Assembly: GCA_015660965.1 (NCBI GenBank) | Contig: JACTVG010000001.1 | Span: 1-64,000, forward strand | Source of the DNA: Methanoregulaceae archaeon | GTDB lineage: Archaea > Halobacteriota > Methanomicrobia > Methanomicrobiales > Methanospirillaceae | Direction: 5' to 3' | Length of the DNA: 64,000 nt | Shown here: in pieces, positions 1-64,000 of the stretch | Position numbering within the stretch: the stretch's first letter is position 1 | Layout: the number at the start of each line of letters is the position of its first letter | Program-made: the position numbers and the translations under genes | The notes under the pieces: generated by a model | Told to the model about the DNA's origin: nothing | Databases searched by the model: none | Seen by the model: only the letters and a program-made list of their open reading frames with translations

Positions 1-510
<510 letters not shown>

Positions 511-564
511 CAATCGCTAGTGCTCACTACGTTAAACCCAGACGAAATTCAGAGTGTAATCCTT

Positions 565-595
565 ATATCCTATATTATCCAAAAAAGTAGGATAT
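565..595 (+). repeat. Hairpin in the 23S-tRNA spacer
   Basis: ATATCCTA (565-572) and TAGGATAT (588-595) form a perfect 8-bp stem with a 15-base loop between 23S rRNA and tRNA-Cys. It may be an rRNA/tRNA processing stem. It has no T-run and internal termination inside an rRNA operon would be unexpected, so a terminator is less likely. The role is inferred only from position. Confidence 0.45.
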
Positions 596-609
596 CATAC
601 TACACGGCT

Positions 610-681
610 GCCAAGGTGGCGGAGCGGCCACGCGGTTGACTGCAGATCAACTCAACTCCGGTTCAAATCCGGACCTTGGCT
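610..681 (+). tRNA. tRNA-Cys (anticodon GCA)
   Basis: A full cloverleaf can be folded. The acceptor stem GCCAAGG (610-616) pairs with CCTTGGC (674-680). The D arm is GCG/CGC. The anticodon stem GTTGA/TCAAC encloses loop CTGCAGA with anticodon GCA. The T arm is TCCGG-TTCAAAT-CCGGA and the discriminator base is T681. CCA is not encoded and no intron is seen. It lies between 23S and 5S rRNA and is presumably cut from the rRNA precursor. Confidence 0.95.
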
Positions 682-683
682 TT

Positions 684-810
684 GGTGATAGCGGCCATAG
701 CAGTTGGGAAACACCTGGTCTCATTCCGAACCCAGCAGTTAAGCCAACTCACGTAGCATGTTGTACTGAGGTACGCGAGTCCCCGGGAACCATGCCAAGT
801 TGCTATCACC
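684..810 (+). rRNA. 5S ribosomal RNA
   Basis: Terminal stem GGTGATAGC (684-692) pairs with GCTATCACC (802-810), giving about 127 nt. Conserved internal 5S elements are present, including CATTCCGAACCCAGCAGTTAAGCC-type sequence near 722-746. It starts only 2-3 nt after tRNA-Cys, so both appear to belong to one rRNA transcript. A T-rich stretch follows at 830-875. Confidence 0.93.
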
Positions 811-1064
811 TTCCTTCTTATTACACGGTTACTATTTTAGAAAAAATCTTTACTTGATTAGCGAAGGCTTTTTTAAAAAAATGCTGTTGTTCAAATAACT
901 GGCAGTTAACGTGCATATAACTGGCAGATAAGAGACACATAAGCAAATAAAAAACGATAATGCATCTTCTAATTCTTAAAAAAAGGCAAAAAGATCCTTT
1001 TTGCTCAGAAAAAAATAGTGGACGGAAAATATCAAAGAATTGGGGGTATTTACAGAGCCAAAAT
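811..1064. other. AT-rich spacer downstream of 5S rRNA
   Basis: No convincing gene is seen. The stretch from 836 to 880 contains runs of A and T (for example CTTTTTTAAAAAAA) and is the likely termination zone of the rRNA operon. The spacer also holds a 15-bp direct repeat, listed separately. The gene to its right is on the opposite strand, so this is a convergent intergenic region. Confidence 0.5.
895..931 (+). repeat. 15-bp direct repeat pair downstream of the rRNA operon
   Basis: ATAACTGGCAGTTAA (895-909) and ATAACTGGCAGATAA (917-931) differ at one base and are offset by 22 bp, about two helical turns. They lie in a convergent gap, so a promoter role is not obvious. A protein-binding site or a remnant of duplication are both possible. 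Confidence 0.5.
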
Positions 1065-2294
1065 TCACCGATTTATATGCACTACTTTAGCTGGAGGGAA
1101 CCCGTTAAAGTAGGTGGATGAGGCATGACTGTAGGCCCCGATATTTTCAGAGTATACCAGATCGTTGATCTCAAGTCCTGGTAGTTCTGCGCTGAGCGTA
1201 ATGGTGTCGAACGCATCGCAGGTCGGACCGAACACCGCCGATATCTGCTTCTCGCCTTCCTTGAAGGCCAGGACCGGGTACAAGCAGTGGTCGTAGATCT
1301 GTCCTGAGTATGTGTGGTAAACTCCGTCGTTGATATAATATGACGGTTTTCCATCACGGTACGCTTTCCCAATCACTTTGGCAACGAGAGTGCAAGCATT
1401 TGCCACCAGGTATCTTCCGGGTTCGGCGAGGATTTGCATGTCCGACGGGAACAGACGCTTAATCTCGGCGTCCAGTTTCTTTGTTAGTGTCTTTAGTGAC
1501 CTAATCCCACGGTGATACTTCACCGGGAAACCACCGCCGATGTCAAGGATCTTGATACGCTGTCCCACCCGGGTCTCCACTTCCTTGATAATGTTTGCCG
1601 AGAGGTGGAGCGCCTGAACGTAATTCTCGAAGTTGGTGCACTGGCTGCCGACATGAAAGCTTAATCCTTCTACGATAAGGCCTGCTGCAAATGCACTGGA
1701 GATCAGGTCGACGGCTTCCCCCGGTTGAGCCCCGAACTTTGAGGAAAGCTCGACCATGGATCCAGTGTTTGGAACCCGTAATCGTAACACAAGACCGGCA
1801 TGGGGTGCATGTTGCTTGATTTTTTTCAGTTCTTCACTATTATCAAAAGTAACGAGTGGTTTGTATTGATCGAGAGCTTCAAGAGTTTCTATCGGTTTGA
1901 TGGTATTTGCGTAGATGATTTTATCCCATATCCAATCCTGTCGTTCTTTATCTGGCATATTCTTGATATTTTCATAGACGATCATGAATTCAGGCATGGA
2001 TGCAACATCAAAGCTACAACCTATCTCAAAGAGAGACTTCACAATTTCCGGATTTGAATTTGCTTTGACCGCATAGTATACCTGAACATAAGGTAGGTGC
2101 TCTTTAAAAATTTGGTAATTTTGTCGAATTAATTCGTGGTCAATTACAAAGAGGGGGGTTCCGTGCTCTTGTGCCAGCTTTTGTAACAGTTCCTTCTTTG
2201 ATTGGCTAATATGGGAAACCCCGTTGTCATGCCCGGTCTTTTTGATTTCGTTTTTCATTCTAGTTCCATTTTTGTTAATAAATGAGTGACTCAT
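1065..2294 (-). CDS. PLP-dependent ornithine (or lysine) decarboxylase, fold type III
   Basis: This is an alanine-racemase-fold decarboxylase of the eukaryotic-type ODC/DAPDC family. Visible motifs are YYAVKANS with the PLP lysine (about residue 77), FHVGSQC, the glycine loop DIGGGFP, AEPGRYLVA, and GPTCDAFD, the cysteine/aspartate motif of the second active-site half. The start is taken at 2294 because its ATG overlaps the upstream stop as ATGA. An in-frame start at 2324 lies inside the upstream gene, and 2258 is a shorter option. About 409 aa is normal for the family. Directly upstream is homospermidine synthase, which needs putrescine, so ornithine is the most likely substrate. DAP decarboxylase is unlikely because a clear lysA lies at 62646. 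Confidence 0.85.
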   Translation of the reverse strand: MSHSFINKNGTRMKNEIKKTGHDNGVSHISQSKKELLQKLAQEHGTPLFVIDHELIRQNYQIFKEHLPYVQVYYAVKANSNPEIVKSLFEIGCSFDVASMPEFMIVYENIKNMPDKERQDWIWDKIIYANTIKPIETLEALDQYKPLVTFDNSEELKKIKQHAPHAGLVLRLRVPNTGSMVELSSKFGAQPGEAVDLISSAFAAGLIVEGLSFHVGSQCTNFENYVQALHLSANIIKEVETRVGQRIKILDIGGGFPVKYHRGIRSLKTLTKKLDAEIKRLFPSDMQILAEPGRYLVANACTLVAKVIGKAYRDGKPSYYINDGVYHTYSGQIYDHCLYPVLAFKEGEKQISAVFGPTCDAFDTITLSAELPGLEINDLVYSENIGAYSHASSTYFNGFPPAKVVHINR

Positions 2295-3733
2295 TGCACG
2301 AATAAGAAGTTTTTGAATTGCCAAACATCATCACGGTCATAGGTATTTTCTGGATTCTCTTTGAAGTATACCGTCCTGTTTTTTAAGGGTGTCCAGTCGG
2401 AAGGACCGGAATAAAATTTACCTAGGAATGGCTTTGCAATGCTCAATACGAATTCGTGGGGGAGATCATCGGGAAGGCAAAAACCCTTGTTTGGATTTTC
2501 GATCATCCACATCACAGCGGATACTACCCCCAATGCGACTTGGATCGTGGTTGCGTTTTGTCCAGGTGCAAGATTCCTCGCTTCTTCTATTGATAGAATA
2601 CTACCCGTCCACCATGAGTTGTACGGATGCCCCATGAGAAGAGCCCCTAAACTATCAGCGCCGGAAATGATCTCCCTATCATTCATGATTCGCAATTTCG
2701 ATGGGAGCTCGTAATTCCTGCATCGAAGTTCATGCAACGATGCGATCGTCCCATCACATGGCATATACGCGTAATGCACAGTTGGCCGGTAGATTGCTTT
2801 GCCGTTCTTCCAGACTGTCCAACGGTCTGAAATGCCAAAAGCTTCTCCATGCCGGATGACCATCCCTACGATCTCTTGGTGAGGAATCCACGATCGGACC
2901 CACGTATTGATTCCCATCTGGGCAAGCATAATCTGGTTCTTTGGCCCAATGGGAGGCACATGGGTATGATCAGGTAGATCTTTTTCATGGGTTCCCCAGC
3001 CTAGCTCTGCTGGAGCGGTACCTTCTTCCCTCAATCCTTCAATACTCCAAGTCCCCACGAACTCGTCTACCTGTTTTGGTAGTGTAGAAATCTGGGTATC
3101 TCTCTCTGAGCAATGAATGACTTTTATCCCGGTTTCCATCGCGAGTTCAGCAAATTTCTGATCTTGGATCAAATTTTTAATTCGGTCTGGATTTTTTGCG
3201 ATCCCATCTGTAATCATTTGCTGTGCGATATCCACGAGACCCTGCTTGGCAAAGTGTGAAATCAAACCTGGATTAGCACCGTGGTCAACTACACAGGTAG
3301 TAGCCTCGTTCCAGTCTTTCGTGAGCTCTTTAAGCTTCATTTGCCGGTAGTAAATGGACTTCTTATACGGACTTGCTGTAAATCTCTCGCTATAGGAGTC
3401 CCAGACTTCAACAGATGTGTTCACATACAGGACATTATTATCGTGGCACCACTGCAGAATTTCGCAGCAATCGATATTCCAAGCAAGATCGATCAACAAA
3501 CCCCCTGCCGATACGTACTCAGAAAGAATCTGGCCAAGATTTTCCGGCGTGACTTTTCGTTTAAAAAATCGAACTCCTCTCGTTGTCCATGCTTTTAGCT
3601 CCTGAGCTTTATCTTCAAAATCGATGATTGTGATATTTTTGTACGGGATGATTACATGTTTCAATAAGATGGGGAGTGTACACTTGGCCACAGCACCATA
3701 CCCGACGATTAAAACCTTGTCTCGGAATTCCAC
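2291..3733 (-). CDS. hss: Homospermidine synthase
   Basis: A 480-aa protein of the bacterial-type homospermidine synthase family. It joins aminobutyl groups from putrescine to give sym-homospermidine using NAD. The N-terminal Rossmann motif is VLIVGYGAVAKC. The downstream DHGANPGLISHF and HPYNSWWTGS stretches match the saccharopine-dehydrogenase-like fold of this family. Length is typical (470-480 aa). The start is GTG at 3733, six bases after a strong GGAGG. The earlier ATG in the spacer is out of frame. It is translationally coupled to the decarboxylase downstream by a 4-bp overlap. The family is mainly bacterial, so transfer is possible. Confidence 0.9.
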   Translation of the reverse strand: MEFRDKVLIVGYGAVAKCTLPILLKHVIIPYKNITIIDFEDKAQELKAWTTRGVRFFKRKVTPENLGQILSEYVSAGGLLIDLAWNIDCCEILQWCHDNNVLYVNTSVEVWDSYSERFTASPYKKSIYYRQMKLKELTKDWNEATTCVVDHGANPGLISHFAKQGLVDIAQQMITDGIAKNPDRIKNLIQDQKFAELAMETGIKVIHCSERDTQISTLPKQVDEFVGTWSIEGLREEGTAPAELGWGTHEKDLPDHTHVPPIGPKNQIMLAQMGINTWVRSWIPHQEIVGMVIRHGEAFGISDRWTVWKNGKAIYRPTVHYAYMPCDGTIASLHELRCRNYELPSKLRIMNDREIISGADSLGALLMGHPYNSWWTGSILSIEEARNLAPGQNATTIQVALGVVSAVMWMIENPNKGFCLPDDLPHEFVLSIAKPFLGKFYSGPSDWTPLKNRTVYFKENPENTYDRDDVWQFKNFLFVQ

Positions 3734-4233
3734 CCATATCCTCCAGGATATAAATTTTTAAACCCGATCTAATTTTTAGTTTTGTTCATGTAACATTTTA
3801 AAGTGATGAGAAATATTTTATCGCATTTTAGATCTGGTGGCATACTGGGACATCAGAGTATGAACATCACTGTGTATCATCATTGAGAATGCGATATGTA
3901 ATCTGGGAACGATTTTGTATTCCTGTGTGGTTGCCATTTCGAGAAATAATATAAACATTCTAGTAACAAAAATTTTTTATTTTATTTTATTTTAGTTTTT
4001 TGGGTTTCCATACGTTTCCATAATACCTAACTTCTACTTTTTACAAATGGCACCCGATATTGCATAATGTTATATACTTCTAACAAATTGTATCCTCTAT
4101 TAAAAGAGGAACCCCCAAAAAAAGAAAAATTTGAGATTTACAAACCTCGCTTGTTAGAAATATTTAACACATTACAAAATTTCCAATCAAAAAACACATA
4201 TCATTACCACTGTCAAGAGCCCGTTCAATCCCC
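3734..4233. other. 500-bp AT-rich intergenic region
   Basis: No supported gene. The right side of the hss start (minus strand, 3749-3790) has A/T-rich boxes such as TTTAAAAATTTATA and ACTAAAAATTAG that could be the hss promoter. A short (TTTTA)n tract lies near 3975-3994. The rest is low-complexity A/T with no hairpin or tRNA recognised. Confidence 0.5.
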
Positions 4234-5295
4234 TTACCGTACAATCTGCCAGATCGCAAGAGCAAACTCGAGTGTAATTAGGACAATAACTACCCATTCG
4301 AGGAAGTTTGAGTGTTGGATACGAACTTCATCGGATAGCATGGAATAGTTCTCCCGAATCACGTCGATCTTACGGCTAACACTCTCACTCCACTGACTAC
4401 TACGGAGTACCTTTAAAGCTGTTGCATAAACACGAGCGTAATAGACATCTTCAGTAACTTTGATCAGGTTGTCAACTTTCTCGATAACTTCGGAAATCGC
4501 TGCATAGGTTTCCATCAATGACGACATAATCGCATGATACTGTCGCATTCGACGGAATCGCGAGAGATGTTCAGCCTGCTCAATATCATCATACATCTTT
4601 TCCATTTGAATCGACAGTTCGCTGTCGTAGTACCGAAGTTCAAGTACCTGCACATTTGCAAACTCAATCAGGTCAATAAGATCCGTTGGATTTTCCGGTT
4701 CGCAGATAAGGGCCGAATCCCAAGAAAGAACTACGAGATCATTTGGGGTGTAACTGAGTGTATTTCTGACAATATCCTCCCGAATTTGGGGAGAAACATT
4801 TGATCGTTCCCCAAGAAATAAAGCTACCGGGTCAATTGAATCATCTCGTCGATTCGTTACATAGACTGTATAATCTTCATAGAAATCCGGATTGATTGCG
4901 AAATTTTTGATGTGAGGTTTTATGATCTCACCTAGAACTTTGAGATATTCAAAAAAGAAGTCAGAGAGCCCTTCCTGTCCGGCAAATAGGAATGCAATTT
5001 TTTCGAGTTCGGCATAATCAGCAGCAACGTCTTCATACACAAAACAGATGCTGATTACACCAATATCGTACACGCGTGCAACAACTGAAAAGTCGAAGGG
5101 CAGATTGTCCCGTTCAATCCGAATGGGATTCATCTGGATCATCAACGGGGGATCCTCAATCATTATGGACTTTTGTTTAACTCGAACAAAACTGGTTCTT
5201 GCAGTAAAGTAATTCTGGGCAAGTTTCTGTTCCAGCCAGTCGAGATTTAAATCCCTACCTATATCATAAATCCGGTAAAACCGGAGTGTAATCAT
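4234..5295 (-). CDS. Rmd1/YagE-like (DUF155) membrane-anchored protein
   Basis: 353 aa. A soluble alpha/beta N-terminal part (about 1-180) is followed by a helical part. A single C-terminal membrane helix (about 332-350) is preceded by HSNFLEWVVIVLITLEF. This layout of an acidic helical region ending in [L/E]EW plus one TM segment is characteristic of the DUF155 (Rmd1/Sif2) family known from yeast mitochondria and bacteria. Biochemical function is unknown. It is transcribed alone on the minus strand. The assignment rests on layout and C-terminal motif, so it is good but not certain. Confidence 0.65.
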   Translation of the reverse strand: MITLRFYRIYDIGRDLNLDWLEQKLAQNYFTARTSFVRVKQKSIMIEDPPLMIQMNPIRIERDNLPFDFSVVARVYDIGVISICFVYEDVAADYAELEKIAFLFAGQEGLSDFFFEYLKVLGEIIKPHIKNFAINPDFYEDYTVYVTNRRDDSIDPVALFLGERSNVSPQIREDIVRNTLSYTPNDLVVLSWDSALICEPENPTDLIDLIEFANVQVLELRYYDSELSIQMEKMYDDIEQAEHLSRFRRMRQYHAIMSSLMETYAAISEVIEKVDNLIKVTEDVYYARVYATALKVLRSSQWSESVSRKIDVIRENYSMLSDEVRIQHSNFLEWVVIVLITLEFALAIWQIVR

Positions 5296-5440
5296 TGTTT
5301 CCTCCCCTTTCTGGGTTACTCGTTAGATATCTGCAACAATTAACGACGATAAAGATGATAAATCCTTGTTGTAGTTATTCTTTAAATATGATAAAAGATG
5401 TCTGTAAAATTAAAAATAATTGATTTTAGCGGTTTTGGAA

Positions 5441-6034
5441 TTATCCCCAACCGTTCAGCTCTGTTGTCACTACGCCTTGAGGAGTATTCATCTGGTACTT
5501 AACAAAGGTCGGAACACCAGGAGCAGTCCAGTATGTCATAGTTTGTCCTTGGGTAGTAACAGTATATTTTGATGCTGTGGCATAGGTTCCTGCAGGAACA
5601 GAGACAGGTTCAATACCCACAAAGGTGAATTGAACATCCGATTTGACATCATTGGGGTTACTCTGGGTCGTCTTTCCACCAGAAGAAGAGCAGTCCATTG
5701 TCATACCGCCAGAAGGCATTCCTTCCCCTTCAATCCTCATTGAACAGGTGCCTTTCTTGTCATATTTAAAATACATAGTCATCTGTTTTCCCTCTGTAAT
5801 GGTGACCGTTTTATATTCAACCCAGTTGTAAGGCTGGGCACTACCAAAGATACTTGATCCGGTAACAACCGAACTAGATGCTGAAGTTCCAGATCCGCTC
5901 GTAGGTGCCGATGTACCTCCAGATGGTGCCCCACTAGTAGTGGGTGTAGTTGGGCTAGTACTCGTACATCCTGCGAAAGCAACTGCAATAACAACCACGA
6001 GAATTATTCCGATGCTCAATTTCGTTAATGTCAC
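5441..6034 (-). CDS. Predicted lipoprotein, hypothetical
   Basis: 197 aa. The N-terminus is a signal peptide with lipobox AFAGC (Cys about residue 22). A Thr/Ser/Gly/Pro-rich linker (23-60) follows, then a beta-rich outer domain (about 65-197). The domain has alternating patterns such as NWVEYKTVTITEGKQM and ends in ELNGWG. The protein is probably lipid-anchored on the outer face of the membrane. Such linker-plus-domain lipoproteins are common in Methanomicrobiales. Ligand and role are not recognised. Confidence 0.75.
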   Translation of the reverse strand: MTLTKLSIGIILVVVIAVAFAGCTSTSPTTPTTSGAPSGGTSAPTSGSGTSASSSVVTGSSIFGSAQPYNWVEYKTVTITEGKQMTMYFKYDKKGTCSMRIEGEGMPSGGMTMDCSSSGGKTTQSNPNDVKSDVQFTFVGIEPVSVPAGTYATASKYTVTTQGQTMTYWTAPGVPTFVKYQMNTPQGVVTTELNGWG

Positions 6035-6285
6035 ACCAATTCCTCCTTATATATCCATCATTTGACCTACTCTCTCCAAATCAGATGAAGTTAATAGAGC
6101 GGTACAAAGATTGTATTCACTTCCCAAAAGTCATAAACATTCCGAGTTTGTATTCAATAAAAAGAAAAATTTATTTTTTCGCAGAGTTGTTTAAAAAGAG
6201 TTCTATCGGTTGCTTTACCTGATAAAAGGAATTAATGGTTCAAAATCCGCAATATTTATCAGGATTGTCCCCAATTTTTCATCGT

Positions 6286-6693
6286 ATGAGATATTACGGG
6301 TTTATTCTCATCTTTTTGGTTTTGCTTGTTATGATAAGCGGATGTACACAATCACCAACCACACCAAAAACTGCTCCTACAACCACCATACCCACATTGA
6401 GCTCAATGTCAACGGTTGCGACCGGGCCAAAGCAAATTAATGTGAGTGCATGGAAGACAGAGCATGAAGTGGTAATACAGTATAATGGCGGAAAAGATGC
6501 AACGGATCTTACGTCATTAAAAGTCCAAATCGATAACCAAAACGGACTGATCATTAAACGTACCTTTGACTCCCCTCAAATCGGAACAGTTTATCCGTTT
6601 CCCTATACCGGGACTCCGGATGCTACATCTGTAAATGTAATCGGTATATTCGCTGATGGTACCCAGCAGACTGTACTTCTCATAAATTTTTAA
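6286..6693 (+). CDS. Small predicted lipoprotein, hypothetical
   Basis: The ATG at 6286 starts MRYYGFIL followed by a hydrophobic signal segment and lipobox VMISGC. The reading frame extends up to 6235, but that extension only adds residues before the signal peptide. After the cysteine comes a Thr/Pro-rich linker and then a beta domain of about 90 residues (WKTEHEVVIQYNGGKDATDL onward). This resembles small extracellular immunoglobulin-like domains of archaeal surface lipoproteins. Precise function unknown. Confidence 0.7.
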   Translation: MRYYGFILIFLVLLVMISGCTQSPTTPKTAPTTTIPTLSSMSTVATGPKQINVSAWKTEHEVVIQYNGGKDATDLTSLKVQIDNQNGLIIKRTFDSPQIGTVYPFPYTGTPDATSVNVIGIFADGTQQTVLLINF

Positions 6694-6876
6694 TATGGTC
6701 ATAAAACAACACTTGGGAATATGATGAATGTGGATGGATATTCAGAAAAAAGGAAAAAATCCCGCCACAATTTTTTGTTATGATAGGAAACCCGTCAAAG
6801 TAAAATTTTGGTATGAAAAATCTATCCTAAGATTATTGGAAAATACTCTTAGATTTATGGAGATTGACAGAACCTA

Positions 6877-7254
6877 ATGGCGAAAAAGAGTAGTTTGTTT
6901 ATCCGTCAATTCGTAATTGGACTGGGTTTTCTCTCCGGAATATTTACCGCAATTGGTATTGATCCCCAAGGTGCAATCATCAGCGTGATTGGTAAGGCAG
7001 TCGGATCAGTGTATCCAGAACCTCATATCTCGTATATTCTCTTCATTCTACCAACGGTTTTATTAATCATTTCTCTTGTCGGTGCATACATGAAGGGAAA
7101 GGTTCTCGGCCTTATCTCGGTCATTGTTGCATATCTTTCTGGGCTCCTCATCTTGACCGTAACATTGCTCGCTTTAACTCTTCTTCTACTGGCAATCGTT
7201 TTTGGATACCTTGCCACAAATCGAAAGATTCTCAGAAAGGTAAAACCGTTCTAA
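6877..7254 (+). CDS. Hypothetical membrane protein, three to four TM segments
   Basis: 125 aa, starting MAKKSSLFIRQ. Hydrophobic segments occur at about 10-35, 55-70, 77-97 and 98-118, with a basic C-terminus (NRKILRKVKPF). This is an integral membrane protein of unknown role. No family motif is recognised. It precedes the methyltransferase at 7298 by 43 bp on the same strand. Confidence 0.6.
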   Translation: MAKKSSLFIRQFVIGLGFLSGIFTAIGIDPQGAIISVIGKAVGSVYPEPHISYILFILPTVLLIISLVGAYMKGKVLGLISVIVAYLSGLLILTVTLLALTLLLLAIVFGYLATNRKILRKVKPF

Positions 7255-7297
7255 ACCTGTTCTTTATAAATTCCATAACAACAAACGTTTAGGAATC

Positions 7298-8041
7298 ATG
7301 AGTATCCTACCCAAGAAAAATCTCATCTGGGCTTTCGATACTATTGCTCCCAGTAAATACCTATTAAAGTTCAGGAAACTTCTGCTCTTTGAGCCATTCA
7401 TTGGATACGATATCGCAACACGGGGTAGGATCTCTCATTATGGGTGTTCTAACCGCAAGGATTTCTCACGCAAACTAAAAAAAATCCGATCAGAGACAGA
7501 ACTTTTACTCGAAGATATTGAAGCATACCATATCTACATGGCAGTAAAAAGAACACAGAAAGTTCCAGGTGACATTGCAGAGGTTGGAGTATACAAAGGC
7601 GGTTCCGCGAAGATCATCTGTGCAGCTAAAGGTGACAAAATTCTTCATCTTTTTGATACCTTTGAGGGGTTGCCAAAAGTAGATGATGTTGATTTGGTAT
7701 GGCCTTTTTATGAAGGGAAGTTTGCAACCTCATATGAAAATGTGAAAGGTTACTTGGGTGCTGAGCGAAATGTCTTTTTCTATAAAGGAATTTTTCCAGA
7801 AACATCAGATCCCGTAAAAGATCGATTATTCTCTCTCGTAAACCTCGATGTAGATACCTACGAAAGTTCAAAAAAATGCCTAGAGTTTTTCTACACTCGA
7901 ATGAGTCCAGGTGGCATTATTATTTCTCACGATTATATAACCGCCCCGGGTGTCCAGAAAGCGTTTGATGAATTTTTTTCCAATAAACCCGAACCGTTAA
8001 TCGAGACAGCAGGTTCGCAGTGTTTTATCGTCAAGCTTTAA
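7298..8041 (+). CDS. TylF/MacF-family SAM-dependent O-methyltransferase
   Basis: 247 aa. The class I SAM-binding signature GDIAEVGVYKGGSAKII (about 92-108) is followed by HLFDTFEGLPK, LVNLDVDTYESSKKCLEFFYTRM and GGIIISHDY. These are typical of the TylF (macrocin O-methyltransferase) family, where acidic residues in the DVDTYE/SHDY motifs bind a metal. In archaea such enzymes are usually linked to surface glycan or small-molecule methylation. The substrate is unknown and no sugar cluster is adjacent. Confidence 0.8.
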   Translation: MSILPKKNLIWAFDTIAPSKYLLKFRKLLLFEPFIGYDIATRGRISHYGCSNRKDFSRKLKKIRSETELLLEDIEAYHIYMAVKRTQKVPGDIAEVGVYKGGSAKIICAAKGDKILHLFDTFEGLPKVDDVDLVWPFYEGKFATSYENVKGYLGAERNVFFYKGIFPETSDPVKDRLFSLVNLDVDTYESSKKCLEFFYTRMSPGGIIISHDYITAPGVQKAFDEFFSNKPEPLIETAGSQCFIVKL

Positions 8042-8069
8042 AAAAAGAATTCGTCCTTTTTTGTAATTG

Positions 8070-8249
8070 TTATTCTTTAATGATCAAGATCCCAAAAATG
8101 ATTAAAACCAATCCAACAAGCAAAGCGACAATTCCAATTAATCCTAGAACCACAGCGATCACACCGGGTAAGAACACCCAGATAGCATAAATTCCAAGAA
8201 CGCATAAAATAAGCCCGATAAGTAAAGAACCAATCCCTGCCTTATCCAT
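8070..8249 (-). CDS. Small hydrophobic membrane protein (59 aa)
   Basis: Start ATG at 8249, preceded by GAGGTATTATT, a plausible ribosome-binding site. Stop TAA at 8072-8070. The product begins MDKAGIGSLL and is almost entirely hydrophobic, giving two membrane helices around residues 8-28 and 30-55, ending LIIKE. Glycine spacing (GLIGIVALLVGLVLIIFGI) suggests tight helix packing. The role is unknown; similar mini membrane proteins of methanogens are uncharacterised. Confidence 0.65.
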   Translation of the reverse strand: MDKAGIGSLLIGLILCVLGIYAIWVFLPGVIAVVLGLIGIVALLVGLVLIIFGILIIKE

Positions 8250-8307
8250 AATAATACCTCAATTTATCTTGATTTCTGAATACGAAATGATAAGTGTATT
8301 GGCTCCT

Positions 8308-9426
8308 TCAACGTTCAAAATTGCTCAAACTAAAACGTTTCAGTGATTTCAACGGGTATGGAAGTACTATCATTAGAAACAACGAGATTATAATCGGAAT
8401 GGGAATTGTACTAAGTGCAACAGCGAGTGAATAGTGATCAGCAATAATTCCGTTTACCGCGACACCTAAACCACCAATACCTATAGCAAGCCCAAGCATA
8501 AGACCGGATGCAAGCCCGACATTTTGCGGTAAAAGTTCATGTGACATTGCAATTGGGACAGAAAAAGTGGACCATAGTGCAAATCCAAAGAGGATTAGTG
8601 CGATGATAGAAACGACCCCGCTTGTTAGAAAAAAGACGTAAAAGGGTGGTATAGTGAGGATCTGTCCGAGAAGTATAAACTCCTTTTTTCCGTAACGGTC
8701 AGAGAGATAACCGCCAAAAATCTGCCCTACAACCCCTGCGAGGAGCATCAGGGTGGCAATCGCACTTGCCACGACGAGGTCATAGCCTTGGGTGACCAAG
8801 TACGTGGGAAGAAAGGCGATTACAGCATATATTGCCCATGCCCGGAATATCGATGAAGATAACAGTATTAGAAAGGGATTTATCGAATCCGGTATTTTAG
8901 ATACTTCCACTTTTTTTCGCTCGGTATATGCTTTTGAAATTGTATCTGAAAGCACGAACTTTAACGTAAGAGCCATAAACATTGCTGGAAATATGAGGAG
9001 GAGAAGTCCAGGGAGTCCGAGCCACCAAACAACTATTCCTGCAAGAATAGGCCCAACTGCGAAGCCAAGATTACCCCCCACCACAAAATACGAGGTGATT
9101 CTCGCTCGATTCTCACTATTACAGAGGCGACTCACGATACTTAATGCAGTTGGATGAAATGTGGCATGTCCTAGGGCTGCAAGGATGGCGAAGACCATGA
9201 CGATAAAATAATTATGTGCAATCCCTATTAGTCCGATAAATACGGCACCGATTAGAAGGCTGATACTGACATGGACAAAAAAACCTTTTGTGTCCGATAA
9301 CCATCCAATAACAGGTTGAGTTACAGACGATGTGAGTTGGTATGCAGTCACAAGTAGACCTGCTGCAAAGTATGAGTAATTATAATTTAGAATGAGAAGG
9401 GGTAATATAGCCGGGAGCACGACCAA
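8308..9426 (-). CDS. Major facilitator superfamily transporter (fosmidomycin-resistance-like)
   Basis: About 372-386 aa with 11-12 hydrophobic helices. Conserved loops PVIGWLSDTKG (2-3 loop) and GQIFGGYLSDRYGKKEF (8-9 loop) are the MFS motif A pair. The overall pattern resembles Fsr-type drug exporters. The first usable start is TTG at 9426, but the frame stays open upstream. The extra residues IITGLAAAHGVTDIYLV complete a typical first helix. No ATG, GTG or TTG precedes them. The codon at 9468 is ATA overlapping the upstream stop (ATAA), where an ATGA-type coupled start would be expected. True start therefore unclear. It probably lies at the end of the ppsA operon. Confidence 0.8.
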   Translation of the reverse strand: MVVLPAILPLLILNYNYSYFAAGLLVTAYQLTSSVTQPVIGWLSDTKGFFVHVSISLLIGAVFIGLIGIAHNYFIVMVFAILAALGHATFHPTALSIVSRLCNSENRARITSYFVVGGNLGFAVGPILAGIVVWWLGLPGLLLLIFPAMFMALTLKFVLSDTISKAYTERKKVEVSKIPDSINPFLILLSSSIFRAWAIYAVIAFLPTYLVTQGYDLVVASAIATLMLLAGVVGQIFGGYLSDRYGKKEFILLGQILTIPPFYVFFLTSGVVSIIALILFGFALWSTFSVPIAMSHELLPQNVGLASGLMLGLAIGIGGLGVAVNGIIADHYSLAVALSTIPIPIIISLFLMIVLPYPLKSLKRFSLSNFER

Positions 9427-9464
9427 GTAAATGTCGGTAACGCCGTGAGCAGCTGCTAGTCCAG

Positions 9465-10109
9465 TTATGATTTTTTGTGAGCTGCTTGGATCGCATTTTT
9501 CGTCTGTATCAGCCGTAAGATTTCGACCTCAATCTCTTGCACATCTTTTGTATGGAAGGCGAAAGTACGCTTTATTGGGAGCTTACCTCCAATCACTTGG
9601 CTTATATTCGCCCTTCCTAGGATGTAAGTCTCAATAAATTGGCGCGAACCCACATTAAAGATACCGTATGTGACCTTTCCAATTTGTAGAGCGAGGTCGA
9701 TGAAAGGGCGATCGGCATGAGCATTCTGTGCACCAAAAGGGGGGTTCATAATTACCGTGTCAAATGTACCAAGGCGTTCTTTGAGTGTTGTGTCATTTAC
9801 GTCAGCAACAATAAAATTAATATCTACGTTAAGAAGAGTGGCATTTTTATTAGCTACAGCGACTGCTTTTTGATCGATCTCCACACCTGTCACAATCTTA
9901 GCACCAAGCAATGTAGCTCCAATTGCAAGCAATCCGGTGCCACTTCCAAGATCACAAACCGATTTACCCTCGATATCTCCCTTCATATATGCGTCGAAGA
10001 GCAATCGTGCAGCTAGTGATGCAGGTGTCTGATACTGCTCGAGCTCGGCACGAGGAGAAGAAAAGCCAGCTAACCGTTGCAAAGCGATCTCAAGTTTGCG
10101 AAGTCTCAT
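9465..10109 (-). CDS. METTL5-like N6-adenine RNA methyltransferase
   Basis: 214 aa. SAM motif I is VCDLGSGTGLLAIGA, motif II GVEIDQ, and the catalytic motif NPPFGAQN (IV) is diagnostic of N6-adenine methyltransferases. The size and N-terminus (LEQYQTPASLAA) match the archaeal/eukaryotic METTL5 group (COG2263). The human member methylates 18S rRNA, so a ribosomal RNA target is likely here. The start at 10109 overlaps the dph2 stop by 4 bp, showing co-translation with the translation-related gene upstream. Confidence 0.85.
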   Translation of the reverse strand: MRLRKLEIALQRLAGFSSPRAELEQYQTPASLAARLLFDAYMKGDIEGKSVCDLGSGTGLLAIGATLLGAKIVTGVEIDQKAVAVANKNATLLNVDINFIVADVNDTTLKERLGTFDTVIMNPPFGAQNAHADRPFIDLALQIGKVTYGIFNVGSRQFIETYILGRANISQVIGGKLPIKRTFAFHTKDVQEIEVEILRLIQTKNAIQAAHKKS

Positions 10110-11053
10110 GTAATTTCATCTATAGTATAATCATCCCAACTTCGAACCCCACAGAGAATCTCGTATTCCTGAGGGGACAGGACCGGAACTGGGAATCTAA
10201 CCTGATCATCATAAGCAAGTCTTGGACATGCGGTGTTCACATAACAGGAAAATCCAAGGTTTAAAAGTTCGTCCGGATTCACGTCGGTCATCGTAATAAT
10301 AACAGCGTTCGGTGCGAGAGCCTCAAGTCGTTTTGCAAGTGCAAGACGCTGCTGACCACTCTTTGCACTCACAATGATTCCTACGTTCTTCGCCTCCCGT
10401 GCTCTTTCTATAACTCCAAAACGTCTGCGTAAAAGGATCTCACTGTTGACTTCTTGAGCCATTCCAGTGAGCGGATCGAGAGATATGACTCGTGCATGAG
10501 TAACAAGAGAAATTCCGATCGGATGGAAGAGTCCCGTGCCAACAAAAAGAATCTCATCACGCTGGGTCCCTTTTGCTGCTGCAAAATTGCATCCTAATAC
10601 CTGCCCTCTATATGGGGTGCGAGTACTCCCTTTGGCGATTTTAACATCGATACCTTTCGACACTAAAAAGGATTCCATCGCTGGTATCAGGTGAACGTGT
10701 TGTACAGTGGTAACAAGTCCAATGGATTTACTCTTGAGAAGTGGCAACACATTTTCAAGTATTGTTATATCAAAATCGATTGTATAGGGTTCAAAAATCA
10801 CATTTTTTTGGTCATCGATTGGTGCATGACCAAAATGGACGAGAACATCGGCAATTTCTAGAGTACTAAGAGCGAGGTCACAGGCGCCGTAACAAGGATC
10901 TCCACTTACGATCACTTCAAAACCGGCATCTTTGAGTAGTGCAGCAATTTCTGTCGCTCGGCGTTTCAATCCCTCTGGGAACTGAAGGGCAACACGTTTT
11001 GCACCTCGTTTTTTTAGCTTTGGGATTAAATCAGATGTTCCGGTCAACCACAT
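10106..11053 (-). CDS. dph2: Diphthamide synthase Dph2 (3-amino-3-carboxypropyltransferase)
   Basis: Dph2 is an unusual radical-SAM enzyme. It moves a 3-amino-3-carboxypropyl group onto a histidine of elongation factor 2, the first step of diphthamide synthesis. The ATG at 11053 (MWLTGTSDLI) gives about 315 aa. A longer in-frame start at 11161 lies inside hpt and is not favoured. Cysteines expected to hold the 4Fe-4S cluster appear in three domains: GDPCYGACD (Cys54/58), LGCNFAA (Cys155) and NTACPRLA (Cys276). It overlaps hpt by 23 bp. Confidence 0.9.
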   Translation of the reverse strand: MWLTGTSDLIPKLKKRGAKRVALQFPEGLKRRATEIAALLKDAGFEVIVSGDPCYGACDLALSTLEIADVLVHFGHAPIDDQKNVIFEPYTIDFDITILENVLPLLKSKSIGLVTTVQHVHLIPAMESFLVSKGIDVKIAKGSTRTPYRGQVLGCNFAAAKGTQRDEILFVGTGLFHPIGISLVTHARVISLDPLTGMAQEVNSEILLRRRFGVIERAREAKNVGIIVSAKSGQQRLALAKRLEALAPNAVIITMTDVNPDELLNLGFSCYVNTACPRLAYDDQVRFPVPVLSPQEYEILCGVRSWDDYTIDEIT

Positions 11054-11579
11054 GCACCTTTTCGGTGACGTTGATCCTGACCAATGATTTGTAGGGTCGT
11101 CCAATTTCTGGGGTTCCTCGCTGGATAGCAAAACAGATGTCCACCACTTCAGCACCTGCAATCTCGAGAGCAGCGAGTAGCGCTTTCATTGTACCGCCAG
11201 TGCTTATTACATCGTCAACAATCACAACGCGGTCACCTTTTGATATACCATTGATAAAGAGTTCTCCTTTGGAATAACCGGTTTTTTGGTGGACTGCGAT
11301 TTCACCAGGAAGTTTGTACTCTCGTTTTCGTACAATAGTCATTGGGATATCGGTCATTGTCGAAAGAACTGATCCGATGTGAATTCCCATCGCTTCAACA
11401 ACAACTATCTTATCTACACCAGAAAGGTCGAGTACTTTAATCATTCCATTACAGACCTCTCGCAAGAGTGCAGGGTCGACAATTGGTACACCGTCAGTGA
11501 TGGGGTGAATAAAGTAATTGTAATCACCCCGTTTTACCATAGGGCAGGTCTCTAGTGTTCGTACAAGTCTTTCAAACAT
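11031..11579 (-). CDS. hpt: Hypoxanthine (purine) phosphoribosyltransferase, archaeal type
   Basis: About 182 aa. The PRPP-binding signature RVVIVDDVISTGGT is clear. The N-terminal part MFERLVRTLETCPMVKRGDYNY matches the start of archaeal HPRTs, so the ATG at 11579 is preferred over 11588. It salvages hypoxanthine/guanine to IMP/GMP in the cytosol. It overlaps the mfnA stop by 8 bp and the dph2 start by 23 bp, so it sits inside the operon. Confidence 0.88.
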   Translation of the reverse strand: MFERLVRTLETCPMVKRGDYNYFIHPITDGVPIVDPALLREVCNGMIKVLDLSGVDKIVVVEAMGIHIGSVLSTMTDIPMTIVRKREYKLPGEIAVHQKTGYSKGELFINGISKGDRVVIVDDVISTGGTMKALLAALEIAGAEVVDICFAIQRGTPEIGRPYKSLVRINVTEKVHVVDRNI

Positions 11580-12672
11580 ACATTCCACCTATATCAACCA
11601 GGAATTCTTCAATCTGTTCTCTATGTACGTGAGGCATGCAGATAATCCTCAAATGGTCCCGGCGTGTCCATGATACCTTCCAGCGATCGGGTGCTTTATT
11701 ACAAATAAATGTTGCAACATTCAAAACTGGAGTTATTGCTCTCTCAACTCCAAATGTTTCCATACCATCGATCAAACGCCATGTGTTCTTCATACAACCG
11801 GATACGACAGCACGCATTCCCTCATTACCAAGGTAATCTAATACCGCTAGTGCACTAACGGCAGGTGCTCCTGGACGAGTTCCTGAAAGCGTATACTCTT
11901 GTTTTACTGAAAGGTATGGTGTATCGATGTTTAATAGCGAAAGCATTTGGGGATCACGAACCAGCAAACATCCGGAGGGAATCACACTCAATCCCATTTT
12001 ATGAGGATCGACTGCAATACTAGTCACCCCGGGTAATGCGAAATCAAATGGGAGTGGTCTGTCAAGGAACGGTATTACCATACCACCAAATGCTGCATCG
12101 ACATGAAAGAACAAATCTTGTTCAGAAGCGATCTTTGCAAGTTCTGGAATTGGATCTACCGCCCCGTACTCTGTTGTACCAGCGATACCTACAAGACAGA
12201 CTGTGTTTTTATCAATAATTTCCGCCGCCTTATGGGCATCCATCTTTAGAGTTTTATCTAGTGGTACAGTGCGCATTTCTAGACAGAGTATGTCGCAGGC
12301 TTTTTTAAAAGAAAAATGGGCAGATTCTGGGACCACGATATTTGGTGATTTGATCTTTTTTTTGTGCTCCTTGGCAAGCCGGAGAGCTTGGATGTTAGAC
12401 TCCGTTCCTCCTGACGTTGAATAACCCCCAGCAGTGGATAGATGGAATAGTGAACCAAGTCGTTCGATGAGTAGTTGTTCAAGCGAAGCAGTCCCTGGGA
12501 AAAGACCTGGATCTCCCAAATTGGTCTCTATAAACATGGAGTGTGCTCTCACAGCCACTGGGTGTGGGAGTGTGCACATGGAACTCAAAATGAACCGGTA
12601 ATCGAGATCTTCTTCTTTTTTCGTCTCAAGAAAAGAGAAGAGGTCTGCTTCCGACCTTCCCTTATTCAGCAT
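11572..12672 (-). CDS. mfnA: L-tyrosine/L-aspartate decarboxylase MfnA
   Basis: 366-aa group II PLP decarboxylase. PLP-binding features are STSGGTESN, HVDAAFGG and the Schiff-base lysine in VDPHKMG (Lys225). In methanogens MfnA makes tyramine for methanofuran, and the homologous archaeal enzyme makes beta-alanine from aspartate for coenzyme A. The sequence alone does not separate the two. The start at 12672 overlaps the ppsA stop by 11 bp. Length is typical for the family. Confidence 0.9.
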   Translation of the reverse strand: MLNKGRSEADLFSFLETKKEEDLDYRFILSSMCTLPHPVAVRAHSMFIETNLGDPGLFPGTASLEQLLIERLGSLFHLSTAGGYSTSGGTESNIQALRLAKEHKKKIKSPNIVVPESAHFSFKKACDILCLEMRTVPLDKTLKMDAHKAAEIIDKNTVCLVGIAGTTEYGAVDPIPELAKIASEQDLFFHVDAAFGGMVIPFLDRPLPFDFALPGVTSIAVDPHKMGLSVIPSGCLLVRDPQMLSLLNIDTPYLSVKQEYTLSGTRPGAPAVSALAVLDYLGNEGMRAVVSGCMKNTWRLIDGMETFGVERAITPVLNVATFICNKAPDRWKVSWTRRDHLRIICMPHVHREQIEEFLVDIGGMYV

Positions 12673-14959
12673 CTCGGTTTCTCGCTAACTCAAGAATGAT
12701 CCGCTTCTCTGTTCGGGCAACTGCCTCGCGGATCTTAGCGATCGCATCGATATTTGCCGAGACACTAGAGATACCGTGTTCGACCAGCCATTCAACCATT
12801 TTTGGATCGGAACCAGCTTGTCCGCAAATTGAACACTCAACACCGTACTCTCGACATATTTGGATCGCGTTGTGAATCAGATTGAGTACTGCCGGATGCT
12901 TTGGTTGATACATATCAGCGACATTTTCGTTATTCCTGTCAACGGCGAGGGTATACTGGATAAGGTCATTTGTACCGAATGATGCAAATTTGATACCGCA
13001 AGCGAGGAAATCTTCAATTAAAATCGCGCTAGATGGAATCTCAATCATGATCCCAAGAATCACATTATCGACATCTACACCCCATCCTCGCATCATTTCC
13101 TTTGCCTGTATAAACTGATCAGGGTGGGATACCATTGGGAACATTATACCAAGATTATCATACCCTTCTTTCCAAAGCTGCTTGAATGCTTCCACCTGTA
13201 GACGGAACTGTTCTGGACTTTGTAGATCCCTGCGGATCCCTCGCCATCCGAGCATTGGATTGTGCTCGTGTGGTTCGTTCTCTCCGCCTAACATGTTTCG
13301 GAATTCATCTGTGGGTGCATCGAGTGTGCGAACCCAAACTGGTTTACCGGGAAATGCATCGAGTACAATTTTGATACCGTCATGAAGTTCTTTAACAAAC
13401 TCCTCTTCACGATGATTTGTGATAAACCATCCTGGAGTCTTGTTGAGACCGAGAATTAGATGTTCGATTCGTAATAATCCAACACCATCAGCACCTGTTG
13501 CCGCTGCACGAGTTGCTGCTTCGGGAATTGAGACATTCACTTTCACACTTGTGGCGGTAACAATTTGTGCAGTCCCTGTAACATGCTGCACGACTGCTTG
13601 TTGTTTCTGAATCGCTCGCTCAAATACACCTTCGTATATTAAACCCGCTTCACCATCAACGGTCACCTGTTGCCCAGTGACTAGAACTGATGTTGCTTTC
13701 TTTGTTCCTACGACAGCAGGGGTCCCGAGCTCCCTGCTCACTATTGCTGCATGGCAGGTCATTCCCCCCTCATCGGTTACGATAGCAGCGACTTTTTTCA
13801 TCGCTGGAACCATGTCAGGGTTAGTCATACGAGTGACGAGGATATCGCCTTCCTTAACACTGCCCGTGTCCTTAACATCTCGGATAACAACAACTTTACC
13901 AGTCACCGTCCCTGGCGATGCCCCTTGCCCCTGTAAGAGGATTTTATTCTCTACTTTTGTCATGGATTGTCCCTCTGCTTTTTCCTGTGTGCCCTTCTTA
14001 TGACCTATTGTAGTGATCGGCCGGGACTGAAGAATATAAATAGTGTCTCCAACAATTCCCCACTCAATATCCTGTGGAACACCATAATGGCCCTCAGCGA
14101 TCTTTCCATACATTCCAAGTTTTGCGACCTCTGCATCTGCAAGCACTTGTGCATCTTGTCGATCACTCCCTACCTCGACAAGTTTAGTTCCATTTCCGCC
14201 ATCAGGAATAATCTCGATTTTTTTTGTAGAGATGAGACGATCGACAATTCTTTCAGTCCTCTGGTCAAAAACGTATTTGTCAGGTGAAACTGACCCAGAA
14301 ACGATAGCTTCTCCAAGACCCCATGAACCTTCAATGATTGTTTGGGGTTCTCCAGAGATTGGATGAGAGGTAAACATCACCCCAGATTTTTCAGAATTAA
14401 CCAACTGTTGAACTACGACCGCAATATTGACAGTTCTGTCATCAAAACCCTGTTTTGCTCGGTAATAGATTGCACGTGCTCCATAAAGGGATGCCCAACA
14501 TTTTTGTACTGATGTGAGTAAGGCGGTTTCCCCTTTGATATTGAGATACGTCTCTTGTTGTCCGGCAAAGCTTGCATCCGGTAGGTCCTCTGCCGTTGCA
14601 CTTGATCGAACTGCAACGATGAGGTCATCGGTAGATATTTTCCGGTACGATTTTTTGATATCGTCCCGAATAGCGGTAGGAATTTTCGCTTTAAGAACCA
14701 GACCTTTAGCGGTATCTGCAGCTTTTTCCAACGCTTCGTTATCCTCAACATTGAGCCGCTCCAGTGTTTTGTAGATTTTCGGTTCGAGTCCAGTCTCGAC
14801 AAGAAACTTCCGGAACGCTTGAGCGGTTACAACGAATGCCTTTGGGACTGGAAGACCGATGGACGCCATTTCACCCAACGATGCTCCTTTCCCTCCAACA
14901 GATATGATATCCTCTTTTCTGATCTCTTCGAGCCATAGGATATTGGGCACAGTCTTCAT
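12662..14959 (-). CDS. ppsA: Phosphoenolpyruvate synthase
   Basis: 765 aa in the standard order. The N-terminal ATP-grasp (pyruvate-binding) domain begins VGGKGASLGEMA. The phosphohistidine domain has EGGMTCHAAIVSRELGTPAVVG with the swivelling His403. The C-terminal PEP/pyruvate barrel has EIPSSAI, FGTNDLIQYTLAVDRNN and the near-terminal CSICGQAGSD cysteines. It converts pyruvate and ATP to PEP, AMP and phosphate, the entry to gluconeogenesis in methanogens. It is the first gene of the overlapping minus-strand operon, and it is divergent from serA across about 200 bp. Confidence 0.95.
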   Translation of the reverse strand: MKTVPNILWLEEIRKEDIISVGGKGASLGEMASIGLPVPKAFVVTAQAFRKFLVETGLEPKIYKTLERLNVEDNEALEKAADTAKGLVLKAKIPTAIRDDIKKSYRKISTDDLIVAVRSSATAEDLPDASFAGQQETYLNIKGETALLTSVQKCWASLYGARAIYYRAKQGFDDRTVNIAVVVQQLVNSEKSGVMFTSHPISGEPQTIIEGSWGLGEAIVSGSVSPDKYVFDQRTERIVDRLISTKKIEIIPDGGNGTKLVEVGSDRQDAQVLADAEVAKLGMYGKIAEGHYGVPQDIEWGIVGDTIYILQSRPITTIGHKKGTQEKAEGQSMTKVENKILLQGQGASPGTVTGKVVVIRDVKDTGSVKEGDILVTRMTNPDMVPAMKKVAAIVTDEGGMTCHAAIVSRELGTPAVVGTKKATSVLVTGQQVTVDGEAGLIYEGVFERAIQKQQAVVQHVTGTAQIVTATSVKVNVSIPEAATRAAATGADGVGLLRIEHLILGLNKTPGWFITNHREEEFVKELHDGIKIVLDAFPGKPVWVRTLDAPTDEFRNMLGGENEPHEHNPMLGWRGIRRDLQSPEQFRLQVEAFKQLWKEGYDNLGIMFPMVSHPDQFIQAKEMMRGWGVDVDNVILGIMIEIPSSAILIEDFLACGIKFASFGTNDLIQYTLAVDRNNENVADMYQPKHPAVLNLIHNAIQICREYGVECSICGQAGSDPKMVEWLVEHGISSVSANIDAIAKIREAVARTEKRIILELARNRDAE

Positions 14960-15168
14960 GCTCGCACCACTTATAATCTCATCTCAGCCGTGTTTAATGA
15001 TTATCATAATATTTTTTCAACTTCAACAAGGTAATTAGACAAAAAAGGCGGGTGTAATCACCACTTGTTTTTTTATAATTCCAAAAAATGCAATAACTCC
15101 CTTTTTGTTACCTCCACTCAGAAAAGAACAAATCTGATTAAGTATGGCGCAAATATTCTATGGGCTTT

Positions 15169-16773
15169 ATGGCAAATTTTAAAGTGCTCGTCAGTGATCC
15201 CCTGGCGGAAGAAGGGCTTGAGATTCTAAAGAAGGCATGTGAAGTTGATGTTAAGACAGGACTTTCTGAGGACGAGCTCTGTAAAATAATCGGTAATTAC
15301 GACGCTCTTATTGTGAGGAGCGGAACTGAAGTTACTGCTCGTGTTGTTGATGCGGGAAACCGGTTGAAGTTCATCGGAAGAGCTGGTGCCGGTGTAGATA
15401 ATATTGATACCGATGCAGCAACTCGGAGAGGTATAATTGTTGCAAACGCACCTGAAGGGAATACGCTAGCAGCAACTGAGCACACCATGGCTATGATGCT
15501 TTCACTTGCAAGAAATGTTCCGCAAGCGAATGCAAGCCTCAAAAAGAAAGAGTGGAAACGATCGAATTTCATGGGTTTTGAATTGAATGAAAAGACTTTA
15601 GGTATTGTTGGTTTTGGACGGATTGGAAGAGAAGTTGCTAAACGAGCAATTGCATTGGGAATGCGGTGCGTTGCCTATGATCCATTTATCACCAAAGACC
15701 GAGCCGCCCAACTTGGTGTCGAGATGATGTCAGTTGAAGATCTTTTCAAGGTCTCTGACGTTATAACTGTTCACACACCCTTAATCAAGGAAACGCGGCA
15801 TGTTATCAATGCGAAGAGCATTGCAACCATGAAAGATGGGGTACGGATCATCAATTGTGCACGTGGTGGAATTATTGATGAGAAAGCACTCTATGATGCG
15901 ATCAAAAGCGGAAAAGTAGCCGGTGCAGCACTTGACGTTTTCGAGAACGAACCCCCACACGACTCCCCTCTTCTTACTCTCGATAAGGTTGTAGTAACGC
16001 CTCATTTAGGAGCAAGCACGGTTGAAGCACAACTTAACGTCGCAGTCTCTGTTGCAAAACAGTGTGTCGAAGTATTGAACGGAGGTGCTGCGAAGTATGT
16101 GGTTAACGCGCCGATGATTCCGTCTGAACAAGCTGAAATGCTTGAACCCTATGCAAATCTTGCAGAGAAGATGGGACGATTCGCAATCCAAATTGTGAGT
16201 GGAAGACTATCATCCGTGGAATTGGTTTATGGGGGAGAACTTACCGATCTTTCTGCCAGTTTGAAATTCATAACTCGTCTTGCATTAAAAGGAATTCTTG
16301 ATCCCATCCTCCAGCAACCAGTCAATATCGTGAACGCCGAATTTATTGCTAAAGAGCGTGGGATTGCTATAAGCGAAACAGTTACCCAAGAAGCATCAGG
16401 GTTTAAGAATCTCATCACTTTAAAAATTAAAACAGATAAATCCGAGGAATCGGTAAGTGGGACGGTCTTTTTCAAAGGTAGGAGTCGAATTGTAGCAGTT
16501 GGCGGTTATACGATGGATATGGTACCTGAAGGGTATGTTATCGTATCGCGGCATCTCGACAAACCCGGTGTTATCGGAAGAGCCTCTACGATCCTTGGGC
16601 GGTGCAATATAAACATTGCAGGTATGCAAGTAGGACGGATCAATCCTGGTGAAGAAGCGATCATGGTTCTGAATGTTGATAGTGAGGTGCCTACCGAAGT
16701 TATGGACGAAATCCGGTCAATGCCGGGAATATTTACGGCAAAGTTTGCAAAAATCTCAAGCAAATTGATCTAA
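15169..16773 (+). CDS. serA: D-3-phosphoglycerate dehydrogenase
   Basis: 534 aa from the ATG at 15169 (MANFKVLVSD). The frame opens at 15160 with MGF. NAD-binding motif GFGRIGREVAKRA, catalytic region ARGGIIDEKAL and PHLGAST histidine are present. The long form carries an intervening allosteric-substrate-binding domain (about 315-450) and a C-terminal ACT domain (HLDKPGVIGRASTILG). It oxidises 3-phosphoglycerate to start serine synthesis. The ACT domain suggests serine feedback, by family knowledge. Confidence 0.95.
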   Translation: MANFKVLVSDPLAEEGLEILKKACEVDVKTGLSEDELCKIIGNYDALIVRSGTEVTARVVDAGNRLKFIGRAGAGVDNIDTDAATRRGIIVANAPEGNTLAATEHTMAMMLSLARNVPQANASLKKKEWKRSNFMGFELNEKTLGIVGFGRIGREVAKRAIALGMRCVAYDPFITKDRAAQLGVEMMSVEDLFKVSDVITVHTPLIKETRHVINAKSIATMKDGVRIINCARGGIIDEKALYDAIKSGKVAGAALDVFENEPPHDSPLLTLDKVVVTPHLGASTVEAQLNVAVSVAKQCVEVLNGGAAKYVVNAPMIPSEQAEMLEPYANLAEKMGRFAIQIVSGRLSSVELVYGGELTDLSASLKFITRLALKGILDPILQQPVNIVNAEFIAKERGIAISETVTQEASGFKNLITLKIKTDKSEESVSGTVFFKGRSRIVAVGGYTMDMVPEGYVIVSRHLDKPGVIGRASTILGRCNINIAGMQVGRINPGEEAIMVLNVDSEVPTEVMDEIRSMPGIFTAKFAKISSKLI

Positions 16774-16796
16774 ACGATTAAAATTAAAAATGGAAC

Positions 16797-16813
16797 TGAC
16801 CTCTTTCAGGTCA
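16797..16813. terminator. Hairpin between convergent serA and DUF4389 genes
   Basis: TGACCT (16797-16802), loop CTTTC, AGGTCA (16808-16813), followed by an A/T-rich run. It lies between two convergent stops and could serve both directions. The role is inferred from position. Confidence 0.45.
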
Positions 16814-16815
16814 TA

Positions 16816-17139
16816 TTAATTATTTGTTTGAAGTACTTCCTCGTATATTCGGACTGAGATCGGCATAATGGAGGGTCGTTTGTCCGTCATAATATAAACA
16901 TACCCCATTACATACACCATATATTCGAGGTAACCTTTGGCAAAATTTGACAAGGGTTCATTCCGCCGTCCGAAAATTAAAATGTGGAACCACTGGATAA
17001 ACAAACAAATGAATGCGATAATTCCATAGACCCACATGACAATTCCGATTAGAATCCAGTACAAAATTCGGATGAGCAATTCAAGTCTACTCGCATCGTG
17101 TTCAAATGCAAACAACTGTCTTTTCAAATCTTCAGTCAA
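16816..17139 (-). CDS. DUF4389-like membrane protein
   Basis: 107 aa with two hydrophobic segments (about 20-42 and 43-56). These are followed by ILIFGRRNEPLSNFAKGYLEYMVYVMGYVYIMTDKRP. The FxQWFxxLxxGRRxxxLxxFxxGxxxYxxxVxxYxxxLxDxxP spacing is that of the DUF4389 family. Function unknown. A single small gene, with no operon partner on its strand. Confidence 0.7.
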   Translation of the reverse strand: MTEDLKRQLFAFEHDASRLELLIRILYWILIGIVMWVYGIIAFICLFIQWFHILIFGRRNEPLSNFAKGYLEYMVYVMGYVYIMTDKRPSIMPISVRIYEEVLQTNN

Positions 17140-17221
17140 AATCGTTCAACTCCATCAATTACTGTGTACTTTATACGAATGAATATACTGGAATCCCAAC
17201 TTCGTTAAAATGATCCGTTCA

Positions 17222-17258
17222 ATATCGCAGAATAGTTGGAACGAGATATCGCAAAATA
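17222..17258 (+). repeat. 13-bp direct repeats upstream of the RNB ribonuclease gene
   Basis: ATATCGCAGAATA (17222-17234) and ATATCGCAAAATA (17246-17258) differ at one base, offset 24 bp. They sit 30-70 bp upstream of a TATA-like element and the RNase gene, so a regulator-binding site is possible. Confidence 0.45.
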
Positions 17259-17290
17259 ATGTGTATACAGAGAGTGTAAATACCTAGACA

Positions 17291-17299
17291 TATTTATAA
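17291..17299 (+). promoter_or_regulatory. TATA box candidate for the RNB ribonuclease gene
   Basis: TATTTATAA at 17291-17299 lies about 30 bp before the ATG at 17327. With the usual archaeal spacing of about 25 bp, transcription would begin within a few bases of the start codon. That would give a leaderless or very short-leader mRNA, in line with the absence of a good ribosome-binding site. Confidence 0.5.
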
Positions 17300-17326
17300 C
17301 CTGAAACAAATCTGTCTCAAATTACA

Positions 17327-18793
17327 ATGAAAAACATCCATCCCGTTGATCTGAAAGCCATCGCAAGGCGTGCAATGGAGAAGTACGGTTTCGACCCTCA
17401 ATTCCCAAAATCTGTTGTTCAGGAAGTCAATGCACTAAAAGAACGGATAGTTCTCACAGACCAGAACGAAATCAAGGATTTGCGTTCTCTCCTTTGGTCA
17501 TCTATCGACAACTATGATTCAATGGATCTCGACCAGCTGGAATATTGTGAACGTTGCCAAAGCGGGGAAATACAGGTCAATGTCGCAATCGCTGATGTTG
17601 ACCGCTATGTCCCAAAACAATCACAGACAGACCAGCATGCAGCCCATAACGGAACCTCTGTCTACACAGGCATTGAGACCTTTCCCATGCTGCCGGATAA
17701 GCTTTCCAAGGGCATATCCTCCCTTCTTCCAAGCCAAGATCGCATGGCGGTCGTTATTGAATATGCAGTTCTCCAAGATGGGAGCTTCCACCATGGCGAT
17801 GTTTACCGGGCCCTGATATGCAACAAAGCAAAACTTGTCTACGAGGAAATTGGAGATTGGCTGGAGGGCATTTCCCCAATCCCGCACATAGTAAAAGAAA
17901 TTCCCGGATTGGAACAACAACTTCTGTTGCAAAACGAGGCTTCTCAGCTTTTGAGAAAACACCGGAGAGAACAGGGAGCACTCGAACTCGATACTATTGA
18001 AGCCCAGCCTGTCGTTGAGAATGGTTTGGTCAAGGATCTTGTACTTCAGAAGAAGAATTTGGCACGATGCTTGATAGAGGAATTCATGGTTGCCGCTAAC
18101 GGAACCATGGTAACCCACCTAGGGAATGCTGAGATACCCATGATACAGAGAGTCGTACGTACACCAAAGAATTGGGATGGGATTGTCAGAACGGCTGCGA
18201 CGTATGGTGAAATTCTACCATCTCAACCGGATGCTAAGGCGCTCACAAAATTCCTTATCAGACAAAAAGAAGCCGATCCCGAACGGTTCCCAGACCTCTC
18301 TCTGACAGTAGTGAAACTTTTAGGGCCTGGCGAATATATGCTGCTTGAACCTAACACACCACCGACTGGTCACTTTTCACTTGCAGTTATCGATTACACA
18401 CACGCCACAGCCCCAAATAGGCGCTATGTCGATGTCATCAATCAACGGCTCATAAAATCGGTTCTCAACAGGGAAAAAAGCCCTTACATTATCGAGGAAT
18501 TGATAGACCTATCTGCCTGGTTAACTGACCGAGAGAAATCTTCAAAAAAGGTCCAACGCTTCATGCGAAAAGCTGCGGCTGCAGTTCTCCTTCATAATCA
18601 GATAGGAAAATCCTTTGAAGCACTAGTCACTGGCGCATCAGAAAAAGGGACCTATGTTAGGCTCATAAAACCACCTGCCGAGGGCCGAGTTATGCGTGGC
18701 GAAAGGGGCCTCAGTGTTGGCCAGAAGATTCGAGTACGCCTGTTAAAGACGGATCCGTTCAATGGCTATATTGATTTTGAACGCATTGGCTAA
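17327..18793 (+). CDS. RNB-domain (RNase II/R-like) ribonuclease
   Basis: 488 aa. The first catalytic motif is degenerate-looking but recognisable: SSIDNYDSMDLDQLEY, with acidic residues matching the Mg-binding IDDxDTxDxDDA pattern. Next come NVAIADVDRYV and, near the C-terminus, YTHATAPNRRYVDVINQRL, the RNB signature equivalent to YxHxTSPIRRYxDxxxHR. A C-terminal S1/OB-like part spans about 425-488. It would degrade RNA 3' to 5' in the cytosol. RNB enzymes are mainly bacterial, and archaea mostly use the exosome, so this gene may have been transferred. It adjoins the accessory island. Confidence 0.8.
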   Translation: MKNIHPVDLKAIARRAMEKYGFDPQFPKSVVQEVNALKERIVLTDQNEIKDLRSLLWSSIDNYDSMDLDQLEYCERCQSGEIQVNVAIADVDRYVPKQSQTDQHAAHNGTSVYTGIETFPMLPDKLSKGISSLLPSQDRMAVVIEYAVLQDGSFHHGDVYRALICNKAKLVYEEIGDWLEGISPIPHIVKEIPGLEQQLLLQNEASQLLRKHRREQGALELDTIEAQPVVENGLVKDLVLQKKNLARCLIEEFMVAANGTMVTHLGNAEIPMIQRVVRTPKNWDGIVRTAATYGEILPSQPDAKALTKFLIRQKEADPERFPDLSLTVVKLLGPGEYMLLEPNTPPTGHFSLAVIDYTHATAPNRRYVDVINQRLIKSVLNREKSPYIIEELIDLSAWLTDREKSSKKVQRFMRKAAAAVLLHNQIGKSFEALVTGASEKGTYVRLIKPPAEGRVMRGERGLSVGQKIRVRLLKTDPFNGYIDFERIG

Positions 18794-18901
18794 GGCTATT
18801 TTGTTATTACTTTTATGCTGAATTGATTGTAGTCCCGAATTCTTCCAAAATCATGAAACTTAGGATAATTCTTATTGCTCACTTCCTAATAACAGACCAA
18901 T

Positions 18902-19114
18902 ATGGCTTTTGTCGAAATGGCCAAAGCAAGCGAGATCCCTCCAGGAACGATGAAGCATGTCGAGACCGGGAAGATTGAAATTCTTCTTGTTAATGTTGAC
19001 AGGAAATTGTATGCCCTGAGCGATAGTTGCGCAACTTTAAACCTGTTTGTTCTCGTGATTTCTGTAGGAATCTCTTTCTCCAACAAATGCACCGAATCCC
19101 AGTACTGCATGTAG
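18902..19114 (+). pseudogene. Truncated Rieske [2Fe-2S] ferredoxin gene
   Basis: The first ~45 residues (MAFVEMAKASEIPPGTMKHV, then EILLVNVDRKLYALSDSC) match the start of Rieske-type ferredoxins. The expected CxH after ALSD is broken (SDSCATLNL instead of a C-G-H-like pattern), and no CPxHxxxF second motif follows in any frame. Homology ends near 19035 and the frame closes at 19114 with unrelated sequence. This looks like a gene cut by insertion of the neighbouring island. The 5' end and start are intact. Confidence 0.7.
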
Positions 19115-19146
19115 TTTGCATAAATGTATTTTGGGAGGGGGTGTTT

Positions 19147-19197
19147 GTAGTGTGAATCAAACGAGAACGGCGATCCTGACCACCCCGTTCACACTAC
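19147..19197. repeat. Inverted repeat with embedded GAACGG/CCCCGTTC motif
   Basis: GTAGTGTGAA (19147-19156) is perfectly complementary to TTCACACTAC (19188-19197). Inside lie GAGAACGG (19163-19170) and CCCCGTTC (19183-19190), which can also pair. It sits just upstream of the first small island gene and may be an operator or an element end. Confidence 0.6.
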
Positions 19198-19221
19198 AGA
19201 ACCATCGTAAAGTTTGAGTTT

Positions 19222-19659
19222 TTGACAAATCCTTTCCATAGACTTTTTACAACTTCTCTGCTATTAGCTGTTAATCGTCGTTTTTCTGAAAGATTGATCG
19301 TTACAGATATAAACTCACGATATGCTTGGTTACCTATACACAATTACAGAAACCAAGTTCGGACGTTCCATTACACAAGTAATGATACCAGCATCAGAAG
19401 GGACGACGATATCATCCACATCGAAAGCGATGGGTGTATCGTCAACATCAGACCGGGATTGTACCGGAATGTACAGGATGAAGAGGACAAGATTTCAGCG
19501 ACACCGAGGTACGAGAAAGTAACCTCTATTGAAATATACCCGAACGGTCGTGACGCTAGCGACTCAAAATACGTGTGGTATATCATCGACACCGATGAAA
19601 AAACTCTCAAACAATATGCAAATGTACGGGTTGTGAGAGTGCACAAGGAGGTGAAGTGA
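19222..19659 (+). CDS. Hypothetical island protein
   Basis: The frame is open for 145 codons but its first start is a weak TTG without a ribosome-binding site, so the true start is unclear. The C-terminal 70 residues look protein-like (YEKVTSIEIYPNGRD, KYVWYIIDTDEKTLKQYANV, RVVRVHKEVK), with alternating strands and acidic loops. The N-terminal third is poor, and a frameshift near 19330-19450 cannot be excluded. The stop is 1 bp before the next ATG, so the gene seems to head a three-gene operon ending in a regulator. Function not recognised. Confidence 0.45.
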   Translation: MTNPFHRLFTTSLLLAVNRRFSERLIVTDINSRYAWLPIHNYRNQVRTFHYTSNDTSIRRDDDIIHIESDGCIVNIRPGLYRNVQDEEDKISATPRYEKVTSIEIYPNGRDASDSKYVWYIIDTDEKTLKQYANVRVVRVHKEVK

Positions 19660-19660
19660 A

Positions 19661-19924
19661 ATGCCAGCACGATTGCATTGCGACATGTGCGGGGGGGACG
19701 CCCATTCTTTTGAAGATTGGAATACGAGAATTTGCGACATTGACGGCGTTCCTCTTACACGTGAATACCTAGCCCTGATTAAGGAAGTGGGGTGCTCGTA
19801 CTTCTCAGGGTCAGACATACCGAGAAAAACGAGCAAATGGGGTTGTCAAAGTAAAGGGGATTGGGAAAAGCATTTGAAAAAACCAGAAGAGGAAACAAAT
19901 GACGGAGAAGGAAGTGAACCATGA
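19661..19924 (+). CDS. Small Cys-containing hypothetical protein
   Basis: 87 aa. The start is well supported by AAGGAGGTGA directly upstream (19645-19654), among the strongest ribosome-binding sites in the window. The N-terminus has LHCDMCGGDAHSFEDW and RICDIDGVP, a possible zinc-binding CxxC with further cysteines. A charged tail (KKPEEETNDGEGSEP) follows. Its stop overlaps the start of the winged-helix regulator by 4 bp (ATGA), indicating coupled translation and possibly a partner role. No family recognised. Confidence 0.55.
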   Translation: MPARLHCDMCGGDAHSFEDWNTRICDIDGVPLTREYLALIKEVGCSYFSGSDIPRKTSKWGCQSKGDWEKHLKKPEEETNDGEGSEP

Positions 19925-20295
19925 GACAAGAAATTGTGATGTATTTTACAGAAAAAGAGGAAAGGTTCGCGAACCTTCTCATCGAAATAGGTATGAAGAG
20001 AGACGTTGCAAGAGTTCTTGTATTTCTCACAGTCACTCCAATAGCAACTTCCCGTGCGATTGAGAGAGGTACTGACCTGCGCCAGCCTGAAGTGAGCATT
20101 GCAATGAGATATCTTATGGAACAGGGTTGGATCAAGAGAAGGGAGAGTAAAGCCGAGAGTAAAGGACGTCCGGTTAAAATATATGAGTTAGCAAAGCCGA
20201 TGACCGAAATTATGGACGGTATTGAAAAAGCGAAGAAAAAGGAAGCGAACCATCAACTCCAAATGATCCAGAAGTTACGTGATTACATCCGTTGA
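19921..20295 (+). CDS. Winged-helix transcriptional regulator
   Basis: 124 aa. A winged helix spans about residues 25-95: RVLVFLTVTPIATSRAIERG (helices 1-2), TDLRQPEVSIAMRYLMEQGWI (recognition helix) and KRRESKAESKGRPVKIYELA (wing). A C-terminal coiled helix (AKKKEANHQLQMIQKL) suggests dimerisation. This is a recurrent predicted regulator type in Methanomicrobiales. It is the last gene of the small operon and convergent with the TBP gene across a 457-bp gap. It could bind the repeated GC-rich motif of the island (inference). Confidence 0.75.
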   Translation: MRQEIVMYFTEKEERFANLLIEIGMKRDVARVLVFLTVTPIATSRAIERGTDLRQPEVSIAMRYLMEQGWIKRRESKAESKGRPVKIYELAKPMTEIMDGIEKAKKKEANHQLQMIQKLRDYIR

Positions 20296-20414
20296 TTTTA
20301 GTATTCTACACTTTTTTGTTCTCCCACAATTACAATAGTCTTTTCAGTGAATTGAGTAAATAGACCGTTTTCTACAACGCCCAAGTACCCATATTTGAAA
20401 AATCCCTCTAAAGA

Positions 20415-20434
20415 CCCCGTTCCCGGTTGCGGAA
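20415..20434 (+). repeat. 20-bp island repeat, copy A
   Basis: CCCCGTTCCCGGTTGCGGAA here matches 23441-23460 at 19 of 20 positions. It includes the 8-mer CCCCGTTC found repeatedly across the island. The second half GGTTGCGGAACC contains a small dyad. Confidence 0.7.
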
Positions 20435-20707
20435 CCGTGTTAAAACGTTGACAGACAATGTTTAATTGGCAGAAGTACCCTTCGATGGGTATTCCCCCCC
20501 ACTCGAAAGATACTTTGTTTCTACCGTGCAACCACTTGTAGACCCTGTATTGCCTTATGGTTGAACTACGAGAACGGCGTTTTACTTCTCTTCTCCATCC
20601 AATAAACAAGTGCTATACACACGATTGTGGAATCTGCGTATACAAGTTGGGAGTGTTCTACAAAGTTAAAATATACATAAATTCAGGGTTCTGTAGAAAT
20701 CATTTTT

Positions 20708-20752
20708 CAGAAGAAAAAATTATTTCCAACCAAAAAAAAAATATTTTTTCCT
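20708..20752 (-). terminator. Poly-T terminator of the TBP gene
   Basis: Directly after the TBP stop the minus strand reads several T runs: a run of 8-10 T near 20733-20745 and a second near 20708-20725. Archaeal terminators are typically such T tracts without need for a hairpin. Confidence 0.6.
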
Positions 20753-21307
20753 TTACAGGATGCTTTCGAGCGTCTGTTCGAGAATGTCAAGCCCCTTCTT
20801 GACGTCTTCAAGGTTCTTGCCACCCGTGAGAATGATCTTTCCTGAAGAGAATATAAGAACGACGATCTTGGGATCTTTGATCCGGTATACAAGCCCGGGG
20901 AACTGTTCGGGTTCGTACTCGATATTTTCGACATTGAGCGTGACGACTATCTTATTGAGATTGATGGATTTACCGAGATCGTATGAACAGACCATATTGG
21001 TGATCGCAACTTTGGGCTCTTTGAGGGTATCAATACCCGCCTCATTTAACGATTTGATGATGATAGCAAGTCCGTCCGTAAGCGCCTTATTGTTACGGCT
21101 GCCGGTGAGCACAATCTTGCCCGATGAAAAGATCAGGGACGCAATCTTGGGATCCTTGATACGATATACTGCACCGGGGAACCGTTTCTTATTGAGTTCG
21201 CAGTTCTTGACCTTTTCTGACAACTCAACAAGATCAATGGAATCGGCGATGGCACCGGATGCAACGATATTCTCAATCGTTAAGGATTCGTACTTTTTAT
21301 CAGCCAT
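20753..21307 (-). CDS. tbp: TATA-box-binding protein (TBP)
   Basis: 184 aa with the two direct TBP repeats. Repeat 1 (about 8-90) contains KRFPGAVYRIKDPKIASLIF and SSGKIVLTG; repeat 2 (about 98-180) contains EQFPGLVYRIKDPKIVVLIF and SSGKIILTGGK. TBP recognises TATA boxes with TFB to start transcription. The two halves are unusually alike, and there is no acidic C-terminal tail. It lies inside an accessory island among orphan genes, so it may be an extra paralogue and not the housekeeping TBP. This cannot be settled from the window. Confidence 0.95.
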   Translation of the reverse strand: MADKKYESLTIENIVASGAIADSIDLVELSEKVKNCELNKKRFPGAVYRIKDPKIASLIFSSGKIVLTGSRNNKALTDGLAIIIKSLNEAGIDTLKEPKVAITNMVCSYDLGKSINLNKIVVTLNVENIEYEPEQFPGLVYRIKDPKIVVLIFSSGKIILTGGKNLEDVKKGLDILEQTLESIL

Positions 21308-21567
21308 CTTCTATTCTATGATTTTCTTCGATGCATAATACTAATGGACAACCTTTATGGCATGTCCTTTTTGTCCGTTTCGACATTATCAGAGCTGCAT
21401 CTTCTAAAAAACAAAACGGTTCCCCTGCGACAGGGGAATTGAAACGGCTGTATGCAATCCTTTACGAGAACGGCAGGGAACGGCGATTTCGTTACTTCAT
21501 TGGATCTCAATTGACGAGATCACGGATTTTATAGGCAGACAAATCATTCAGACACATAAGGTGAGAT
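21308..21567. other. Gap upstream of TBP gene with CRISPR-repeat-like unit
   Basis: Contains the TBP promoter side, a single CRISPR-repeat-like sequence (21418-21445), and GAGAACGGCAGGGAACGGCG (21463-21482), a double copy of the island motif. A 67-codon plus frame (21331-21534) crosses these elements and has no clear ribosome-binding site, so it is not called. Confidence 0.45.
21418..21445 (+). CRISPR. Solitary CRISPR-repeat-like unit
   Basis: The 28-bp unit has stem TTCCCCTG (21420-21427), loop CGA, CAGGGGAA (21431-21438), then TTGAAAC. With the preceding A it gives the 3' tail ATTGAAAC, typical of type I-B/III archaeal repeats. Only one copy is seen, with no second copy, spacer array, leader or cas gene in the window. 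It may be a remnant or mobile-element-borne single repeat, or a chance hairpin. Confidence 0.4.
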
Positions 21568-21828
21568 ATGGTCGAACAGATCATTAACGGGTTACGATAT
21601 GATACCGAAAAATCCACGTTGATTGCGTCTTCAAAAGACGGTGCAAAACATCTCTATCAGACAAAGAAAAGACGATTTTTCCTATACTTCGAACGTCCGG
21701 GTCAAAGTACTGTCACGCCCTATCTTGAGGCAATAACTGCATCGAGGGCAAAACGGGAATATGGGTCAATGCCGAAACAGTTGGTTTCTTGGAACAAGGC
21801 ATTCGGTACCAAAGTAGAGGATGCCTAA
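21568..21828 (+). CDS. Small mobile-element-type hypothetical protein
   Basis: 86 aa, beginning MVEQIINGLRYDTEKSTLIA; GGTGAGAT upstream is a plausible ribosome-binding site. The pattern INGxRYDTEKAxxIA...LYxTKKxxFFLY...P is shared with short uncharacterised proteins found on many bacterial and archaeal mobile elements. It probably forms a small beta-rich fold. Function unknown; its presence supports the view that this region is accessory. Confidence 0.65.
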   Translation: MVEQIINGLRYDTEKSTLIASSKDGAKHLYQTKKRRFFLYFERPGQSTVTPYLEAITASRAKREYGSMPKQLVSWNKAFGTKVEDA

Positions 21829-21842
21829 TCAGAAGGGAATCG

Positions 21843-21850
21843 CCCCGTTC
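21843..21850 (+). repeat. Island motif CCCCGTTC
   Basis: An exact CCCCGTTC copy, followed by TTCGCCGTTCTCCGTTGCA. It lies between the stop of the small gene ending at 21828 and the convergent TPR gene. Confidence 0.5.
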
Positions 21851-21885
21851 TTCGCCGTTCTCCGTTGCACTCCATTTATTCAACC

Positions 21886-22254
21886 TTATACCCGCAATTG
21901 AGACTGCACCGAATGTGAATCTGTTTTTCCCGTATCACCAACCTGTGCCATTTTTCTAACGATCAACGCACGTTGGGATTGTGCCTCTTTATCTCGTGGA
22001 TTCAACTTGAGGACTTTATCGAGTGTACGTAATGCCTCTCGGAATTCAGGTTTGATGTCGGTTGCCTGACCTAATGCGTTCAGTGCCTCGCGGTTTTCTC
22101 CATGTCTGAACCGAATGATACCGATGTTATTCCAGAGACTGGCGTTCTTTGAATCGGTTCTAAGAAGTGCCTGAAATATGGCGAGTGCCTCGATAGTGTG
22201 ACCATGTTCAGCTAGTTCTGTTGCATTTTTGAAAAGGTCTTGGGTTTTGGTCAT
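21886..22254 (-). CDS. TPR-repeat protein
   Basis: 122 aa with about three tetratricopeptide repeats between residues 5 and 105: ATELAEHGHTIEALAIFQAL, ASLWNNIGIIRFRHGENREA and FREALRTLDKVLKLNPRDKE. A short polar tail follows. It is probably a cytosolic protein-protein interaction module. It starts at ATG 22254. Partner unknown. Several other TPR proteins occur in the window, but this one is short and sits among orphan island genes. Confidence 0.75.
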   Translation of the reverse strand: MTKTQDLFKNATELAEHGHTIEALAIFQALLRTDSKNASLWNNIGIIRFRHGENREALNALGQATDIKPEFREALRTLDKVLKLNPRDKEAQSQRALIVRKMAQVGDTGKTDSHSVQSQLRV

Positions 22255-22485
22255 TATGAGAGTGTTGTTGGAGAGGGAGAATGAACGTTGTGGAGGTTGA
22301 GTCGTTCGGACACAGAAAGTCGGCGCATTAGATTCTGCGGGAAAGCATCTATGCCTACTACTCCTACTATTAGTAAGACCAATATGAGGTACCGGTGATA
22401 AGTTGGCAGAAATAATAGATGGTCTCGGAGTAAATGCGATTGCTGGCTATCTTTTTTATTGTCTTATTATGGCAGAGAACTTTGA
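22255..22485. other. Intergenic stretch in island
   Basis: No gene or RNA is recognised. It is the upstream region of the TPR gene on the minus strand and of a small zinc-finger ORF on the plus strand. Confidence 0.4.
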
Positions 22486-22635
22486 ATGACCAAACATAAA
22501 AACCAGATACAAAGAACAAACCACGAGTATCGATGCTTCTATTGCAAGATTCTTTGTAGTGACCTGAACGCGTTCAGGATACACACAAAGTTTTGTGGAG
22601 ATAACAAACATTTAGTGACCAGCTTTCACAGATAA
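22486..22635 (+). CDS. Very small C2HC zinc-finger-like protein (49 aa)
   Basis: ATG at 22486, stop TAA at 22633-22635. The product starts MTKHKNQIQRTNHEY and then shows RCFYCKILC...AFRIHTKFCG. The C-x2-C-x12-H-x3-C spacing (Cys17, Cys20, His33, Cys37) is what a single zinc finger needs. The finger is followed by a short basic tail. Such fingers are common in archaeal viruses and mobile elements. No clear ribosome-binding site is seen and the frame is short, so it remains tentative. A perfect 16-bp palindrome lies within it. Confidence 0.45.
   Translation: MTKHKNQIQRTNHEYRCFYCKILCSDLNAFRIHTKFCGDNKHLVTSFHR
22563..22578. repeat. Perfect 16-bp palindrome
   Basis: CCTGAACGCGTTCAGG reads the same on both strands. 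It contains GAACG/CGTTC, the core of the repeated island motif arranged head to head, and so could be a dimer-binding operator. Confidence 0.6.
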
Positions 22636-22676
22636 TGGAACGGAAATAAAATTCTTTTGTCAACGAGGTTGTAACA

Positions 22677-23156
22677 ATGGAAGATGACTCGATTTTACAA
22701 GTCATTATTACAATTGCAGCGGTAATTGCAGTCGTATTGTCCTTTTATAATCTCTATGTTTACTATAGAGATAAAAAACCGAGGATACGAGTAAAATATA
22801 GTAGTTCAATACTAGGTACTCCCGGTCTTGGAGTCCCGAGTCCCTTATTATTCACCATCACGGCTATGAATATCGGGTTACAACCGGCAAACTTGTCATC
22901 CTGTGGTATTCTTCTACCGGATAACACGAAATTGCAATTTGTCAGTGAAGATGAACACACATTCAAAACTTTACCAAAACAGTTACTAGCGGGTGAAAGT
23001 GTTGATATTTCAAGGGAATATGCATACCTTGCTAGACAGTTAAAAAATGCAGGTTTTTCAGGAAAGATAACAGTGAAAGGTTTCTTCCAAGACCAAGTTG
23101 GTGATCGATATGAAGGTAAAAAAAATCAATTCAATATCGATCAATGGTTGGCTTGA
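22677..23156 (+). CDS. Membrane-anchored hypothetical protein
   Basis: 159 aa from ATG at 22677 (MEDDSILQVI). One N-terminal membrane helix (about 7-30) is followed by a basic stop (YRDKKPRIRVKY). An outer or cytosolic beta-sandwich-like domain follows (about 35-159), with LLFTITAMNIGLQPANLSSC, LLAGESVDISREYAYLARQL and GKITVKGFFQDQVGDRY. The domain order resembles small bacterial proteins with an N-terminal anchor and an immunoglobulin-like fold. No function recognised. Confidence 0.6.
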   Translation: MEDDSILQVIITIAAVIAVVLSFYNLYVYYRDKKPRIRVKYSSSILGTPGLGVPSPLLFTITAMNIGLQPANLSSCGILLPDNTKLQFVSEDEHTFKTLPKQLLAGESVDISREYAYLARQLKNAGFSGKITVKGFFQDQVGDRYEGKKNQFNIDQWLA

Positions 23157-23440
23157 TCTATGGATTCTTCGATATTAGAAGAATTCAAACGCATTCCTTC
23201 TCGTTCCCGTACCTTCTTCTTCTTCTTCTTCTATTCTACATAGAGGAAATATCCCGTTCACGGCAGTTCTTGTCGGGAACTCGCACTTGTGTCATCCAGT
23301 AACCTAAAACAACTGTGATATTATCCACACATTACTTGGTATGATAATCGATAACAAGGGAGAATGGGACGGTTGGGGAGACTTAAACAACTACATAGTC
23401 AACATTGTATTATTTAAAAAAAAGATTACACGAGTGAAAG

Positions 23441-23460
23441 CCCCGTTCTCGGTTGCGGAA
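23441..23460 (+). repeat. 20-bp island repeat, copy B
   Basis: CCCCGTTCTCGGTTGCGGAA, 19/20 identical to 20415-20434. It is followed by GTTTTACAT, as at 23573 where CCCCGTTC is followed after a short gap by AAGTTTTATC. Confidence 0.7.
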
Positions 23461-23540
23461 GTTTTACATATTTGTTACCGTCTTTTTTTTAGTCTCTGTT
23501 TATCAAGAAGGTGCACAGATCCTTAATGGAAAACAAATGA

Positions 23541-23580
23541 GAACGGGGTTCATGTGAAGTATATCCATCAAGCCCCGTTC
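23541..23580. repeat. Inverted GAACGGGG...CCCCGTTC pair
   Basis: GAACGGGG (23541-23548) and CCCCGTTC (23573-23580) can form an 8-bp stem with a 24-base loop. It lies about 50 bp upstream of the small gene at 23629 and resembles the arrangement at 19147-19197, upstream of another island gene. Confidence 0.55.
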
Positions 23581-23628
23581 ACCGTAGCCACAAGTTTTAT
23601 CTTCTCGTCCAAGCCACTAGCCCAGCGA

Positions 23629-24018
23629 ATGCCAACTCCGTCCGTGAAGAAGATCGGGACAACCAAGGTCGGACGGCAGGTGCCGAAACCGGGTGTTGTG
23701 TATCCAACAATCCGTCTTCCGCAAAACTGTGCACACATTATCGGCGAAGATGTTTCCATCTATGCGACGGAGTTCGGTGGAAGGCAATCATTCTTAATCG
23801 TGTTTGAGAAGGGAGTTGCACAACCGGTCGAAAAAAGTGCACAATCAGTTGCATTATTTTTTAATAATAAGATGACAGATGTTATAGAACATCAGAGAAC
23901 GCGGGCTTGTGGTCTAGTTGGTTATGACGTCGCCTTGACATGGCGGAGGTCAGGAGTTCAAATCTCCTCGAGCCCATTAAAATTTTTATTTTTAGACAGT
24001 ATTTCGAATTACAAATAA
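23629..24018 (+). CDS. Hypothetical protein whose 3' part overlaps tRNA-Val
   Basis: From ATG 23629 (MPTPSVKKIGTTKV) the first ~65 residues look like a compact beta-rich protein: GVVYPTIRLPQNCAHIIGED, VSIYATEFGG and SFLIVFEKG. From about residue 92 onward the frame is the sense strand of tRNA-Val and is unlikely to be native protein sequence. Either the gene lost its own 3' end where the island joins the tRNA, or the frame happens to run on. A start at 23554 is possible but adds an unconvincing segment. Confidence 0.45.
   Translation: MPTPSVKKIGTTKVGRQVPKPGVVYPTIRLPQNCAHIIGEDVSIYATEFGGRQSFLIVFEKGVAQPVEKSAQSVALFFNNKMTDVIEHQRTRACGLVGYDVALTWRRSGVQISSSPLKFLFLDSISNYK
23903..23976 (+). tRNA. tRNA-Val (anticodon GAC)
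   Basis: Acceptor GGGCTTG (23903-23909) pairs with CGAGCCC (23969-23975) with one G-T pair. The anticodon stem CGCC/GGCG encloses TTGACAT with anticodon GAC. The T arm is AGGAG-TTCAAAT-CTCCT and the discriminator base is A23976. No CCA is encoded and no intron seen. It forms the right edge of the accessory island. I did not find a second copy of part of this tRNA at the left edge. Confidence 0.93.
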
Positions 24019-24152
24019 TTGAACAATTTTTTCGTGTGTTAGGATCGTAAAGCACTATATGCTTCAGTCCTAATTATTTCGTATATCAGAGTCGACCATA
24101 GTATGGCCACTATTTCATATCATACCATGATTTTTAAAATGGTGGGGCCTCT

Positions 24153-25256
24153 ATGAAGATCCTTTTTGTTGTATGTGGGGAAGGTCTCGGGCATTCATCC
24201 CGTTGCCTTCATCTCGGACATTATTTTCAACATGAAGGACACACCATTCACTTCGCAGCATATGGGAAATCTTATGATTTTATTAGCCAACACGGTTTTT
24301 CGAATATTCACCGAACACACCGAGAGGTAACATTAGAAGGAGAAAATGGTTTTTTCAATCTCAAGAAAACACTCTGGTTGTCGAAATGGATTTTTTTCGA
24401 CATGGTGAAATCGACACTTCGTGTTTGGCAGTTAATCCGTCAGAATTCGATCGATTTTGTTGTATGTGACACTATGTACGGTGGTTTGGTTGCTGCTCGA
24501 TTTTTAAGGGTACCGGTAGTTTTTATTACGAATCAAAATCATTTCAATGGACCTAACGGATCAATGAATTCGATTTGGAAGATTCTAAATTTCCTTATCC
24601 AACGATATCTTAGACTTGCAACCCACGTTATTATTCCGGATTACCCTCCACCCGATACAGTCAGCCAATACAACATCATCGTACCAAAAGGTGAAGAGTT
24701 CCACTACACTTTCACCGGGCCGTTTCTTGATGTTGAACCCGAACTCTACAATTATTCTCAACATACCATATTCGCGAGTTTTGGTGGTGAACCCTATAAA
24801 CTACCAATGTATCATATGTTGAGGTCAATTGCTGACCAAAGGAAAGATTTGCTATTCGATGTTTTTTACACAGGTTCAAAACTTCCAGAATCATCAGAAA
24901 ATTTTCTCTCTCATGGTTACGTTTCGGACATTTATCTCCATTTAGCAGAGGCGAGAATTGCGATTGTGCACGGGGGGCTCACAACCTTGCATGAAGCATT
25001 GCTTTTTGAAAAACCAGTGCTTATCATTATGGATCCCAATCACCCAGAGCAGCAAAACAATGCAAAAAAGATTGTTGATATGGGGGCTGGAACTGTAATT
25101 GACGGAAGAAACGTCACCGAAAAGATCCTTGAGGAGAAAATTTCCGAGACGATGGCAATCACTCCAAAACCTTTCCGTAAAAAGCATGCGAATATAAACG
25201 GAAAGAAAAATGCTGCTGATATAATCAAAAATTTTTCTCGCTGCAGACAGTCTTAA
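24153..25256 (+). CDS. GT-B glycosyltransferase (MurG/GT28-like)
   Basis: 367 aa starting MKILFVVCGEGLGHSSRCLHL; the GxGH loop at residues 9-14 is typical of MurG-like and UDP-glycosyltransferases. The second Rossmann half has HTIFASFGGEP and, near residue 270, the donor-binding stretch IAIVHGGLTTLHEALLFEKP followed by DPNHPEQQNNAKKI. It is likely membrane-associated and transfers a nucleotide-activated sugar to a lipid or glycan acceptor. GGTGGGG precedes the ATG. Acceptor unknown. Confidence 0.85.
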   Translation: MKILFVVCGEGLGHSSRCLHLGHYFQHEGHTIHFAAYGKSYDFISQHGFSNIHRTHREVTLEGENGFFNLKKTLWLSKWIFFDMVKSTLRVWQLIRQNSIDFVVCDTMYGGLVAARFLRVPVVFITNQNHFNGPNGSMNSIWKILNFLIQRYLRLATHVIIPDYPPPDTVSQYNIIVPKGEEFHYTFTGPFLDVEPELYNYSQHTIFASFGGEPYKLPMYHMLRSIADQRKDLLFDVFYTGSKLPESSENFLSHGYVSDIYLHLAEARIAIVHGGLTTLHEALLFEKPVLIIMDPNHPEQQNNAKKIVDMGAGTVIDGRNVTEKILEEKISETMAITPKPFRKKHANINGKKNAADIIKNFSRCRQS

Positions 25257-25298
25257 TACGCAATGAAAATGATCAGTATCTACGAATGGTGGTAATCT

Positions 25299-25523
25299 AT
25301 GCCAAATCTTGGTGACATCAAATCGTTCAAGATGGGAAACGAACTTCACATTTGCCCCAACTGTGGTTATGAACTTGGTTTCCATATTTCGTTTCTTAAT
25401 GCCAATGCTGGTACAAATAAAATGCCTCTTAAATCTACAAAAGAAGTCCATCGTATCATCCTCATCTGCCCAGAATGTGGTTCACGATATGACGTAGGTT
25501 GGAAGCCATCATTCAATGAATGA
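25299..25523 (+). CDS. Small zinc-ribbon protein
   Basis: 74 aa with two CxxC knuckles, CPNCGY (about 19-24) and CPECGS (about 57-62), which should bind one zinc. It is short and soluble, with no other domain. It follows the glycosyltransferase by about 40 bp on the same strand. Function unknown; it could be an RNA- or protein-binding adaptor. Confidence 0.7.
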   Translation: MPNLGDIKSFKMGNELHICPNCGYELGFHISFLNANAGTNKMPLKSTKEVHRIILICPECGSRYDVGWKPSFNE

Positions 25524-25590
25524 ATCCGAAAGGTTCCATATCCAATAAACAACGTATTTTTCAAGAAATCCGGTTAAGGAAAGAGCTGTA

Positions 25591-26655
25591 ATGTCACCTG
25601 ATAGTGTCTCACCAAATCGGTTGGTCATGGTCATTCACGGACCAGAGATATTTGATTCTGGTGAGGCAAAGTGGCTGATTGACCTACTCAAACCTTTTCG
25701 CACAATTGTCGCCGGCGTAATGGCAAGAACTGCAGCAGAAGAATCACGGCTCCCTTTAGAATTCCAAAGTAATCCTCCAAGTTATGTAATTCGGGATCTT
25801 GAAGGACCCGTGGTTCTTGCGAATCGGGGAAAGACTCCAGAATCAGGACAGATCTTTGGAGACATTGTTGCATCCCGTTTATACCAACAGGGGCTTGTTC
25901 AAATCGAATGCTCGAGTAAAACAATATTTGTCTGGGATGGTGGAGACGAGGAGCTTGCATCTACACTTTCACATCTCATGAGTTTCAGTTTAATACCAGC
26001 AAATAGTACTCGGTATGTTAATTCACAGGAACGTAAGATCCGAGGTTGTAGCCCTGGAGAAGCGGTCTATGTTAATGGAATCATTATCGGTCGTGCAACA
26101 TCGGAAACGGTTGTTTTAGAAAGGAAAGGTGGGAAGATCAATCCGGTAAGTGGACTTTCACCAAAAGTACACGGTCTTGAAAAGCTCGCTCGACAGGGTC
26201 CCGTCGAGCTTTCTAGAGCATGGTGTAAAAGTGGGGTTATTCGATCGGTATTACCTCATATTAATTCGAGAGCAGAAAAAAAAGGTAGGATTGTAGTTAT
26301 TGACCATTGTGGCCACGAAATTTATAGAAAGATTGGGAATACATGTTGCGGAGTACTAGCAATTGGTGACGACACTACTGCGGTGTCTGGGCATATCCTC
26401 GCTCACCGCGGTCTCCCAGTTTTAGGAATTGTAGATGGTGACCTTGATGCAATAGTCAAAGAATCCTTTGCTTCAGGTTCTGTCGTAATCGAAGTCTGTA
26501 ATGGGCGGGACGATGAATTGGGATTGGAAGTGGCCACAATGATAACTTCTTCTTCGGTTTCCTGGGATGAATGGGTTAATACTGTGTTAAAGGTCTTAGG
26601 AGATCGGGTGAAAATAGTGGTCGATACGCGTGACCAACGTAATGCAATGCGCTGA
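25591..26655 (+). CDS. DUF2117-like archaeal protein
   Basis: 354 aa. Features include VMVIHGPEIFDSGEAKWLI near the N-terminus, GVMARTAAEESRLPLEF, and VVLANRGKTPESGQIFGDIVASRL. A C-terminal part has VVIDHCGHEIYRKIG, AIGDDTTAVSGHILAHRGLP and LGIVDGDLDAIV. This matches, from memory, a conserved methanogen-enriched family of unknown function (DUF2117). The C-terminal aspartates in GDDTTA and DGDLD suggest nucleotide or metal binding. It overlaps the nreA gene by 14 bp and is probably co-transcribed with it. Confidence 0.65.
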   Translation: MSPDSVSPNRLVMVIHGPEIFDSGEAKWLIDLLKPFRTIVAGVMARTAAEESRLPLEFQSNPPSYVIRDLEGPVVLANRGKTPESGQIFGDIVASRLYQQGLVQIECSSKTIFVWDGGDEELASTLSHLMSFSLIPANSTRYVNSQERKIRGCSPGEAVYVNGIIIGRATSETVVLERKGGKINPVSGLSPKVHGLEKLARQGPVELSRAWCKSGVIRSVLPHINSRAEKKGRIVVIDHCGHEIYRKIGNTCCGVLAIGDDTTAVSGHILAHRGLPVLGIVDGDLDAIVKESFASGSVVIEVCNGRDDELGLEVATMITSSSVSWDEWVNTVLKVLGDRVKIVVDTRDQRNAMR

Positions 26656-27784
26656 GTGCAAAGGAAAAGGGTTGTGCGGACTCCCCCGTTGTCCTATTAC
26701 TAGTCGTTTCTACGCCCAGCTTTCGGTCAAACCAGTTAGTAGCTACCAAGGCAGTTCACCGTCTGTCTTTATGGGCAGTTATAGGTACCCCGATATTCGT
26801 GGTGGGCCTTTACTTATTGATGACAGTGACCACCCACCTGATTGGCTATCGCGAGGGTTAGGTATTGAGGATATAGTAGAGATCCGTGCACGAACAATCC
26901 GCGGAAGTTCAGGTGTTTCTCGGTATTCTGAACATCTTCAAGAAATTGCACTATCCGCTCGGCCGATTGATGTGGAAATTGGGTTTGAACGACCAATTAA
27001 TTTCGATCTATCCTTTGATGGTACTATTGCTCCAATAGGATTTTCAGGACCAATTCGCACTTTCGATGTGATTGGTAATGCTATTCCTGAAAAGGCAGTG
27101 GATAGAGTTACTTCTGATACTGATCTTCCGGCAACAGACGCTTGCCTAACGCTCATGAAGTCAGGTGTTGATGTATACAGAATTGCAAATTTGATGACTG
27201 CAGGGCTTCTGGGTAAACGACGGCGCTTCGTTCCTACGCGATGGGCAATTACCGCAGTCGATGATACGATAAGTATTCAAATGAAACGTCAGATTTCAAA
27301 ATTCCCCCCATTGGAGGGGATCGAGTTCTTCTCTGGAGAATTGTTTGGAAACCGAATTGCTTGTTTTTTAGTTCCTGGTGATTGGAGATATGAGATGATT
27401 GAGATCTGGGAACGGCACTCACTCTGGGGCGGTGAGGAAGATGTGGTAGTGGAAGATAGAGAAGGGCTGGTTAAGCGAAATTATTCGCCCATCTCAGGTG
27501 CCTATTATTCAGCACGACTTGGAGCCTGTGAATATCTGATGAAAATAAAAAAGTCAGCACGCGTAATTTTGGTTCGGAAGGTCTCGTCAGAATACTGGGC
27601 GCCATTGGGTACATGGGTTATTCGTGAGGCGACACGGAACGCAATGGCAAACCTTCCTATTATATGCCCTTCAATTGATTCAGCCGTACAGCAAGTATCT
27701 GCTGTAATGGGATCAGATCAGTGGCTACGATATAGCACACTCCTTACCGAGCTACGAACGCAGAGAACCCTCTCTCAATTCTGA
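26642..27784 (+). CDS. nreA: Archaeal DNA repair protein NreA
   Basis: About 380 aa. The N-terminal zinc motif is [19 protein letters not shown] (Cys3, 6, 12, 17). The long N-domain has [15 protein letters not shown] and the C-domain has [16 protein letters not shown]. It ends in QRTLSQF, a PCNA-interacting (PIP-like) motif typical of Nre proteins, which act in DNA damage tolerance in archaea. The ATG at 26642 is chosen over the GTG at 26630. It ends convergently with the DNA ligase gene with a 10-bp overlap. Confidence 0.88.
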
Positions 27785-29433
27785 GACGGTGTCTGCTGTC
27801 GGCTCTTTGATTGTCTCTGATATCTGTCTCTGATACCTTCTAACGTCTCGACATCTGTGATACCTTTATCATCACGCACTCGTACAAACCGAGGGAACCT
27901 GAGGGCAAAACCGCCTTCATATGTAGGACTAATTTGGATTTCCGAATATCCCACCTCAAAGACGAGCTTTGGCTCGAACGTAACTTCTTTTCCCATATGG
28001 GAAATGATAGATTCCTTTAAAATATCGTAAACTTCTGCCAGTTGTTCGTCAGAAAAACCAGTAGCGACCCGACTTAAAGGAATTAGTTTATCTTCGCTCT
28101 GACAAGCGACAAGAAACGATCCAAACAGATGAGCTCGTTTTCCCTCTCCCCACTCAGCGCCAATTACTGCGACATCAAGTGTATCAACCTCTGGTTTAAT
28201 CTTGATCCAGTTCTTCCCTCGTTGTCCGGGTGAATAGACGGATGAAAGCACTTTTAGCATTAGTCCTTCATGCCCAGCATCGAGCGCTGCTTGATAAGTC
28301 TGTTCGATGACTTTAACATCGTCACTCACAACTTGCGGTGCAACAAAAAATTTTAATGTACTTCCGAGTAGCTTTCGACGTTCAGAAAAGGGGAGGCCGA
28401 TCAATGTTTTTCCATCAAGATAAAGGAGATCAAAAGCATTAGGTACCAAGCTGATCGCCTCCTGAGCCTCCGCTATATCATGTTTTCTTCGGAAACGTTT
28501 TAGTACAGATTGGAATGGCATCGGTCGATCATTTTTGATTGCGATTACCTCTCCATCAATAATCACATCATGATCGGTTGCTCCTCGGAGCTGTTCTATC
28601 ACATCGGGAAGTGCAGCACTGACTTCCTCAAGTCTTCGGGAATACATCCGGCACCACTCACCTTTTTTATGGAATTGGAACCGAGAACCGTCATACTTAA
28701 ACTCAGCAGCGATCTTACCGTGATCGGTAATCATGTCTCCAATTGTTCCCTGTTGGGCAAGCATCATGCGGACCGGATGGAAAATTGTTATCTGAACTTC
28801 TTTGAGTGTATTGGGTTCAATTTTCGAAAGACGCGCAACTTCCCCAAGATCGTTCAAAGCTTGAGTCGCATGTTCTACAAGCCCAGAATCTACATTGAAT
28901 GCCTTTACGATTGCTTCGCGAACACTTCCCTCCCCCACACCTATTCGGAGTTCTTCCAACATGATTCTGGCTAGATATCTACCTTCGAGCGGGGAAGCAT
29001 TGCCAAGCAATTGACGTACAACGAGTGACTTTTCGCGTTGGGATTTCTTACCCTCCTGAGATGCGATTCCAACAAGACCGCGGTAGACTCTCACAAGGTC
29101 AACTTGTTCTCTAAAAAAAGTGGTTTGGGTCTTTGTTGCAAGCAACTCTTCCACAGCATGACCGACATCACCTGTCTTATTGATAGTCTCTAGAACGACC
29201 TCCTTTTTTACACCGGCGAGATAGCCGATTGCTTCATAGAGAAGGTTCGGCCCAATCCCCAGTTTTGCTTGGCACCAATCGGGAAAAATCCTCCCCATAA
29301 TAAACCTTACAAAAATGGGGAGCTCTTCATCAGTAAGAGAAGGTAGCTCTTTACTGATAATATCAATAATTTCGAGTCTACCCGCTATGCCTTCCAACCG
29401 TTCGCAACATCGCGAAAATTCAATAAAGAGCAT
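27775..29433 (-). CDS. lig: ATP-dependent DNA ligase
   Basis: About 552 aa, normal for archaeal replicative ligases. The adenylation motif is [12 protein letters not shown] (Lys246). Other nucleotidyltransferase motifs follow: [28 protein letters not shown] and WIKIKPE. An N-terminal DNA-binding helical domain (1-215) and a C-terminal OB domain are present. The ATG at 29433 (MLFIEFSRC) follows AGAAGGGACGAA and is preferred to the upstream in-frame ATG at 29454. It seals nicks in Okazaki-fragment joining and repair. Confidence 0.93.
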
Positions 29434-29590
29434 TTCGTCCCTTCTCTCATTCACTTATCGAGAAATTAAATTAACGATACATTTCTCAACATAGTTACAA
29501 TATCTCGAATTTAAGCATACAATCGCCAATCGTCTCATTTTTTTGGGTTTTCTCTAAAAACTTATTATGGTATAAGATGAAGGTTACATT

Positions 29591-30784
29591 ATGAGCGAGG
29601 AATGGCAACCCGATGCGATCCTCAAGATGAAAACCAATCAACTTAAAAGAGAGTTTTTTGATTACATTGAAAAAAATATTGAAAAAATCGAATCCAACGT
29701 CCCTGTCTTTTTTGGTCATGTGGTTGCCTCTTTAGATAATTCGTTACCTAATCTCCAAGACGAACCCTACGACAAGTTCATTGATGCCCTTGCTATGAAG
29801 ATTCTGGAAACCAGTAAAAAGATCGATGACATTCCATTTACCGAGCGACTTTTTGATTATGCAATGCGTAACAAGCGCGGGAAAAAAGGCAAAGCATTTT
29901 ATGATATCATACTCGGAATGCGAATGATTCATAATGGCAGATGCTCGGATGCAATTGAACAATTAAAGAAATACCGAAGTCTTGATGCTACTATTTGTCC
30001 AGCAATTGCCTATTGTTACTTTACTCTTTCAAATCAGCAGAAACAAGTCGGAAAAGACGATTCTTCAGGCCTTCCAAATGAAATGATGCTAGCCGCCCGC
30101 GAACAAATGATTGAACTCACTCGTTTGAATCCGCCAGTAAATAAACTAAAGGAACAGGAAATATTGGAGGATGCCAGGACCACGAAGATTTTTTGGTTTA
30201 TGCTTAAAAATGCAATCGAGTGGTTCCCGGACGAGCGGCAATTCTTTCGAATCGGGATAAAAAAAGCGACCTTGGATGGAAACTTAGATGTTAAGGAGGA
30301 ACTGTTAAACATCGCTGTTGAGCGATTCTATGACGATATGGATTTTTTAAGAGAGATGTATCGTCTCCGGTTCGAACAACGCAATGCAGGCGGATTGGCT
30401 GGAATTGTTAAACAAATGACGCAGCAGTTCCCTGATGATCTTGAACCTATTTATTATGGTCTTAAACTTTCGATAATTACTGCACGAAATGAAACATATT
30501 CCAAATTTAGGAAAATGGCTCTCTCGAAAAATATGCCACCTAATATTTTTCTTTTCCTTGATTTTGCATTTGAGCTGATGAGTGGCAAACAACATGAAGC
30601 ATCGGCTTGTCTCGATGAGATTAAGCAAAAGTTCGGATCCCACCATTTCTATGTGATGTTGCTTGACTACGTGATGCAAGATTTTCTTTCGGAAGATGAG
30701 AAAAAGATCAAGAAAGCAAAAAAAACAATGATCGATTCTCTCGATAATTACTGTATGAGGTTTTTGAAGATCAAAACCTTGTAA
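29591..30784 (+). CDS. Helical-repeat (TPR-like) hypothetical protein
   Basis: 397 aa, highly helical and charged, no signal peptide. Repeat-like helices are seen at RLFDYAMRNKRGKKGKAFYD, AIEQLKKYRSLDATICPAIA and KMALSKNMPPNIFLFLDFAF. The C-terminus is basic (KKIKKAKKTMIDSLDNY). It resembles Sel1/TPR-type scaffold proteins, but no domain is clear. It is divergent from the ligase gene across 136 bp. Function unknown. Confidence 0.6.
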   Translation: MSEEWQPDAILKMKTNQLKREFFDYIEKNIEKIESNVPVFFGHVVASLDNSLPNLQDEPYDKFIDALAMKILETSKKIDDIPFTERLFDYAMRNKRGKKGKAFYDIILGMRMIHNGRCSDAIEQLKKYRSLDATICPAIAYCYFTLSNQQKQVGKDDSSGLPNEMMLAAREQMIELTRLNPPVNKLKEQEILEDARTTKIFWFMLKNAIEWFPDERQFFRIGIKKATLDGNLDVKEELLNIAVERFYDDMDFLREMYRLRFEQRNAGGLAGIVKQMTQQFPDDLEPIYYGLKLSIITARNETYSKFRKMALSKNMPPNIFLFLDFAFELMSGKQHEASACLDEIKQKFGSHHFYVMLLDYVMQDFLSEDEKKIKKAKKTMIDSLDNYCMRFLKIKTL

Positions 30785-30842
30785 CTATCCATGTATTCAA
30801 TCAGCTTATAGAAAATCTCAAATTCAGTTCTTTAATTGATAA

Positions 30843-31631
30843 TCAAAGTTGCAATACTTGAGGACAAACTTCTGAAGTTCCCGATTGAGTTGCAATTATG
30901 AGTGTAGTCTCATCATAGAGTAAACCAAGACCGTCTCTTGCACCCGCTCTTGCTTTGTCTGGTGTATTATTCACTTCGCTCAAATGCGCAAGCACGAATT
31001 TATGTACATCCTTTGCTAATGTCCGAACACAACGAGAGGCTGCCTCATTGGAAAGGTGTCCTCTTGCCGAGCGGATTCGACGTTTGAGCGATTCCGGGTA
31101 AGGTCCGTTTTTCAACATTACCGGACAATGGTTACTCTCAAGGACGACCCCATCACATCGTTGAAAAATAGCAAGTATTCGGTCGGTGATGATTCCTGTA
31201 TCGGTACAACAGCCAAATCGAATGCCGTTTTCTTTGATGTAAAATCCACATGGTTCATTGGCGTCATGTGAAGTAGCGAACGGTTCAATTATGAAGTTCT
31301 CAATATTCACTTTCTCGTGATATTTGCAGGTATGGATATCAATAGAGTGTTCGGATATTCGACGGTAGTTCATGAAATCATATAATGTGCCCTCAGTGGC
31401 GTATATTGGAATATTTAAGCGCCGTGAAAGGACATCTACTCCGGCAATATGATCCCCGTGTTCATGGGTAACAAGAATAGCACGGATATTATCTGGTTTT
31501 TTTCCTGCCCGTGCTATACGAAGCAGTGTTTCTTTCGCGGAAAGTCCTACATCTATTAACAGATCACCATCAGAACCTTCGATTAGTAAGCAATTGCCTT
31601 TACTCCCGCTGGCAAGAATGGTGCACTGCAT
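30843..31631 (-). CDS. MBL-fold metallo-hydrolase (YycJ/WalJ-like)
   Basis: 262 aa. The metal motif HEHGDH (THEHGDHIAG, about residue 55) identifies the metallo-beta-lactamase fold. It starts MQCTILASGSKGNCLLIE, and later ESNHCPVMLKNG and RGHLSNEAAS fit the YycJ-type subgroup of predicted nucleases. The bacterial member is linked to DNA repair or cell-wall signalling and has 5'-3' exonuclease activity. The archaeal role is unknown. Transcribed alone. Confidence 0.85.
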   Translation of the reverse strand: MQCTILASGSKGNCLLIEGSDGDLLIDVGLSAKETLLRIARAGKKPDNIRAILVTHEHGDHIAGVDVLSRRLNIPIYATEGTLYDFMNYRRISEHSIDIHTCKYHEKVNIENFIIEPFATSHDANEPCGFYIKENGIRFGCCTDTGIITDRILAIFQRCDGVVLESNHCPVMLKNGPYPESLKRRIRSARGHLSNEAASRCVRTLAKDVHKFVLAHLSEVNNTPDKARAGARDGLGLLYDETTLIIATQSGTSEVCPQVLQL

Positions 31632-31759
31632 TATAAGAGAGTTTAGGATCTGGTAGTATTAACGTAGTGGCACAATTACAAACTTGTTTTGTTAAAACGT
31701 TCTTTCAAAAAGATTGTATCTCGTCAATTAAAATGTGTTTAGATCTTCTTTTTATTGCC

Positions 31760-32842
31760 TTACCGATCAGGAATTACGTGGACAGCAGTGGCTTTTATTG
31801 TTGCCATTACTTGTTTACCTGGTGATAGATGTAAGTCATCGGATGATTGTCGAGTTATTAGTGCAGTAATAGAGACACCGCAATCAACCTTGACGCGAGT
31901 AAATGGTCCGTATGGTAAAAGATGAGTGATTGTTCCTGGAAGGCAATTTCTTGCACTACTTGTAGTTGGACAAGTATCAGGAAGTGACAGTGTCACTTCC
32001 TCGGGACGAATACAAAGAGTCACCTGCTGTCCGGGTGAAATATTTGTCACTGCCTGAATCCTGACGTCACGAACCGCTATTGTCGCAAGGTTGTTATCAT
32101 TTGATTCTACGACACTTTCACGGATAGGATCAATACCGACGAATACAGCGATTGCTCGGTTTACCGGGTGGTAAAATATCTCAATTAGATTCCCTACCTG
32201 AACCAACTGCCCGCTCATCATTACACCCATTCGGTTAGCGAGTCGTTGTCCCTGTGACATATCATGGGTTGCAATGATAACTGTTGTTTTTTTATCTCGA
32301 TTGATTTTTACGATCAGATCCTCAATAATTTCAGTTGAAAGGGGGTCAAGGTTTGCTGTGGGCTCATCAAGAAGAAGCACCTCAGGATTTAATACAAGTG
32401 CACGAGCGATTGCGACACGCTGCATTTCGCCCCCAGAAAGTGTTACGGCCTTCCTCCGGGAAAAGTTGGAGAGACCGACCATTTCCAATGCTGATGCAAC
32501 TCTCATTTGGATTTGGTCTCTTGGCACTCTGCGGAACTCAAGTCCAAACGAAACATTCTGCTCTACACTTGTATTTAGCACCGCTGGTTTCTGGAAGACC
32601 ATCGCCATACTTCTGCGAATCGAACGACGTTCATTTTCATGACCGTCCGTTAGCATACCGTCAAAAGTAATGGAACCTTTTGTCGGGCGATCGAGTAGGT
32701 TGATTAAGCGTAGCAATGTAGTCTTACCGCTACCAGAAGGGCCAATGAGGGTAAAGATCTCACCATTCCGAATCTCAAGATCAATCCCATGTATTACCTC
32801 ACGCCTGCCAAATTGGTGTGAAAGACCCGTTATTCGGATCAT
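31760..32842 (-). CDS. tupC: Tungstate/molybdate ABC transporter, ATPase subunit
   Basis: 360 aa. Walker A GPSGSGKTT, Q-loop MVFQKPAVL, signature LSGGEMQRVAIARAL and Walker B VLLLDEPTANLDP are intact. The extra C-terminal part (about 235-360) contains two OB/TOBE-type segments (TLCIRPEEV and RVKVDCGVSITALIT). These occur in oxyanion importers and can bind molybdate or tungstate for feedback control. The ATG at 32842 overlaps the permease stop by 4 bp. The symbol is by analogy with tup/wtp systems. Confidence 0.85.
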   Translation of the reverse strand: MIRITGLSHQFGRREVIHGIDLEIRNGEIFTLIGPSGSGKTTLLRLINLLDRPTKGSITFDGMLTDGHENERRSIRRSMAMVFQKPAVLNTSVEQNVSFGLEFRRVPRDQIQMRVASALEMVGLSNFSRRKAVTLSGGEMQRVAIARALVLNPEVLLLDEPTANLDPLSTEIIEDLIVKINRDKKTTVIIATHDMSQGQRLANRMGVMMSGQLVQVGNLIEIFYHPVNRAIAVFVGIDPIRESVVESNDNNLATIAVRDVRIQAVTNISPGQQVTLCIRPEEVTLSLPDTCPTTSSARNCLPGTITHLLPYGPFTRVKVDCGVSITALITRQSSDDLHLSPGKQVMATIKATAVHVIPDR

Positions 32843-33576
32843 GCTTGCGGACCCCCTCTCACTCTATCAGACTCTGTAAGTGCACCTGAAGTTATAAAAT
32901 TCATAATAAGTACAACCACAAGCGCTATCAGAAGTAAGATAATTCCGAGTGCGATGGAAAGCCCAAAGTTCCCCATACCGGTCTCTAATGCAATGGACGT
33001 GGTAAGAACACGGGTCTCGCCTCTAATGTTGCCACCGATCATCATTGCCACCCCAACCTCAGAAATAGCTCGACCAAATCCGAGAATTATCCCTCCAAGA
33101 ATCGCAAAACGGGCTTCCAGTATGATTTGTGTAATGTTCTGGAATTCTGTTGCACCGAGTGAAACCAAAGTCTCGCGGATATTTCGATCAACACCAGATA
33201 AAGCGCTTATTGTGAGTCCGGTCATGATTGGCAGAATGAGAACAGTCTGCCCAATTATCATACCTACAGGAGAAAAAAGAAGCTCAAGGACCCCAAAAGG
33301 TCCAGACCGTGAGATGAGTAAGTATACAACAAGTCCGATTATAACTGTTGGAACGGAATACAGTGTCTGGATGATTGTTATTAGAACTCGTTTTCCTCGA
33401 AATTCCCGGAAGTGAATAAGGCCACCAAACGGTATTGCAATAAGTGTGCTGATTATTGTGGCAGACAGTGATATGAACAAAGAAAGTTCAGTAACTTGAA
33501 GAAGTTCTGGATCAAGTGAGACGATTAATTGGAACGCTTGAATAATGCCGTCAATAATCTCCAGCAATTCGACCAC
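32839..33576 (-). CDS. tupB: Tungstate/molybdate ABC transporter, permease
   Basis: 245 aa with about six membrane helices. The cytoplasmic coupling (EAA) loop is EFQNITQIILEARFAILGGIILGFGRAISEVG. The sequence and length match TupB-type permeases, including the opening ELSLFISLSATIISTLIAIPFGG segment. It forms a dimer in the membrane with the ATPase encoded immediately downstream. Only one permease gene is present although the binding protein has two ligand-binding halves. Confidence 0.85.
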   Translation of the reverse strand: MVELLEIIDGIIQAFQLIVSLDPELLQVTELSLFISLSATIISTLIAIPFGGLIHFREFRGKRVLITIIQTLYSVPTVIIGLVVYLLISRSGPFGVLELLFSPVGMIIGQTVLILPIMTGLTISALSGVDRNIRETLVSLGATEFQNITQIILEARFAILGGIILGFGRAISEVGVAMMIGGNIRGETRVLTTSIALETGMGNFGLSIALGIILLLIALVVVLIMNFITSGALTESDRVRGGPQA

Positions 33577-33703
33577 CAGGAATTCTAATCATCAATGGTG
33601 AGAATGGAATTAAAAAGGAGGATATGTGGTGACATTTGACGTCATCACCTCATAGCCTTCTTCTGTTTAGGTTGCTTATTCTGTGAATTTAACCCTTTTC
33701 CGA

Positions 33704-35665
33704 CTAGGTCTTGATAGTAACCATTGGTTTGAGGGTAATCGGTACGTTGTCGTATCCCTCAGCCGGCGTGATCGGGGTCTGACCATCCGCATTGAGTATT
33801 GTCTGTCCGTCACTGCTAATGAGTAGTTTCACAAATTCATTACCCAGATCTGGATTACGTGCAAACCCAGGAACGGTAACTGCATAAATAATTGGCATTC
33901 CGGTTTCCGTTATCGTATCAAAGCCTGATGGGCGCTTCACCTTTACAGTCTGGTATCGGTCCATCATCGAAGGATCAGAAAGATCAATCTCTGGTGGTAG
34001 TGTAATGTATTTGAAGCCGTTTTGGATGGCGATACTGCTGTATTCGAAAGCATAGTCTACTTTCCCAGATTTGAGCAAGGGGGCGATGTCAGGGCCTGTC
34101 GCAGTAATTATAAGTTTCTTTCCATCGGGTGATGGATTAGTCGCGTCAATTGTCCTCATTGCACCATCCACAGTTTCTGTCATTTTGCTGTAAGGAGCAA
34201 TGACTTTGTTGAAGATGTTGGAGTCACCGTACTTCCGCTCAGCAAGTGCAATGGTCATAAGCGAACGATATCCTGCCGGATCAGATCTCGGATCACTTAT
34301 AGCAACCTTCACGGTTGGGTCTTCAAGAACCGTATACCAATTGTCTGCATTCACACTCGTTGCACCTTTGCTCTGGTCAGTGTAGCAGAGCACCATTACG
34401 TTCTTTGCAAAGTCAATGTAGAAACTCGCATTCTTCGGGTACATGTATTTGGGTATTAGTGAATAATCGGCACTTGCGAGGACATCGGCTTTCTGGTTGG
34501 ACTTTGTGATCTTATCGATAATCGCGCCACTCCCACCAGAGAACAGCTGAACATCCACATTTGGATGAGCCTTTTCAAATGCTTTTTCTAATTTTCCAAA
34601 TGAGCTCTGGAGACTACCTGCATGGTATATCTTCAAGGGACGGGTTGCAGTTGCCGGTGTTGTGAAGTCTGCAGTTACTCCTAATGGGACGCCAGCGGTC
34701 ATTGGTGTGAACAGTCCCTTTCCGTACTTATCAACCCCGTAATTTCCAATATCCTTCAATGTATCAGGTGAGATAAGGAAGTTGACAAATGTATTAGCCA
34801 AAGCAATTTTGTCTGGGTTCGGATTGTTCGGATAAACAGTCATGACACTGTATACGTTCATCAAGCTTGACCCTTTTGTCACAAGCGGCACAAGGTCCAA
34901 TTTACTCTTATAGGCAAGGAATGTACCTTCATCAGTCAATGTGTAAGCGTCTTTTTCGCTTGCCATTTGAAGAGTCTCTCCCATACCCTTTCCGGCTTCG
35001 ATATACCATTTGCCAGATTTTTCAACATCGGTAGCGTATTTGTATCCTGCATTGCTCCAAATCTTCTGTTCTGCAGTGTGCGTGCCTGAGCCATCGCCTC
35101 TAGATACAAACATCACTTTGGCGTTTCCTGCTTTTCCCATTGTTAAAATGGTCTTAAAAGCATCCTCTGGAGACATGTCTTTGATTCCAGCTGGATCATC
35201 GGCCGGACCAACAATCTCAAAGTAGTTATAGGCAAATGAGCGGCGGTTCAACCCATATCCATCTTCAAGGAATGCCATTTCACTAGATGGCGAATGGACG
35301 AGCAGGACATCAGCATCACCCGCCTCTGCTAACTGAATTGCCTTACCAGTTCCCTGTGATGTGATGAGAAGATCAATATTATACTTTGCCTCGAATTTTG
35401 GCTTAAGATAATCGAGCAATCCCGTATCATACAAGCTTGTTGTAGTCGCAAGCAAGAGCTTTTGTCTGGGGCCTGTCGCTGCAGGTACACCAGCTTGCTG
35501 TGGCGGTGCCGCGGTTGTTTCAACGTTGACAACAGCACTCTGTGGGGTCGTGACAACGTTAGTAGGTGTTTGACCGGGTTGTGTAGTCGTACAACCTGCA
35601 ATGATCACCCCTCCGATAAGGAGAAGCAAAAGCAATATTACAGAATATCTAAAGGAGTCCCTCAT
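33704..35665 (-). CDS. Fused tungstate-binding lipoprotein (TupA-like plus WtpA-like)
   Basis: About 653 aa from ATG 35665 (MRDSFRYSVILL); a TTG at 35689 is possible but less likely. A lipobox IIAGC follows the signal segment. The first half (about 60-330) is TupA-like: LLLATTTSLYDTGLLDYLKP, GTGKAIQLAEAGDADVLLVH and FVSRGDGSGTHTAEQKIW. A linker leads to the second half (about 340-650), which is WtpA/ModA-like: LKIYHAGSLQSSFGKLEKAF, FSGGSGAIIDKI, ADVLASADYSLIP and SDPRSDPAGYRS. Each half is a complete periplasmic-binding fold. Single-domain proteins are the norm, so this fusion is unusual. It feeds the adjacent permease/ATPase. Confidence 0.85.
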   Translation of the reverse strand: MRDSFRYSVILLLLLLIGGVIIAGCTTTQPGQTPTNVVTTPQSAVVNVETTAAPPQQAGVPAATGPRQKLLLATTTSLYDTGLLDYLKPKFEAKYNIDLLITSQGTGKAIQLAEAGDADVLLVHSPSSEMAFLEDGYGLNRRSFAYNYFEIVGPADDPAGIKDMSPEDAFKTILTMGKAGNAKVMFVSRGDGSGTHTAEQKIWSNAGYKYATDVEKSGKWYIEAGKGMGETLQMASEKDAYTLTDEGTFLAYKSKLDLVPLVTKGSSLMNVYSVMTVYPNNPNPDKIALANTFVNFLISPDTLKDIGNYGVDKYGKGLFTPMTAGVPLGVTADFTTPATATRPLKIYHAGSLQSSFGKLEKAFEKAHPNVDVQLFSGGSGAIIDKITKSNQKADVLASADYSLIPKYMYPKNASFYIDFAKNVMVLCYTDQSKGATSVNADNWYTVLEDPTVKVAISDPRSDPAGYRSLMTIALAERKYGDSNIFNKVIAPYSKMTETVDGAMRTIDATNPSPDGKKLIITATGPDIAPLLKSGKVDYAFEYSSIAIQNGFKYITLPPEIDLSDPSMMDRYQTVKVKRPSGFDTITETGMPIIYAVTVPGFARNPDLGNEFVKLLISSDGQTILNADGQTPITPAEGYDNVPITLKPMVTIKT

Positions 35666-35730
35666 AGTCTTCAATCCTTTTGCAAACAACGTAGTGATTA
35701 TTAATAGATATTAGTTCTTTTTTGAATTTG

Positions 35731-35741
35731 TAAATTTATAT
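35731..35741 (-). promoter_or_regulatory. TATA box candidate for the tungstate transporter operon
   Basis: On the minus strand TAATATAAATT lies about 65-75 bp upstream of the binding-protein start and directly next to the dyad at 35745-35775. A transcription start near 35707 would leave a leader of about 40 nt with AAAGGATTG before the ATG at 35665. Confidence 0.45.
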
Positions 35742-35744
35742 TAG

Positions 35745-35775
35745 TTAACCAATTGATAAGCAACTGGTTGGTTAA
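35745..35775. promoter_or_regulatory. Inverted repeat (candidate operator) upstream of the tungstate operon
   Basis: TTAACCAA (35745-35752) is mirrored by TTGGTTAA (35768-35775). The inner bases CCAATTG/CAACTGG extend the dyad with one mismatch. It overlaps the region just upstream of the TATA box, where factor binding would affect TBP/TFB loading. The nearest candidate regulator is the winged-helix protein at 35821. Confidence 0.55.
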
Positions 35776-35820
35776 TAAATTAAATTATTTAATGACAGTT
35801 CAAAACTCAAGGGATTTTTA

Positions 35821-36189
35821 TCAACGTGTTATGTTTAACTTTTTTTCAATCTCTTTGAAAATAGTTTGTCCAATGATTGCCTCTGTTTCTTGCTGATAAT
35901 GCGATTTCATGATCTCGATCATCTTTAATGATCCCTTTTCTGTGGTCATTATCCCAACACGCTCTGCTCGTGTAACTAATTCTTCCTGTTCCATCATTGC
36001 AAAATACGGGAGAACGTAATAATGGGGAACATTAAGGAATTCAGCAAGTCTTCGTGTTGTCGGAAATTTTATCCTCGCTTTATTTTGGGAAAATGAAACT
36101 GTGATCGATTGTTCCATTAATAAAATGCGAACTGCAGCATCAAAAAGTAAGTCAACAGATAGTATAACCACCAGTATTTCTCCTAACAA
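35821..36189 (-). CDS. Conserved archaeal protein with winged-helix-like fold
   Basis: 122 aa. Helical N-terminus (MLGEILVVILSVDLLFDAAV), then a DNA-binding-like core: KARIKFPTTRRLAEFLNVPHYYVLPYFAMMEQEELVTRAERVGI, resembling helix-turn-helix plus wing. A C-terminal helix follows. It sits 11 bp after the small gene upstream on the minus strand and about 155 bp before the tungstate operon, so it may regulate it. No DNA-binding function is shown by sequence alone. Confidence 0.55.
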   Translation of the reverse strand: MLGEILVVILSVDLLFDAAVRILLMEQSITVSFSQNKARIKFPTTRRLAEFLNVPHYYVLPYFAMMEQEELVTRAERVGIMTTEKGSLKMIEIMKSHYQQETEAIIGQTIFKEIEKKLNITR

Positions 36190-36200
36190 TATTCAATTCA

Positions 36201-36404
36201 TTAATGTTTCTTTTTCTTATCATCAGGCACCGGGTTTAAAAAAACGACCTGCGCATTAATGTCCTTTGCGATTTGTTCAATCTCAAATTTTCGAAAGTGG
36301 GGTGCTTCAATTTGTAGTTGACCTCCCGTTACAGCAACTATCCGATATTTCGGTTGTTCAACACCTTCTCCGACTTTATTTCGTTCTCGTACATAGATCT
36401 TCAT
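36201..36404 (-). CDS. Small conserved hypothetical protein
   Basis: 67 aa, MKIYVRERNKVGEGVEQPKY. A beta-alpha pattern (YRIVAVTGGQLQIEAPHFRKF, EIEQIAKDINAQVVFLN) is followed by a basic tail (DDKKKKH). It is probably co-transcribed with the winged-helix gene 11 bp downstream. Function unknown. Confidence 0.65.
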   Translation of the reverse strand: MKIYVRERNKVGEGVEQPKYRIVAVTGGQLQIEAPHFRKFEIEQIAKDINAQVVFLNPVPDDKKKKH

Positions 36405-36540
36405 TGAATTTTCATCTCCATTTTCATCCGCTTAACAGTTCATTTCTGGGATGAATGAGCGGATTAAAATCTGATATACCACTTGGTTTACATTGGCTTA
36501 TAACATTGTCATCAGATACGTTTAGGTAGGAGAACGGACC

Positions 36541-37350
36541 ATGAAACACCGGTTTGAGTTGACGAGTGGATTACAAGGGGAGACGCTTGTAAGAAAAGGG
36601 ATGCAAAAAGAGAAGAAAACTGAACAGAATATTCGTATCGCACCGGAATTGAATGTCATCAAGATTGGTGGTCATGGTGCAATCGATTACGGACGGGAGG
36701 TCATGTATCCCCTTTGCGAGGAACTTGGGGCGTTATCCAAAAAACACCAAATCCTCATTGTCACGGGTGGGGGTGGGAGAGTGCGCCACATTATGGACTT
36801 AGGGATCGACCTCGGTATGCCTACAGGTGTACTTGCCGAGCTCTCCGCAAAGATCAGTGAGCAAAATGCGATCATGGTCTCCATATTGCTCTCAAAATAC
36901 AATGGAACGCGAATTCATATAGGGGATCTTCTTGACTTACCAATGCTATTAAACCTTGGAATGCTTCCTGTAGTCCATGGAACACCCCCGTATGGCTTGT
37001 ATGAGCACCCATCACGATCAGAAACAATCCCACCTCATCGTACTGACACTGGGGCATTCTTGATCGCTGAAGTTTTGGGGGCACGAAGCTGTATCATTGG
37101 AAAGAATGTCGATGGGCTCTATACAGAAGACCCAAAAATAAACCCCGATGCCAAACTCATAAAAGAGATCACCGCAAAAGAATTGAGATCATTGGATCTT
37201 GAGGATATGGTGATCGAGCGGATGGTTGTCGAGCTGCTGGAAGATGCGGTCAATATCCGTGAGGTTCAGATCATTAATTGTCACAAGCGAGGCATGATCG
37301 AAAAAGCGATGAATGGAAAGAATGTCGGAACAATTATACGGGCAGAGTGA
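36541..37350 (+). CDS. Molybdenum/tungsten storage protein-like (amino acid kinase fold)
   Basis: 269 aa. The core resembles MosA/MosB of the bacterial molybdenum storage protein, a UMP-kinase-fold cage that stores polyoxometalates using ATP. Matching stretches are ELNVIKIGGHGAIDYGREV, ILIVTGGGGRVRHIMDLGID, LGMPTGVLAELSAKISEQNA, IPPHRTDTGAFLIAEVLGA and IINCHKRGMIEKAMNGKNVG. The N-terminus has LTSGLQGETLVRKGMQKE, as in MoSto-type subunits. UMP kinases lack the RTDTGAF segment and this N-terminal extension. It is divergent from the tungstate importer genes, which supports metal storage. Only one subunit gene is present here, so a homo-oligomer is expected. Confidence 0.8.
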   Translation: MKHRFELTSGLQGETLVRKGMQKEKKTEQNIRIAPELNVIKIGGHGAIDYGREVMYPLCEELGALSKKHQILIVTGGGGRVRHIMDLGIDLGMPTGVLAELSAKISEQNAIMVSILLSKYNGTRIHIGDLLDLPMLLNLGMLPVVHGTPPYGLYEHPSRSETIPPHRTDTGAFLIAEVLGARSCIIGKNVDGLYTEDPKINPDAKLIKEITAKELRSLDLEDMVIERMVVELLEDAVNIREVQIINCHKRGMIEKAMNGKNVGTIIRAE

Positions 37351-37373
37351 CCGTTTGATGTGTCTATCTTTCT

Positions 37374-38564
37374 TTAAAAAAAGAAATAGGAAATAATCAC
37401 ACCAGCAATAACGACCCAGAGGATCTCTCCTCCGAGAAGAAGAGCAACCAGTGCCCCGGCACCGACAAGGGCAAGCTGCCAGGTCCATGATATTCCCATC
37501 GCAAACCGGATGGTTACACTCAATAATAACCCGACAAACGACAAAAGAATGCCATTGATAGCTCGCCGGAACCAGAGTAAACTCTGCATCCGGTCAAAAT
37601 AGGGTTCCGTGCCCACAACAATAAAAAATGAAGGTGCAAAGATGGCAAACGTCGCGATCACACCGCCCCAGGCTCCATCCACTAGATAACCAACAAACGT
37701 AGCCGTTATCACGATGGGCCCGGGAGTCACTTGGCCGAGCGCGATACCGGAAAGAAACGTCGCGCTGTCCAACCATGCATGTGCATCTACAACTTCGTGA
37801 TACATCAAAGGGAGCGAAGCAAACCCCCCTCCAAATGCGAACAGGTCGACACGGAACATCACTGCCGCTAGTTCAAAGAGATTTTTCTGGAAGAAAAAAA
37901 GCACCAGAAACATCGCCGCGACGAGGCCGATGAGGATGAAATATCCTCGCTCCAGTCCGCGGGTTGTGCTTTTCAGTACTGGTTCTGGTGAAGAGGCATC
38001 ACCTCGAAGGATTGCCAGCCCCAGCAGAGCTGCACTTAGGATCACGAGGATCGGGTGCACACCTAAAAAGAACAGTACTGCAGCGATACTGGCGATGGAG
38101 ACATGCACCCATTTTTTTAGTGACATGCGTGCAAATGTGACTGCTGCAGTCGCAATAATAGCGATAATGATGACCTGAAGCCCCCGGAATATCGACACAA
38201 CTGGGGGGATTGCGACCGCTTGAATGTAGAATGCTGACAGCACTATCATGAGTAAAAATGCCGGTAACCCGAATCCCACAAAAGCGGCAATCGCTCCAGC
38301 AAGCCCCCGAATTTTCAACCCAACGTATGCCGCCACCTGCATTGCCGTGGCACCTGGTAATGCCTGGCACAGCGCCACCCCGTTATTAAATGTCGTATTA
38401 TCGAGCCACTTCTCCCTCTCCACCGTTATCGAACGGATGTATGCTACCATTGCCGGCCCACCGAACGCAGTCAGCCCCAGCCGGAGGAATCTGGAAAAAA
38501 TTTTCACGAGCGATGGGGGTTTGGGGTTCATGATAGGTGTGGGGGAGGTCATTGAATACTTCAT
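37374..38564 (-). CDS. chrA: ChrA-type chromate (oxyanion) transporter
   Basis: 396 aa with two homologous CHR halves, each about 190 aa and five to six helices. The duplicated motif is visible: FLRLGLTAFGGPAMVAYIRS near the N-terminus and FRVDLFAFGGGFASLPLMYH in the second half, with GQVTPGPIVITATFVGY. It exports chromate or related oxyanions by family knowledge. Next to Mo/W storage and uptake genes, a molybdate/tungstate export role can be proposed (inference). It is convergent with the storage-protein gene. Confidence 0.88.
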   Translation of the reverse strand: MKYSMTSPTPIMNPKPPSLVKIFSRFLRLGLTAFGGPAMVAYIRSITVEREKWLDNTTFNNGVALCQALPGATAMQVAAYVGLKIRGLAGAIAAFVGFGLPAFLLMIVLSAFYIQAVAIPPVVSIFRGLQVIIIAIIATAAVTFARMSLKKWVHVSIASIAAVLFFLGVHPILVILSAALLGLAILRGDASSPEPVLKSTTRGLERGYFILIGLVAAMFLVLFFFQKNLFELAAVMFRVDLFAFGGGFASLPLMYHEVVDAHAWLDSATFLSGIALGQVTPGPIVITATFVGYLVDGAWGGVIATFAIFAPSFFIVVGTEPYFDRMQSLLWFRRAINGILLSFVGLLLSVTIRFAMGISWTWQLALVGAGALVALLLGGEILWVVIAGVIISYFFF

Positions 38565-38717
38565 CTCAACATTTATTCAGAATCCTTTTTAACACCAATC
38601 TATCGTGGGGATTTTGGGTGATGATAGGATACAAATCATCTGATGTAAGGATTCCATACAGTACGATATCCCTGTTTCGAAACCTTAACAAGCCTTCCGG
38701 TAAAAGTAATTCGCACT

Positions 38718-39962
38718 ATGTGGAAGGCTGTCGAGATCGATAATTGGATTGCGGGCAGAAAATCAAGCTTAGAGGATGTTCGTACCGCCGTTACAGATAT
38801 TATTGACCGTGTTCAAAAGAACGGCGATACTGCATTGCGAGAGCTTTCCCGTCATGTCAAACTTACAGAAATTGCAGTTTCTGACGAAGAGCGTGAAGCG
38901 GCATATGATGATGTCGATACAAAAATTGTCGAAAGTCTCGTTGAAGCAGAAGCACGTATCGAGCGTTTCCACGAATTGCAACGCCCGCGAGATCTCTGGT
39001 TGGAAGAAATCGAGCCAGGTATTGTGCTCGGTATAAAAACAACGCCTCTTCAACGTATTGGTATCTATGTACCTGGCGGCCGAGCTCCATATCCATCTTC
39101 TGCCCTCATGTGTGCAGTACCTGCACGTGTAGCAGGTGTTAAAGAGATCTGTGCCTGCTCTCCACCCCCAATAAAACCCATCACCCTAGTTGCGCTCGAT
39201 ATAGCCGGGGTTACCGAAATTTATCAGTCAGGAGGAGCTCAGGCCATTGCTGCAATGGCTCTTGGCACTGAAACAATCCGGCCTGTCCAAAAAATTGTTG
39301 GTCCTGGGAACGTGTATGTCACCATGGCAAAGATGCTATTGAGGGAAAAAGTGGAGATTGATTTTCCAGCGGGTCCAAGTGAGATTGCAATTATAGCTGA
39401 TCGTTCTGCTGACCCAAGCATAGTCGCAGCTGATATACTTGCTCAGGCTGAACATGATCCCAATGCCGCTTGCATTCTGATTACCACCGATAAAACTCTC
39501 GCAGAAAAAGTTGGGCAACAAATTTCTGCTATGGTAAAAAAGGCAGAAAGAAAGGACATAATACAAAAAGCTTTGGAAAATTCGGGGTTTGCCGTAGTTA
39601 GCACCTTAGATGAAGCAATTGTTGCATCGGATTCAATCGCACCCGAACACCTTTCAATTCAAGTATCGGATCCTCTCCCTGTCGTCACACGAATTCAAAA
39701 TGCAGGGGCAATTTTTGTTGGGCGATACTCAGCAGTTGCCTGTGGAGATTATGCGGTAGGAACTAACCACGTATTACCGACAGCTGGATATGCAAAAATC
39801 TATTCAGGCCTTGATGTGCAGCATTTCTGCAAGACCTCATCAGTTGAGATAATCAACCAACAAGGGTTGGAGACGATTGGAGATATTGTCGAAACAATCG
39901 CAGATGCAGAAGGATTATCTGCACATGCGGAATCTGTTCGCATCCGTCGTAAAAATTGTTAA
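38718..39962 (+). CDS. hisD: Histidinol dehydrogenase
   Basis: 414 aa. Conserved blocks are IYVPGGRAPYPSSALM, VGPGNVYVTMAK, DFPAGPSEIAIIADRSADPS, AQAEHDPNA (metal and base residues) and APEHLSIQ with the catalytic Glu-His. The end has GTNHVLPTAGYA and SGLDVQHFCKTSSV. It makes the last two oxidations to histidine with NAD and zinc. It starts at ATG 38718. The other his gene in the window, hisC, is not adjacent. Confidence 0.95.
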   Translation: MWKAVEIDNWIAGRKSSLEDVRTAVTDIIDRVQKNGDTALRELSRHVKLTEIAVSDEEREAAYDDVDTKIVESLVEAEARIERFHELQRPRDLWLEEIEPGIVLGIKTTPLQRIGIYVPGGRAPYPSSALMCAVPARVAGVKEICACSPPPIKPITLVALDIAGVTEIYQSGGAQAIAAMALGTETIRPVQKIVGPGNVYVTMAKMLLREKVEIDFPAGPSEIAIIADRSADPSIVAADILAQAEHDPNAACILITTDKTLAEKVGQQISAMVKKAERKDIIQKALENSGFAVVSTLDEAIVASDSIAPEHLSIQVSDPLPVVTRIQNAGAIFVGRYSAVACGDYAVGTNHVLPTAGYAKIYSGLDVQHFCKTSSVEIINQQGLETIGDIVETIADAEGLSAHAESVRIRRKNC

Positions 39963-39998
39963 CTTTTTTTGGATACTTACTGAAGAGAAAAGTAAATA

Positions 39999-40529
39999 CT
40001 AGAATCTTTTCCGTCGTACAGCATAACTAACTGCTGTAATTGTAGTTATGACCGCTGTTAGAGGGATTATTGTATCGATCGGAACATTATTTGTTGGAGT
40101 ACCTGATGGTAGGAATTCAACCTCAGTGGTTGCATATTCCCCTTTGGCATATCGAAATCGATCAAATGCTGTACTGACTGCATAGACAGTATAGGCACCC
40201 GGTTTGAGCGTGCCAAGGATTACCGATGTGTCCCAGACATATTCCCATGTTCCATCTGACATATTGACTGGTGCAGTGGTAAACAACCCACGGCCAGCTG
40301 GAATATTAAGATTTTCGAGCGTCACACCACGGTTGTCAAGGTCGGGGCCGATTATAAAGAGATAAACGGCAATTGTCGTTAGCCCCGAAATCTTGCCATT
40401 GAACTTGATTGTGTCACCTATATGTGCCTTGAGTGGGGTAGCATTAATCTCCATTGAGATCGCGTTTGCTACCGGTACCGTACAACAAAGAATAATAGCA
40501 ACAGCGATTAGAAGAGACGCCCGTCTCAT
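39999..40529 (-). CDS. Exported protein with C-terminal membrane anchor
   Basis: 176 aa. The signal peptide (MRRASLLIAVAIILCCTVPVANA) is followed by a beta-sandwich domain (KAHIGDTIKFNGKISGLTTI, WEYVWDTSVILGTLKPGAYT). A C-terminal TM segment (IIPLTAVITTITAVSYA) ends in RRKRF. This surface-displayed layout is common for methanogen envelope proteins. Precise role unknown. Stands alone between hisD and the ATPase operon. Confidence 0.75.
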   Translation of the reverse strand: MRRASLLIAVAIILCCTVPVANAISMEINATPLKAHIGDTIKFNGKISGLTTIAVYLFIIGPDLDNRGVTLENLNIPAGRGLFTTAPVNMSDGTWEYVWDTSVILGTLKPGAYTVYAVSTAFDRFRYAKGEYATTEVEFLPSGTPTNNVPIDTIIPLTAVITTITAVSYAVRRKRF

Positions 40530-40579
40530 ACGATCACCTTAGAGGTTAAACACATTAAACATTGCCGGAAGTGGTTGGA

Positions 40580-41881
40580 TTAAAACTCTACCACCATCAC
40601 AGCTTCTTCTTCTTTTTTCAGTTCACCTTTTAGGGACGATGCATCAAATTCATAAGCTTCCCACGGGTTATAAGAATCGTAGAGTTCGCATTTATCGAGC
40701 ACATCAACAAATTCTTTGAGAAAAATTCGTGGAATAACATCTACACGACCGCCAAATCGATTAGTTATCTTTTTGATCATCGCACGAACAAATCGATGTG
40801 AAATACGCTCACGATCGGCCTCTGTGAACGCCTGTGAATAAATATCGACTACTTTGAGTGCAACCTGTTCAAGTTTTGTTGTATCAAATTTGGATAAGAT
40901 AATCTGGGGTTGTCGTGGATTTTTATAATTATCTGTCTGCACAATGCTAATCCGATCATAGAGTGGTGGTAACGACCGGATGCCACGTGAACCGTCAAAC
41001 ATTGCTGGGGTACCGGTGAAAAGGAAAAAGCACCGCGGCATGTCCCCTCGGTCTAAAGCATCAATTATCTGAACGAGCGTTTGGTATCCTTTATCCCGCT
41101 GATTTCGAGGGAGTCCCTGTGTTGTCTCCATTTCGTCAACAGCAATGGCAACACCACTATACCCAGCCCCCTGCATAATTGTGACAAGTCCACGGAGAAA
41201 TAAAAGGGCGACAGTATCATCTATATCTCCCTTGATGCCAGCTTTCTGTTTAAAATCTCTGCCAATGTTTGGTTCGGCTGATATCCAACCCAGAGCTGCC
41301 TGTGCAAGCTGGAAATCTCCGGTATTGTTTGCCCGATAATATGTTCGAAGTGCTGCCGCTAGTGCGGTATTCATCTCAGAAATGCCTGCAAGCGCTGATT
41401 CAATCTCGCGTTCCGTCGCTGCTTCAAGGGCGGAATCCTCGATCTCGCTTCCGCTGACAGCCATTATCCGTTCTTCAATAGCAAAAAGCCAATTGTCGAC
41501 GACCGTTTTAATTGCATGTTCTTCTTCGCGTGTCCGGAGATTTGAACAGATCTGCTGATAGAGTGATTTTAGTTTGTAGAGTGGGGTAGTAGATGATATG
41601 ACAACATGTGATGTAGCAAATCCTTTGTTACGTGCAATTTCGAGTGCTCGAGCGACTAAGAACGTTTTCCCACTGCCGTAATCTCCACGAATGAACTTGA
41701 GGTCACCGCCACCTTGTGCAACATAATCAAGCTGTTTTCCGATAACACCTTCCTCAACTTCAAGTCCTACGGCGATTCGTTCAAGTCCGCTTCCGGGGAC
41801 AGTACCTCTACGTAATGCATTGATGATATTAATACTCTCGAGCTTTGCTTTGTCCATCCGTTCAGGTTCCGACATATTCAT
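40580..41881 (-). CDS. BrxD-like P-loop ATPase (DUF2791-type)
   Basis: About 433 aa starting MNMSEPERMDKAKLES; an in-frame start at 41917 lies further inside the upstream gene. Blocks are INALRRGTVPGSGLERIAVG, Walker A FIRGDYGSGKTFL, Walker B GVAIAVDEMET, and the sensor-like FLFTGTPAMFDGSRGI with downstream YDRISI. These are the hallmarks of the BrxC/BrxD ATPase family used in BREX anti-phage systems, and also found in standalone archaeal pairs. No pglZ, brxC, methyltransferase or protease lies nearby, so this is not a BREX cluster. It overlaps the TPR gene upstream by about 20 bp. Confidence 0.8.
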   Translation of the reverse strand: MNMSEPERMDKAKLESINIINALRRGTVPGSGLERIAVGLEVEEGVIGKQLDYVAQGGGDLKFIRGDYGSGKTFLVARALEIARNKGFATSHVVISSTTPLYKLKSLYQQICSNLRTREEEHAIKTVVDNWLFAIEERIMAVSGSEIEDSALEAATEREIESALAGISEMNTALAAALRTYYRANNTGDFQLAQAALGWISAEPNIGRDFKQKAGIKGDIDDTVALLFLRGLVTIMQGAGYSGVAIAVDEMETTQGLPRNQRDKGYQTLVQIIDALDRGDMPRCFFLFTGTPAMFDGSRGIRSLPPLYDRISIVQTDNYKNPRQPQIILSKFDTTKLEQVALKVVDIYSQAFTEADRERISHRFVRAMIKKITNRFGGRVDVIPRIFLKEFVDVLDKCELYDSYNPWEAYEFDASSLKGELKKEEEAVMVVEF

Positions 41882-43676
41882 AGATCTCCCCCTCGTCACC
41901 AACACCTTTTTTCTCAACGATCGTCACATTCTTTGCCGCCGCTTTCTTGATAAGTCTGTTCACAATACCTACAACACGACGGGTATTGAGCGCCTTTCGT
42001 AGTTCGATCTCCGTTGCTTTCTTATGTGCACGGATGAATTCAACAATCTTCTGTTCTTGTTCATCAAGATCAAGTTCATCCTTTATCTGTTGTGCTATCG
42101 GAACGTGAATTGTACGTCGTTTTATTTGAGGTAGATCCAAGATGGGACGATCTGCGATTGATTGATCCTTACAAGATTTAATCAAGTTCAAGTAATCTTC
42201 TAGATGAATCGCTTTTGTGTGAATTGGCAATACATCAATTCCTCGAAGGCAATAGCGCTTACAGGCAGCAAATTCGGATTCATCCAGAGCATGACGTGCA
42301 GCTATTAAAAGTGCGATTGCAAGTAACTCAAGTCCGTCTGAGTTTAGGCTCGACCTACGTTCTTCAAGACGTCGGATCACATGATCCATTAAACGACGTA
42401 ATCGGTGAATTTGACGTTTTTCATCAACAACGACCGCTACTACTCGGTGGAGATCTGAAGAACGCTTTACATTATTTAGTATATACAGCATCACCTTCTC
42501 ACATTCGCGTTCTTCCCCATGAGCGGCGAGATATTTTGCATATTCAAGGCCACCGTTCAAAAAGTCTGCCCGATATGCACGATAGAACCACGAACGAGCC
42601 TCGATTTGATTACCCATTACCTCGTAAAAACGAGCTGTTTCTAAAAGACTGGCGATGTTAACATCCTTTGATACAACTGAAAGGAAGCGAGAGAGAGCTT
42701 CTGAAGCTGGGAGCTTAGAATGGAGGAATTTTCTGTAACTACCAATAATCTGCTCAAGAGCCTCCAGATCATTTTTTGACTTAATCTCATCACTAATTAA
42801 CCGTTCATATTCAACCAGTGCTTTTTTAGAATCACCGGTCGTTGCATAAATATCACAGACAATAAGTCGGTAGGTAGGACGGTTCGTGCGGGATAGTAAT
42901 GTTTTACACATTTCAAGCGCTTTTTGATGATTGCCGAATGTCATAAGTAACAGAATGTAATCGATGAGAATATCACAATCGTCTCCTGATTTTGCATGTG
43001 TTTCATATGCATCAAGAGATGCTTTTGGATCGTATTTTGCAAGAGCCGTAAGGTATTTTCGAAGGATTTTTGGATCGTTTGTTGTTCGATACACGTTAAG
43101 TGCATTTTGAGCAGCCTGAGGGTATTGGCATGAGGAAAAAAGGGCATCGACATATTCATCACTGTTTGTATTGGTGCCAAGTAACGTCCGATGAGTATCT
43201 AGTGCTTCTTGAGGCTCTCCGATCTTGATTAGTGATTGCACCAGATTTCTTGCATCACTCTCTTTCCTTCCTAATTTCACGAGACGTTTCAGGACTGGGA
43301 GTGCACCGCGATAATCATCATGTAAGAGTAGGTAATCGGCATAACTTCTAAGCGCATCTTGGTTTGTTGGATCAAGGTGAACTGCGGTAGCGTACTCGGC
43401 AATAGCCCGTTCATCCCCCCGAGCTTCAAGCACTTTTGCCAAATAGCTATGAACGTAGGATGAGTCTGACATCTTCTGAGCGAGATCGCGGAAATGTACC
43501 TCAGCGTCATCCAATTTTCCGGTATAAAATAAGTTAGTAGCAGCGAGCACTTCCACGGGTTGATCTTTCACCGTGTCGAGAATAAGCATGCAAAGGTTAA
43601 GTGATTCCTGGTATCGACCATCTTCAAAAAGTCGGAATGCCTCTTTTTTCTGTTCTTCAACGTTATTTGGAATCAT
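41862..43676 (-). CDS. Large TPR protein with C-terminal winged helix
   Basis: 604 aa. About ten tetratricopeptide-like repeats span residues 10-480, including YQESLNLCMLILD, EVLAATNLFYTGKLDDAEVH, YVHSYLAKVLEARGDERAIA and YRLIVCDIYATTGDSKKALV. The C-terminal ~75 residues resemble a winged helix: DLDEQEQKIVEFIRAHKKAT, EIELRKALNTRRVVGIVNRL. It may link DNA or ribonucleoprotein binding to the partner ATPase encoded downstream. The ATG overlaps the GT2 stop by one base (TAATG), so the genes are coupled. Confidence 0.8.
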   Translation of the reverse strand: MIPNNVEEQKKEAFRLFEDGRYQESLNLCMLILDTVKDQPVEVLAATNLFYTGKLDDAEVHFRDLAQKMSDSSYVHSYLAKVLEARGDERAIAEYATAVHLDPTNQDALRSYADYLLLHDDYRGALPVLKRLVKLGRKESDARNLVQSLIKIGEPQEALDTHRTLLGTNTNSDEYVDALFSSCQYPQAAQNALNVYRTTNDPKILRKYLTALAKYDPKASLDAYETHAKSGDDCDILIDYILLLMTFGNHQKALEMCKTLLSRTNRPTYRLIVCDIYATTGDSKKALVEYERLISDEIKSKNDLEALEQIIGSYRKFLHSKLPASEALSRFLSVVSKDVNIASLLETARFYEVMGNQIEARSWFYRAYRADFLNGGLEYAKYLAAHGEERECEKVMLYILNNVKRSSDLHRVVAVVVDEKRQIHRLRRLMDHVIRRLEERRSSLNSDGLELLAIALLIAARHALDESEFAACKRYCLRGIDVLPIHTKAIHLEDYLNLIKSCKDQSIADRPILDLPQIKRRTIHVPIAQQIKDELDLDEQEQKIVEFIRAHKKATEIELRKALNTRRVVGIVNRLIKKAAAKNVTIVEKKGVGDEGEIYEYVGT

Positions 43677-44398
43677 TATCTTCCTAGATCGAACCGAATT
43701 CGCCAGAGTCCGGTAAGCATTTTAATCATATCACGGCGCTGTACCCGAGAATCACCAGTATTTTGCCATCTAATGGGAAATTCGATCACATTATACTTGG
43801 CACGCTTCAATTTCCAGAGTAGCTCCACATCAAACTCAAAACCCGATGAGGTCATATTTGGTAAGACAGAGTCGATTGCACTTTTCCTAAAAACTTTTGC
43901 GCCACATTGGGTATCATTATAGTTCAATCCAAACATTAAGCGAATTATCAGATTGAATCCCCTACTTTCCAATTGTCGTAACCTATCCTGTTTAACTTTT
44001 AATACAGCACCATCAATCCATCTTGAACCGATAACCCCATCATATGTTACTAGCTGGGAAAATAGTTTCAACATCTCACTAATCGTAGTTGATCCATCGG
44101 CATCAAAATATCCTACATATTTCCCTTGTGCAACTTTTAAGCCCTCGATTATCCCTGCTCCTTTACCCAATCGATGTGGGAATTTCAGGCAACGGATATT
44201 TAAATCTGGTCGTGATTGAGAAATTCTCTCAATAATATCAGATGTATGATCATCTCCATCGCAAACAACAATCAATTCACCATCAAAATCTTTGATGTTA
44301 TCGAATAATTGTCCAATTCGATGCTCTTCATTATAAGCGGGGATTACGAGACTGTATTTGAAATCTAAGGGGGCGTTCATGATTGTGCGAAAAATCAT
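43676..44398 (-). CDS. Family 2 glycosyltransferase (dolichol-phosphate-sugar synthase-like)
   Basis: 240 aa. Motifs are YSLVIPAYNEEHRIGQL, the DxD-type VGYFDADGSTTISEML, LNYNDTQCGAKVFRKSAIDS and GFEFDVELLWKLKRAKY, all typical of GT-A dolichol-phosphate mannose/glucose synthases. There is no C-terminal membrane domain. It probably loads a sugar on dolichyl phosphate for envelope glycosylation. Its start overlaps the PfpI-like gene stop as ATGA, and its stop overlaps the TPR gene start. Confidence 0.88.
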   Translation of the reverse strand: MIFRTIMNAPLDFKYSLVIPAYNEEHRIGQLFDNIKDFDGELIVVCDGDDHTSDIIERISQSRPDLNIRCLKFPHRLGKGAGIIEGLKVAQGKYVGYFDADGSTTISEMLKLFSQLVTYDGVIGSRWIDGAVLKVKQDRLRQLESRGFNLIIRLMFGLNYNDTQCGAKVFRKSAIDSVLPNMTSSGFEFDVELLWKLKRAKYNVIEFPIRWQNTGDSRVQRRDMIKMLTGLWRIRFDLGR

Positions 44399-44910
44399 GG
44401 GCTCAATGCTGAAATGATAGCATTACCGAATGCCTTTGCAGCGCTCGGACCATTTGCTGTAATAATCGTACCGTCAATAACTATCGGAGTTTCGGTGATG
44501 ACGGCACCACCTAACTTCATTTCTGCGAGAGATTCCGGTGTTCGGAAAAAGGTTGCTTTTTTTCCCTGAAGTATTCCTGCACGGGCAAGCAACACTGGTG
44601 AAAGGCAAATTGCGGCAACCAATTTTTTTGAAGCATAAAATACCCCAACGAGCTTAATTAAATCTTTATTCCCCCAGAGATAGGGCGGTGAACCCACACC
44701 TCCTATAACAATAATACCTGCATATAAAGAGGGATCAATTCGGTCGAAAGTTAGTGAAGATTGTGTACTCCCGCCCAACATCCCTATGCAATTACCCGTT
44801 TTCGTAGATGCGATATCATACTCAATTCCTGATTTATGGAATATCGTGAGTGGTTCATTCAATTCTTCATCTCGGTAATTTTGTGGTGCAATAGCGACGA
44901 GGAGTTTCAT
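44395..44910 (-). CDS. DJ-1/PfpI family protein
   Basis: 171 aa. The class I amidotransferase-like fold shows VAIAPQNYRDEELNEPL with Glu near the N-terminus and GIIVIGGVGSPPYLW. The nucleophile elbow AAICLSPVLLARAG (Cys about residue 99) precedes GTIITANGPSAAKAFGNAII. Members act as proteases, chaperones or glyoxalases. The A-A-I-C-x-[SGA] elbow is intact, so an enzyme is likely. First gene of the operon leading to the BrxD-like ATPase. Confidence 0.85.
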   Translation of the reverse strand: MKLLVAIAPQNYRDEELNEPLTIFHKSGIEYDIASTKTGNCIGMLGGSTQSSLTFDRIDPSLYAGIIVIGGVGSPPYLWGNKDLIKLVGVFYASKKLVAAICLSPVLLARAGILQGKKATFFRTPESLAEMKLGGAVITETPIVIDGTIITANGPSAAKAFGNAIISALSP

Positions 44911-44942
44911 ATTATACCTGTAGCATGACTACACGAATAACA

Positions 44943-45173
44943 TTATTGATGCTTTCCGAGGTGCCTAGCAAGTGCAGTTTTTGCACGATATTTTTCAGCG
45001 ATTTCAAGTGCAGTCACTCTTAGTGCATTGTGGTCTTGCAAACAAGTCTCTGGTGGTGGAGATTTACGTAGAATAGAAGAAGTATTTTCGGTCACTTGGA
45101 TTAGTTCTGTAGCGATAACAGCATTAAGCCAAATTAAATCAGCGAGCATTTGAGTGATCTCATCATTTTGCAT
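44943..45173 (-). CDS. Small helical hypothetical protein
   Basis: About 76 aa from the ATG at 45173 (MQNDEITQMLADLIWLNAVI); a GTG at 45209 would extend it. A helical, Ala/Leu-rich chain with no motif recognised. It lies 32 bp upstream of the PfpI-like gene on the same strand and may head that operon. Confidence 0.5.
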   Translation of the reverse strand: MQNDEITQMLADLIWLNAVIATELIQVTENTSSILRKSPPPETCLQDHNALRVTALEIAEKYRAKTALARHLGKHQ

Positions 45174-45251
45174 AATCGTACATTCTGTTTGAGACCTAAT
45201 AAATGACACAACACGAAAAAGAGAACCTTCATTGTATTGGGCTACCGATCA

Positions 45252-45686
45252 ATGATGAGAACGATGTCGTATCTTGAAAAAATCAAAAAACAAGGAAGAT
45301 CCGCAAATCCATTTTTCGGCTTGATGGGAATCGATGTAGTGAGTGTGGAACCTGGTAAGGCAATTCTCCGTATGGAGGTGCGATCCGACATGCAGAATGG
45401 TGTTGGATGGTTGCAAGGCGGAATTTTTACGGCACTTACAGATGAGGCCATGGCACTCGCTATATACCCGATGCTATCCCCCCACGAAGGTATAGCCACT
45501 ATTTCGGAGTCGACGAGTTTTATTAAAGGTATTCAAGACGGATTTCTCATTGCTGAAGGTCGCGTAATTAAAAAAGGCAGGCGTGTTACATTTGCGGAAG
45601 GAGATGTACGAGTAGATGATGCAAAAAAGACAATTCTAGCGAGAACCTCAGCAGCATTCGCAGTCACATCAAATAAGCAGGAATAA
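45252..45686 (+). CDS. PaaI-type thioesterase (hotdog fold)
   Basis: About 144 aa; three closely spaced in-frame ATGs at 45252, 45255 and 45264 make the start uncertain. The hotdog signature is visible: FFGLMGIDVVSVEPGKAILR, GVGWLQGGIFTALTDEAMAL (catalytic Asp and G-G turn) and ISESTSFIKGIQDGFLIAE, RVIKKGRRVTFAEGDV. It probably cleaves acyl-CoA thioesters. Divergent from the gene at 44943-45173. Confidence 0.82.
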   Translation: MMRTMSYLEKIKKQGRSANPFFGLMGIDVVSVEPGKAILRMEVRSDMQNGVGWLQGGIFTALTDEAMALAIYPMLSPHEGIATISESTSFIKGIQDGFLIAEGRVIKKGRRVTFAEGDVRVDDAKKTILARTSAAFAVTSNKQE

Positions 45687-45760
45687 TGGGATAAATAAGG
45701 ACATTCTTTGAGAGAATAGTGAGTAAAGAAAAGTTTAAGAAATTTTTTAATGAAAAATTA

Positions 45761-46495
45761 TTATTTTTTACTGTTTTTCTTGTCAGAAGAATCCACGGAC
45801 TTTTTTCTTTTTATAAAGTAAAAGGCAGCTCCACCACCAATGACAACCACTACTATGATAACAATGATTATTGTTTGGAATGGGAATATCGACGGACCTT
45901 TTTGCTGAAGAGTAGTGAGAGCTTCCTTAGCATAACTGTTGTTTGGATTAAGTGAGATCGCTTTGTTGTAAGCATCAATTGCATCTTGATATCGATTCAA
46001 TTTGTTGAGTGCATCACCTTTGTGTTTCCAATCCATAGATCTGGTGGAATTTATGGCAATCGCTTGGTCAAACGCATCATTAGCATCCTGATATCTTCCA
46101 AGATTATAGAAAGCTAATCCTTTGTTTACCCACATATTTTGGAATACAAAATTCTCATCAGGATCTTTGTTTACAGATTGATAGGTAAGACCTGTATTAG
46201 CTGCGTCAATTGCCTCGTTATACCTACCAAGTTCTACTAATGCTGCAGATTTATCATTGAACATATAGAAGATTGCAGGGGTTGTTTGAAATACAGATGT
46301 ATTTTCTGCCAACGCGAGATCAAAATAATGAAGAGCACCCTCTTTATCCCCCGCGTTTAGCCTCTGCTCACCAATGTTATAATAGTTCAGTGAAGTATCA
46401 GTTGTAAGATTGGCTTCAGCGGCCATCACAGGTTGTATCATGATACATAGGATTGCGAACAAGCATATAGCTGCAATCGTTTTTCGAATCGACAT
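45761..46495 (-). CDS. TPR protein anchored in the membrane
   Basis: 244 aa. The N-terminal signal or membrane segment is MSIRKTIAAICLFAILCIMI. TPR repeats (about 30-200) include YYNIGEQRLNAGDKEGALHY, YNEAIDAANTGLTYQSVNKD and YQDAIDAYNKAISLNPNNSY. A C-terminal helix (TIIIVIIVVVVIGGGAAFYF) ends in a charged IKRKKSVDSSDKK tail. Probably displayed on the cell surface. Methanomicrobiales carry many proteins of this layout; partner unknown. Confidence 0.8.
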   Translation of the reverse strand: MSIRKTIAAICLFAILCIMIQPVMAAEANLTTDTSLNYYNIGEQRLNAGDKEGALHYFDLALAENTSVFQTTPAIFYMFNDKSAALVELGRYNEAIDAANTGLTYQSVNKDPDENFVFQNMWVNKGLAFYNLGRYQDANDAFDQAIAINSTRSMDWKHKGDALNKLNRYQDAIDAYNKAISLNPNNSYAKEALTTLQQKGPSIFPFQTIIIVIIVVVVIGGGAAFYFIKRKKSVDSSDKKNSKK

Positions 46496-46591
46496 ACCAT
46501 TAATATTAGTTCTGGACTTTTAAGGCATTTTCGCAGGATAAATATACATAAATTTATCAAAAATAATTTATTCGTCTGACGCACTGTAATC

Positions 46592-46825
46592 TCAAAAATT
46601 GTGCCAGAATACACGAAAGAGCAGAAAAATAATAATAAACATACCCAAAGCAAAGACACCGAAAATAAAAATTGCCGGACCAAAAATGAAATCGGTCATT
46701 ATACTATAGATATCGGAGTTTTTGAAAACGTAAATAATCATCACTAGTATTATAACAACTAGACTTAGGATCCCTACAATAATCGCAAGAAATTCAATAA
46801 GATTTTCTGGCACTCTAATGGGCAC
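46592..46825 (-). CDS. Small membrane protein, two TM segments
   Basis: 77 aa, MPIRVPENLIEFLAIIVGIL. Two hydrophobic segments (about 10-32 and 47-72) are seen. No family motif recognised. Function unknown. Confidence 0.55.
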   Translation of the reverse strand: MPIRVPENLIEFLAIIVGILSLVVIILVMIIYVFKNSDIYSIMTDFIFGPAIFIFGVFALGMFIIIFLLFRVFWHNF

Positions 46826-47027
46826 AATGAGGATTATAGTGGTCTCATGTTAAAATTAATTGGATGCCATGAAATTATTCGAAATTACTCAGGTTTAACC
46901 ATCCCGTTCGGTCAATATTCGATTTTGGTATTTTTACACTAACCTTATCAAAAGCATCGCTTTCTGACGGTGATATGATAAGAATAATACGGATAGGATA
47001 CGAATGATAGACTAACGGGGAGATCGT
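46826..47027. promoter_or_regulatory. Promoter region of pyrG
   Basis: A 202-bp gap between divergent genes, rich in A/T. The GTG start of pyrG at 47028 is preceded by GGGGAGATC, a plausible ribosome-binding site. No hairpin or operator was recognised. Confidence 0.35.
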
Positions 47028-48608
47028 GTGAAATATGTTATAATTACTGGCGGTGTGATGAGCGGTTTGGGCAAAGGGATCACAGCTGCGTCAGTCGGGC
47101 GCATCCTGAAAAACCGCGGGTATCGGATTACTGCAGTAAAAATTGACCCGTACTTGAATATTGATGCAGGGACAATGAATCCCGCCCAACATGGGGAAGT
47201 CTTTGTACTGAAAGATGGTGGTGAAGTGGATCTTGATCTTGGTAATTATGAACGGTTCCTCGACATCGAACTTACTTCTTCCCATAACATCACGACCGGA
47301 AAAGTCTATCGCACTGTGATTGAAAAGGAACGCCGTGGAGATTTCCTTGGTGAGACAGTGCAAATTATTCCTCACATTACCGATCAGATAAAGCTCAGTA
47401 TTCGCCAGGCAGCTGAAGAAGAATTTTCTGATGGTACTCAAGCTGATATTTGTTTAGTCGAAGTTGGTGGAACTGTTGGTGATATTGAGAGTATGCCATT
47501 TCTAGAAGCGGTCCGTCAAATGCGAGGTGAGTTACCGGAACATGACTATGTCCTAATCCACGTGACCCTGATCCCAAAAGATACCATGGGCGATCTCAAA
47601 ACAAAGCCAACTCAACACTCGATTAAAGCATTGCGGGAGCTTGGGTTATATGCTGATATTATTGTTGGCAGATGTGAAAGACCGATTAGTGCTCAAACCA
47701 AAAGAAAAATATCTGCTTTTTGTGATCTCCCACAGAGCGGTGTCATTAGTGCGGCGACTGTACCGGACATTTATGAGGTTCCCATGGAAATGGAGAAAGA
47801 AGGACTCGCCGACGCTCTCGCCAAGCATTTGAACCTCGATCAACCTCAAGTCGATACTAGTTGGTACCGGCTTGTTACCAAAGAATATACCAATCGTGTA
47901 ACCGTAGCAATTGTAAGTAAATACGGCATTGAGGATGTCTATATAAGTATTAAAGAAGCGCTCAAGCATGCAGGTAGAGCTCTCTCAATCGAAGTGAAAA
48001 TTGTATGGCTGGATGCGGAACGTTACGAGAAATGCCAGCTAAAGGATTATGATGGTATCCTTATTCCTGGTGGCTTTGGCATACGTGGTATCGAAGGAAA
48101 AATCGGAGCAATTCAATTCGCACGTGAATCAAATGTGCCTTTCTTAGGTCTGTGTCTTGGGTTCCAGCTTTGTGTAATTGAATATGCGAGAAATGTTCTT
48201 GGCATTGCCGATGCGACTAGCGAAGAGTTTGGTGAAGGGACACACGTTATTGCTCTTTTACCTGAACAAGAAGGGCTCACCGAACTTGGAGGTACGATGC
48301 GATTGGGAGATTATACAGCAGAAATTAAAGATGGCACTCTTGCAATGAAATTGTATGGGCAAAAAATGATTACAGAACGACATCGTCATCGATATGAGGC
48401 AAATCCGCAGTATATTAGTAAGCTCGAAAAAGCAGGATTGATCTTTTCATCAATGAATAAAAATCGTATGGAGAGTGCTGAACTCCCAACTCATCCGTTC
48501 TTCTTTGCCACGCAATTCCATCCTGAGTTTAAATCACGTCCGACTAAGCCCTCACCACCTTATGTCGGTTTTGTTGAAGCCTGTCGGGCAAATAAGCTGA
48601 CAAAATAA
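47028..48608 (+). CDS. pyrG: CTP synthase
   Basis: 526 aa. The N-terminal synthetase domain opens [20 protein letters not shown] with the P-loop and continues [13 protein letters not shown] and [21 protein letters not shown]. The C-terminal glutamine amidotransferase domain has the nucleophile in [13 protein letters not shown] and the His/Glu pair [10 protein letters not shown]. It aminates UTP to CTP. The start is GTG, supported by GGGGAG upstream. guaAB follows after 14 bp. Confidence 0.96.
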
Positions 48609-48622
48609 AGAGCGTAAGCATC

Positions 48623-49540
48623 ATGGTTAATTCAGAAAAATTCATTACTGAGTCTATAGCGGAGATCAAAACTACCGCAGGAAAAGAAAAGGTTGTTTTG
48701 GCTCTTTCTGGGGGTGTTGATAGCTCCGTCTGTGCCGCGCTTGCTGCTCGTGCAATTGGAGACCGGCTTATACCGATTTATATCGACACCGGCTTGATGC
48801 GTAAAGGAGAGACCGACCGGATCAAGACAATATTTAGCAGTATCAAACTACAAATTGTGGATGCAGAAGATGAATTTTTAAATGCACTCATAGGCATGAC
48901 CGATCCCGAAGGTAAGCGGAAAGCGATCGGTGAACGGTTTATCAGAGTTTTCGAACGCGAGGCAAAAAAGCAAGGGGCAAGGTGTTTACTCCAAGGCACG
49001 ATTTATCCCGACCGTATTGAAAGTGAAGGGGGTATCAAGAGTCATCACAATGTCGGTGGAATGCCACTCTATATGGAATTTGATAGAGTTATTGAACCGA
49101 TCCGCGACCTTTACAAAGACGAAGTACGGGAAGTGGCAAGAGCATTGGGTCTTCCAAAAGAAATCCAGCACCGGATGCCGTTCCCAGGTCCTGGGCTTGC
49201 GGTCAGGATATTAGGGGAGGTAACAAAAGAGAAAATTGCCATTATTCGTGAGGCGAACTGGATCGTGGAGGACGAATTGGTTGAACAATATCGTCCTTGG
49301 CAATGCTTTGCTGCCCTTCTCGGACTTGGAACTGGTGTGAAAGGAGACAACCGTATTCATGGATGGATTATCTCGATCCGTGCAGTAAATTCGCGGGATG
49401 GTATGACCGCCGACCCGCTTGAAATTCCGTTTGAGCAACTGAAACGGATTGGGTCAAGGATAACTGCGAACATTCCGAGTGTTGCACGAGTGGTATATGA
49501 CATAACTGCAAAACCTCCGGCGACTATCGAATATGAATAA
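48623..49540 (+). CDS. guaAB: GMP synthase, ATP-pyrophosphatase subunit
   Basis: 305 aa. The PP-loop motif [20 protein letters not shown] is intact. Other marks are [38 protein letters not shown] and the dimerisation end [16 protein letters not shown]. Archaeal GMP synthase is two-subunit; the glutaminase (guaAA) is not in this window. It is co-directional with pyrG and 14 bp after its stop. Confidence 0.93.
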
Positions 49541-49585
49541 TATGTTAAACGAATAATTCTCCAATAATGAACCCTCGTGATTAAA

Positions 49586-50716
49586 ATGGAAGAGACCAAA
49601 ATTTACAAAGACCTTGACGAACGGTACTACATGCCCGCATTTTCCCGTGATATTGCACTCGTTAAAGGGAAGGGCACAAAGGTTTGGGATGCAGACGGAA
49701 AGGAATACATTGATTGTGTAGCTGGGATTGCAGTCTGCAGTACCGGCCACTGCCATCCTAAGGTAGTAAAGGCAATCTGCAATCAAGCTCGAACGCTGAT
49801 TCATTGTTCCAACCTCTACTACATCCCCCACCAAGGTGAACTAGCGAAAAAAATTGTTGAAATTACTGGTTTACATAAAGCGTTTTTTTCCAATTCTGGG
49901 GCTGAAGCAATCGATGGAGCTATAAAACTTGCCCGTGTTCGGACTGGAAAAAAGAATTTTGTTGCATTTACTCACGGATTTCATGGACGGACAGTTGGCT
50001 CTCTTGCGGTCACATACAAACCGGCGATACGCGAACCATTTGAACCTCTCGGGATAAAGTGCAGTTTCGTAGATTTTGGTGATCTTGAAGGATTGAAAAA
50101 AGTTGTTGATCGAGATACAGCAGGTGTTCTTGTCGAACCAATCCAAGGTGAAGCAGGTATCATTATCCCTCCGAACAGTTTTTTAGAGGGTATACGTGAA
50201 ATTTGTGATAGCACTGGATCCCTTATGATCGCTGATGAGGTACAGACTGGTATGGGGCGTACAGGAAAATGGCTTGCAATTCAACACACAAAGGTGATAC
50301 CCGATATTATCACCCTAGCAAAGGGGATAGCAAGTGGGTTTCCCATGGGTGCGCTTGTTGCCCGTAAAGATCTTGAGTTCAAGAAGACCGAGCACGGTAG
50401 TACCTTTGCTGGCGGTCCACTTGCCTGTGCAGCGTCACTCGCTACGATTGATGTAATAGAAAAAATCCTGCCTGAAGTGAGTAAAAAAGGTGAGAGATTC
50501 AAAAAAGGGCTTGTGAAATATAACCCACGTATTCGCGGGCTGATGATTGGGATATCAGTTGGAGAGAAGTGCCCAGAAGTCCAAAAGAAGTGCGCTGAAC
50601 AAGGAGTGCTTGTTAATTGTGCAGCAGATGGTAACCTCCGGTTAGTACCTCCGCTCATAATATCAAATGCAGAGATAGATCAAGTTGTAGGGGTGATCGA
50701 TGGAGCGCTTAGTTAG
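49586..50716 (+). CDS. argD: Class III aminotransferase (acetylornithine aminotransferase-like)
   Basis: About 376 aa. PLP-binding features are FFSNSGAEAIDGAIKLAR, TGKKNFVAFTHGFHGRT, VEPIQGEAGI, LMIADEVQTGMGRTG and the Schiff-base lysine in DIITLAKGIASGFPMGA. ArgD-type enzymes aminate N-acetylglutamate semialdehyde in arginine synthesis. Related 4-aminobutyrate aminotransferases cannot be fully excluded. ATG at 49586 preferred over an upstream in-frame GTG at 49577. It overlaps hisC by 17 bp. Confidence 0.85.
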   Translation: MEETKIYKDLDERYYMPAFSRDIALVKGKGTKVWDADGKEYIDCVAGIAVCSTGHCHPKVVKAICNQARTLIHCSNLYYIPHQGELAKKIVEITGLHKAFFSNSGAEAIDGAIKLARVRTGKKNFVAFTHGFHGRTVGSLAVTYKPAIREPFEPLGIKCSFVDFGDLEGLKKVVDRDTAGVLVEPIQGEAGIIIPPNSFLEGIREICDSTGSLMIADEVQTGMGRTGKWLAIQHTKVIPDIITLAKGIASGFPMGALVARKDLEFKKTEHGSTFAGGPLACAASLATIDVIEKILPEVSKKGERFKKGLVKYNPRIRGLMIGISVGEKCPEVQKKCAEQGVLVNCAADGNLRLVPPLIISNAEIDQVVGVIDGALS

Positions 50717-51758
50717 ATCTTGCTATAAAAAACAGGGCGGTTACGTATTTGCAAAAAAGGCTGATCAAATTGCTCGAGAATACGGAATTAAGCGTATCGC
50801 AAGGCTTGCGAGTAATGAAAATCCAGAACCTCCTTCATCGCTTGCGATATCAGCAGCTGAACAGGCGCTCAAGACAGCGAATCGATATCCTGATCAGCAA
50901 GTTAATAGTTTAACAGATGCTCTAAAGGCTCATTTCGGCGATTACGATTTTGTTATTGGTGTTGGAATGGACGGGGTCATTGAGACTCTTTTTCGAACGC
51001 TCGTAGATCCGACTGAGTTTGTTGCAATCGCTACACCAACTTTCTCTTTTTACGGACTAGCAGCAGTGGCGCAAGGTGCAAAGGTTATCTCTGTAAACCG
51101 AAAGAAAGACTTCTCAGTTCCATCGGAAAAAATAATCCGTGAGGGAAAGAAAGCAAAAATCACAGTAATTTGTTCACCGAACAATCCTACTGGCAATGCA
51201 ACACCTGTTGAGATAATTAGAGAGATATTGGATGGGATTAACGGCGTCCTGTTCCTTGATAATGCATATGTCGAATTTTCGGACTATGATTATCTCCCGC
51301 TTCTAAAAAAATATGATAACCTAATCCTTGGTAGAACATTTTCAAAGGTGCATTCACTAGCTGGATTACGTATCGGATACGCGTTTGTACCAGAATGGAT
51401 TGTTCCATATTACATACGAGCCTCTACACCGTTTACAGTCAATACAGTATCTGCTGCTGCAGCGATAGGAGCGCTCAAAGATTCTGATCACCAACAGCGG
51501 TATATTTCGCAGGTTAAACGATGGAGAAAACGGTTTGCTGATGAAGTAAAATATCCTGTTTTCGCATCCGATGCAAATTTTATAATGGTTGATGTATCGC
51601 CCCATACAAGTGACGATATTGTGGAAACTCTTGCTCGTAAGGGCATAATCGTTCGTTCTTGTCAAAGTTTTACTGGACTCCCTGATCATTACATTAGGGT
51701 AAGCATTGGAGAGGATTGGGAGAACGAGCAGTTCGTTCGGGCCATCAACACTCTATGA
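50700..51758 (+). CDS. hisC: Histidinol-phosphate aminotransferase
   Basis: 352 aa of PLP fold type I. Key blocks are RLASNENPEPPSSLA, VGMDGVIETLFRTL, CSPNNPTGNATPVEI, LFLDNAYVEFSDYD and GRTFSKVHSLAGLRIGYAF with the PLP lysine. It transaminates imidazole-acetol phosphate. It is co-translated with the kinase gene downstream (ATGA overlap at 51755). The neighbouring argD and hisC form an amino-acid biosynthesis pair. Confidence 0.92.
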   Translation: MERLVRSCYKKQGGYVFAKKADQIAREYGIKRIARLASNENPEPPSSLAISAAEQALKTANRYPDQQVNSLTDALKAHFGDYDFVIGVGMDGVIETLFRTLVDPTEFVAIATPTFSFYGLAAVAQGAKVISVNRKKDFSVPSEKIIREGKKAKITVICSPNNPTGNATPVEIIREILDGINGVLFLDNAYVEFSDYDYLPLLKKYDNLILGRTFSKVHSLAGLRIGYAFVPEWIVPYYIRASTPFTVNTVSAAAAIGALKDSDHQQRYISQVKRWRKRFADEVKYPVFASDANFIMVDVSPHTSDDIVETLARKGIIVRSCQSFTGLPDHYIRVSIGEDWENEQFVRAINTL

Positions 51759-52267
51759 TGTGTGGGATAACGGGTACTCCAGGAACCGGAAAATCGATGG
51801 TGGCGGATGAACTTGCTCGGAGAGGGTATAATGTTGTCCACCTTATTGATACGGTTCGACCTTATATAATTGGCGAAGATGAAGATAGAGATACACAATT
51901 GGTTGATGTTGATAAATGGGTGGAGGAGTTTATTCCAATCAACGGTTTTGTTGAAGGACATTTTGCCCATTTACTTTCCTGTGACAGAATCGTGGTACTT
52001 CGCTGTCGTCCTGATGAATTGAAGGCTAGACTTAACAAGCGTAAATACCCATCAAAGAAGATCAAGGAAAATGTCGAGGCTGAGGCACTAGATGTTTGTC
52101 TAATTGAGACTGTAGAAATGTATGACGCATCCAGTATCTTTGAATTAGACACGACAGGACATGATCCATCATTTTGTGCAGATATGATTGACAAGTTCTC
52201 AAAGGGTAAGATCCCAGGAGAATTTGGTAGGATAGACTGGTCAGAGTTTATTGAGGTAGGGGCATGA
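51755..52267 (+). CDS. Adenylate kinase-like protein (hCINAP/Fap7 type)
   Basis: About 170 aa beginning MMCGITGTPGTGKSMVADEL; the P-loop GTPGTGKS is typical of archaeal AK6/Fap7 homologues. Later motifs are VDKWVEEFIP, EGHFAHLLSCDRIVVLRC (nucleoside-monophosphate-binding region) and LKARLNKRKYPSKKIKENVE. Eukaryotic Fap7 acts in small-subunit ribosome maturation and has adenylate kinase activity. The start at 51755 overlaps the hisC stop; earlier in-frame codons are inside hisC. Confidence 0.88.
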   Translation: MMCGITGTPGTGKSMVADELARRGYNVVHLIDTVRPYIIGEDEDRDTQLVDVDKWVEEFIPINGFVEGHFAHLLSCDRIVVLRCRPDELKARLNKRKYPSKKIKENVEAEALDVCLIETVEMYDASSIFELDTTGHDPSFCADMIDKFSKGKIPGEFGRIDWSEFIEVGA

Positions 52268-52860
52268 CACTTGACCAGTTCCGACCTCAAATGAAAGTTT
52301 ATTTCGCTCCTTTTGTCTCTATAGCGATGCGGTGTGGGCTCACTCCGAATTTCTTCACAATCGCTGCATTCCTTGCATCAGCTGCTGCTGGAATTCTATT
52401 TTACCTCAAGTTAGAAATTCTAGCAATCTTAGCTGTCGCTATCAATGCAGTATGTGATGCTTTAGATGGAGCAGTCGCACGGGAAATGAAAATTCAGAGT
52501 GTGCGTGGGGATTTCCTTGACCATGCTGTCGATCGTTACGCTGACATTTTTATTATTACTGGTATTTTTGCCGGGGGGCTTGTCCCATGGCAAATCGGTG
52601 TGTTTGCTTTGACCGGTGTGTTAATGGCATCATATCTCGGCACCCAAGCTCAAGCTGTTGGTGTAGGGAGATATTATGGTGGGATACTTGGTAGAGCCGA
52701 TCGACTTTTATTGATCCTGGTAGTAGGGATTATTGACCTGCTTTTACCTGTTGGTTTGTATGGATTGACGTGGCTAGGGTGGCTACTTGTTTTATTCGGA
52801 ATTTTCGGACATTTTACTGCTTTTCAAAGATTTGCTTTTGTTTGGAGAAAAATGGAATAA
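52264..52860 (+). CDS. CDP-alcohol phosphatidyltransferase (archaetidylinositol phosphate synthase-like)
   Basis: 198 aa, six predicted helices. The CDP-OH-P signature is complete: ALDGAVAREMKIQSVRGDFLDHAVDRYAD (Asp-Gly-x2-Ala-Arg-x8-Gly-x3-Asp-x3-Asp pattern). In archaea these enzymes attach inositol phosphate or other polar heads to CDP-archaeol in the membrane. Coupled to the kinase gene by a 4-bp overlap. Confidence 0.88.
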   Translation: MTLDQFRPQMKVYFAPFVSIAMRCGLTPNFFTIAAFLASAAAGILFYLKLEILAILAVAINAVCDALDGAVAREMKIQSVRGDFLDHAVDRYADIFIITGIFAGGLVPWQIGVFALTGVLMASYLGTQAQAVGVGRYYGGILGRADRLLLILVVGIIDLLLPVGLYGLTWLGWLLVLFGIFGHFTAFQRFAFVWRKME

Positions 52861-52867
52861 TCTTTTT

Positions 52868-53524
52868 TTATCTATTAGAAAGGTCAGTATGCTGTTTTAT
52901 ATATTTCAAGGCAGCAATCGCATCATCTCTTTTCTGATCGCACTGTCCAACATTCAACCAAGATAGGAACTCTTTGCGCGTCTGGGCATCCAATAACTCA
53001 CCTGCTACAGAACAAATTCGGGTATAAGTCCGTTGCGGATAAAATATAGAGCGAGCTGCTTTTAAAAGCGTGTCGTGTGCCGATTGGTTGATAATTCCTT
53101 TTTCTTTTGCTCTTTTCAGCGTGCAGCGGATATTAATAAGTGGTTCAGATAGCGCGGTGAAAGCGACTGGATCGAAAATCAATGCCACCTCATCATCAGA
53201 TTCAAGTTCACCATTCTTATACATCCGGTAAATCTCTCCAATACCCACCATACCAAATGTATCCATTTCAGCAGCCCGCAAGGCTCCCATACTCGATGAA
53301 CCTATTACTTGTATCCTCTTTTTTAATGCATGAAGGATCTCCCGATGGGCAACCGCAGACTCTTGGTGAAACACCCCGTCGATTAGACAAATGATCGTAG
53401 AACCACTGTCGACTGCAGCAAGCAGGTCGCCACGTTTCGCGGGTGGAAGATAAGTAGCTGTGAGGATACCTTCTGCTGTTTCTCTGTCGAGACTAGGTCC
53501 TAGAAAAACGGTGATCCTGTGCAT
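52868..53524 (-). CDS. tfuA: TfuA-like protein
   Basis: 218 aa. The family core is seen in MHRITVFLGPSLDRETAEGI, LPPAKRGDLLAAVDSGSTII, CLIDGVFHQESAVAHREILH and QVIGSSSMGALRAAEMDTFG. TfuA acts with YcaO to make thioamides; in methanogens the pair forms thioglycine in the alpha subunit of methyl-coenzyme M reductase. It overlaps the ycaO gene by 32 bp in the same operon. Confidence 0.9.
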   Translation of the reverse strand: MHRITVFLGPSLDRETAEGILTATYLPPAKRGDLLAAVDSGSTIICLIDGVFHQESAVAHREILHALKKRIQVIGSSSMGALRAAEMDTFGMVGIGEIYRMYKNGELESDDEVALIFDPVAFTALSEPLINIRCTLKRAKEKGIINQSAHDTLLKAARSIFYPQRTYTRICSVAGELLDAQTRKEFLSWLNVGQCDQKRDDAIAALKYIKQHTDLSNR

Positions 53525-54698
53525 GCTTCACTCTCTCCCCTCGCCGCTCAGAATCCATTGCAAATGATTCGAGTCCTGGAACAACCACCCGAACGACAGG
53601 AATCCCTATCTCATCTCGTGCTAAATCGACGACAATAACGCGGTCTAGACCCTTTTTATTTAGGGCATCAATCATCAAGTGGATATCTTTCAAGAAATCA
53701 TCGCTATCATACGAGCGAATAGTGCTATAGTCTACAGTACCGTTGTCTTTGAACCAGTAGGCATTCAATCGTTTGGCACGGTCGTATCCAATTTTCTTTC
53801 GCAACAATGCAACAGTGGTATCTTCTCGTGCACCATGTATCTGGGTAAGGCGACTTTGTGCGACTTCGGTTAGTGCTCTCATTACTGCAATTCTTGCACT
53901 TGTATGCGAACCCATACCAACGGTCAATAACATTGGATCTTTAAGGAGAACATCATCAGCAACCGCTGCCATTGTTGGTATGCCGATGTCTGATGTTATG
54001 TCAAGTATTGTGACATCGACTTGTGCATCGACAAATTTCTTCTGCATTTCATTAATTAAAGGATCGACAATGTTCTCTACTTTAGGGCCAGTGATTCTGG
54101 ATGTTTCGACTAATGACCACGCGTCACGTTCAATGACTTCAGCTAGCGCGTGAAAGATCGCCTCCTCAAATGTGTTTCCTGATGCAAGACCGTTAGTATT
54201 TGTTCGAAAGAGTGGACGATATTTGGGGGGCAATGGATGAAAAACTGCATGAGCTGGGACAAGAATAGGCTCATCATTTACAATATCGAATCCTTCATAC
54301 CACGGGAGAAGCTGATTCTGATCAGCCTCTAATGGGAGAATTAGATCTTTTGGTTCAATCACTCGCCCTCTACCAAAAAGCTCATGGAAATAACCGAGTT
54401 CAACTCTGCGATTGTGAACCTCAGAGCAATATCGTTCGATCCCTTCCATAATAGCAGAGATCCGTGATTCCTCCACCGTCGCCCCCTTTCCATTATAGAC
54501 TGTAATCGCACCACCCTCTGCAGTTGGTCTGATACACGAAAAGACAGGTATACCGATTCGATCGAGGTTGGTAATATCAGCAACTCGTGTAATACCAGCT
54601 GCCGGAACTTTCGGTTCGATCCGTGCAAGCGTCTCCTCTGGCGGTGCAGCTCGCTGTGTGTCATTATAATATGTTTTTTTACTGGATTTGAGTTGCAT
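53493..54698 (-). CDS. ycaO: YcaO-domain protein (MCR thioamidation factor)
   Basis: About 401 aa from ATG 54698 (MQLKSSKKTYYN); a GTG at 54707 is possible. YcaO ATP-binding features are present: FSCIRPTAEGGAITVYNGKG, ATVEESRISAIMEGIERYCS, FEEAIFHALAEVIERDAWSL and the second half VGMGSHTSARIAVMRALTEV. The YcaO enzyme activates the backbone amide with ATP. With TfuA downstream this is the methanogenesis-marker pair for thioglycine. A TATA-like CTATAAAATC lies about 20 bp upstream, so the leader is very short. Confidence 0.92.
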   Translation of the reverse strand: MQLKSSKKTYYNDTQRAAPPEETLARIEPKVPAAGITRVADITNLDRIGIPVFSCIRPTAEGGAITVYNGKGATVEESRISAIMEGIERYCSEVHNRRVELGYFHELFGRGRVIEPKDLILPLEADQNQLLPWYEGFDIVNDEPILVPAHAVFHPLPPKYRPLFRTNTNGLASGNTFEEAIFHALAEVIERDAWSLVETSRITGPKVENIVDPLINEMQKKFVDAQVDVTILDITSDIGIPTMAAVADDVLLKDPMLLTVGMGSHTSARIAVMRALTEVAQSRLTQIHGAREDTTVALLRKKIGYDRAKRLNAYWFKDNGTVDYSTIRSYDSDDFLKDIHLMIDALNKKGLDRVIVVDLARDEIGIPVVRVVVPGLESFAMDSERRGERVKHAQDHRFSRT

Positions 54699-54845
54699 AT
54701 GAGTCACCAGATTTTATAGAGTAAATTTTTGAGAGATAGGTTGTATAAGTTTGAAAAAATTTTGACGCTAAATCACAGTTAACAATGTATCTCGAGCACT
54801 TTTATACGCTTTCTTTTTCGTCAGATTTTTGTGTTTGAATGAATA

Positions 54846-55847
54846 TTAAAACCAACTTTCGAGTGTACGTTGTCCAATCTTTGTTGTGAAACCTTCTAGC
54901 GCCTTTCTTACTCTCTCTTCAGAAAAGTCATATCCTCCGCAGAGGAACTTAATGACTCCCTCTGCATCCAAATGTCCCGGTGTGAGATCATATGAGTCTG
55001 TTACAGATGGGTGAAGGAAGAGTTCGCGGATAGGTTCAGGGTCAAATTCGGGCGTTTTTTCCTTAATTTTTTGATAAAATTCACCTTTTTGAACAATCTT
55101 AAGAGCGGTCTTTGCACCAATACCCATTATTCCTTCATTGAAATCTGTACCAACCAGTATACCGATTTCGATCAATTGTTCGCGGGAAAGATGCAATCCA
55201 TTGAGTAGATCATTAAGAATAATTCGTTCTGGATTCACAGTTACAGTTCTTCCTCGTATCTTCCGTTTTCCACTAACTGTAAGATTACGGATAAGGGTCG
55301 GTGCACCAAAAAGGAGTGTATCATAATCCTGTGAAACAACATATCTTACTTCTCCTTTTACAGCCATATGGGCTGCCTGCGCTTCCCCCTCACCTTGTGC
55401 TTGAATACAGGGAATTCCCATTAAATGAAGGAGTTCTTGGGAAGTTCGGATTACCTCTTCATCGAGGCGAGTAGCTGAACGCGCCTGCCGGTATGCTTCT
55501 TGTTCATCCCCTCGTGCTAGCGCTTCCTTCCATCGCTCATCAGCTACATCACGGATTTTCCGTCGTTCATCTATAGTTGTTTTTTTAAGATCTGGAGGTT
55601 TACCATCAAAGACGAAAATAGGTTTAATCCCTTTTTCCATAAAATTTGCCATACGGAAAAGGATACCTGATAGGTGGGATGTGACCCTCCCACGTCGATC
55701 CATTAGTGGGGTTCCATCTGGTTGCCTAATAATTGTAAGAAATTGGTACAATGCATTATTTGCATCTATAGCTGCCACTCCAGAGACAGAATCCCAGTTA
55801 ATTGGTGATTTATAGTCTAGTACAATATCCCTTAGTGCAACACCCAT
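54846..55847 (-). CDS. fen: Flap endonuclease 1
   Basis: 333 aa. N domain: GVAAIDANNALYQFLTIIRQ and FVFDGKPPDLKKTTIDERRK. I domain: MGIPCIQAQGEGEAQAAHMA and YVVSQDYDTLLFG with acidic metal-binding residues. Helix-hairpin-helix: EIGILVGTDFNEGIMGIGAKTAL. C-terminal PIP box QRTLESWF binds PCNA. It removes RNA-primed flaps in replication and repair. Length typical for archaea (330-345 aa). Confidence 0.95.
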   Translation of the reverse strand: MGVALRDIVLDYKSPINWDSVSGVAAIDANNALYQFLTIIRQPDGTPLMDRRGRVTSHLSGILFRMANFMEKGIKPIFVFDGKPPDLKKTTIDERRKIRDVADERWKEALARGDEQEAYRQARSATRLDEEVIRTSQELLHLMGIPCIQAQGEGEAQAAHMAVKGEVRYVVSQDYDTLLFGAPTLIRNLTVSGKRKIRGRTVTVNPERIILNDLLNGLHLSREQLIEIGILVGTDFNEGIMGIGAKTALKIVQKGEFYQKIKEKTPEFDPEPIRELFLHPSVTDSYDLTPGHLDAEGVIKFLCGGYDFSEERVRKALEGFTTKIGQRTLESWF

Positions 55848-55873
55848 AAGGAATCCCGAACGCCGATTTACAA

Positions 55874-56188
55874 TTATCGATATACTCGTCTTGAATATTC
55901 GGCAACCAGTTCATCGAGATGGGAGATAGCCATATCGTGCTTTTGCGCCATTCTTTTTGAAATCTCTTCAAGATTGGTTCGAAGCATGCGCTCACGTGAG
56001 ATTACACTACGCTCAAGTCGTCGAACCTTGACCTGCATAGAAAGAAAGAGCCCGCCGAGAGATAGTGTCATTAGCACGGCGGCAATTGCAATAGTGAGAT
56101 CCTGCCAGAAACGAAGGATGAGCACGAGGGTGGAGATGACCAGGACCACCGTGAGAACGATATCGATGAAGTATTCACGAATCTCCAT
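55874..56188 (-). CDS. Small membrane/coiled-coil protein
   Basis: 104 aa. Two membrane helices (about 8-28 and 32-50) are followed by a charged coiled coil (VKVRRLERSVISRERMLRTN, LEEISKRMAQKHDMAISHL). No family recognised. It sits 26 bp upstream of fen on the same strand, so the two may be co-transcribed. Confidence 0.6.
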   Translation of the reverse strand: MEIREYFIDIVLTVVLVISTLVLILRFWQDLTIAIAAVLMTLSLGGLFLSMQVKVRRLERSVISRERMLRTNLEEISKRMAQKHDMAISHLDELVAEYSRRVYR

Positions 56189-56242
56189 GCTTTTAGATGA
56201 TGAAGACGTAGTAATTAAGCTAACTATAGATGGAGACGCTTC

Positions 56243-57133
56243 ATGGATATCAAACGCATAATTCCATTTCTTGCCATGCCTCTGATGTTGATTCTTGTCG
56301 AGATAGGAGCTCTTGTTCTCTCTATCCCAGTGAAGGAAGCGGGTGAAAGTGCATTTGAAGACCCAACAGCGTTTGGAAATATAATCATCTTTATGGTAAT
56401 ACTCCTTGTATTCACAGGCATTCTGCTCTTACTAATCAAATATGGTTTTAAAAAACTCATCACTATTATTATCGCGGTATCCATCTTTTTCTCGTTTGGA
56501 TATATTTTCTATGCAATTGTTTTTCACGTCCTTGGTTCAAGTGATTTAGCTTATCTCGTTACGCTACTCCTTTCAATCGGCGCTACTTTATTGCTCTACA
56601 AATATCCTGAATGGTACGTGATCGATATTCTTGGGATGCTTATTGCCGCAGGTGTGGCATCTATATTTGGTGTCTCCCTCGAGATTCGGTGGGTTGTTGT
56701 TCTGTTAATCGTCCTTGCTATTTATGATGCAATCTCCGTCTACAAAACAAAACACATGATCACACTTGCAGAAGGAGTTATTGATCTCAAAACGCCGATT
56801 TTATTTGTTATACCCAAGAGGCGCGACTACTCTTTCATTCGTGATGGAATTGGACGCATTAGTGAAGGTCAGGAACGCGCGGCATTTATTATGGGTATGG
56901 GAGATTTGATTATGCCAACCATTCTTGTTGTCTCCGCTAATAAATTTCTTCCAAAAGGATGGCAACTTGGTTTTATTTATTTACCTGCACTTGGTGCAAT
57001 AATAGGATCGATTGCTGGACTTTGTGTCCTACTCTATTTCGTTAGTTCAGGAAAGCCGCAAGCAGGACTTCCACCGCTGAATGGTGGTACTATCATCGGT
57101 TTTGCAATTGGGTTGGTGCTTTCATCTTTTTAA
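56243..57133 (+). CDS. Presenilin/signal-peptide-peptidase-like intramembrane aspartyl protease
   Basis: 296 aa with about nine hydrophobic segments. The two catalytic aspartates appear in the expected context: LAIYDAISVYKTKHM (the YD motif of helix 6) and IMGMGDLIMPTILVVSA (GxGD motif, helix 7). The C-terminal motif LPPLNGGTIIGFAIG resembles the PAL-region. This is the archaeal homologue group (PSH) of the presenilin/SPP family, which cuts within the membrane. Substrate unknown. Confidence 0.88.
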   Translation: MDIKRIIPFLAMPLMLILVEIGALVLSIPVKEAGESAFEDPTAFGNIIIFMVILLVFTGILLLLIKYGFKKLITIIIAVSIFFSFGYIFYAIVFHVLGSSDLAYLVTLLLSIGATLLLYKYPEWYVIDILGMLIAAGVASIFGVSLEIRWVVVLLIVLAIYDAISVYKTKHMITLAEGVIDLKTPILFVIPKRRDYSFIRDGIGRISEGQERAAFIMGMGDLIMPTILVVSANKFLPKGWQLGFIYLPALGAIIGSIAGLCVLLYFVSSGKPQAGLPPLNGGTIIGFAIGLVLSSF

Positions 57134-58070
57134 CAGGTGATGGACGATAAGAGACGAGGTGATCGAGAACCTCACTGATTCCATCTCCATTTTCTGTAGA
57201 CATAGACATGTAACCTTTAGATTGTCGGATATCAGATTTATTCGCAACAACGACAATCGGAACAGACACTAAACCTTTAATCTCTTCGAGTAGATGGAGT
57301 TGCATCTCTATAGGAAATCCACAATGTTCTGTTGGATCTAGAATGAATAGGATAACATTAGCGATATTCACGACAGCAGAAAGTGCTTGACGTTCAATTG
57401 GGTTGCGTTCATGCTCTGGTCGGTCGAGAATCCCCGGTGTATCGACAAATTGTATACGTTCTCGGCCAATATCATGGTGCCCGACAATAATTCCCTTTGT
57501 AGTGAAAGGGTATATTGCAATTTCAGGTGTTGCTGTTGAGACCAAACGTATAAATGAAGACTTACCTACATTTGGATAACCAGCGATAACTATGGTGAAA
57601 GAATCATCGATATGAGGAAGATGTCTTAGCACATTTCTTACATCATTTAAAAAGTGAAGATCTTTATCAATCTGGTGAACTATAGATGATATACGCGCTA
57701 CTGCTCTTTTGCGGATCGCCATCGAGTCCGTAGACTTCCTTGCTTGAAAGGCAAGCTCCCTGCCGACCATTCCTGAATGCTTTGCTGCCCAACCGACAGC
57801 GCCCAATGACTTTTTAATTCGATCAATTCCAAACAAAATATCGGTCAATTCACGGTAAAACTTCGGGAGACTATCAAACTCTGGAAACCCCCTTATTATA
57901 TACACAAGACGGTCATGAATAGCAGATCTGACCGCCCTCACGAACTCTTCGTTTGCTCGGTCTTTGTTGATCTTTTCTTTCATTTTTTTTGCGGCACGAC
58001 GGTAACTTCTATCGAGTATTTCATCTGCAGTTGGGACTGTCGGCAATCGTTCGAATTCCAAGTATCTCAA
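57093..58070 (-). CDS. Nog1-family GTP-binding protein
   Basis: 325 aa. A helical N-terminal region (1-150) is typical of Nog1. The G domain has P-loop FTIVIAGYPNVGKSSFI, G2-like FTTKGIIVGHHD, G3 QFVDTPGILD, and G4 VVVANKSDIRQ. Nog1 acts in large-subunit ribosome maturation. It is convergent with the protease gene, and their ends overlap by 41 bp, so the last 12 or so codons of each share DNA. Confidence 0.88.
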   Translation of the reverse strand: MRYLEFERLPTVPTADEILDRSYRRAAKKMKEKINKDRANEEFVRAVRSAIHDRLVYIIRGFPEFDSLPKFYRELTDILFGIDRIKKSLGAVGWAAKHSGMVGRELAFQARKSTDSMAIRKRAVARISSIVHQIDKDLHFLNDVRNVLRHLPHIDDSFTIVIAGYPNVGKSSFIRLVSTATPEIAIYPFTTKGIIVGHHDIGRERIQFVDTPGILDRPEHERNPIERQALSAVVNIANVILFILDPTEHCGFPIEMQLHLLEEIKGLVSVPIVVVANKSDIRQSKGYMSMSTENGDGISEVLDHLVSYRPSPVKKMKAPTQLQNR

Positions 58071-58107
58071 ACCTATATATTAATGGAGAGTAATACGGTT
58101 TAGCGTT

Positions 58108-58986
58108 ATGGACTTATCTCTCATTCAAAAAGATATTCTAATCACCCTCATCTCTCTCTATCAGCAAAAATCGCATTCAATTAAAGGCGAGGACATCGCT
58201 GAGGTAATCCACCGGAATCCTGGGACTGTCCGTAACCAGATGCAAGCACTGAAGGCAATCGGGTTTGTTGACGGGGTCCCAGGTCCAAAAGGGGGGTATA
58301 TTCCAACAGCACTTGCGTATAAAGAGCTGAACCTTAGTGGTGATGAGGGGGACTACGACGTAAATATTAATCGAAACGGAAAGATAGTAAAAGGGGCAAA
58401 GGTCAAAGAGATTGATTTTATTACACTTTGCCATCCCGATCTATGTCATGCAGTAATCAAACTGATTGGCAGTACCAAACTTTTTGAGATTGGAGATCAG
58501 ATTTCGATCGGTCCTACACCGGTAAATAAACTCGTAATTAAAGGAGAGATCTTCGGAATGGATGAGGGGGAACAGGCTCTTCTCATTTCCACATATGAGA
58601 TGGTCTCGCTTCCAAAAAATTCAATTAAAAATTACATGAGCACTCCATTAAAGACTCTTGCGAATTCAAACACGCTCTTCGATGCCATCGCTCTTTTCAA
58701 CGCGCACCGCATCCATGGTGCACCTATTATCGAACAAGGAAAACTCAAAGGAATTATCACGGTGAGTGATATCACTAAAGCAATAGAGAATGGTTTGCCA
58801 TTGACAACCAATGTATCCATCATAATGACAAAGGATGTTGTAGAAGTTCCTTCGAGCACAAAACTTTTCGAAGTTGTGCACCGGTTCAAGGAAAGAGAAA
58901 TAGGGCGTTTGATTATTGTTGAAGATGGAAAACCAATCGGAATAATTACACAATCAGATATCATGCGGGTATTTCCTTCACTATGA
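58108..58986 (+). CDS. HTH-CBS transcriptional regulator
   Basis: 292 aa. The N-terminal winged helix (about 1-75) reads EDIAEVIHRNPGTVRNQMQALKAIGFVDGV. The middle (80-165) is an uncharacterised beta-rich domain. The C-terminal part (about 175-292) is a CBS pair: NSIKNYMSTPLKTLANSNTL, HRIHGAPIIEQGKLKGIITV, VSIIMTKDVVEVPSSTKLFE and IGRLIIVEDGKPIGIITQSD. CBS domains usually bind adenosine nucleotides or SAM, so the regulator may sense energy state. Transcribed alone. Confidence 0.88.
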   Translation: MDLSLIQKDILITLISLYQQKSHSIKGEDIAEVIHRNPGTVRNQMQALKAIGFVDGVPGPKGGYIPTALAYKELNLSGDEGDYDVNINRNGKIVKGAKVKEIDFITLCHPDLCHAVIKLIGSTKLFEIGDQISIGPTPVNKLVIKGEIFGMDEGEQALLISTYEMVSLPKNSIKNYMSTPLKTLANSNTLFDAIALFNAHRIHGAPIIEQGKLKGIITVSDITKAIENGLPLTTNVSIIMTKDVVEVPSSTKLFEVVHRFKEREIGRLIIVEDGKPIGIITQSDIMRVFPSL

Positions 58987-59046
58987 TCAAATTATGAGAT
59001 ATTTTTATATATTGAAAACTGAACAGAAGAGTTGGATAAATGGACT

Positions 59047-59256
59047 ATGACTGAATTATCTCGATCTGCTGTTGAACGGATTATGAAAAAATCGGGTGCT
59101 GGGCGAGTTAGTGCAGATGCGATTACAACACTTACAGATTTCATGGAAGAATATGCTGCATTTCTCGCCAAAGAAGCAAAAAAGATGTCAGACCATGCTG
59201 GTAGAAAAACTGTTCGAGGTTCTGATATCAGAATGGCTGCTGAAATGTTCAAATAA
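59047..59256 (+). CDS. Archaeal histone
   Basis: 69 aa from ATG 59047 (MTELSRSAVERIMKKSGAGR); a TTG at 59032 is unlikely. It forms a histone fold: helix 1 SAVERIMKKS, loop 1 GAGRVS, long helix 2 ADAITTLTDFMEEYAAFLAKEAKKMSDHA, loop 2 GRKTVRGSD, helix 3 IRMAAEMF. Two HMf-type residues for DNA contact (GRKTV) are present. It should wrap DNA as dimers and larger multimers. Confidence 0.92.
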   Translation: MTELSRSAVERIMKKSGAGRVSADAITTLTDFMEEYAAFLAKEAKKMSDHAGRKTVRGSDIRMAAEMFK

Positions 59257-59345
59257 CGGATTTTTCAATCCAAACACTGAAAATTGGCCCGTATAAATCC
59301 CCTTTTTTAGAACACTTTAAATATTAATACGTCGTCAATTTTTTT

Positions 59346-59600
59346 ATGACTCGTGTATTTGCCCGCAGCCTTTCACGTAAAAAGATCATGAGCAATGACG
59401 GGAAGCTTATTGGAACCCTGAAAAATATTAGGGTGGATTTTGATTCAGGTCAGGTCGTTGAATTGATCATTCATCCAGATCAGACTTTCGTTACTGATGG
59501 GTACAATTTAGAGGATGACAAGCTTCTTGTCATCCCATTCGAAGCTGTAAAAGATATCAAAGATTATATTGTCGTCGACCGCTTTGCTGCACGAAAATAA
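59346..59600 (+). CDS. PRC-barrel domain protein
   Basis: 84 aa. One PRC-barrel: FARSLSRKKIMSNDGKLIGT, LKNIRVDFDSGQVVELIIHP and [20 protein letters not shown]. Archaeal members are small and free-standing; some relatives work in cell-division or RNA-related roles. Convergent with the phosphatase gene, with a 37-bp overlap of their ends. Confidence 0.88.
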   Translation: MTRVFARSLSRKKIMSNDGKLIGTLKNIRVDFDSGQVVELIIHPDQTFVTDGYNLEDDKLLVIPFEAVKDIKDYIVVDRFAARK

Positions 59601-60280
59601 GGCATATATTTTTTGATTGCTTCTTCAAATCCATCTCCGTATTCTTTTTTAGATACAAATTGGGCGACTTTTTTAATATTTGGGTGAGCATTTGCGATAG
59701 TTACACCAATGCTGGCTTTTTTAATCATTGGTATATCATTGACTGAGTCTCCGATAGCAAAGAAATCTGATGGCGTAAGGCCCATTTCTCTTGCAAGTGA
59801 TACGAGAGCGGTTCCTTTGTTGACACCTTGCGATTGTAAATGGATTGCATAGCCTGTGTCGATAACTTGGACGGGATGGCCTTTGAGTATAGATTTTACT
59901 TCATTGACAGAGACGGTCCTAGCAAATGCAATATCAGTAAACCGGTAATGTAAGCTGTAAAGTTCGAGATCGATTCCTTGACAATGGTAGTGATTTTGTA
60001 GTGTTTTGAGAGCCTTTTTACAATTTTTCTGGTCTCCATTAATGTTCAGTTGTCCATTGAATCCAAATCGAAACACTCCTCCATTTTCAGCAATGAATGT
60101 TCCGCGGGTGCCTACCATTTTACAGAGTGCATCCATAAAACAGGAGGTGTTTCCGCTCGCAAGTACTACCTCTACACCGAGATCTTGCAACGAGCGGATT
60201 ACGTCTATAGCTTTTGTATTGATTCGACGGGATGAATCAGTAATGGTTCCATCTACATCAGTTAGGAGTGCTCTCAACAA
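59564..60280 (-). CDS. pgp: Phosphoglycolate phosphatase (HAD, archaeal type)
   Basis: 238 aa. HAD motif I is [16 protein letters not shown] with the nucleophile Asp. Motif II is [15 protein letters not shown]. Motif IV is [20 protein letters not shown]. The C2-type cap matches the archaeal Cof-like phosphoglycolate/sucrose-phosphate group. It probably clears 2-phosphoglycolate. Its start overlaps the radA stop by 7 bp. Confidence 0.88.
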
Positions 60281-61248
60281 GGCTTGAGACCTGCCTCTTC
60301 TACGATGAAAGGTGCCTCCCCCTCAGGGAGATTTGGACTATCTACAAGGCGTGCAATGCGTTTGCCACCCTTACTCTTGCGTAGGTATATTCGGAAGGTT
60401 GCAGTATGTCCAACAATGTTACCTCCAATAGGTTTTGTTGGATCTCCAAAGAAGACTGCTGGGTTGGACATCACCTGATTGGTGACCAGTGCAACGGCAT
60501 TATGTTCATCTATGAGTTTAAAGAGCTCATGCATGTGTCGATTCAATTTTTGCTGACGGGTTGCGAGTGTTCCTCGACCAGCATATTCTGCTCTGAAATG
60601 AGCAGTTAGTGAATCAATTATAAAGAGTTTGAACGGTTTATCGCTGCCTTTTAACTCTGCAGCCAGATCTCGCGAATTTTCTACAAGGAGCATTTGATGA
60701 TCGGATGTATGGGCTCGTGCAATATGAATATTTTTTAAAAAATCCTGGGGATCTAATCCGTTGATTCCAAGCCCGTTTACCATTTGTTCGATACGCTCAG
60801 GGCGAAAAGTATTCTCGGTATCAAGATAGATCACACTACCGTTCAGTCCCCCATCGTCCTCAGGAAGTTGGACGTTGACTGCCATTTGATGGACAATCTG
60901 ACTCTTACCTGACCCGAACTCACCATACATCTCGGTGATCGCTTGGGTCTCCAAACCTCCTCCCATCAAATTATTCAAGTCAGGAACTCTGAATGAGAGC
61001 TTTTTCACTTCTTTTCTTTGTTCGAAGATATCCTTACCGGTTTTAAACACATCGATGTCTGCTTTTTCACGTGCTGCCTTAATGATTTTTTTTGCAGTTG
61101 ACTCAGAAATCTCCGTGATCTCAGCTAATTCTGCTGGTGATGAAGTAGCAACGCTCTCAACACTAAGATAACCGGCTTCACGGAGTTTTTCTGCCGTACT
61201 CGGGCCTACACCCGGTAAATCCTCAATTTCTAATGTTTCTTCAGCCAT
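60274..61248 (-). CDS. radA: DNA repair and recombination protein RadA
   Basis: 324 aa. The N-terminal helix-hairpin-helix has [20 protein letters not shown]. The core has Walker [30 protein letters not shown] and the Walker B-like [20 protein letters not shown]. The polymerisation motif region and [18 protein letters not shown] loop are present. It is the archaeal RecA/Rad51 strand-exchange protein. Length matches homologues. Followed on its strand by pgp. Confidence 0.95.
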
Positions 61249-61335
61249 TTCAGTAACCTCTCCTATGGCACAACAACATTTTAAACCCTTACATATATGC
61301 TCTCAGAGCGTGTGGAGTGAAAGTGAATTAACTTT

Positions 61336-62631
61336 TTATGTATGTAGTTTATCTAGTAGATTTTTTGCTTTCTGGCGGATACTATCCGATGATATATGTA
61401 TAGGTTCCCAGTTAGTTATTTGGATCTTGTCACCAGACACCATCCCTTCCACCCGCACTTCACGCCAGAGAGGGAGATCACTCTCTTCTAGAAGATAGCG
61501 ATCTTGTCCATTATCGATGAATCTTATCCCTTGACGAATGATCACTGTCCCATAAATGATAACCTCACTTGATTGTGTCTCGGGAAGTAATAGGGCACTT
61601 CCGCGTCCAGATTGTAGCTCAATCCCGCCGAATCTCCGTGTTTTTGCTATTCCATGAAACAGTTTGACATGCTCTCCATTTTGAATTGTAGAAAGGGCTT
61701 TTTCCCCCCAGATTACAATATGAAGATCATTTTTTCCGTCACTTATCACAATATTACGAACCCAGGACGGAGAACCGTCTCGCGATTTGAAAGAACGAGG
61801 TTTCTGAACCCGTTTGACTGTTCCTTGTACCGAATAAATGCCTCCTTCAATAATGGCACTAATTGGTGTGAACGGGATTTCAATTTCCTGTTCGATCCTC
61901 TTAATGCTACTTTTTTCATCTATACTATATGTCCTTCCTTCACCACGACCGTTTGGCTTTGCACTTGTAATGTGTACAGAAGTTCCCGGAAGAAGATTCA
62001 GAAATAGAGATGGTACCCATGCGATAATTCGAGCAGTACCTACTTTATCACCAACTACGGCTTCGACCATTTCGCCCGAAGTACCGTCACGACGCATATA
62101 TAATCTAGGTTCTTCAACAAAAAGGACGCGAACATCAAGGTCGATCGACTCAGTACTCAGCCGCTCAATTCCATTGGGTGATATCTTGCATTCTATCTGA
62201 CAGTTTGCTTTACGCAACGCTAACGCATAGATTTCTTTTGAATTTTTACCTGAATGACGTCCGATAATCTCAAGCACATCATCAATATTAATTTCTTCAA
62301 CTGCCCCTGCCCGTTCATCCCAAAGAACAATACGAACCGTTCCGGTATCATCACCTAACAGAAGTGTAGCGACAGCACCTCTCTCGCCATCGGCTCTAAC
62401 AAATTCCTTTATTTCGTTTTTATCAAGTACTTTACCGAAAAAAGAGAATAAGCTAGATTTTCCTGACAGCTCTTTGATTTTTACATGTGCTCTTCCAAGG
62501 TCACCGACAACGAGCATTGCTGCGGTCGGTTCATCAATTAGATCCCCGCACTCTTCGATTTTTTCTTCTACACGTAGCTCAAAATCTTCTTTCGAAATTA
62601 GATCATCAACCAACGCATGGTGAAAGTGCAC
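61336..62631 (-). CDS. rpa: Replication protein A-like single-stranded DNA-binding protein
   Basis: 431 aa with multiple OB folds. Repeated motifs are KEFVRADGERGAVATLLLGD, VRIVLWDERAGAVEEINIDD and ARIIAWVPSLFLNLLPGTSV, then VRNIVISDGKNDLHIVIWGE. It covers ssDNA in replication and repair. No zinc finger is evident. It begins 14 bp after the lysA stop on the same strand, so the two are probably co-transcribed. Confidence 0.88.
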   Translation of the reverse strand: MHFHHALVDDLISKEDFELRVEEKIEECGDLIDEPTAAMLVVGDLGRAHVKIKELSGKSSLFSFFGKVLDKNEIKEFVRADGERGAVATLLLGDDTGTVRIVLWDERAGAVEEINIDDVLEIIGRHSGKNSKEIYALALRKANCQIECKISPNGIERLSTESIDLDVRVLFVEEPRLYMRRDGTSGEMVEAVVGDKVGTARIIAWVPSLFLNLLPGTSVHITSAKPNGRGEGRTYSIDEKSSIKRIEQEIEIPFTPISAIIEGGIYSVQGTVKRVQKPRSFKSRDGSPSWVRNIVISDGKNDLHIVIWGEKALSTIQNGEHVKLFHGIAKTRRFGGIELQSGRGSALLLPETQSSEVIIYGTVIIRQGIRFIDNGQDRYLLEESDLPLWREVRVEGMVSGDKIQITNWEPIHISSDSIRQKAKNLLDKLHT

Positions 62632-62645
62632 AACATTGCCTCTCG

Positions 62646-63938
62646 TTACTGCTGCCAGGGAGGGCGCGTCATATTGATGGTAAGATCTTCAATTGTCTCG
62701 CCCCGTCGCATGAGCCCCACCAATGATCCTTTAATAATAACTTCAGGACATCGCGGACGACTATTGTATTGTGACGACATAGCAAAACCATACGCACCCG
62801 CATCGAGTACCGCAATTAAATCTCCAGCAGCAATTTTAGGAAGTTGTCTGTCTATGGCAAGAATATCGCCGGATTCGCAGATAGGGCCAGTGACCGTGTA
62901 TGTTGTGGTAGGAGATTTATCCGCTTTATTTGCCACTATCACTTCATGGTAAGCATCGTACATCGCGGGGCGGATGAGAAGGTTAAATCCTGCATCGACG
63001 TTTGCGAATTGTTTATGTGCTGATTTTGTTGAGTTTATACGTGTTAGAAGTACTGTGGAGTCAGCTACAAGTGAACGTCCGGGTTCAACCCAAAGCTCAG
63101 GAGTGATCCCACAAGCCTCGATACCCTCTTTAAAGATGGGTACAATCTTTGCCGCATAATCTTCTGGTGTAGGTGCAAAGTCGGTATCATGATGGTAAGG
63201 AATCCCAAGTCCCCCGCCAAGATCGATAAATTCAAGATTAACGCCAATAGTGGTGAGTTCTTTTGCGATCCGTACCATTACTTCAGCGGCTTGAGCAAAT
63301 AGTTCAACATCTAGGATCTGGGACCCGATATGGCAGTGGAGGCCTATCGGTTTCACATATTTACAAGTTAGTGCCTTCTTGTAAGCGGTTGGAATTTCTT
63401 TATGCGGAATTCCAAATTTGCTTGATGCAAGACCTGTAGCAATTTTCGGATGTGTAGGTATTTTGAGTGCTGGATTAACTCGAAACGCGATTTTTACCGT
63501 TTTTCCGGCTGCTTTCGCTACTGCATCGAGTTGGTAAAGCTCATCAAGTGAGTCCACCGAGACTATTACGTCACTTTTCACTGCCAATTGCAAATCATCT
63601 GGTGTTTTCGAACTACCGTTGAAAAGCAGTTTATCTGCGGGCATTCCAGCATCAAGAGCCAGACAAAGTTCGCCAGATGAGAATATATCAGCACCTGCAC
63701 CAAGTTGAGCAAGTGCCCGTAATACGGCTAGGTTCCCGTTTGCTTTTGCTGCGAAGAGGACTTGGTTCTTGGGGTATCGACTTGAAAGTGCGTTTTGGTA
63801 GTTCCTAAACTGTTCGCAGATCCGGTCTTCACTTGTGATATAGAGCGGGGTACCGTATTTCTCTGCAAGATCAACACAATCATGGCCGTTAATATGGAGG
63901 TGTCCTTTCTTTATCGTCAGGTGGTGAGGGAGTTTCAC
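62646..63938 (-). CDS. lysA: Diaminopimelate decarboxylase
   Basis: 430 aa, fold-type III. PLP lysine in QVLFAAKANGNLAVLRAL (Lys65). Other blocks are SVDSLDELYQLDA, GLHCHIGSQILDVELF, LEFIDLGGGLGIPYHHD, LWVEPGRSLVADST, GPICESGDILA and DAGAYGFAMSSQYNSRPRCPEV. It makes L-lysine from meso-DAP. The start is GTG at 63938, overlapping the upstream gene stop by 4 bp (GTGA). Confidence 0.94.
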   Translation of the reverse strand: MKLPHHLTIKKGHLHINGHDCVDLAEKYGTPLYITSEDRICEQFRNYQNALSSRYPKNQVLFAAKANGNLAVLRALAQLGAGADIFSSGELCLALDAGMPADKLLFNGSSKTPDDLQLAVKSDVIVSVDSLDELYQLDAVAKAAGKTVKIAFRVNPALKIPTHPKIATGLASSKFGIPHKEIPTAYKKALTCKYVKPIGLHCHIGSQILDVELFAQAAEVMVRIAKELTTIGVNLEFIDLGGGLGIPYHHDTDFAPTPEDYAAKIVPIFKEGIEACGITPELWVEPGRSLVADSTVLLTRINSTKSAHKQFANVDAGFNLLIRPAMYDAYHEVIVANKADKSPTTTYTVTGPICESGDILAIDRQLPKIAAGDLIAVLDAGAYGFAMSSQYNSRPRCPEVIIKGSLVGLMRRGETIEDLTINMTRPPWQQ

Positions 63939-64000
63939 AGATCTAACCCCCTCATACGGGTGATTGCTTCTTTAATCCTCTCAACGGGACGGGTGATTGC
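63935..64000 (-). CDS. C-terminal end of an upstream gene, probably LL-diaminopimelate aminotransferase (partial)
   Basis: Only the last 21 codons are in the window (from AITRPVERIKEAITRMRGLDL to TGA at 63937-63935). The ERIKEAITRMR helix fits the end of fold-type I aminotransferases such as DapL. It is directly coupled to lysA, as expected for a lysine pathway gene. The identity is tentative, since the gene is cut by the window end. Confidence 0.5.
   Translation of the reverse strand, partial: AITRPVERIKEAITRMRGLDL

Follow-up and report, generated by a model that had tools for sequence, protein, structure and literature searches.

Can one archaeal lipoprotein hold two complete tungstate-binding domains from different families, and, if so, what would the second contribute to an importer with one permease and one ATPase? 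The question is raised by a gene in the window (the whole stretch of 64,000 nucleotides that was analyzed), the reading frame of which runs uninterrupted from an ATG at 35665 to a stop at 33706-33704 (653 codons, no internal stop); an alternative TTG start lengthens the product by only eight residues. The parts of the fusion and its neighbors are as follows.

33704..35665, minus strand: TupA-WtpA fusion lipoprotein gene, 653 aa; supported by sequence, PDB, Pfam and NCBIfam matches and kept in relatives
35591..35665, minus strand: signal peptide and lipobox, residues 1-25 (...VIIAGC); read directly from the sequence
35474..35590, minus strand: flexible tether rich in Thr, Pro and Gln, residues 26-64; from sequence, and a low-confidence coil in the AlphaFold2 model
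34700..35473, minus strand: TupA half, residues 65-322, with pocket TTTS, His, Arg, Thr and Asp; from profiles, alignment and the AlphaFold2 model
34640..34699, minus strand: linker between the halves, about 20 residues (323-342); a gap between the profile matches, with low pLDDT
33707..34639, minus strand: WtpA half, residues 343-653; from profile, structure-sequence and alignment comparisons
32839..33576, minus strand: TupB-type permease, GTG start, next gene downstream of the fusion; NF038017 above cut-off
31760..32842, minus strand: ATPase (TupC) with C-terminal TOBE domains; ABC_tran and TOBE matches, syntenic in relatives
35821..36189, minus strand: small conserved protein, start uncertain, upstream of the fusion; adjoins the operon in many relatives
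36201..36404, minus strand: conserved protein of 67 aa that travels with the operon; present beside it in relatives
36541..37350, plus strand: homologue of the MoSto (molybdenum/tungsten storage protein) beta-subunit, a divergent neighbor; PDB match

The original prediction, that two whole binding domains lie behind one lipobox, is upheld by Pfam, NCBIfam and PDB matches within the one open frame, and the three sequence motifs that it cited are all present in the protein. Pfam places PBP_like_2 at residues 62-300 (E 4e-45) and SBP_bac_11 at 344-628 (E 1e-42), and comparison by sequence with the PDB matches residues ~65-322 to TupA (3lr1/5my5, E ~1e-54) and 338-651 to WtpA (3k6u/2onk, E ~1e-74); the sequence matches of both halves are far beyond chance. 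The first half was recognized by the TupA profile and the second by the WtpA profile. The NCBIfam TupA model NF041772 covers residues 68-321 with 181.8 bits, below its curated cut-off of 400; the one lone TupA tested from the same family as the window genome scores just 175.9 bits, so this cut-off excludes that group too. WtpA model TIGR03730 spans residues 344-615 with 294.9 bits, above its curated cut-off of 242.75, and NF003196 gives the WtpA half 325.9 bits, missing its cut-off of 355. The objection that one half might lack a folded binding domain finds no support by sequence, as each half spans an entire family with solved structures. Of the two Venus-flytrap domains, structure prediction supports that of the TupA half only. 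For the TupA half the AlphaFold2 model has pLDDT values of mostly 80-96, and Foldseek with the full model ranked TupA first, the best fold match being 5my5 with a TM(target) of 0.84. WtpA structures aligned with poor TM, owing to the model's poorly predicted WtpA half; predicted alone, from a thin alignment holding the window and related-locus proteins only, this half reached a mean pLDDT of 38.6, which speaks neither for nor against a fold. Cys25 of the lipobox (IIAGC) is presumably the lipidated residue, and relatives possess a Cys in the same setting.

A six-frame search of 232 genomes of the order revealed a full-length two-domain frame in 29, including seven of the eight genomes of the window's genus and 22 others; the eighth (G007) carries a lone TupA at the fusion locus. 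Five further copies (G022, G063, G064, G181 and G219) are cut by contig ends or deleted, which brings the carriers to ~34 genomes, spread over eight genera of the window's family plus a single genus from another. The G022 copy (L017/L033:2-1477) displays an in-frame loss of ~160 residues from the middle of the WtpA half. The single-contig assemblies G004 and G010 both carry the fusion at full length. An assembly chimera or a stop codon lost in the window genome only, for which no supporting evidence was found, is refuted by this recurrence of the identical architecture and can practically be dismissed; the fusion is genuine. No relative of it was found on viral contigs.

The permease downstream is a separate gene, with no membrane subunit fused to the binding domains, and is overlapped by the ATPase gene by 4 bases. 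It scores 175.1 bits with the TupB profile (the cut-off of 320 is not reached) versus 46.8 bits with WtpB. In the window genome, the completeness of which is given as 99.88%, no further molybdate- or tungstate-binding protein was found, and a profile search detected no WtpB above cut-off. The only other SBP_bac_11/PBP_like_2 protein lies at C157 with two permease-like stretches adjacent, which suggests a PstSCA-like setting. From this it appears that one TupBC serves the fusion, which would be the only Mo/W receptor of the genome; only one permease and one ATPase adjoin the gene, as would be expected if they serve both halves as proposed. Upstream, the product of 35821..36189 is possibly a winged-helix regulator, its sole match being a weak one to a DtxR-type DNA-binding part (E 0.04), and the product of 36201..36404 has no match in Pfam or NCBIfam; both small proteins are candidates for W/Mo regulation. 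The MoSto homologue matches 2ogx_B with E 6e-57, uridylate kinases reaching only 1e-11. By eye, the ORF at 37374-38564 (minus strand) near the operon resembles a ChrA-type chromate-transporter membrane protein.

The gene order of forward fusions is modE-like/fusion/TupB/TupC. Methanoregula-type relatives with a lone TupA possess regulator, tupA, tupB and tupC, that is, the setting of the fusion minus the WtpA half. Lone TupA and fusion occur together in one cluster in G173 and G190, and in G034 and G164 there is no TupBC within the stretch examined around the fusion. That the two families are normally separate holds true in other families of the order, where tupABC is followed by wtpABC as six unfused genes.

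The pocket of D. alaskensis TupA consists of TTTS, His59, Arg118, Thr124 and Asp170 (PMC5517513). All of these published residues are present in the window fusion, where the TTTS motif reads LLLATTTSLYDTGL. Among 30 fusions, TTTS, Arg118, Thr124 and Asp170 are found in all and His59 in 29 (D. alaskensis numbering).

The WtpA pocket is less straightforward. In WtpA, the ligands Asp160 and Glu218 (Pyrococcus numbering) hold tungstate in a distorted octahedron, and Pyrococcus WtpA loses its tungstate selectivity when Asp160 is mutated (PMC10221389, PMC4139814). This selectivity Asp (Pf Asp160; DP-x-G-Y-R motif) is invariant in 118/118 WtpA rows, and every fusion that reaches these positions retains it together with both serines and the pocket tyrosine. 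For the placement of the canonical Glu we relied on the A. fulgidus WtpA ligands, which we take to be Asp153 and Glu218 with a spacing of 65, and on the Glu in the AF, MA and MJ structures. The WtpA half of the window retains the HAGS Ser, the GS Ser, the selectivity Asp and the Tyr; residue 530, at the place of the canonical Glu ligand (Pf Glu218), is Gly, and residue 547, 17 positions later and preceding the Tyr, is Glu. Glu547 may stand in for the canonical ligand.

Such an exchange is seen across the family. Outside the forward-fusion clade, 85 WtpA rows were compared (~81 distinct sequences, counting the reverse fusions). In 43 of them Glu occupies the canonical position and the residue preceding the pocket Tyr is not Glu; in the other 42 the canonical residue is Ser or Ala, and it is the residue preceding the pocket Tyr that is Glu. 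No row has both or neither, so that exactly one of the two positions is Glu throughout. The 17-residue spacing between them is ungapped. The rows include L100, L122, L125, L127 and L131-L179. On a tree built without both Glu columns there are 7 changes at each position, and in the exchange test all four of the supported independent pairs agree (p 0.125), which is too few pairs for significance. Among forward fusions, the window and 20 others are Gly/Glu, one is Arg/Glu and five are without a carboxylate at either position; in six fusions of genus g6 the first position is Asp or Glu, with a one-residue insertion that makes the alignment less sure. We read this as an indication that the WtpA carboxylate ligand can be supplied from either of two positions. 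A simple loss of the octahedral site had been considered as the meaning of the lost Glu and was dropped once the exchange appeared. That the WtpA half keeps the Asp that sets tungstate selectivity in Pyrococcus argues for a tungstate site in each half, as opposed to one for tungstate and one for molybdate.

The WtpA halves of all forward fusions fall into a single clade with 100/100 support, the stem of which measures 0.5 changes per site; lone WtpA sequences from this family branch elsewhere. We conclude that the WtpA half was joined once in the window lineage. The clade includes two contig-cut fusions, L101 and L102; the AU test rejects a clade of the 31 labelled fusion rows only because these two were counted as lone. 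The TupA tree mixes fused with lone forms, so the second domain was lost or exchanged several times, and the tree fits either. In nine close pairs the TupA half gave dN/dS values of 0.03-0.10 and the WtpA half values of 0.04-0.17; synonymous sites are saturated between the window and G004. Both halves are maintained under purifying selection.

The same two domains are joined in the opposite order elsewhere. G245, a genome from a different order, encodes a 728-aa protein (L100:5055-7238, minus strand) in which WtpA comes first and TupA second, with a C-terminal tether rich in Pro and Thr and an end resembling PGF-CTERM (24.0 bits, just short of the 24.5 cut-off). Its neighbors are TupB, TupC and both small conserved proteins; a MoSto-like gene and moaA-, moaB-, moeA- and mobB-like genes, all recognized by eye, also lie near. 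A second G245 reverse fusion of 69% identity is found nearby at G245:C3:20047-22104. Another WtpA-TupA fusion of 599-617 aa, the TupA half of which has ATGS rather than TTTS, occurs in G255, G264 and G307 (L160:2536-4332, L161:525-2321 and L162:2011-3861), where in L160 and L161 (G255 and G264) WtpB- and WtpC-like genes follow. The WtpA halves of reverse fusions lie apart from the forward fusions in the tree, and the TupA/WtpA pairing has thus arisen at least twice and probably three times. Given that the opposite order exists elsewhere, the pairing itself seems useful.

As to how the two halves work together, on balance we lean toward a reading in which two tungstate-capture domains on one tether feed one TupBC importer. 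The lipidated N-terminus would anchor the exported chain (tether, TupA, short linker, WtpA), each Venus-flytrap half would close on an oxyanion (tungstate, and molybdate more weakly), and the TupA half would be the cognate docking partner of TupB; cargo would enter the cell via the one TupB/TupC importer, the genes of which lie directly downstream. The WtpA half would be a second capture site, which either docks on TupB too or enriches tungstate close to the TupA half, and the reverse fusions, found with either permease, fit both versions. We infer that tungstate is the ligand of both halves, that TupBC is used jointly and that local capture is the benefit. The domain matches, the pockets, the operon, purifying selection, the single origin, the recurrence and the MoSto neighbor favor this reading; it is weakened by the absence of the canonical Glu, the five carboxylate-free fusions, the G022 deletion and a second half that, judging from the interleaving of lone and fused TupA, can be dispensed with. 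Furthermore, with WtpB and TupB only ~25% identical, docking of a WtpA domain on TupB cannot be taken for granted. Perhaps only the TupA half docks there, the WtpA half being a tight-binding antenna or store that hands the anion over to it, an alternative that we consider quite possible, though we doubt it. Wherever a permease adjoins an examined fusion, it is the cognate partner of a single half (TupB with the forward fusions and with L100, WtpB with L160/L161), and the affinity of Pyrococcus WtpA for tungstate is about 30,000 times that of TupA from Eubacterium (PMC10221389). However, so tight a site is slow to let go of its ligand unless a permease opens it, and the long stem of the fused WtpA clade could equally mean adaptation to docking on TupB. 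We also know of no precedent for hand-over between such binding domains, which we count against an antenna.

Two further explanations concern the fate of the WtpA half itself. The idea, offered first with the original prediction, that it became a molybdate receptor, and that the fusion broadens one importer to tungstate and molybdate, draws on the Gly in place of the octahedral-site Glu ligand in the window and on the fusion being the only Mo/W binding protein in a genome the owner of which may need both metals; yet the selectivity Asp (PMC10221389) is invariant and the Glu has moved to a neighboring pocket position in the window, and we regard this as improbable. That the half is a decaying remnant of a chance fusion, contributing nothing, would accord with the internal deletion in G022, the loss of both carboxylates in five fusions and the many relatives in which this locus holds a lone TupA. 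Decay is nevertheless disfavored by the selection test, with dN/dS in the WtpA half at 0.04-0.17, and by the conserved pocket serines, Asp and Tyr, the persistence in eight genera and the independent reverse fusions, all of which render it highly improbable.

Compared with known systems, the first half shares fold, TTTS, published pocket residues and TupB/TupC partners with TupA of Desulfovibrio alaskensis (5my5) and Geobacter (3lr1), but those are single-domain proteins, whereas the fusion adds a WtpA domain after TupA. The second half matches archaeal WtpA/ModA (A. fulgidus AF_0094, 2onk; M. acetivorans MA_0280, 3k6u) over the whole domain and shares the pocket serines, Asp and Tyr; it differs in having Gly for the Glu ligand and Glu before the Tyr, in being without its own signal, and in its partner, TupB instead of WtpB. 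GlnPQ shows that a single translocator can be supplied by a pair of dissimilar binding domains on the same polypeptide (PMC8025302, PMC11331510). GlnPQ of Lactococcus lactis resembles the fusion in having two binding domains in series, one chain and one translocator, but its domains are of one family and fused to the membrane subunit, whereas here a free lipoprotein joins two families. The six-gene tupABC-wtpABC cluster of other Methanomicrobiales (L069-L073) has both binding proteins side by side, unfused, with two permeases and two ATPases, where the fusion operon has one of each. Tandem binding domains are known, and no report of a TupA-WtpA fusion was found in the open-licence literature searched; in a survey of Mo/W transporters across some 5,900 genomes, the section on fusions concerns molybdoproteins (PMC6147048).

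The choice of oxyanion by an importer is thought to rest with its binding protein. A naturally occurring chimera of two tungstate receptors placed before one TupBC, and existing in both orders and with either permease, offers a direct test of whether a permease can be served by a binding domain foreign to it and of what a second domain adds at trace metal levels, and the Glu exchange in WtpA provides a testable view of how a tungstate site is constructed. The first step by which methanogens form methane requires tungsten or molybdenum, which makes the uptake of trace amounts physiologically relevant to them. A speculative and rather doubtful extension is a two-stage receptor, in which the non-cognate half would catch scarce tungstate and pass it to the cognate half docked on the permease, a solution that would have evolved independently for each domain order and with each kind of permease. 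If true, this would represent a new working principle for ABC importers.
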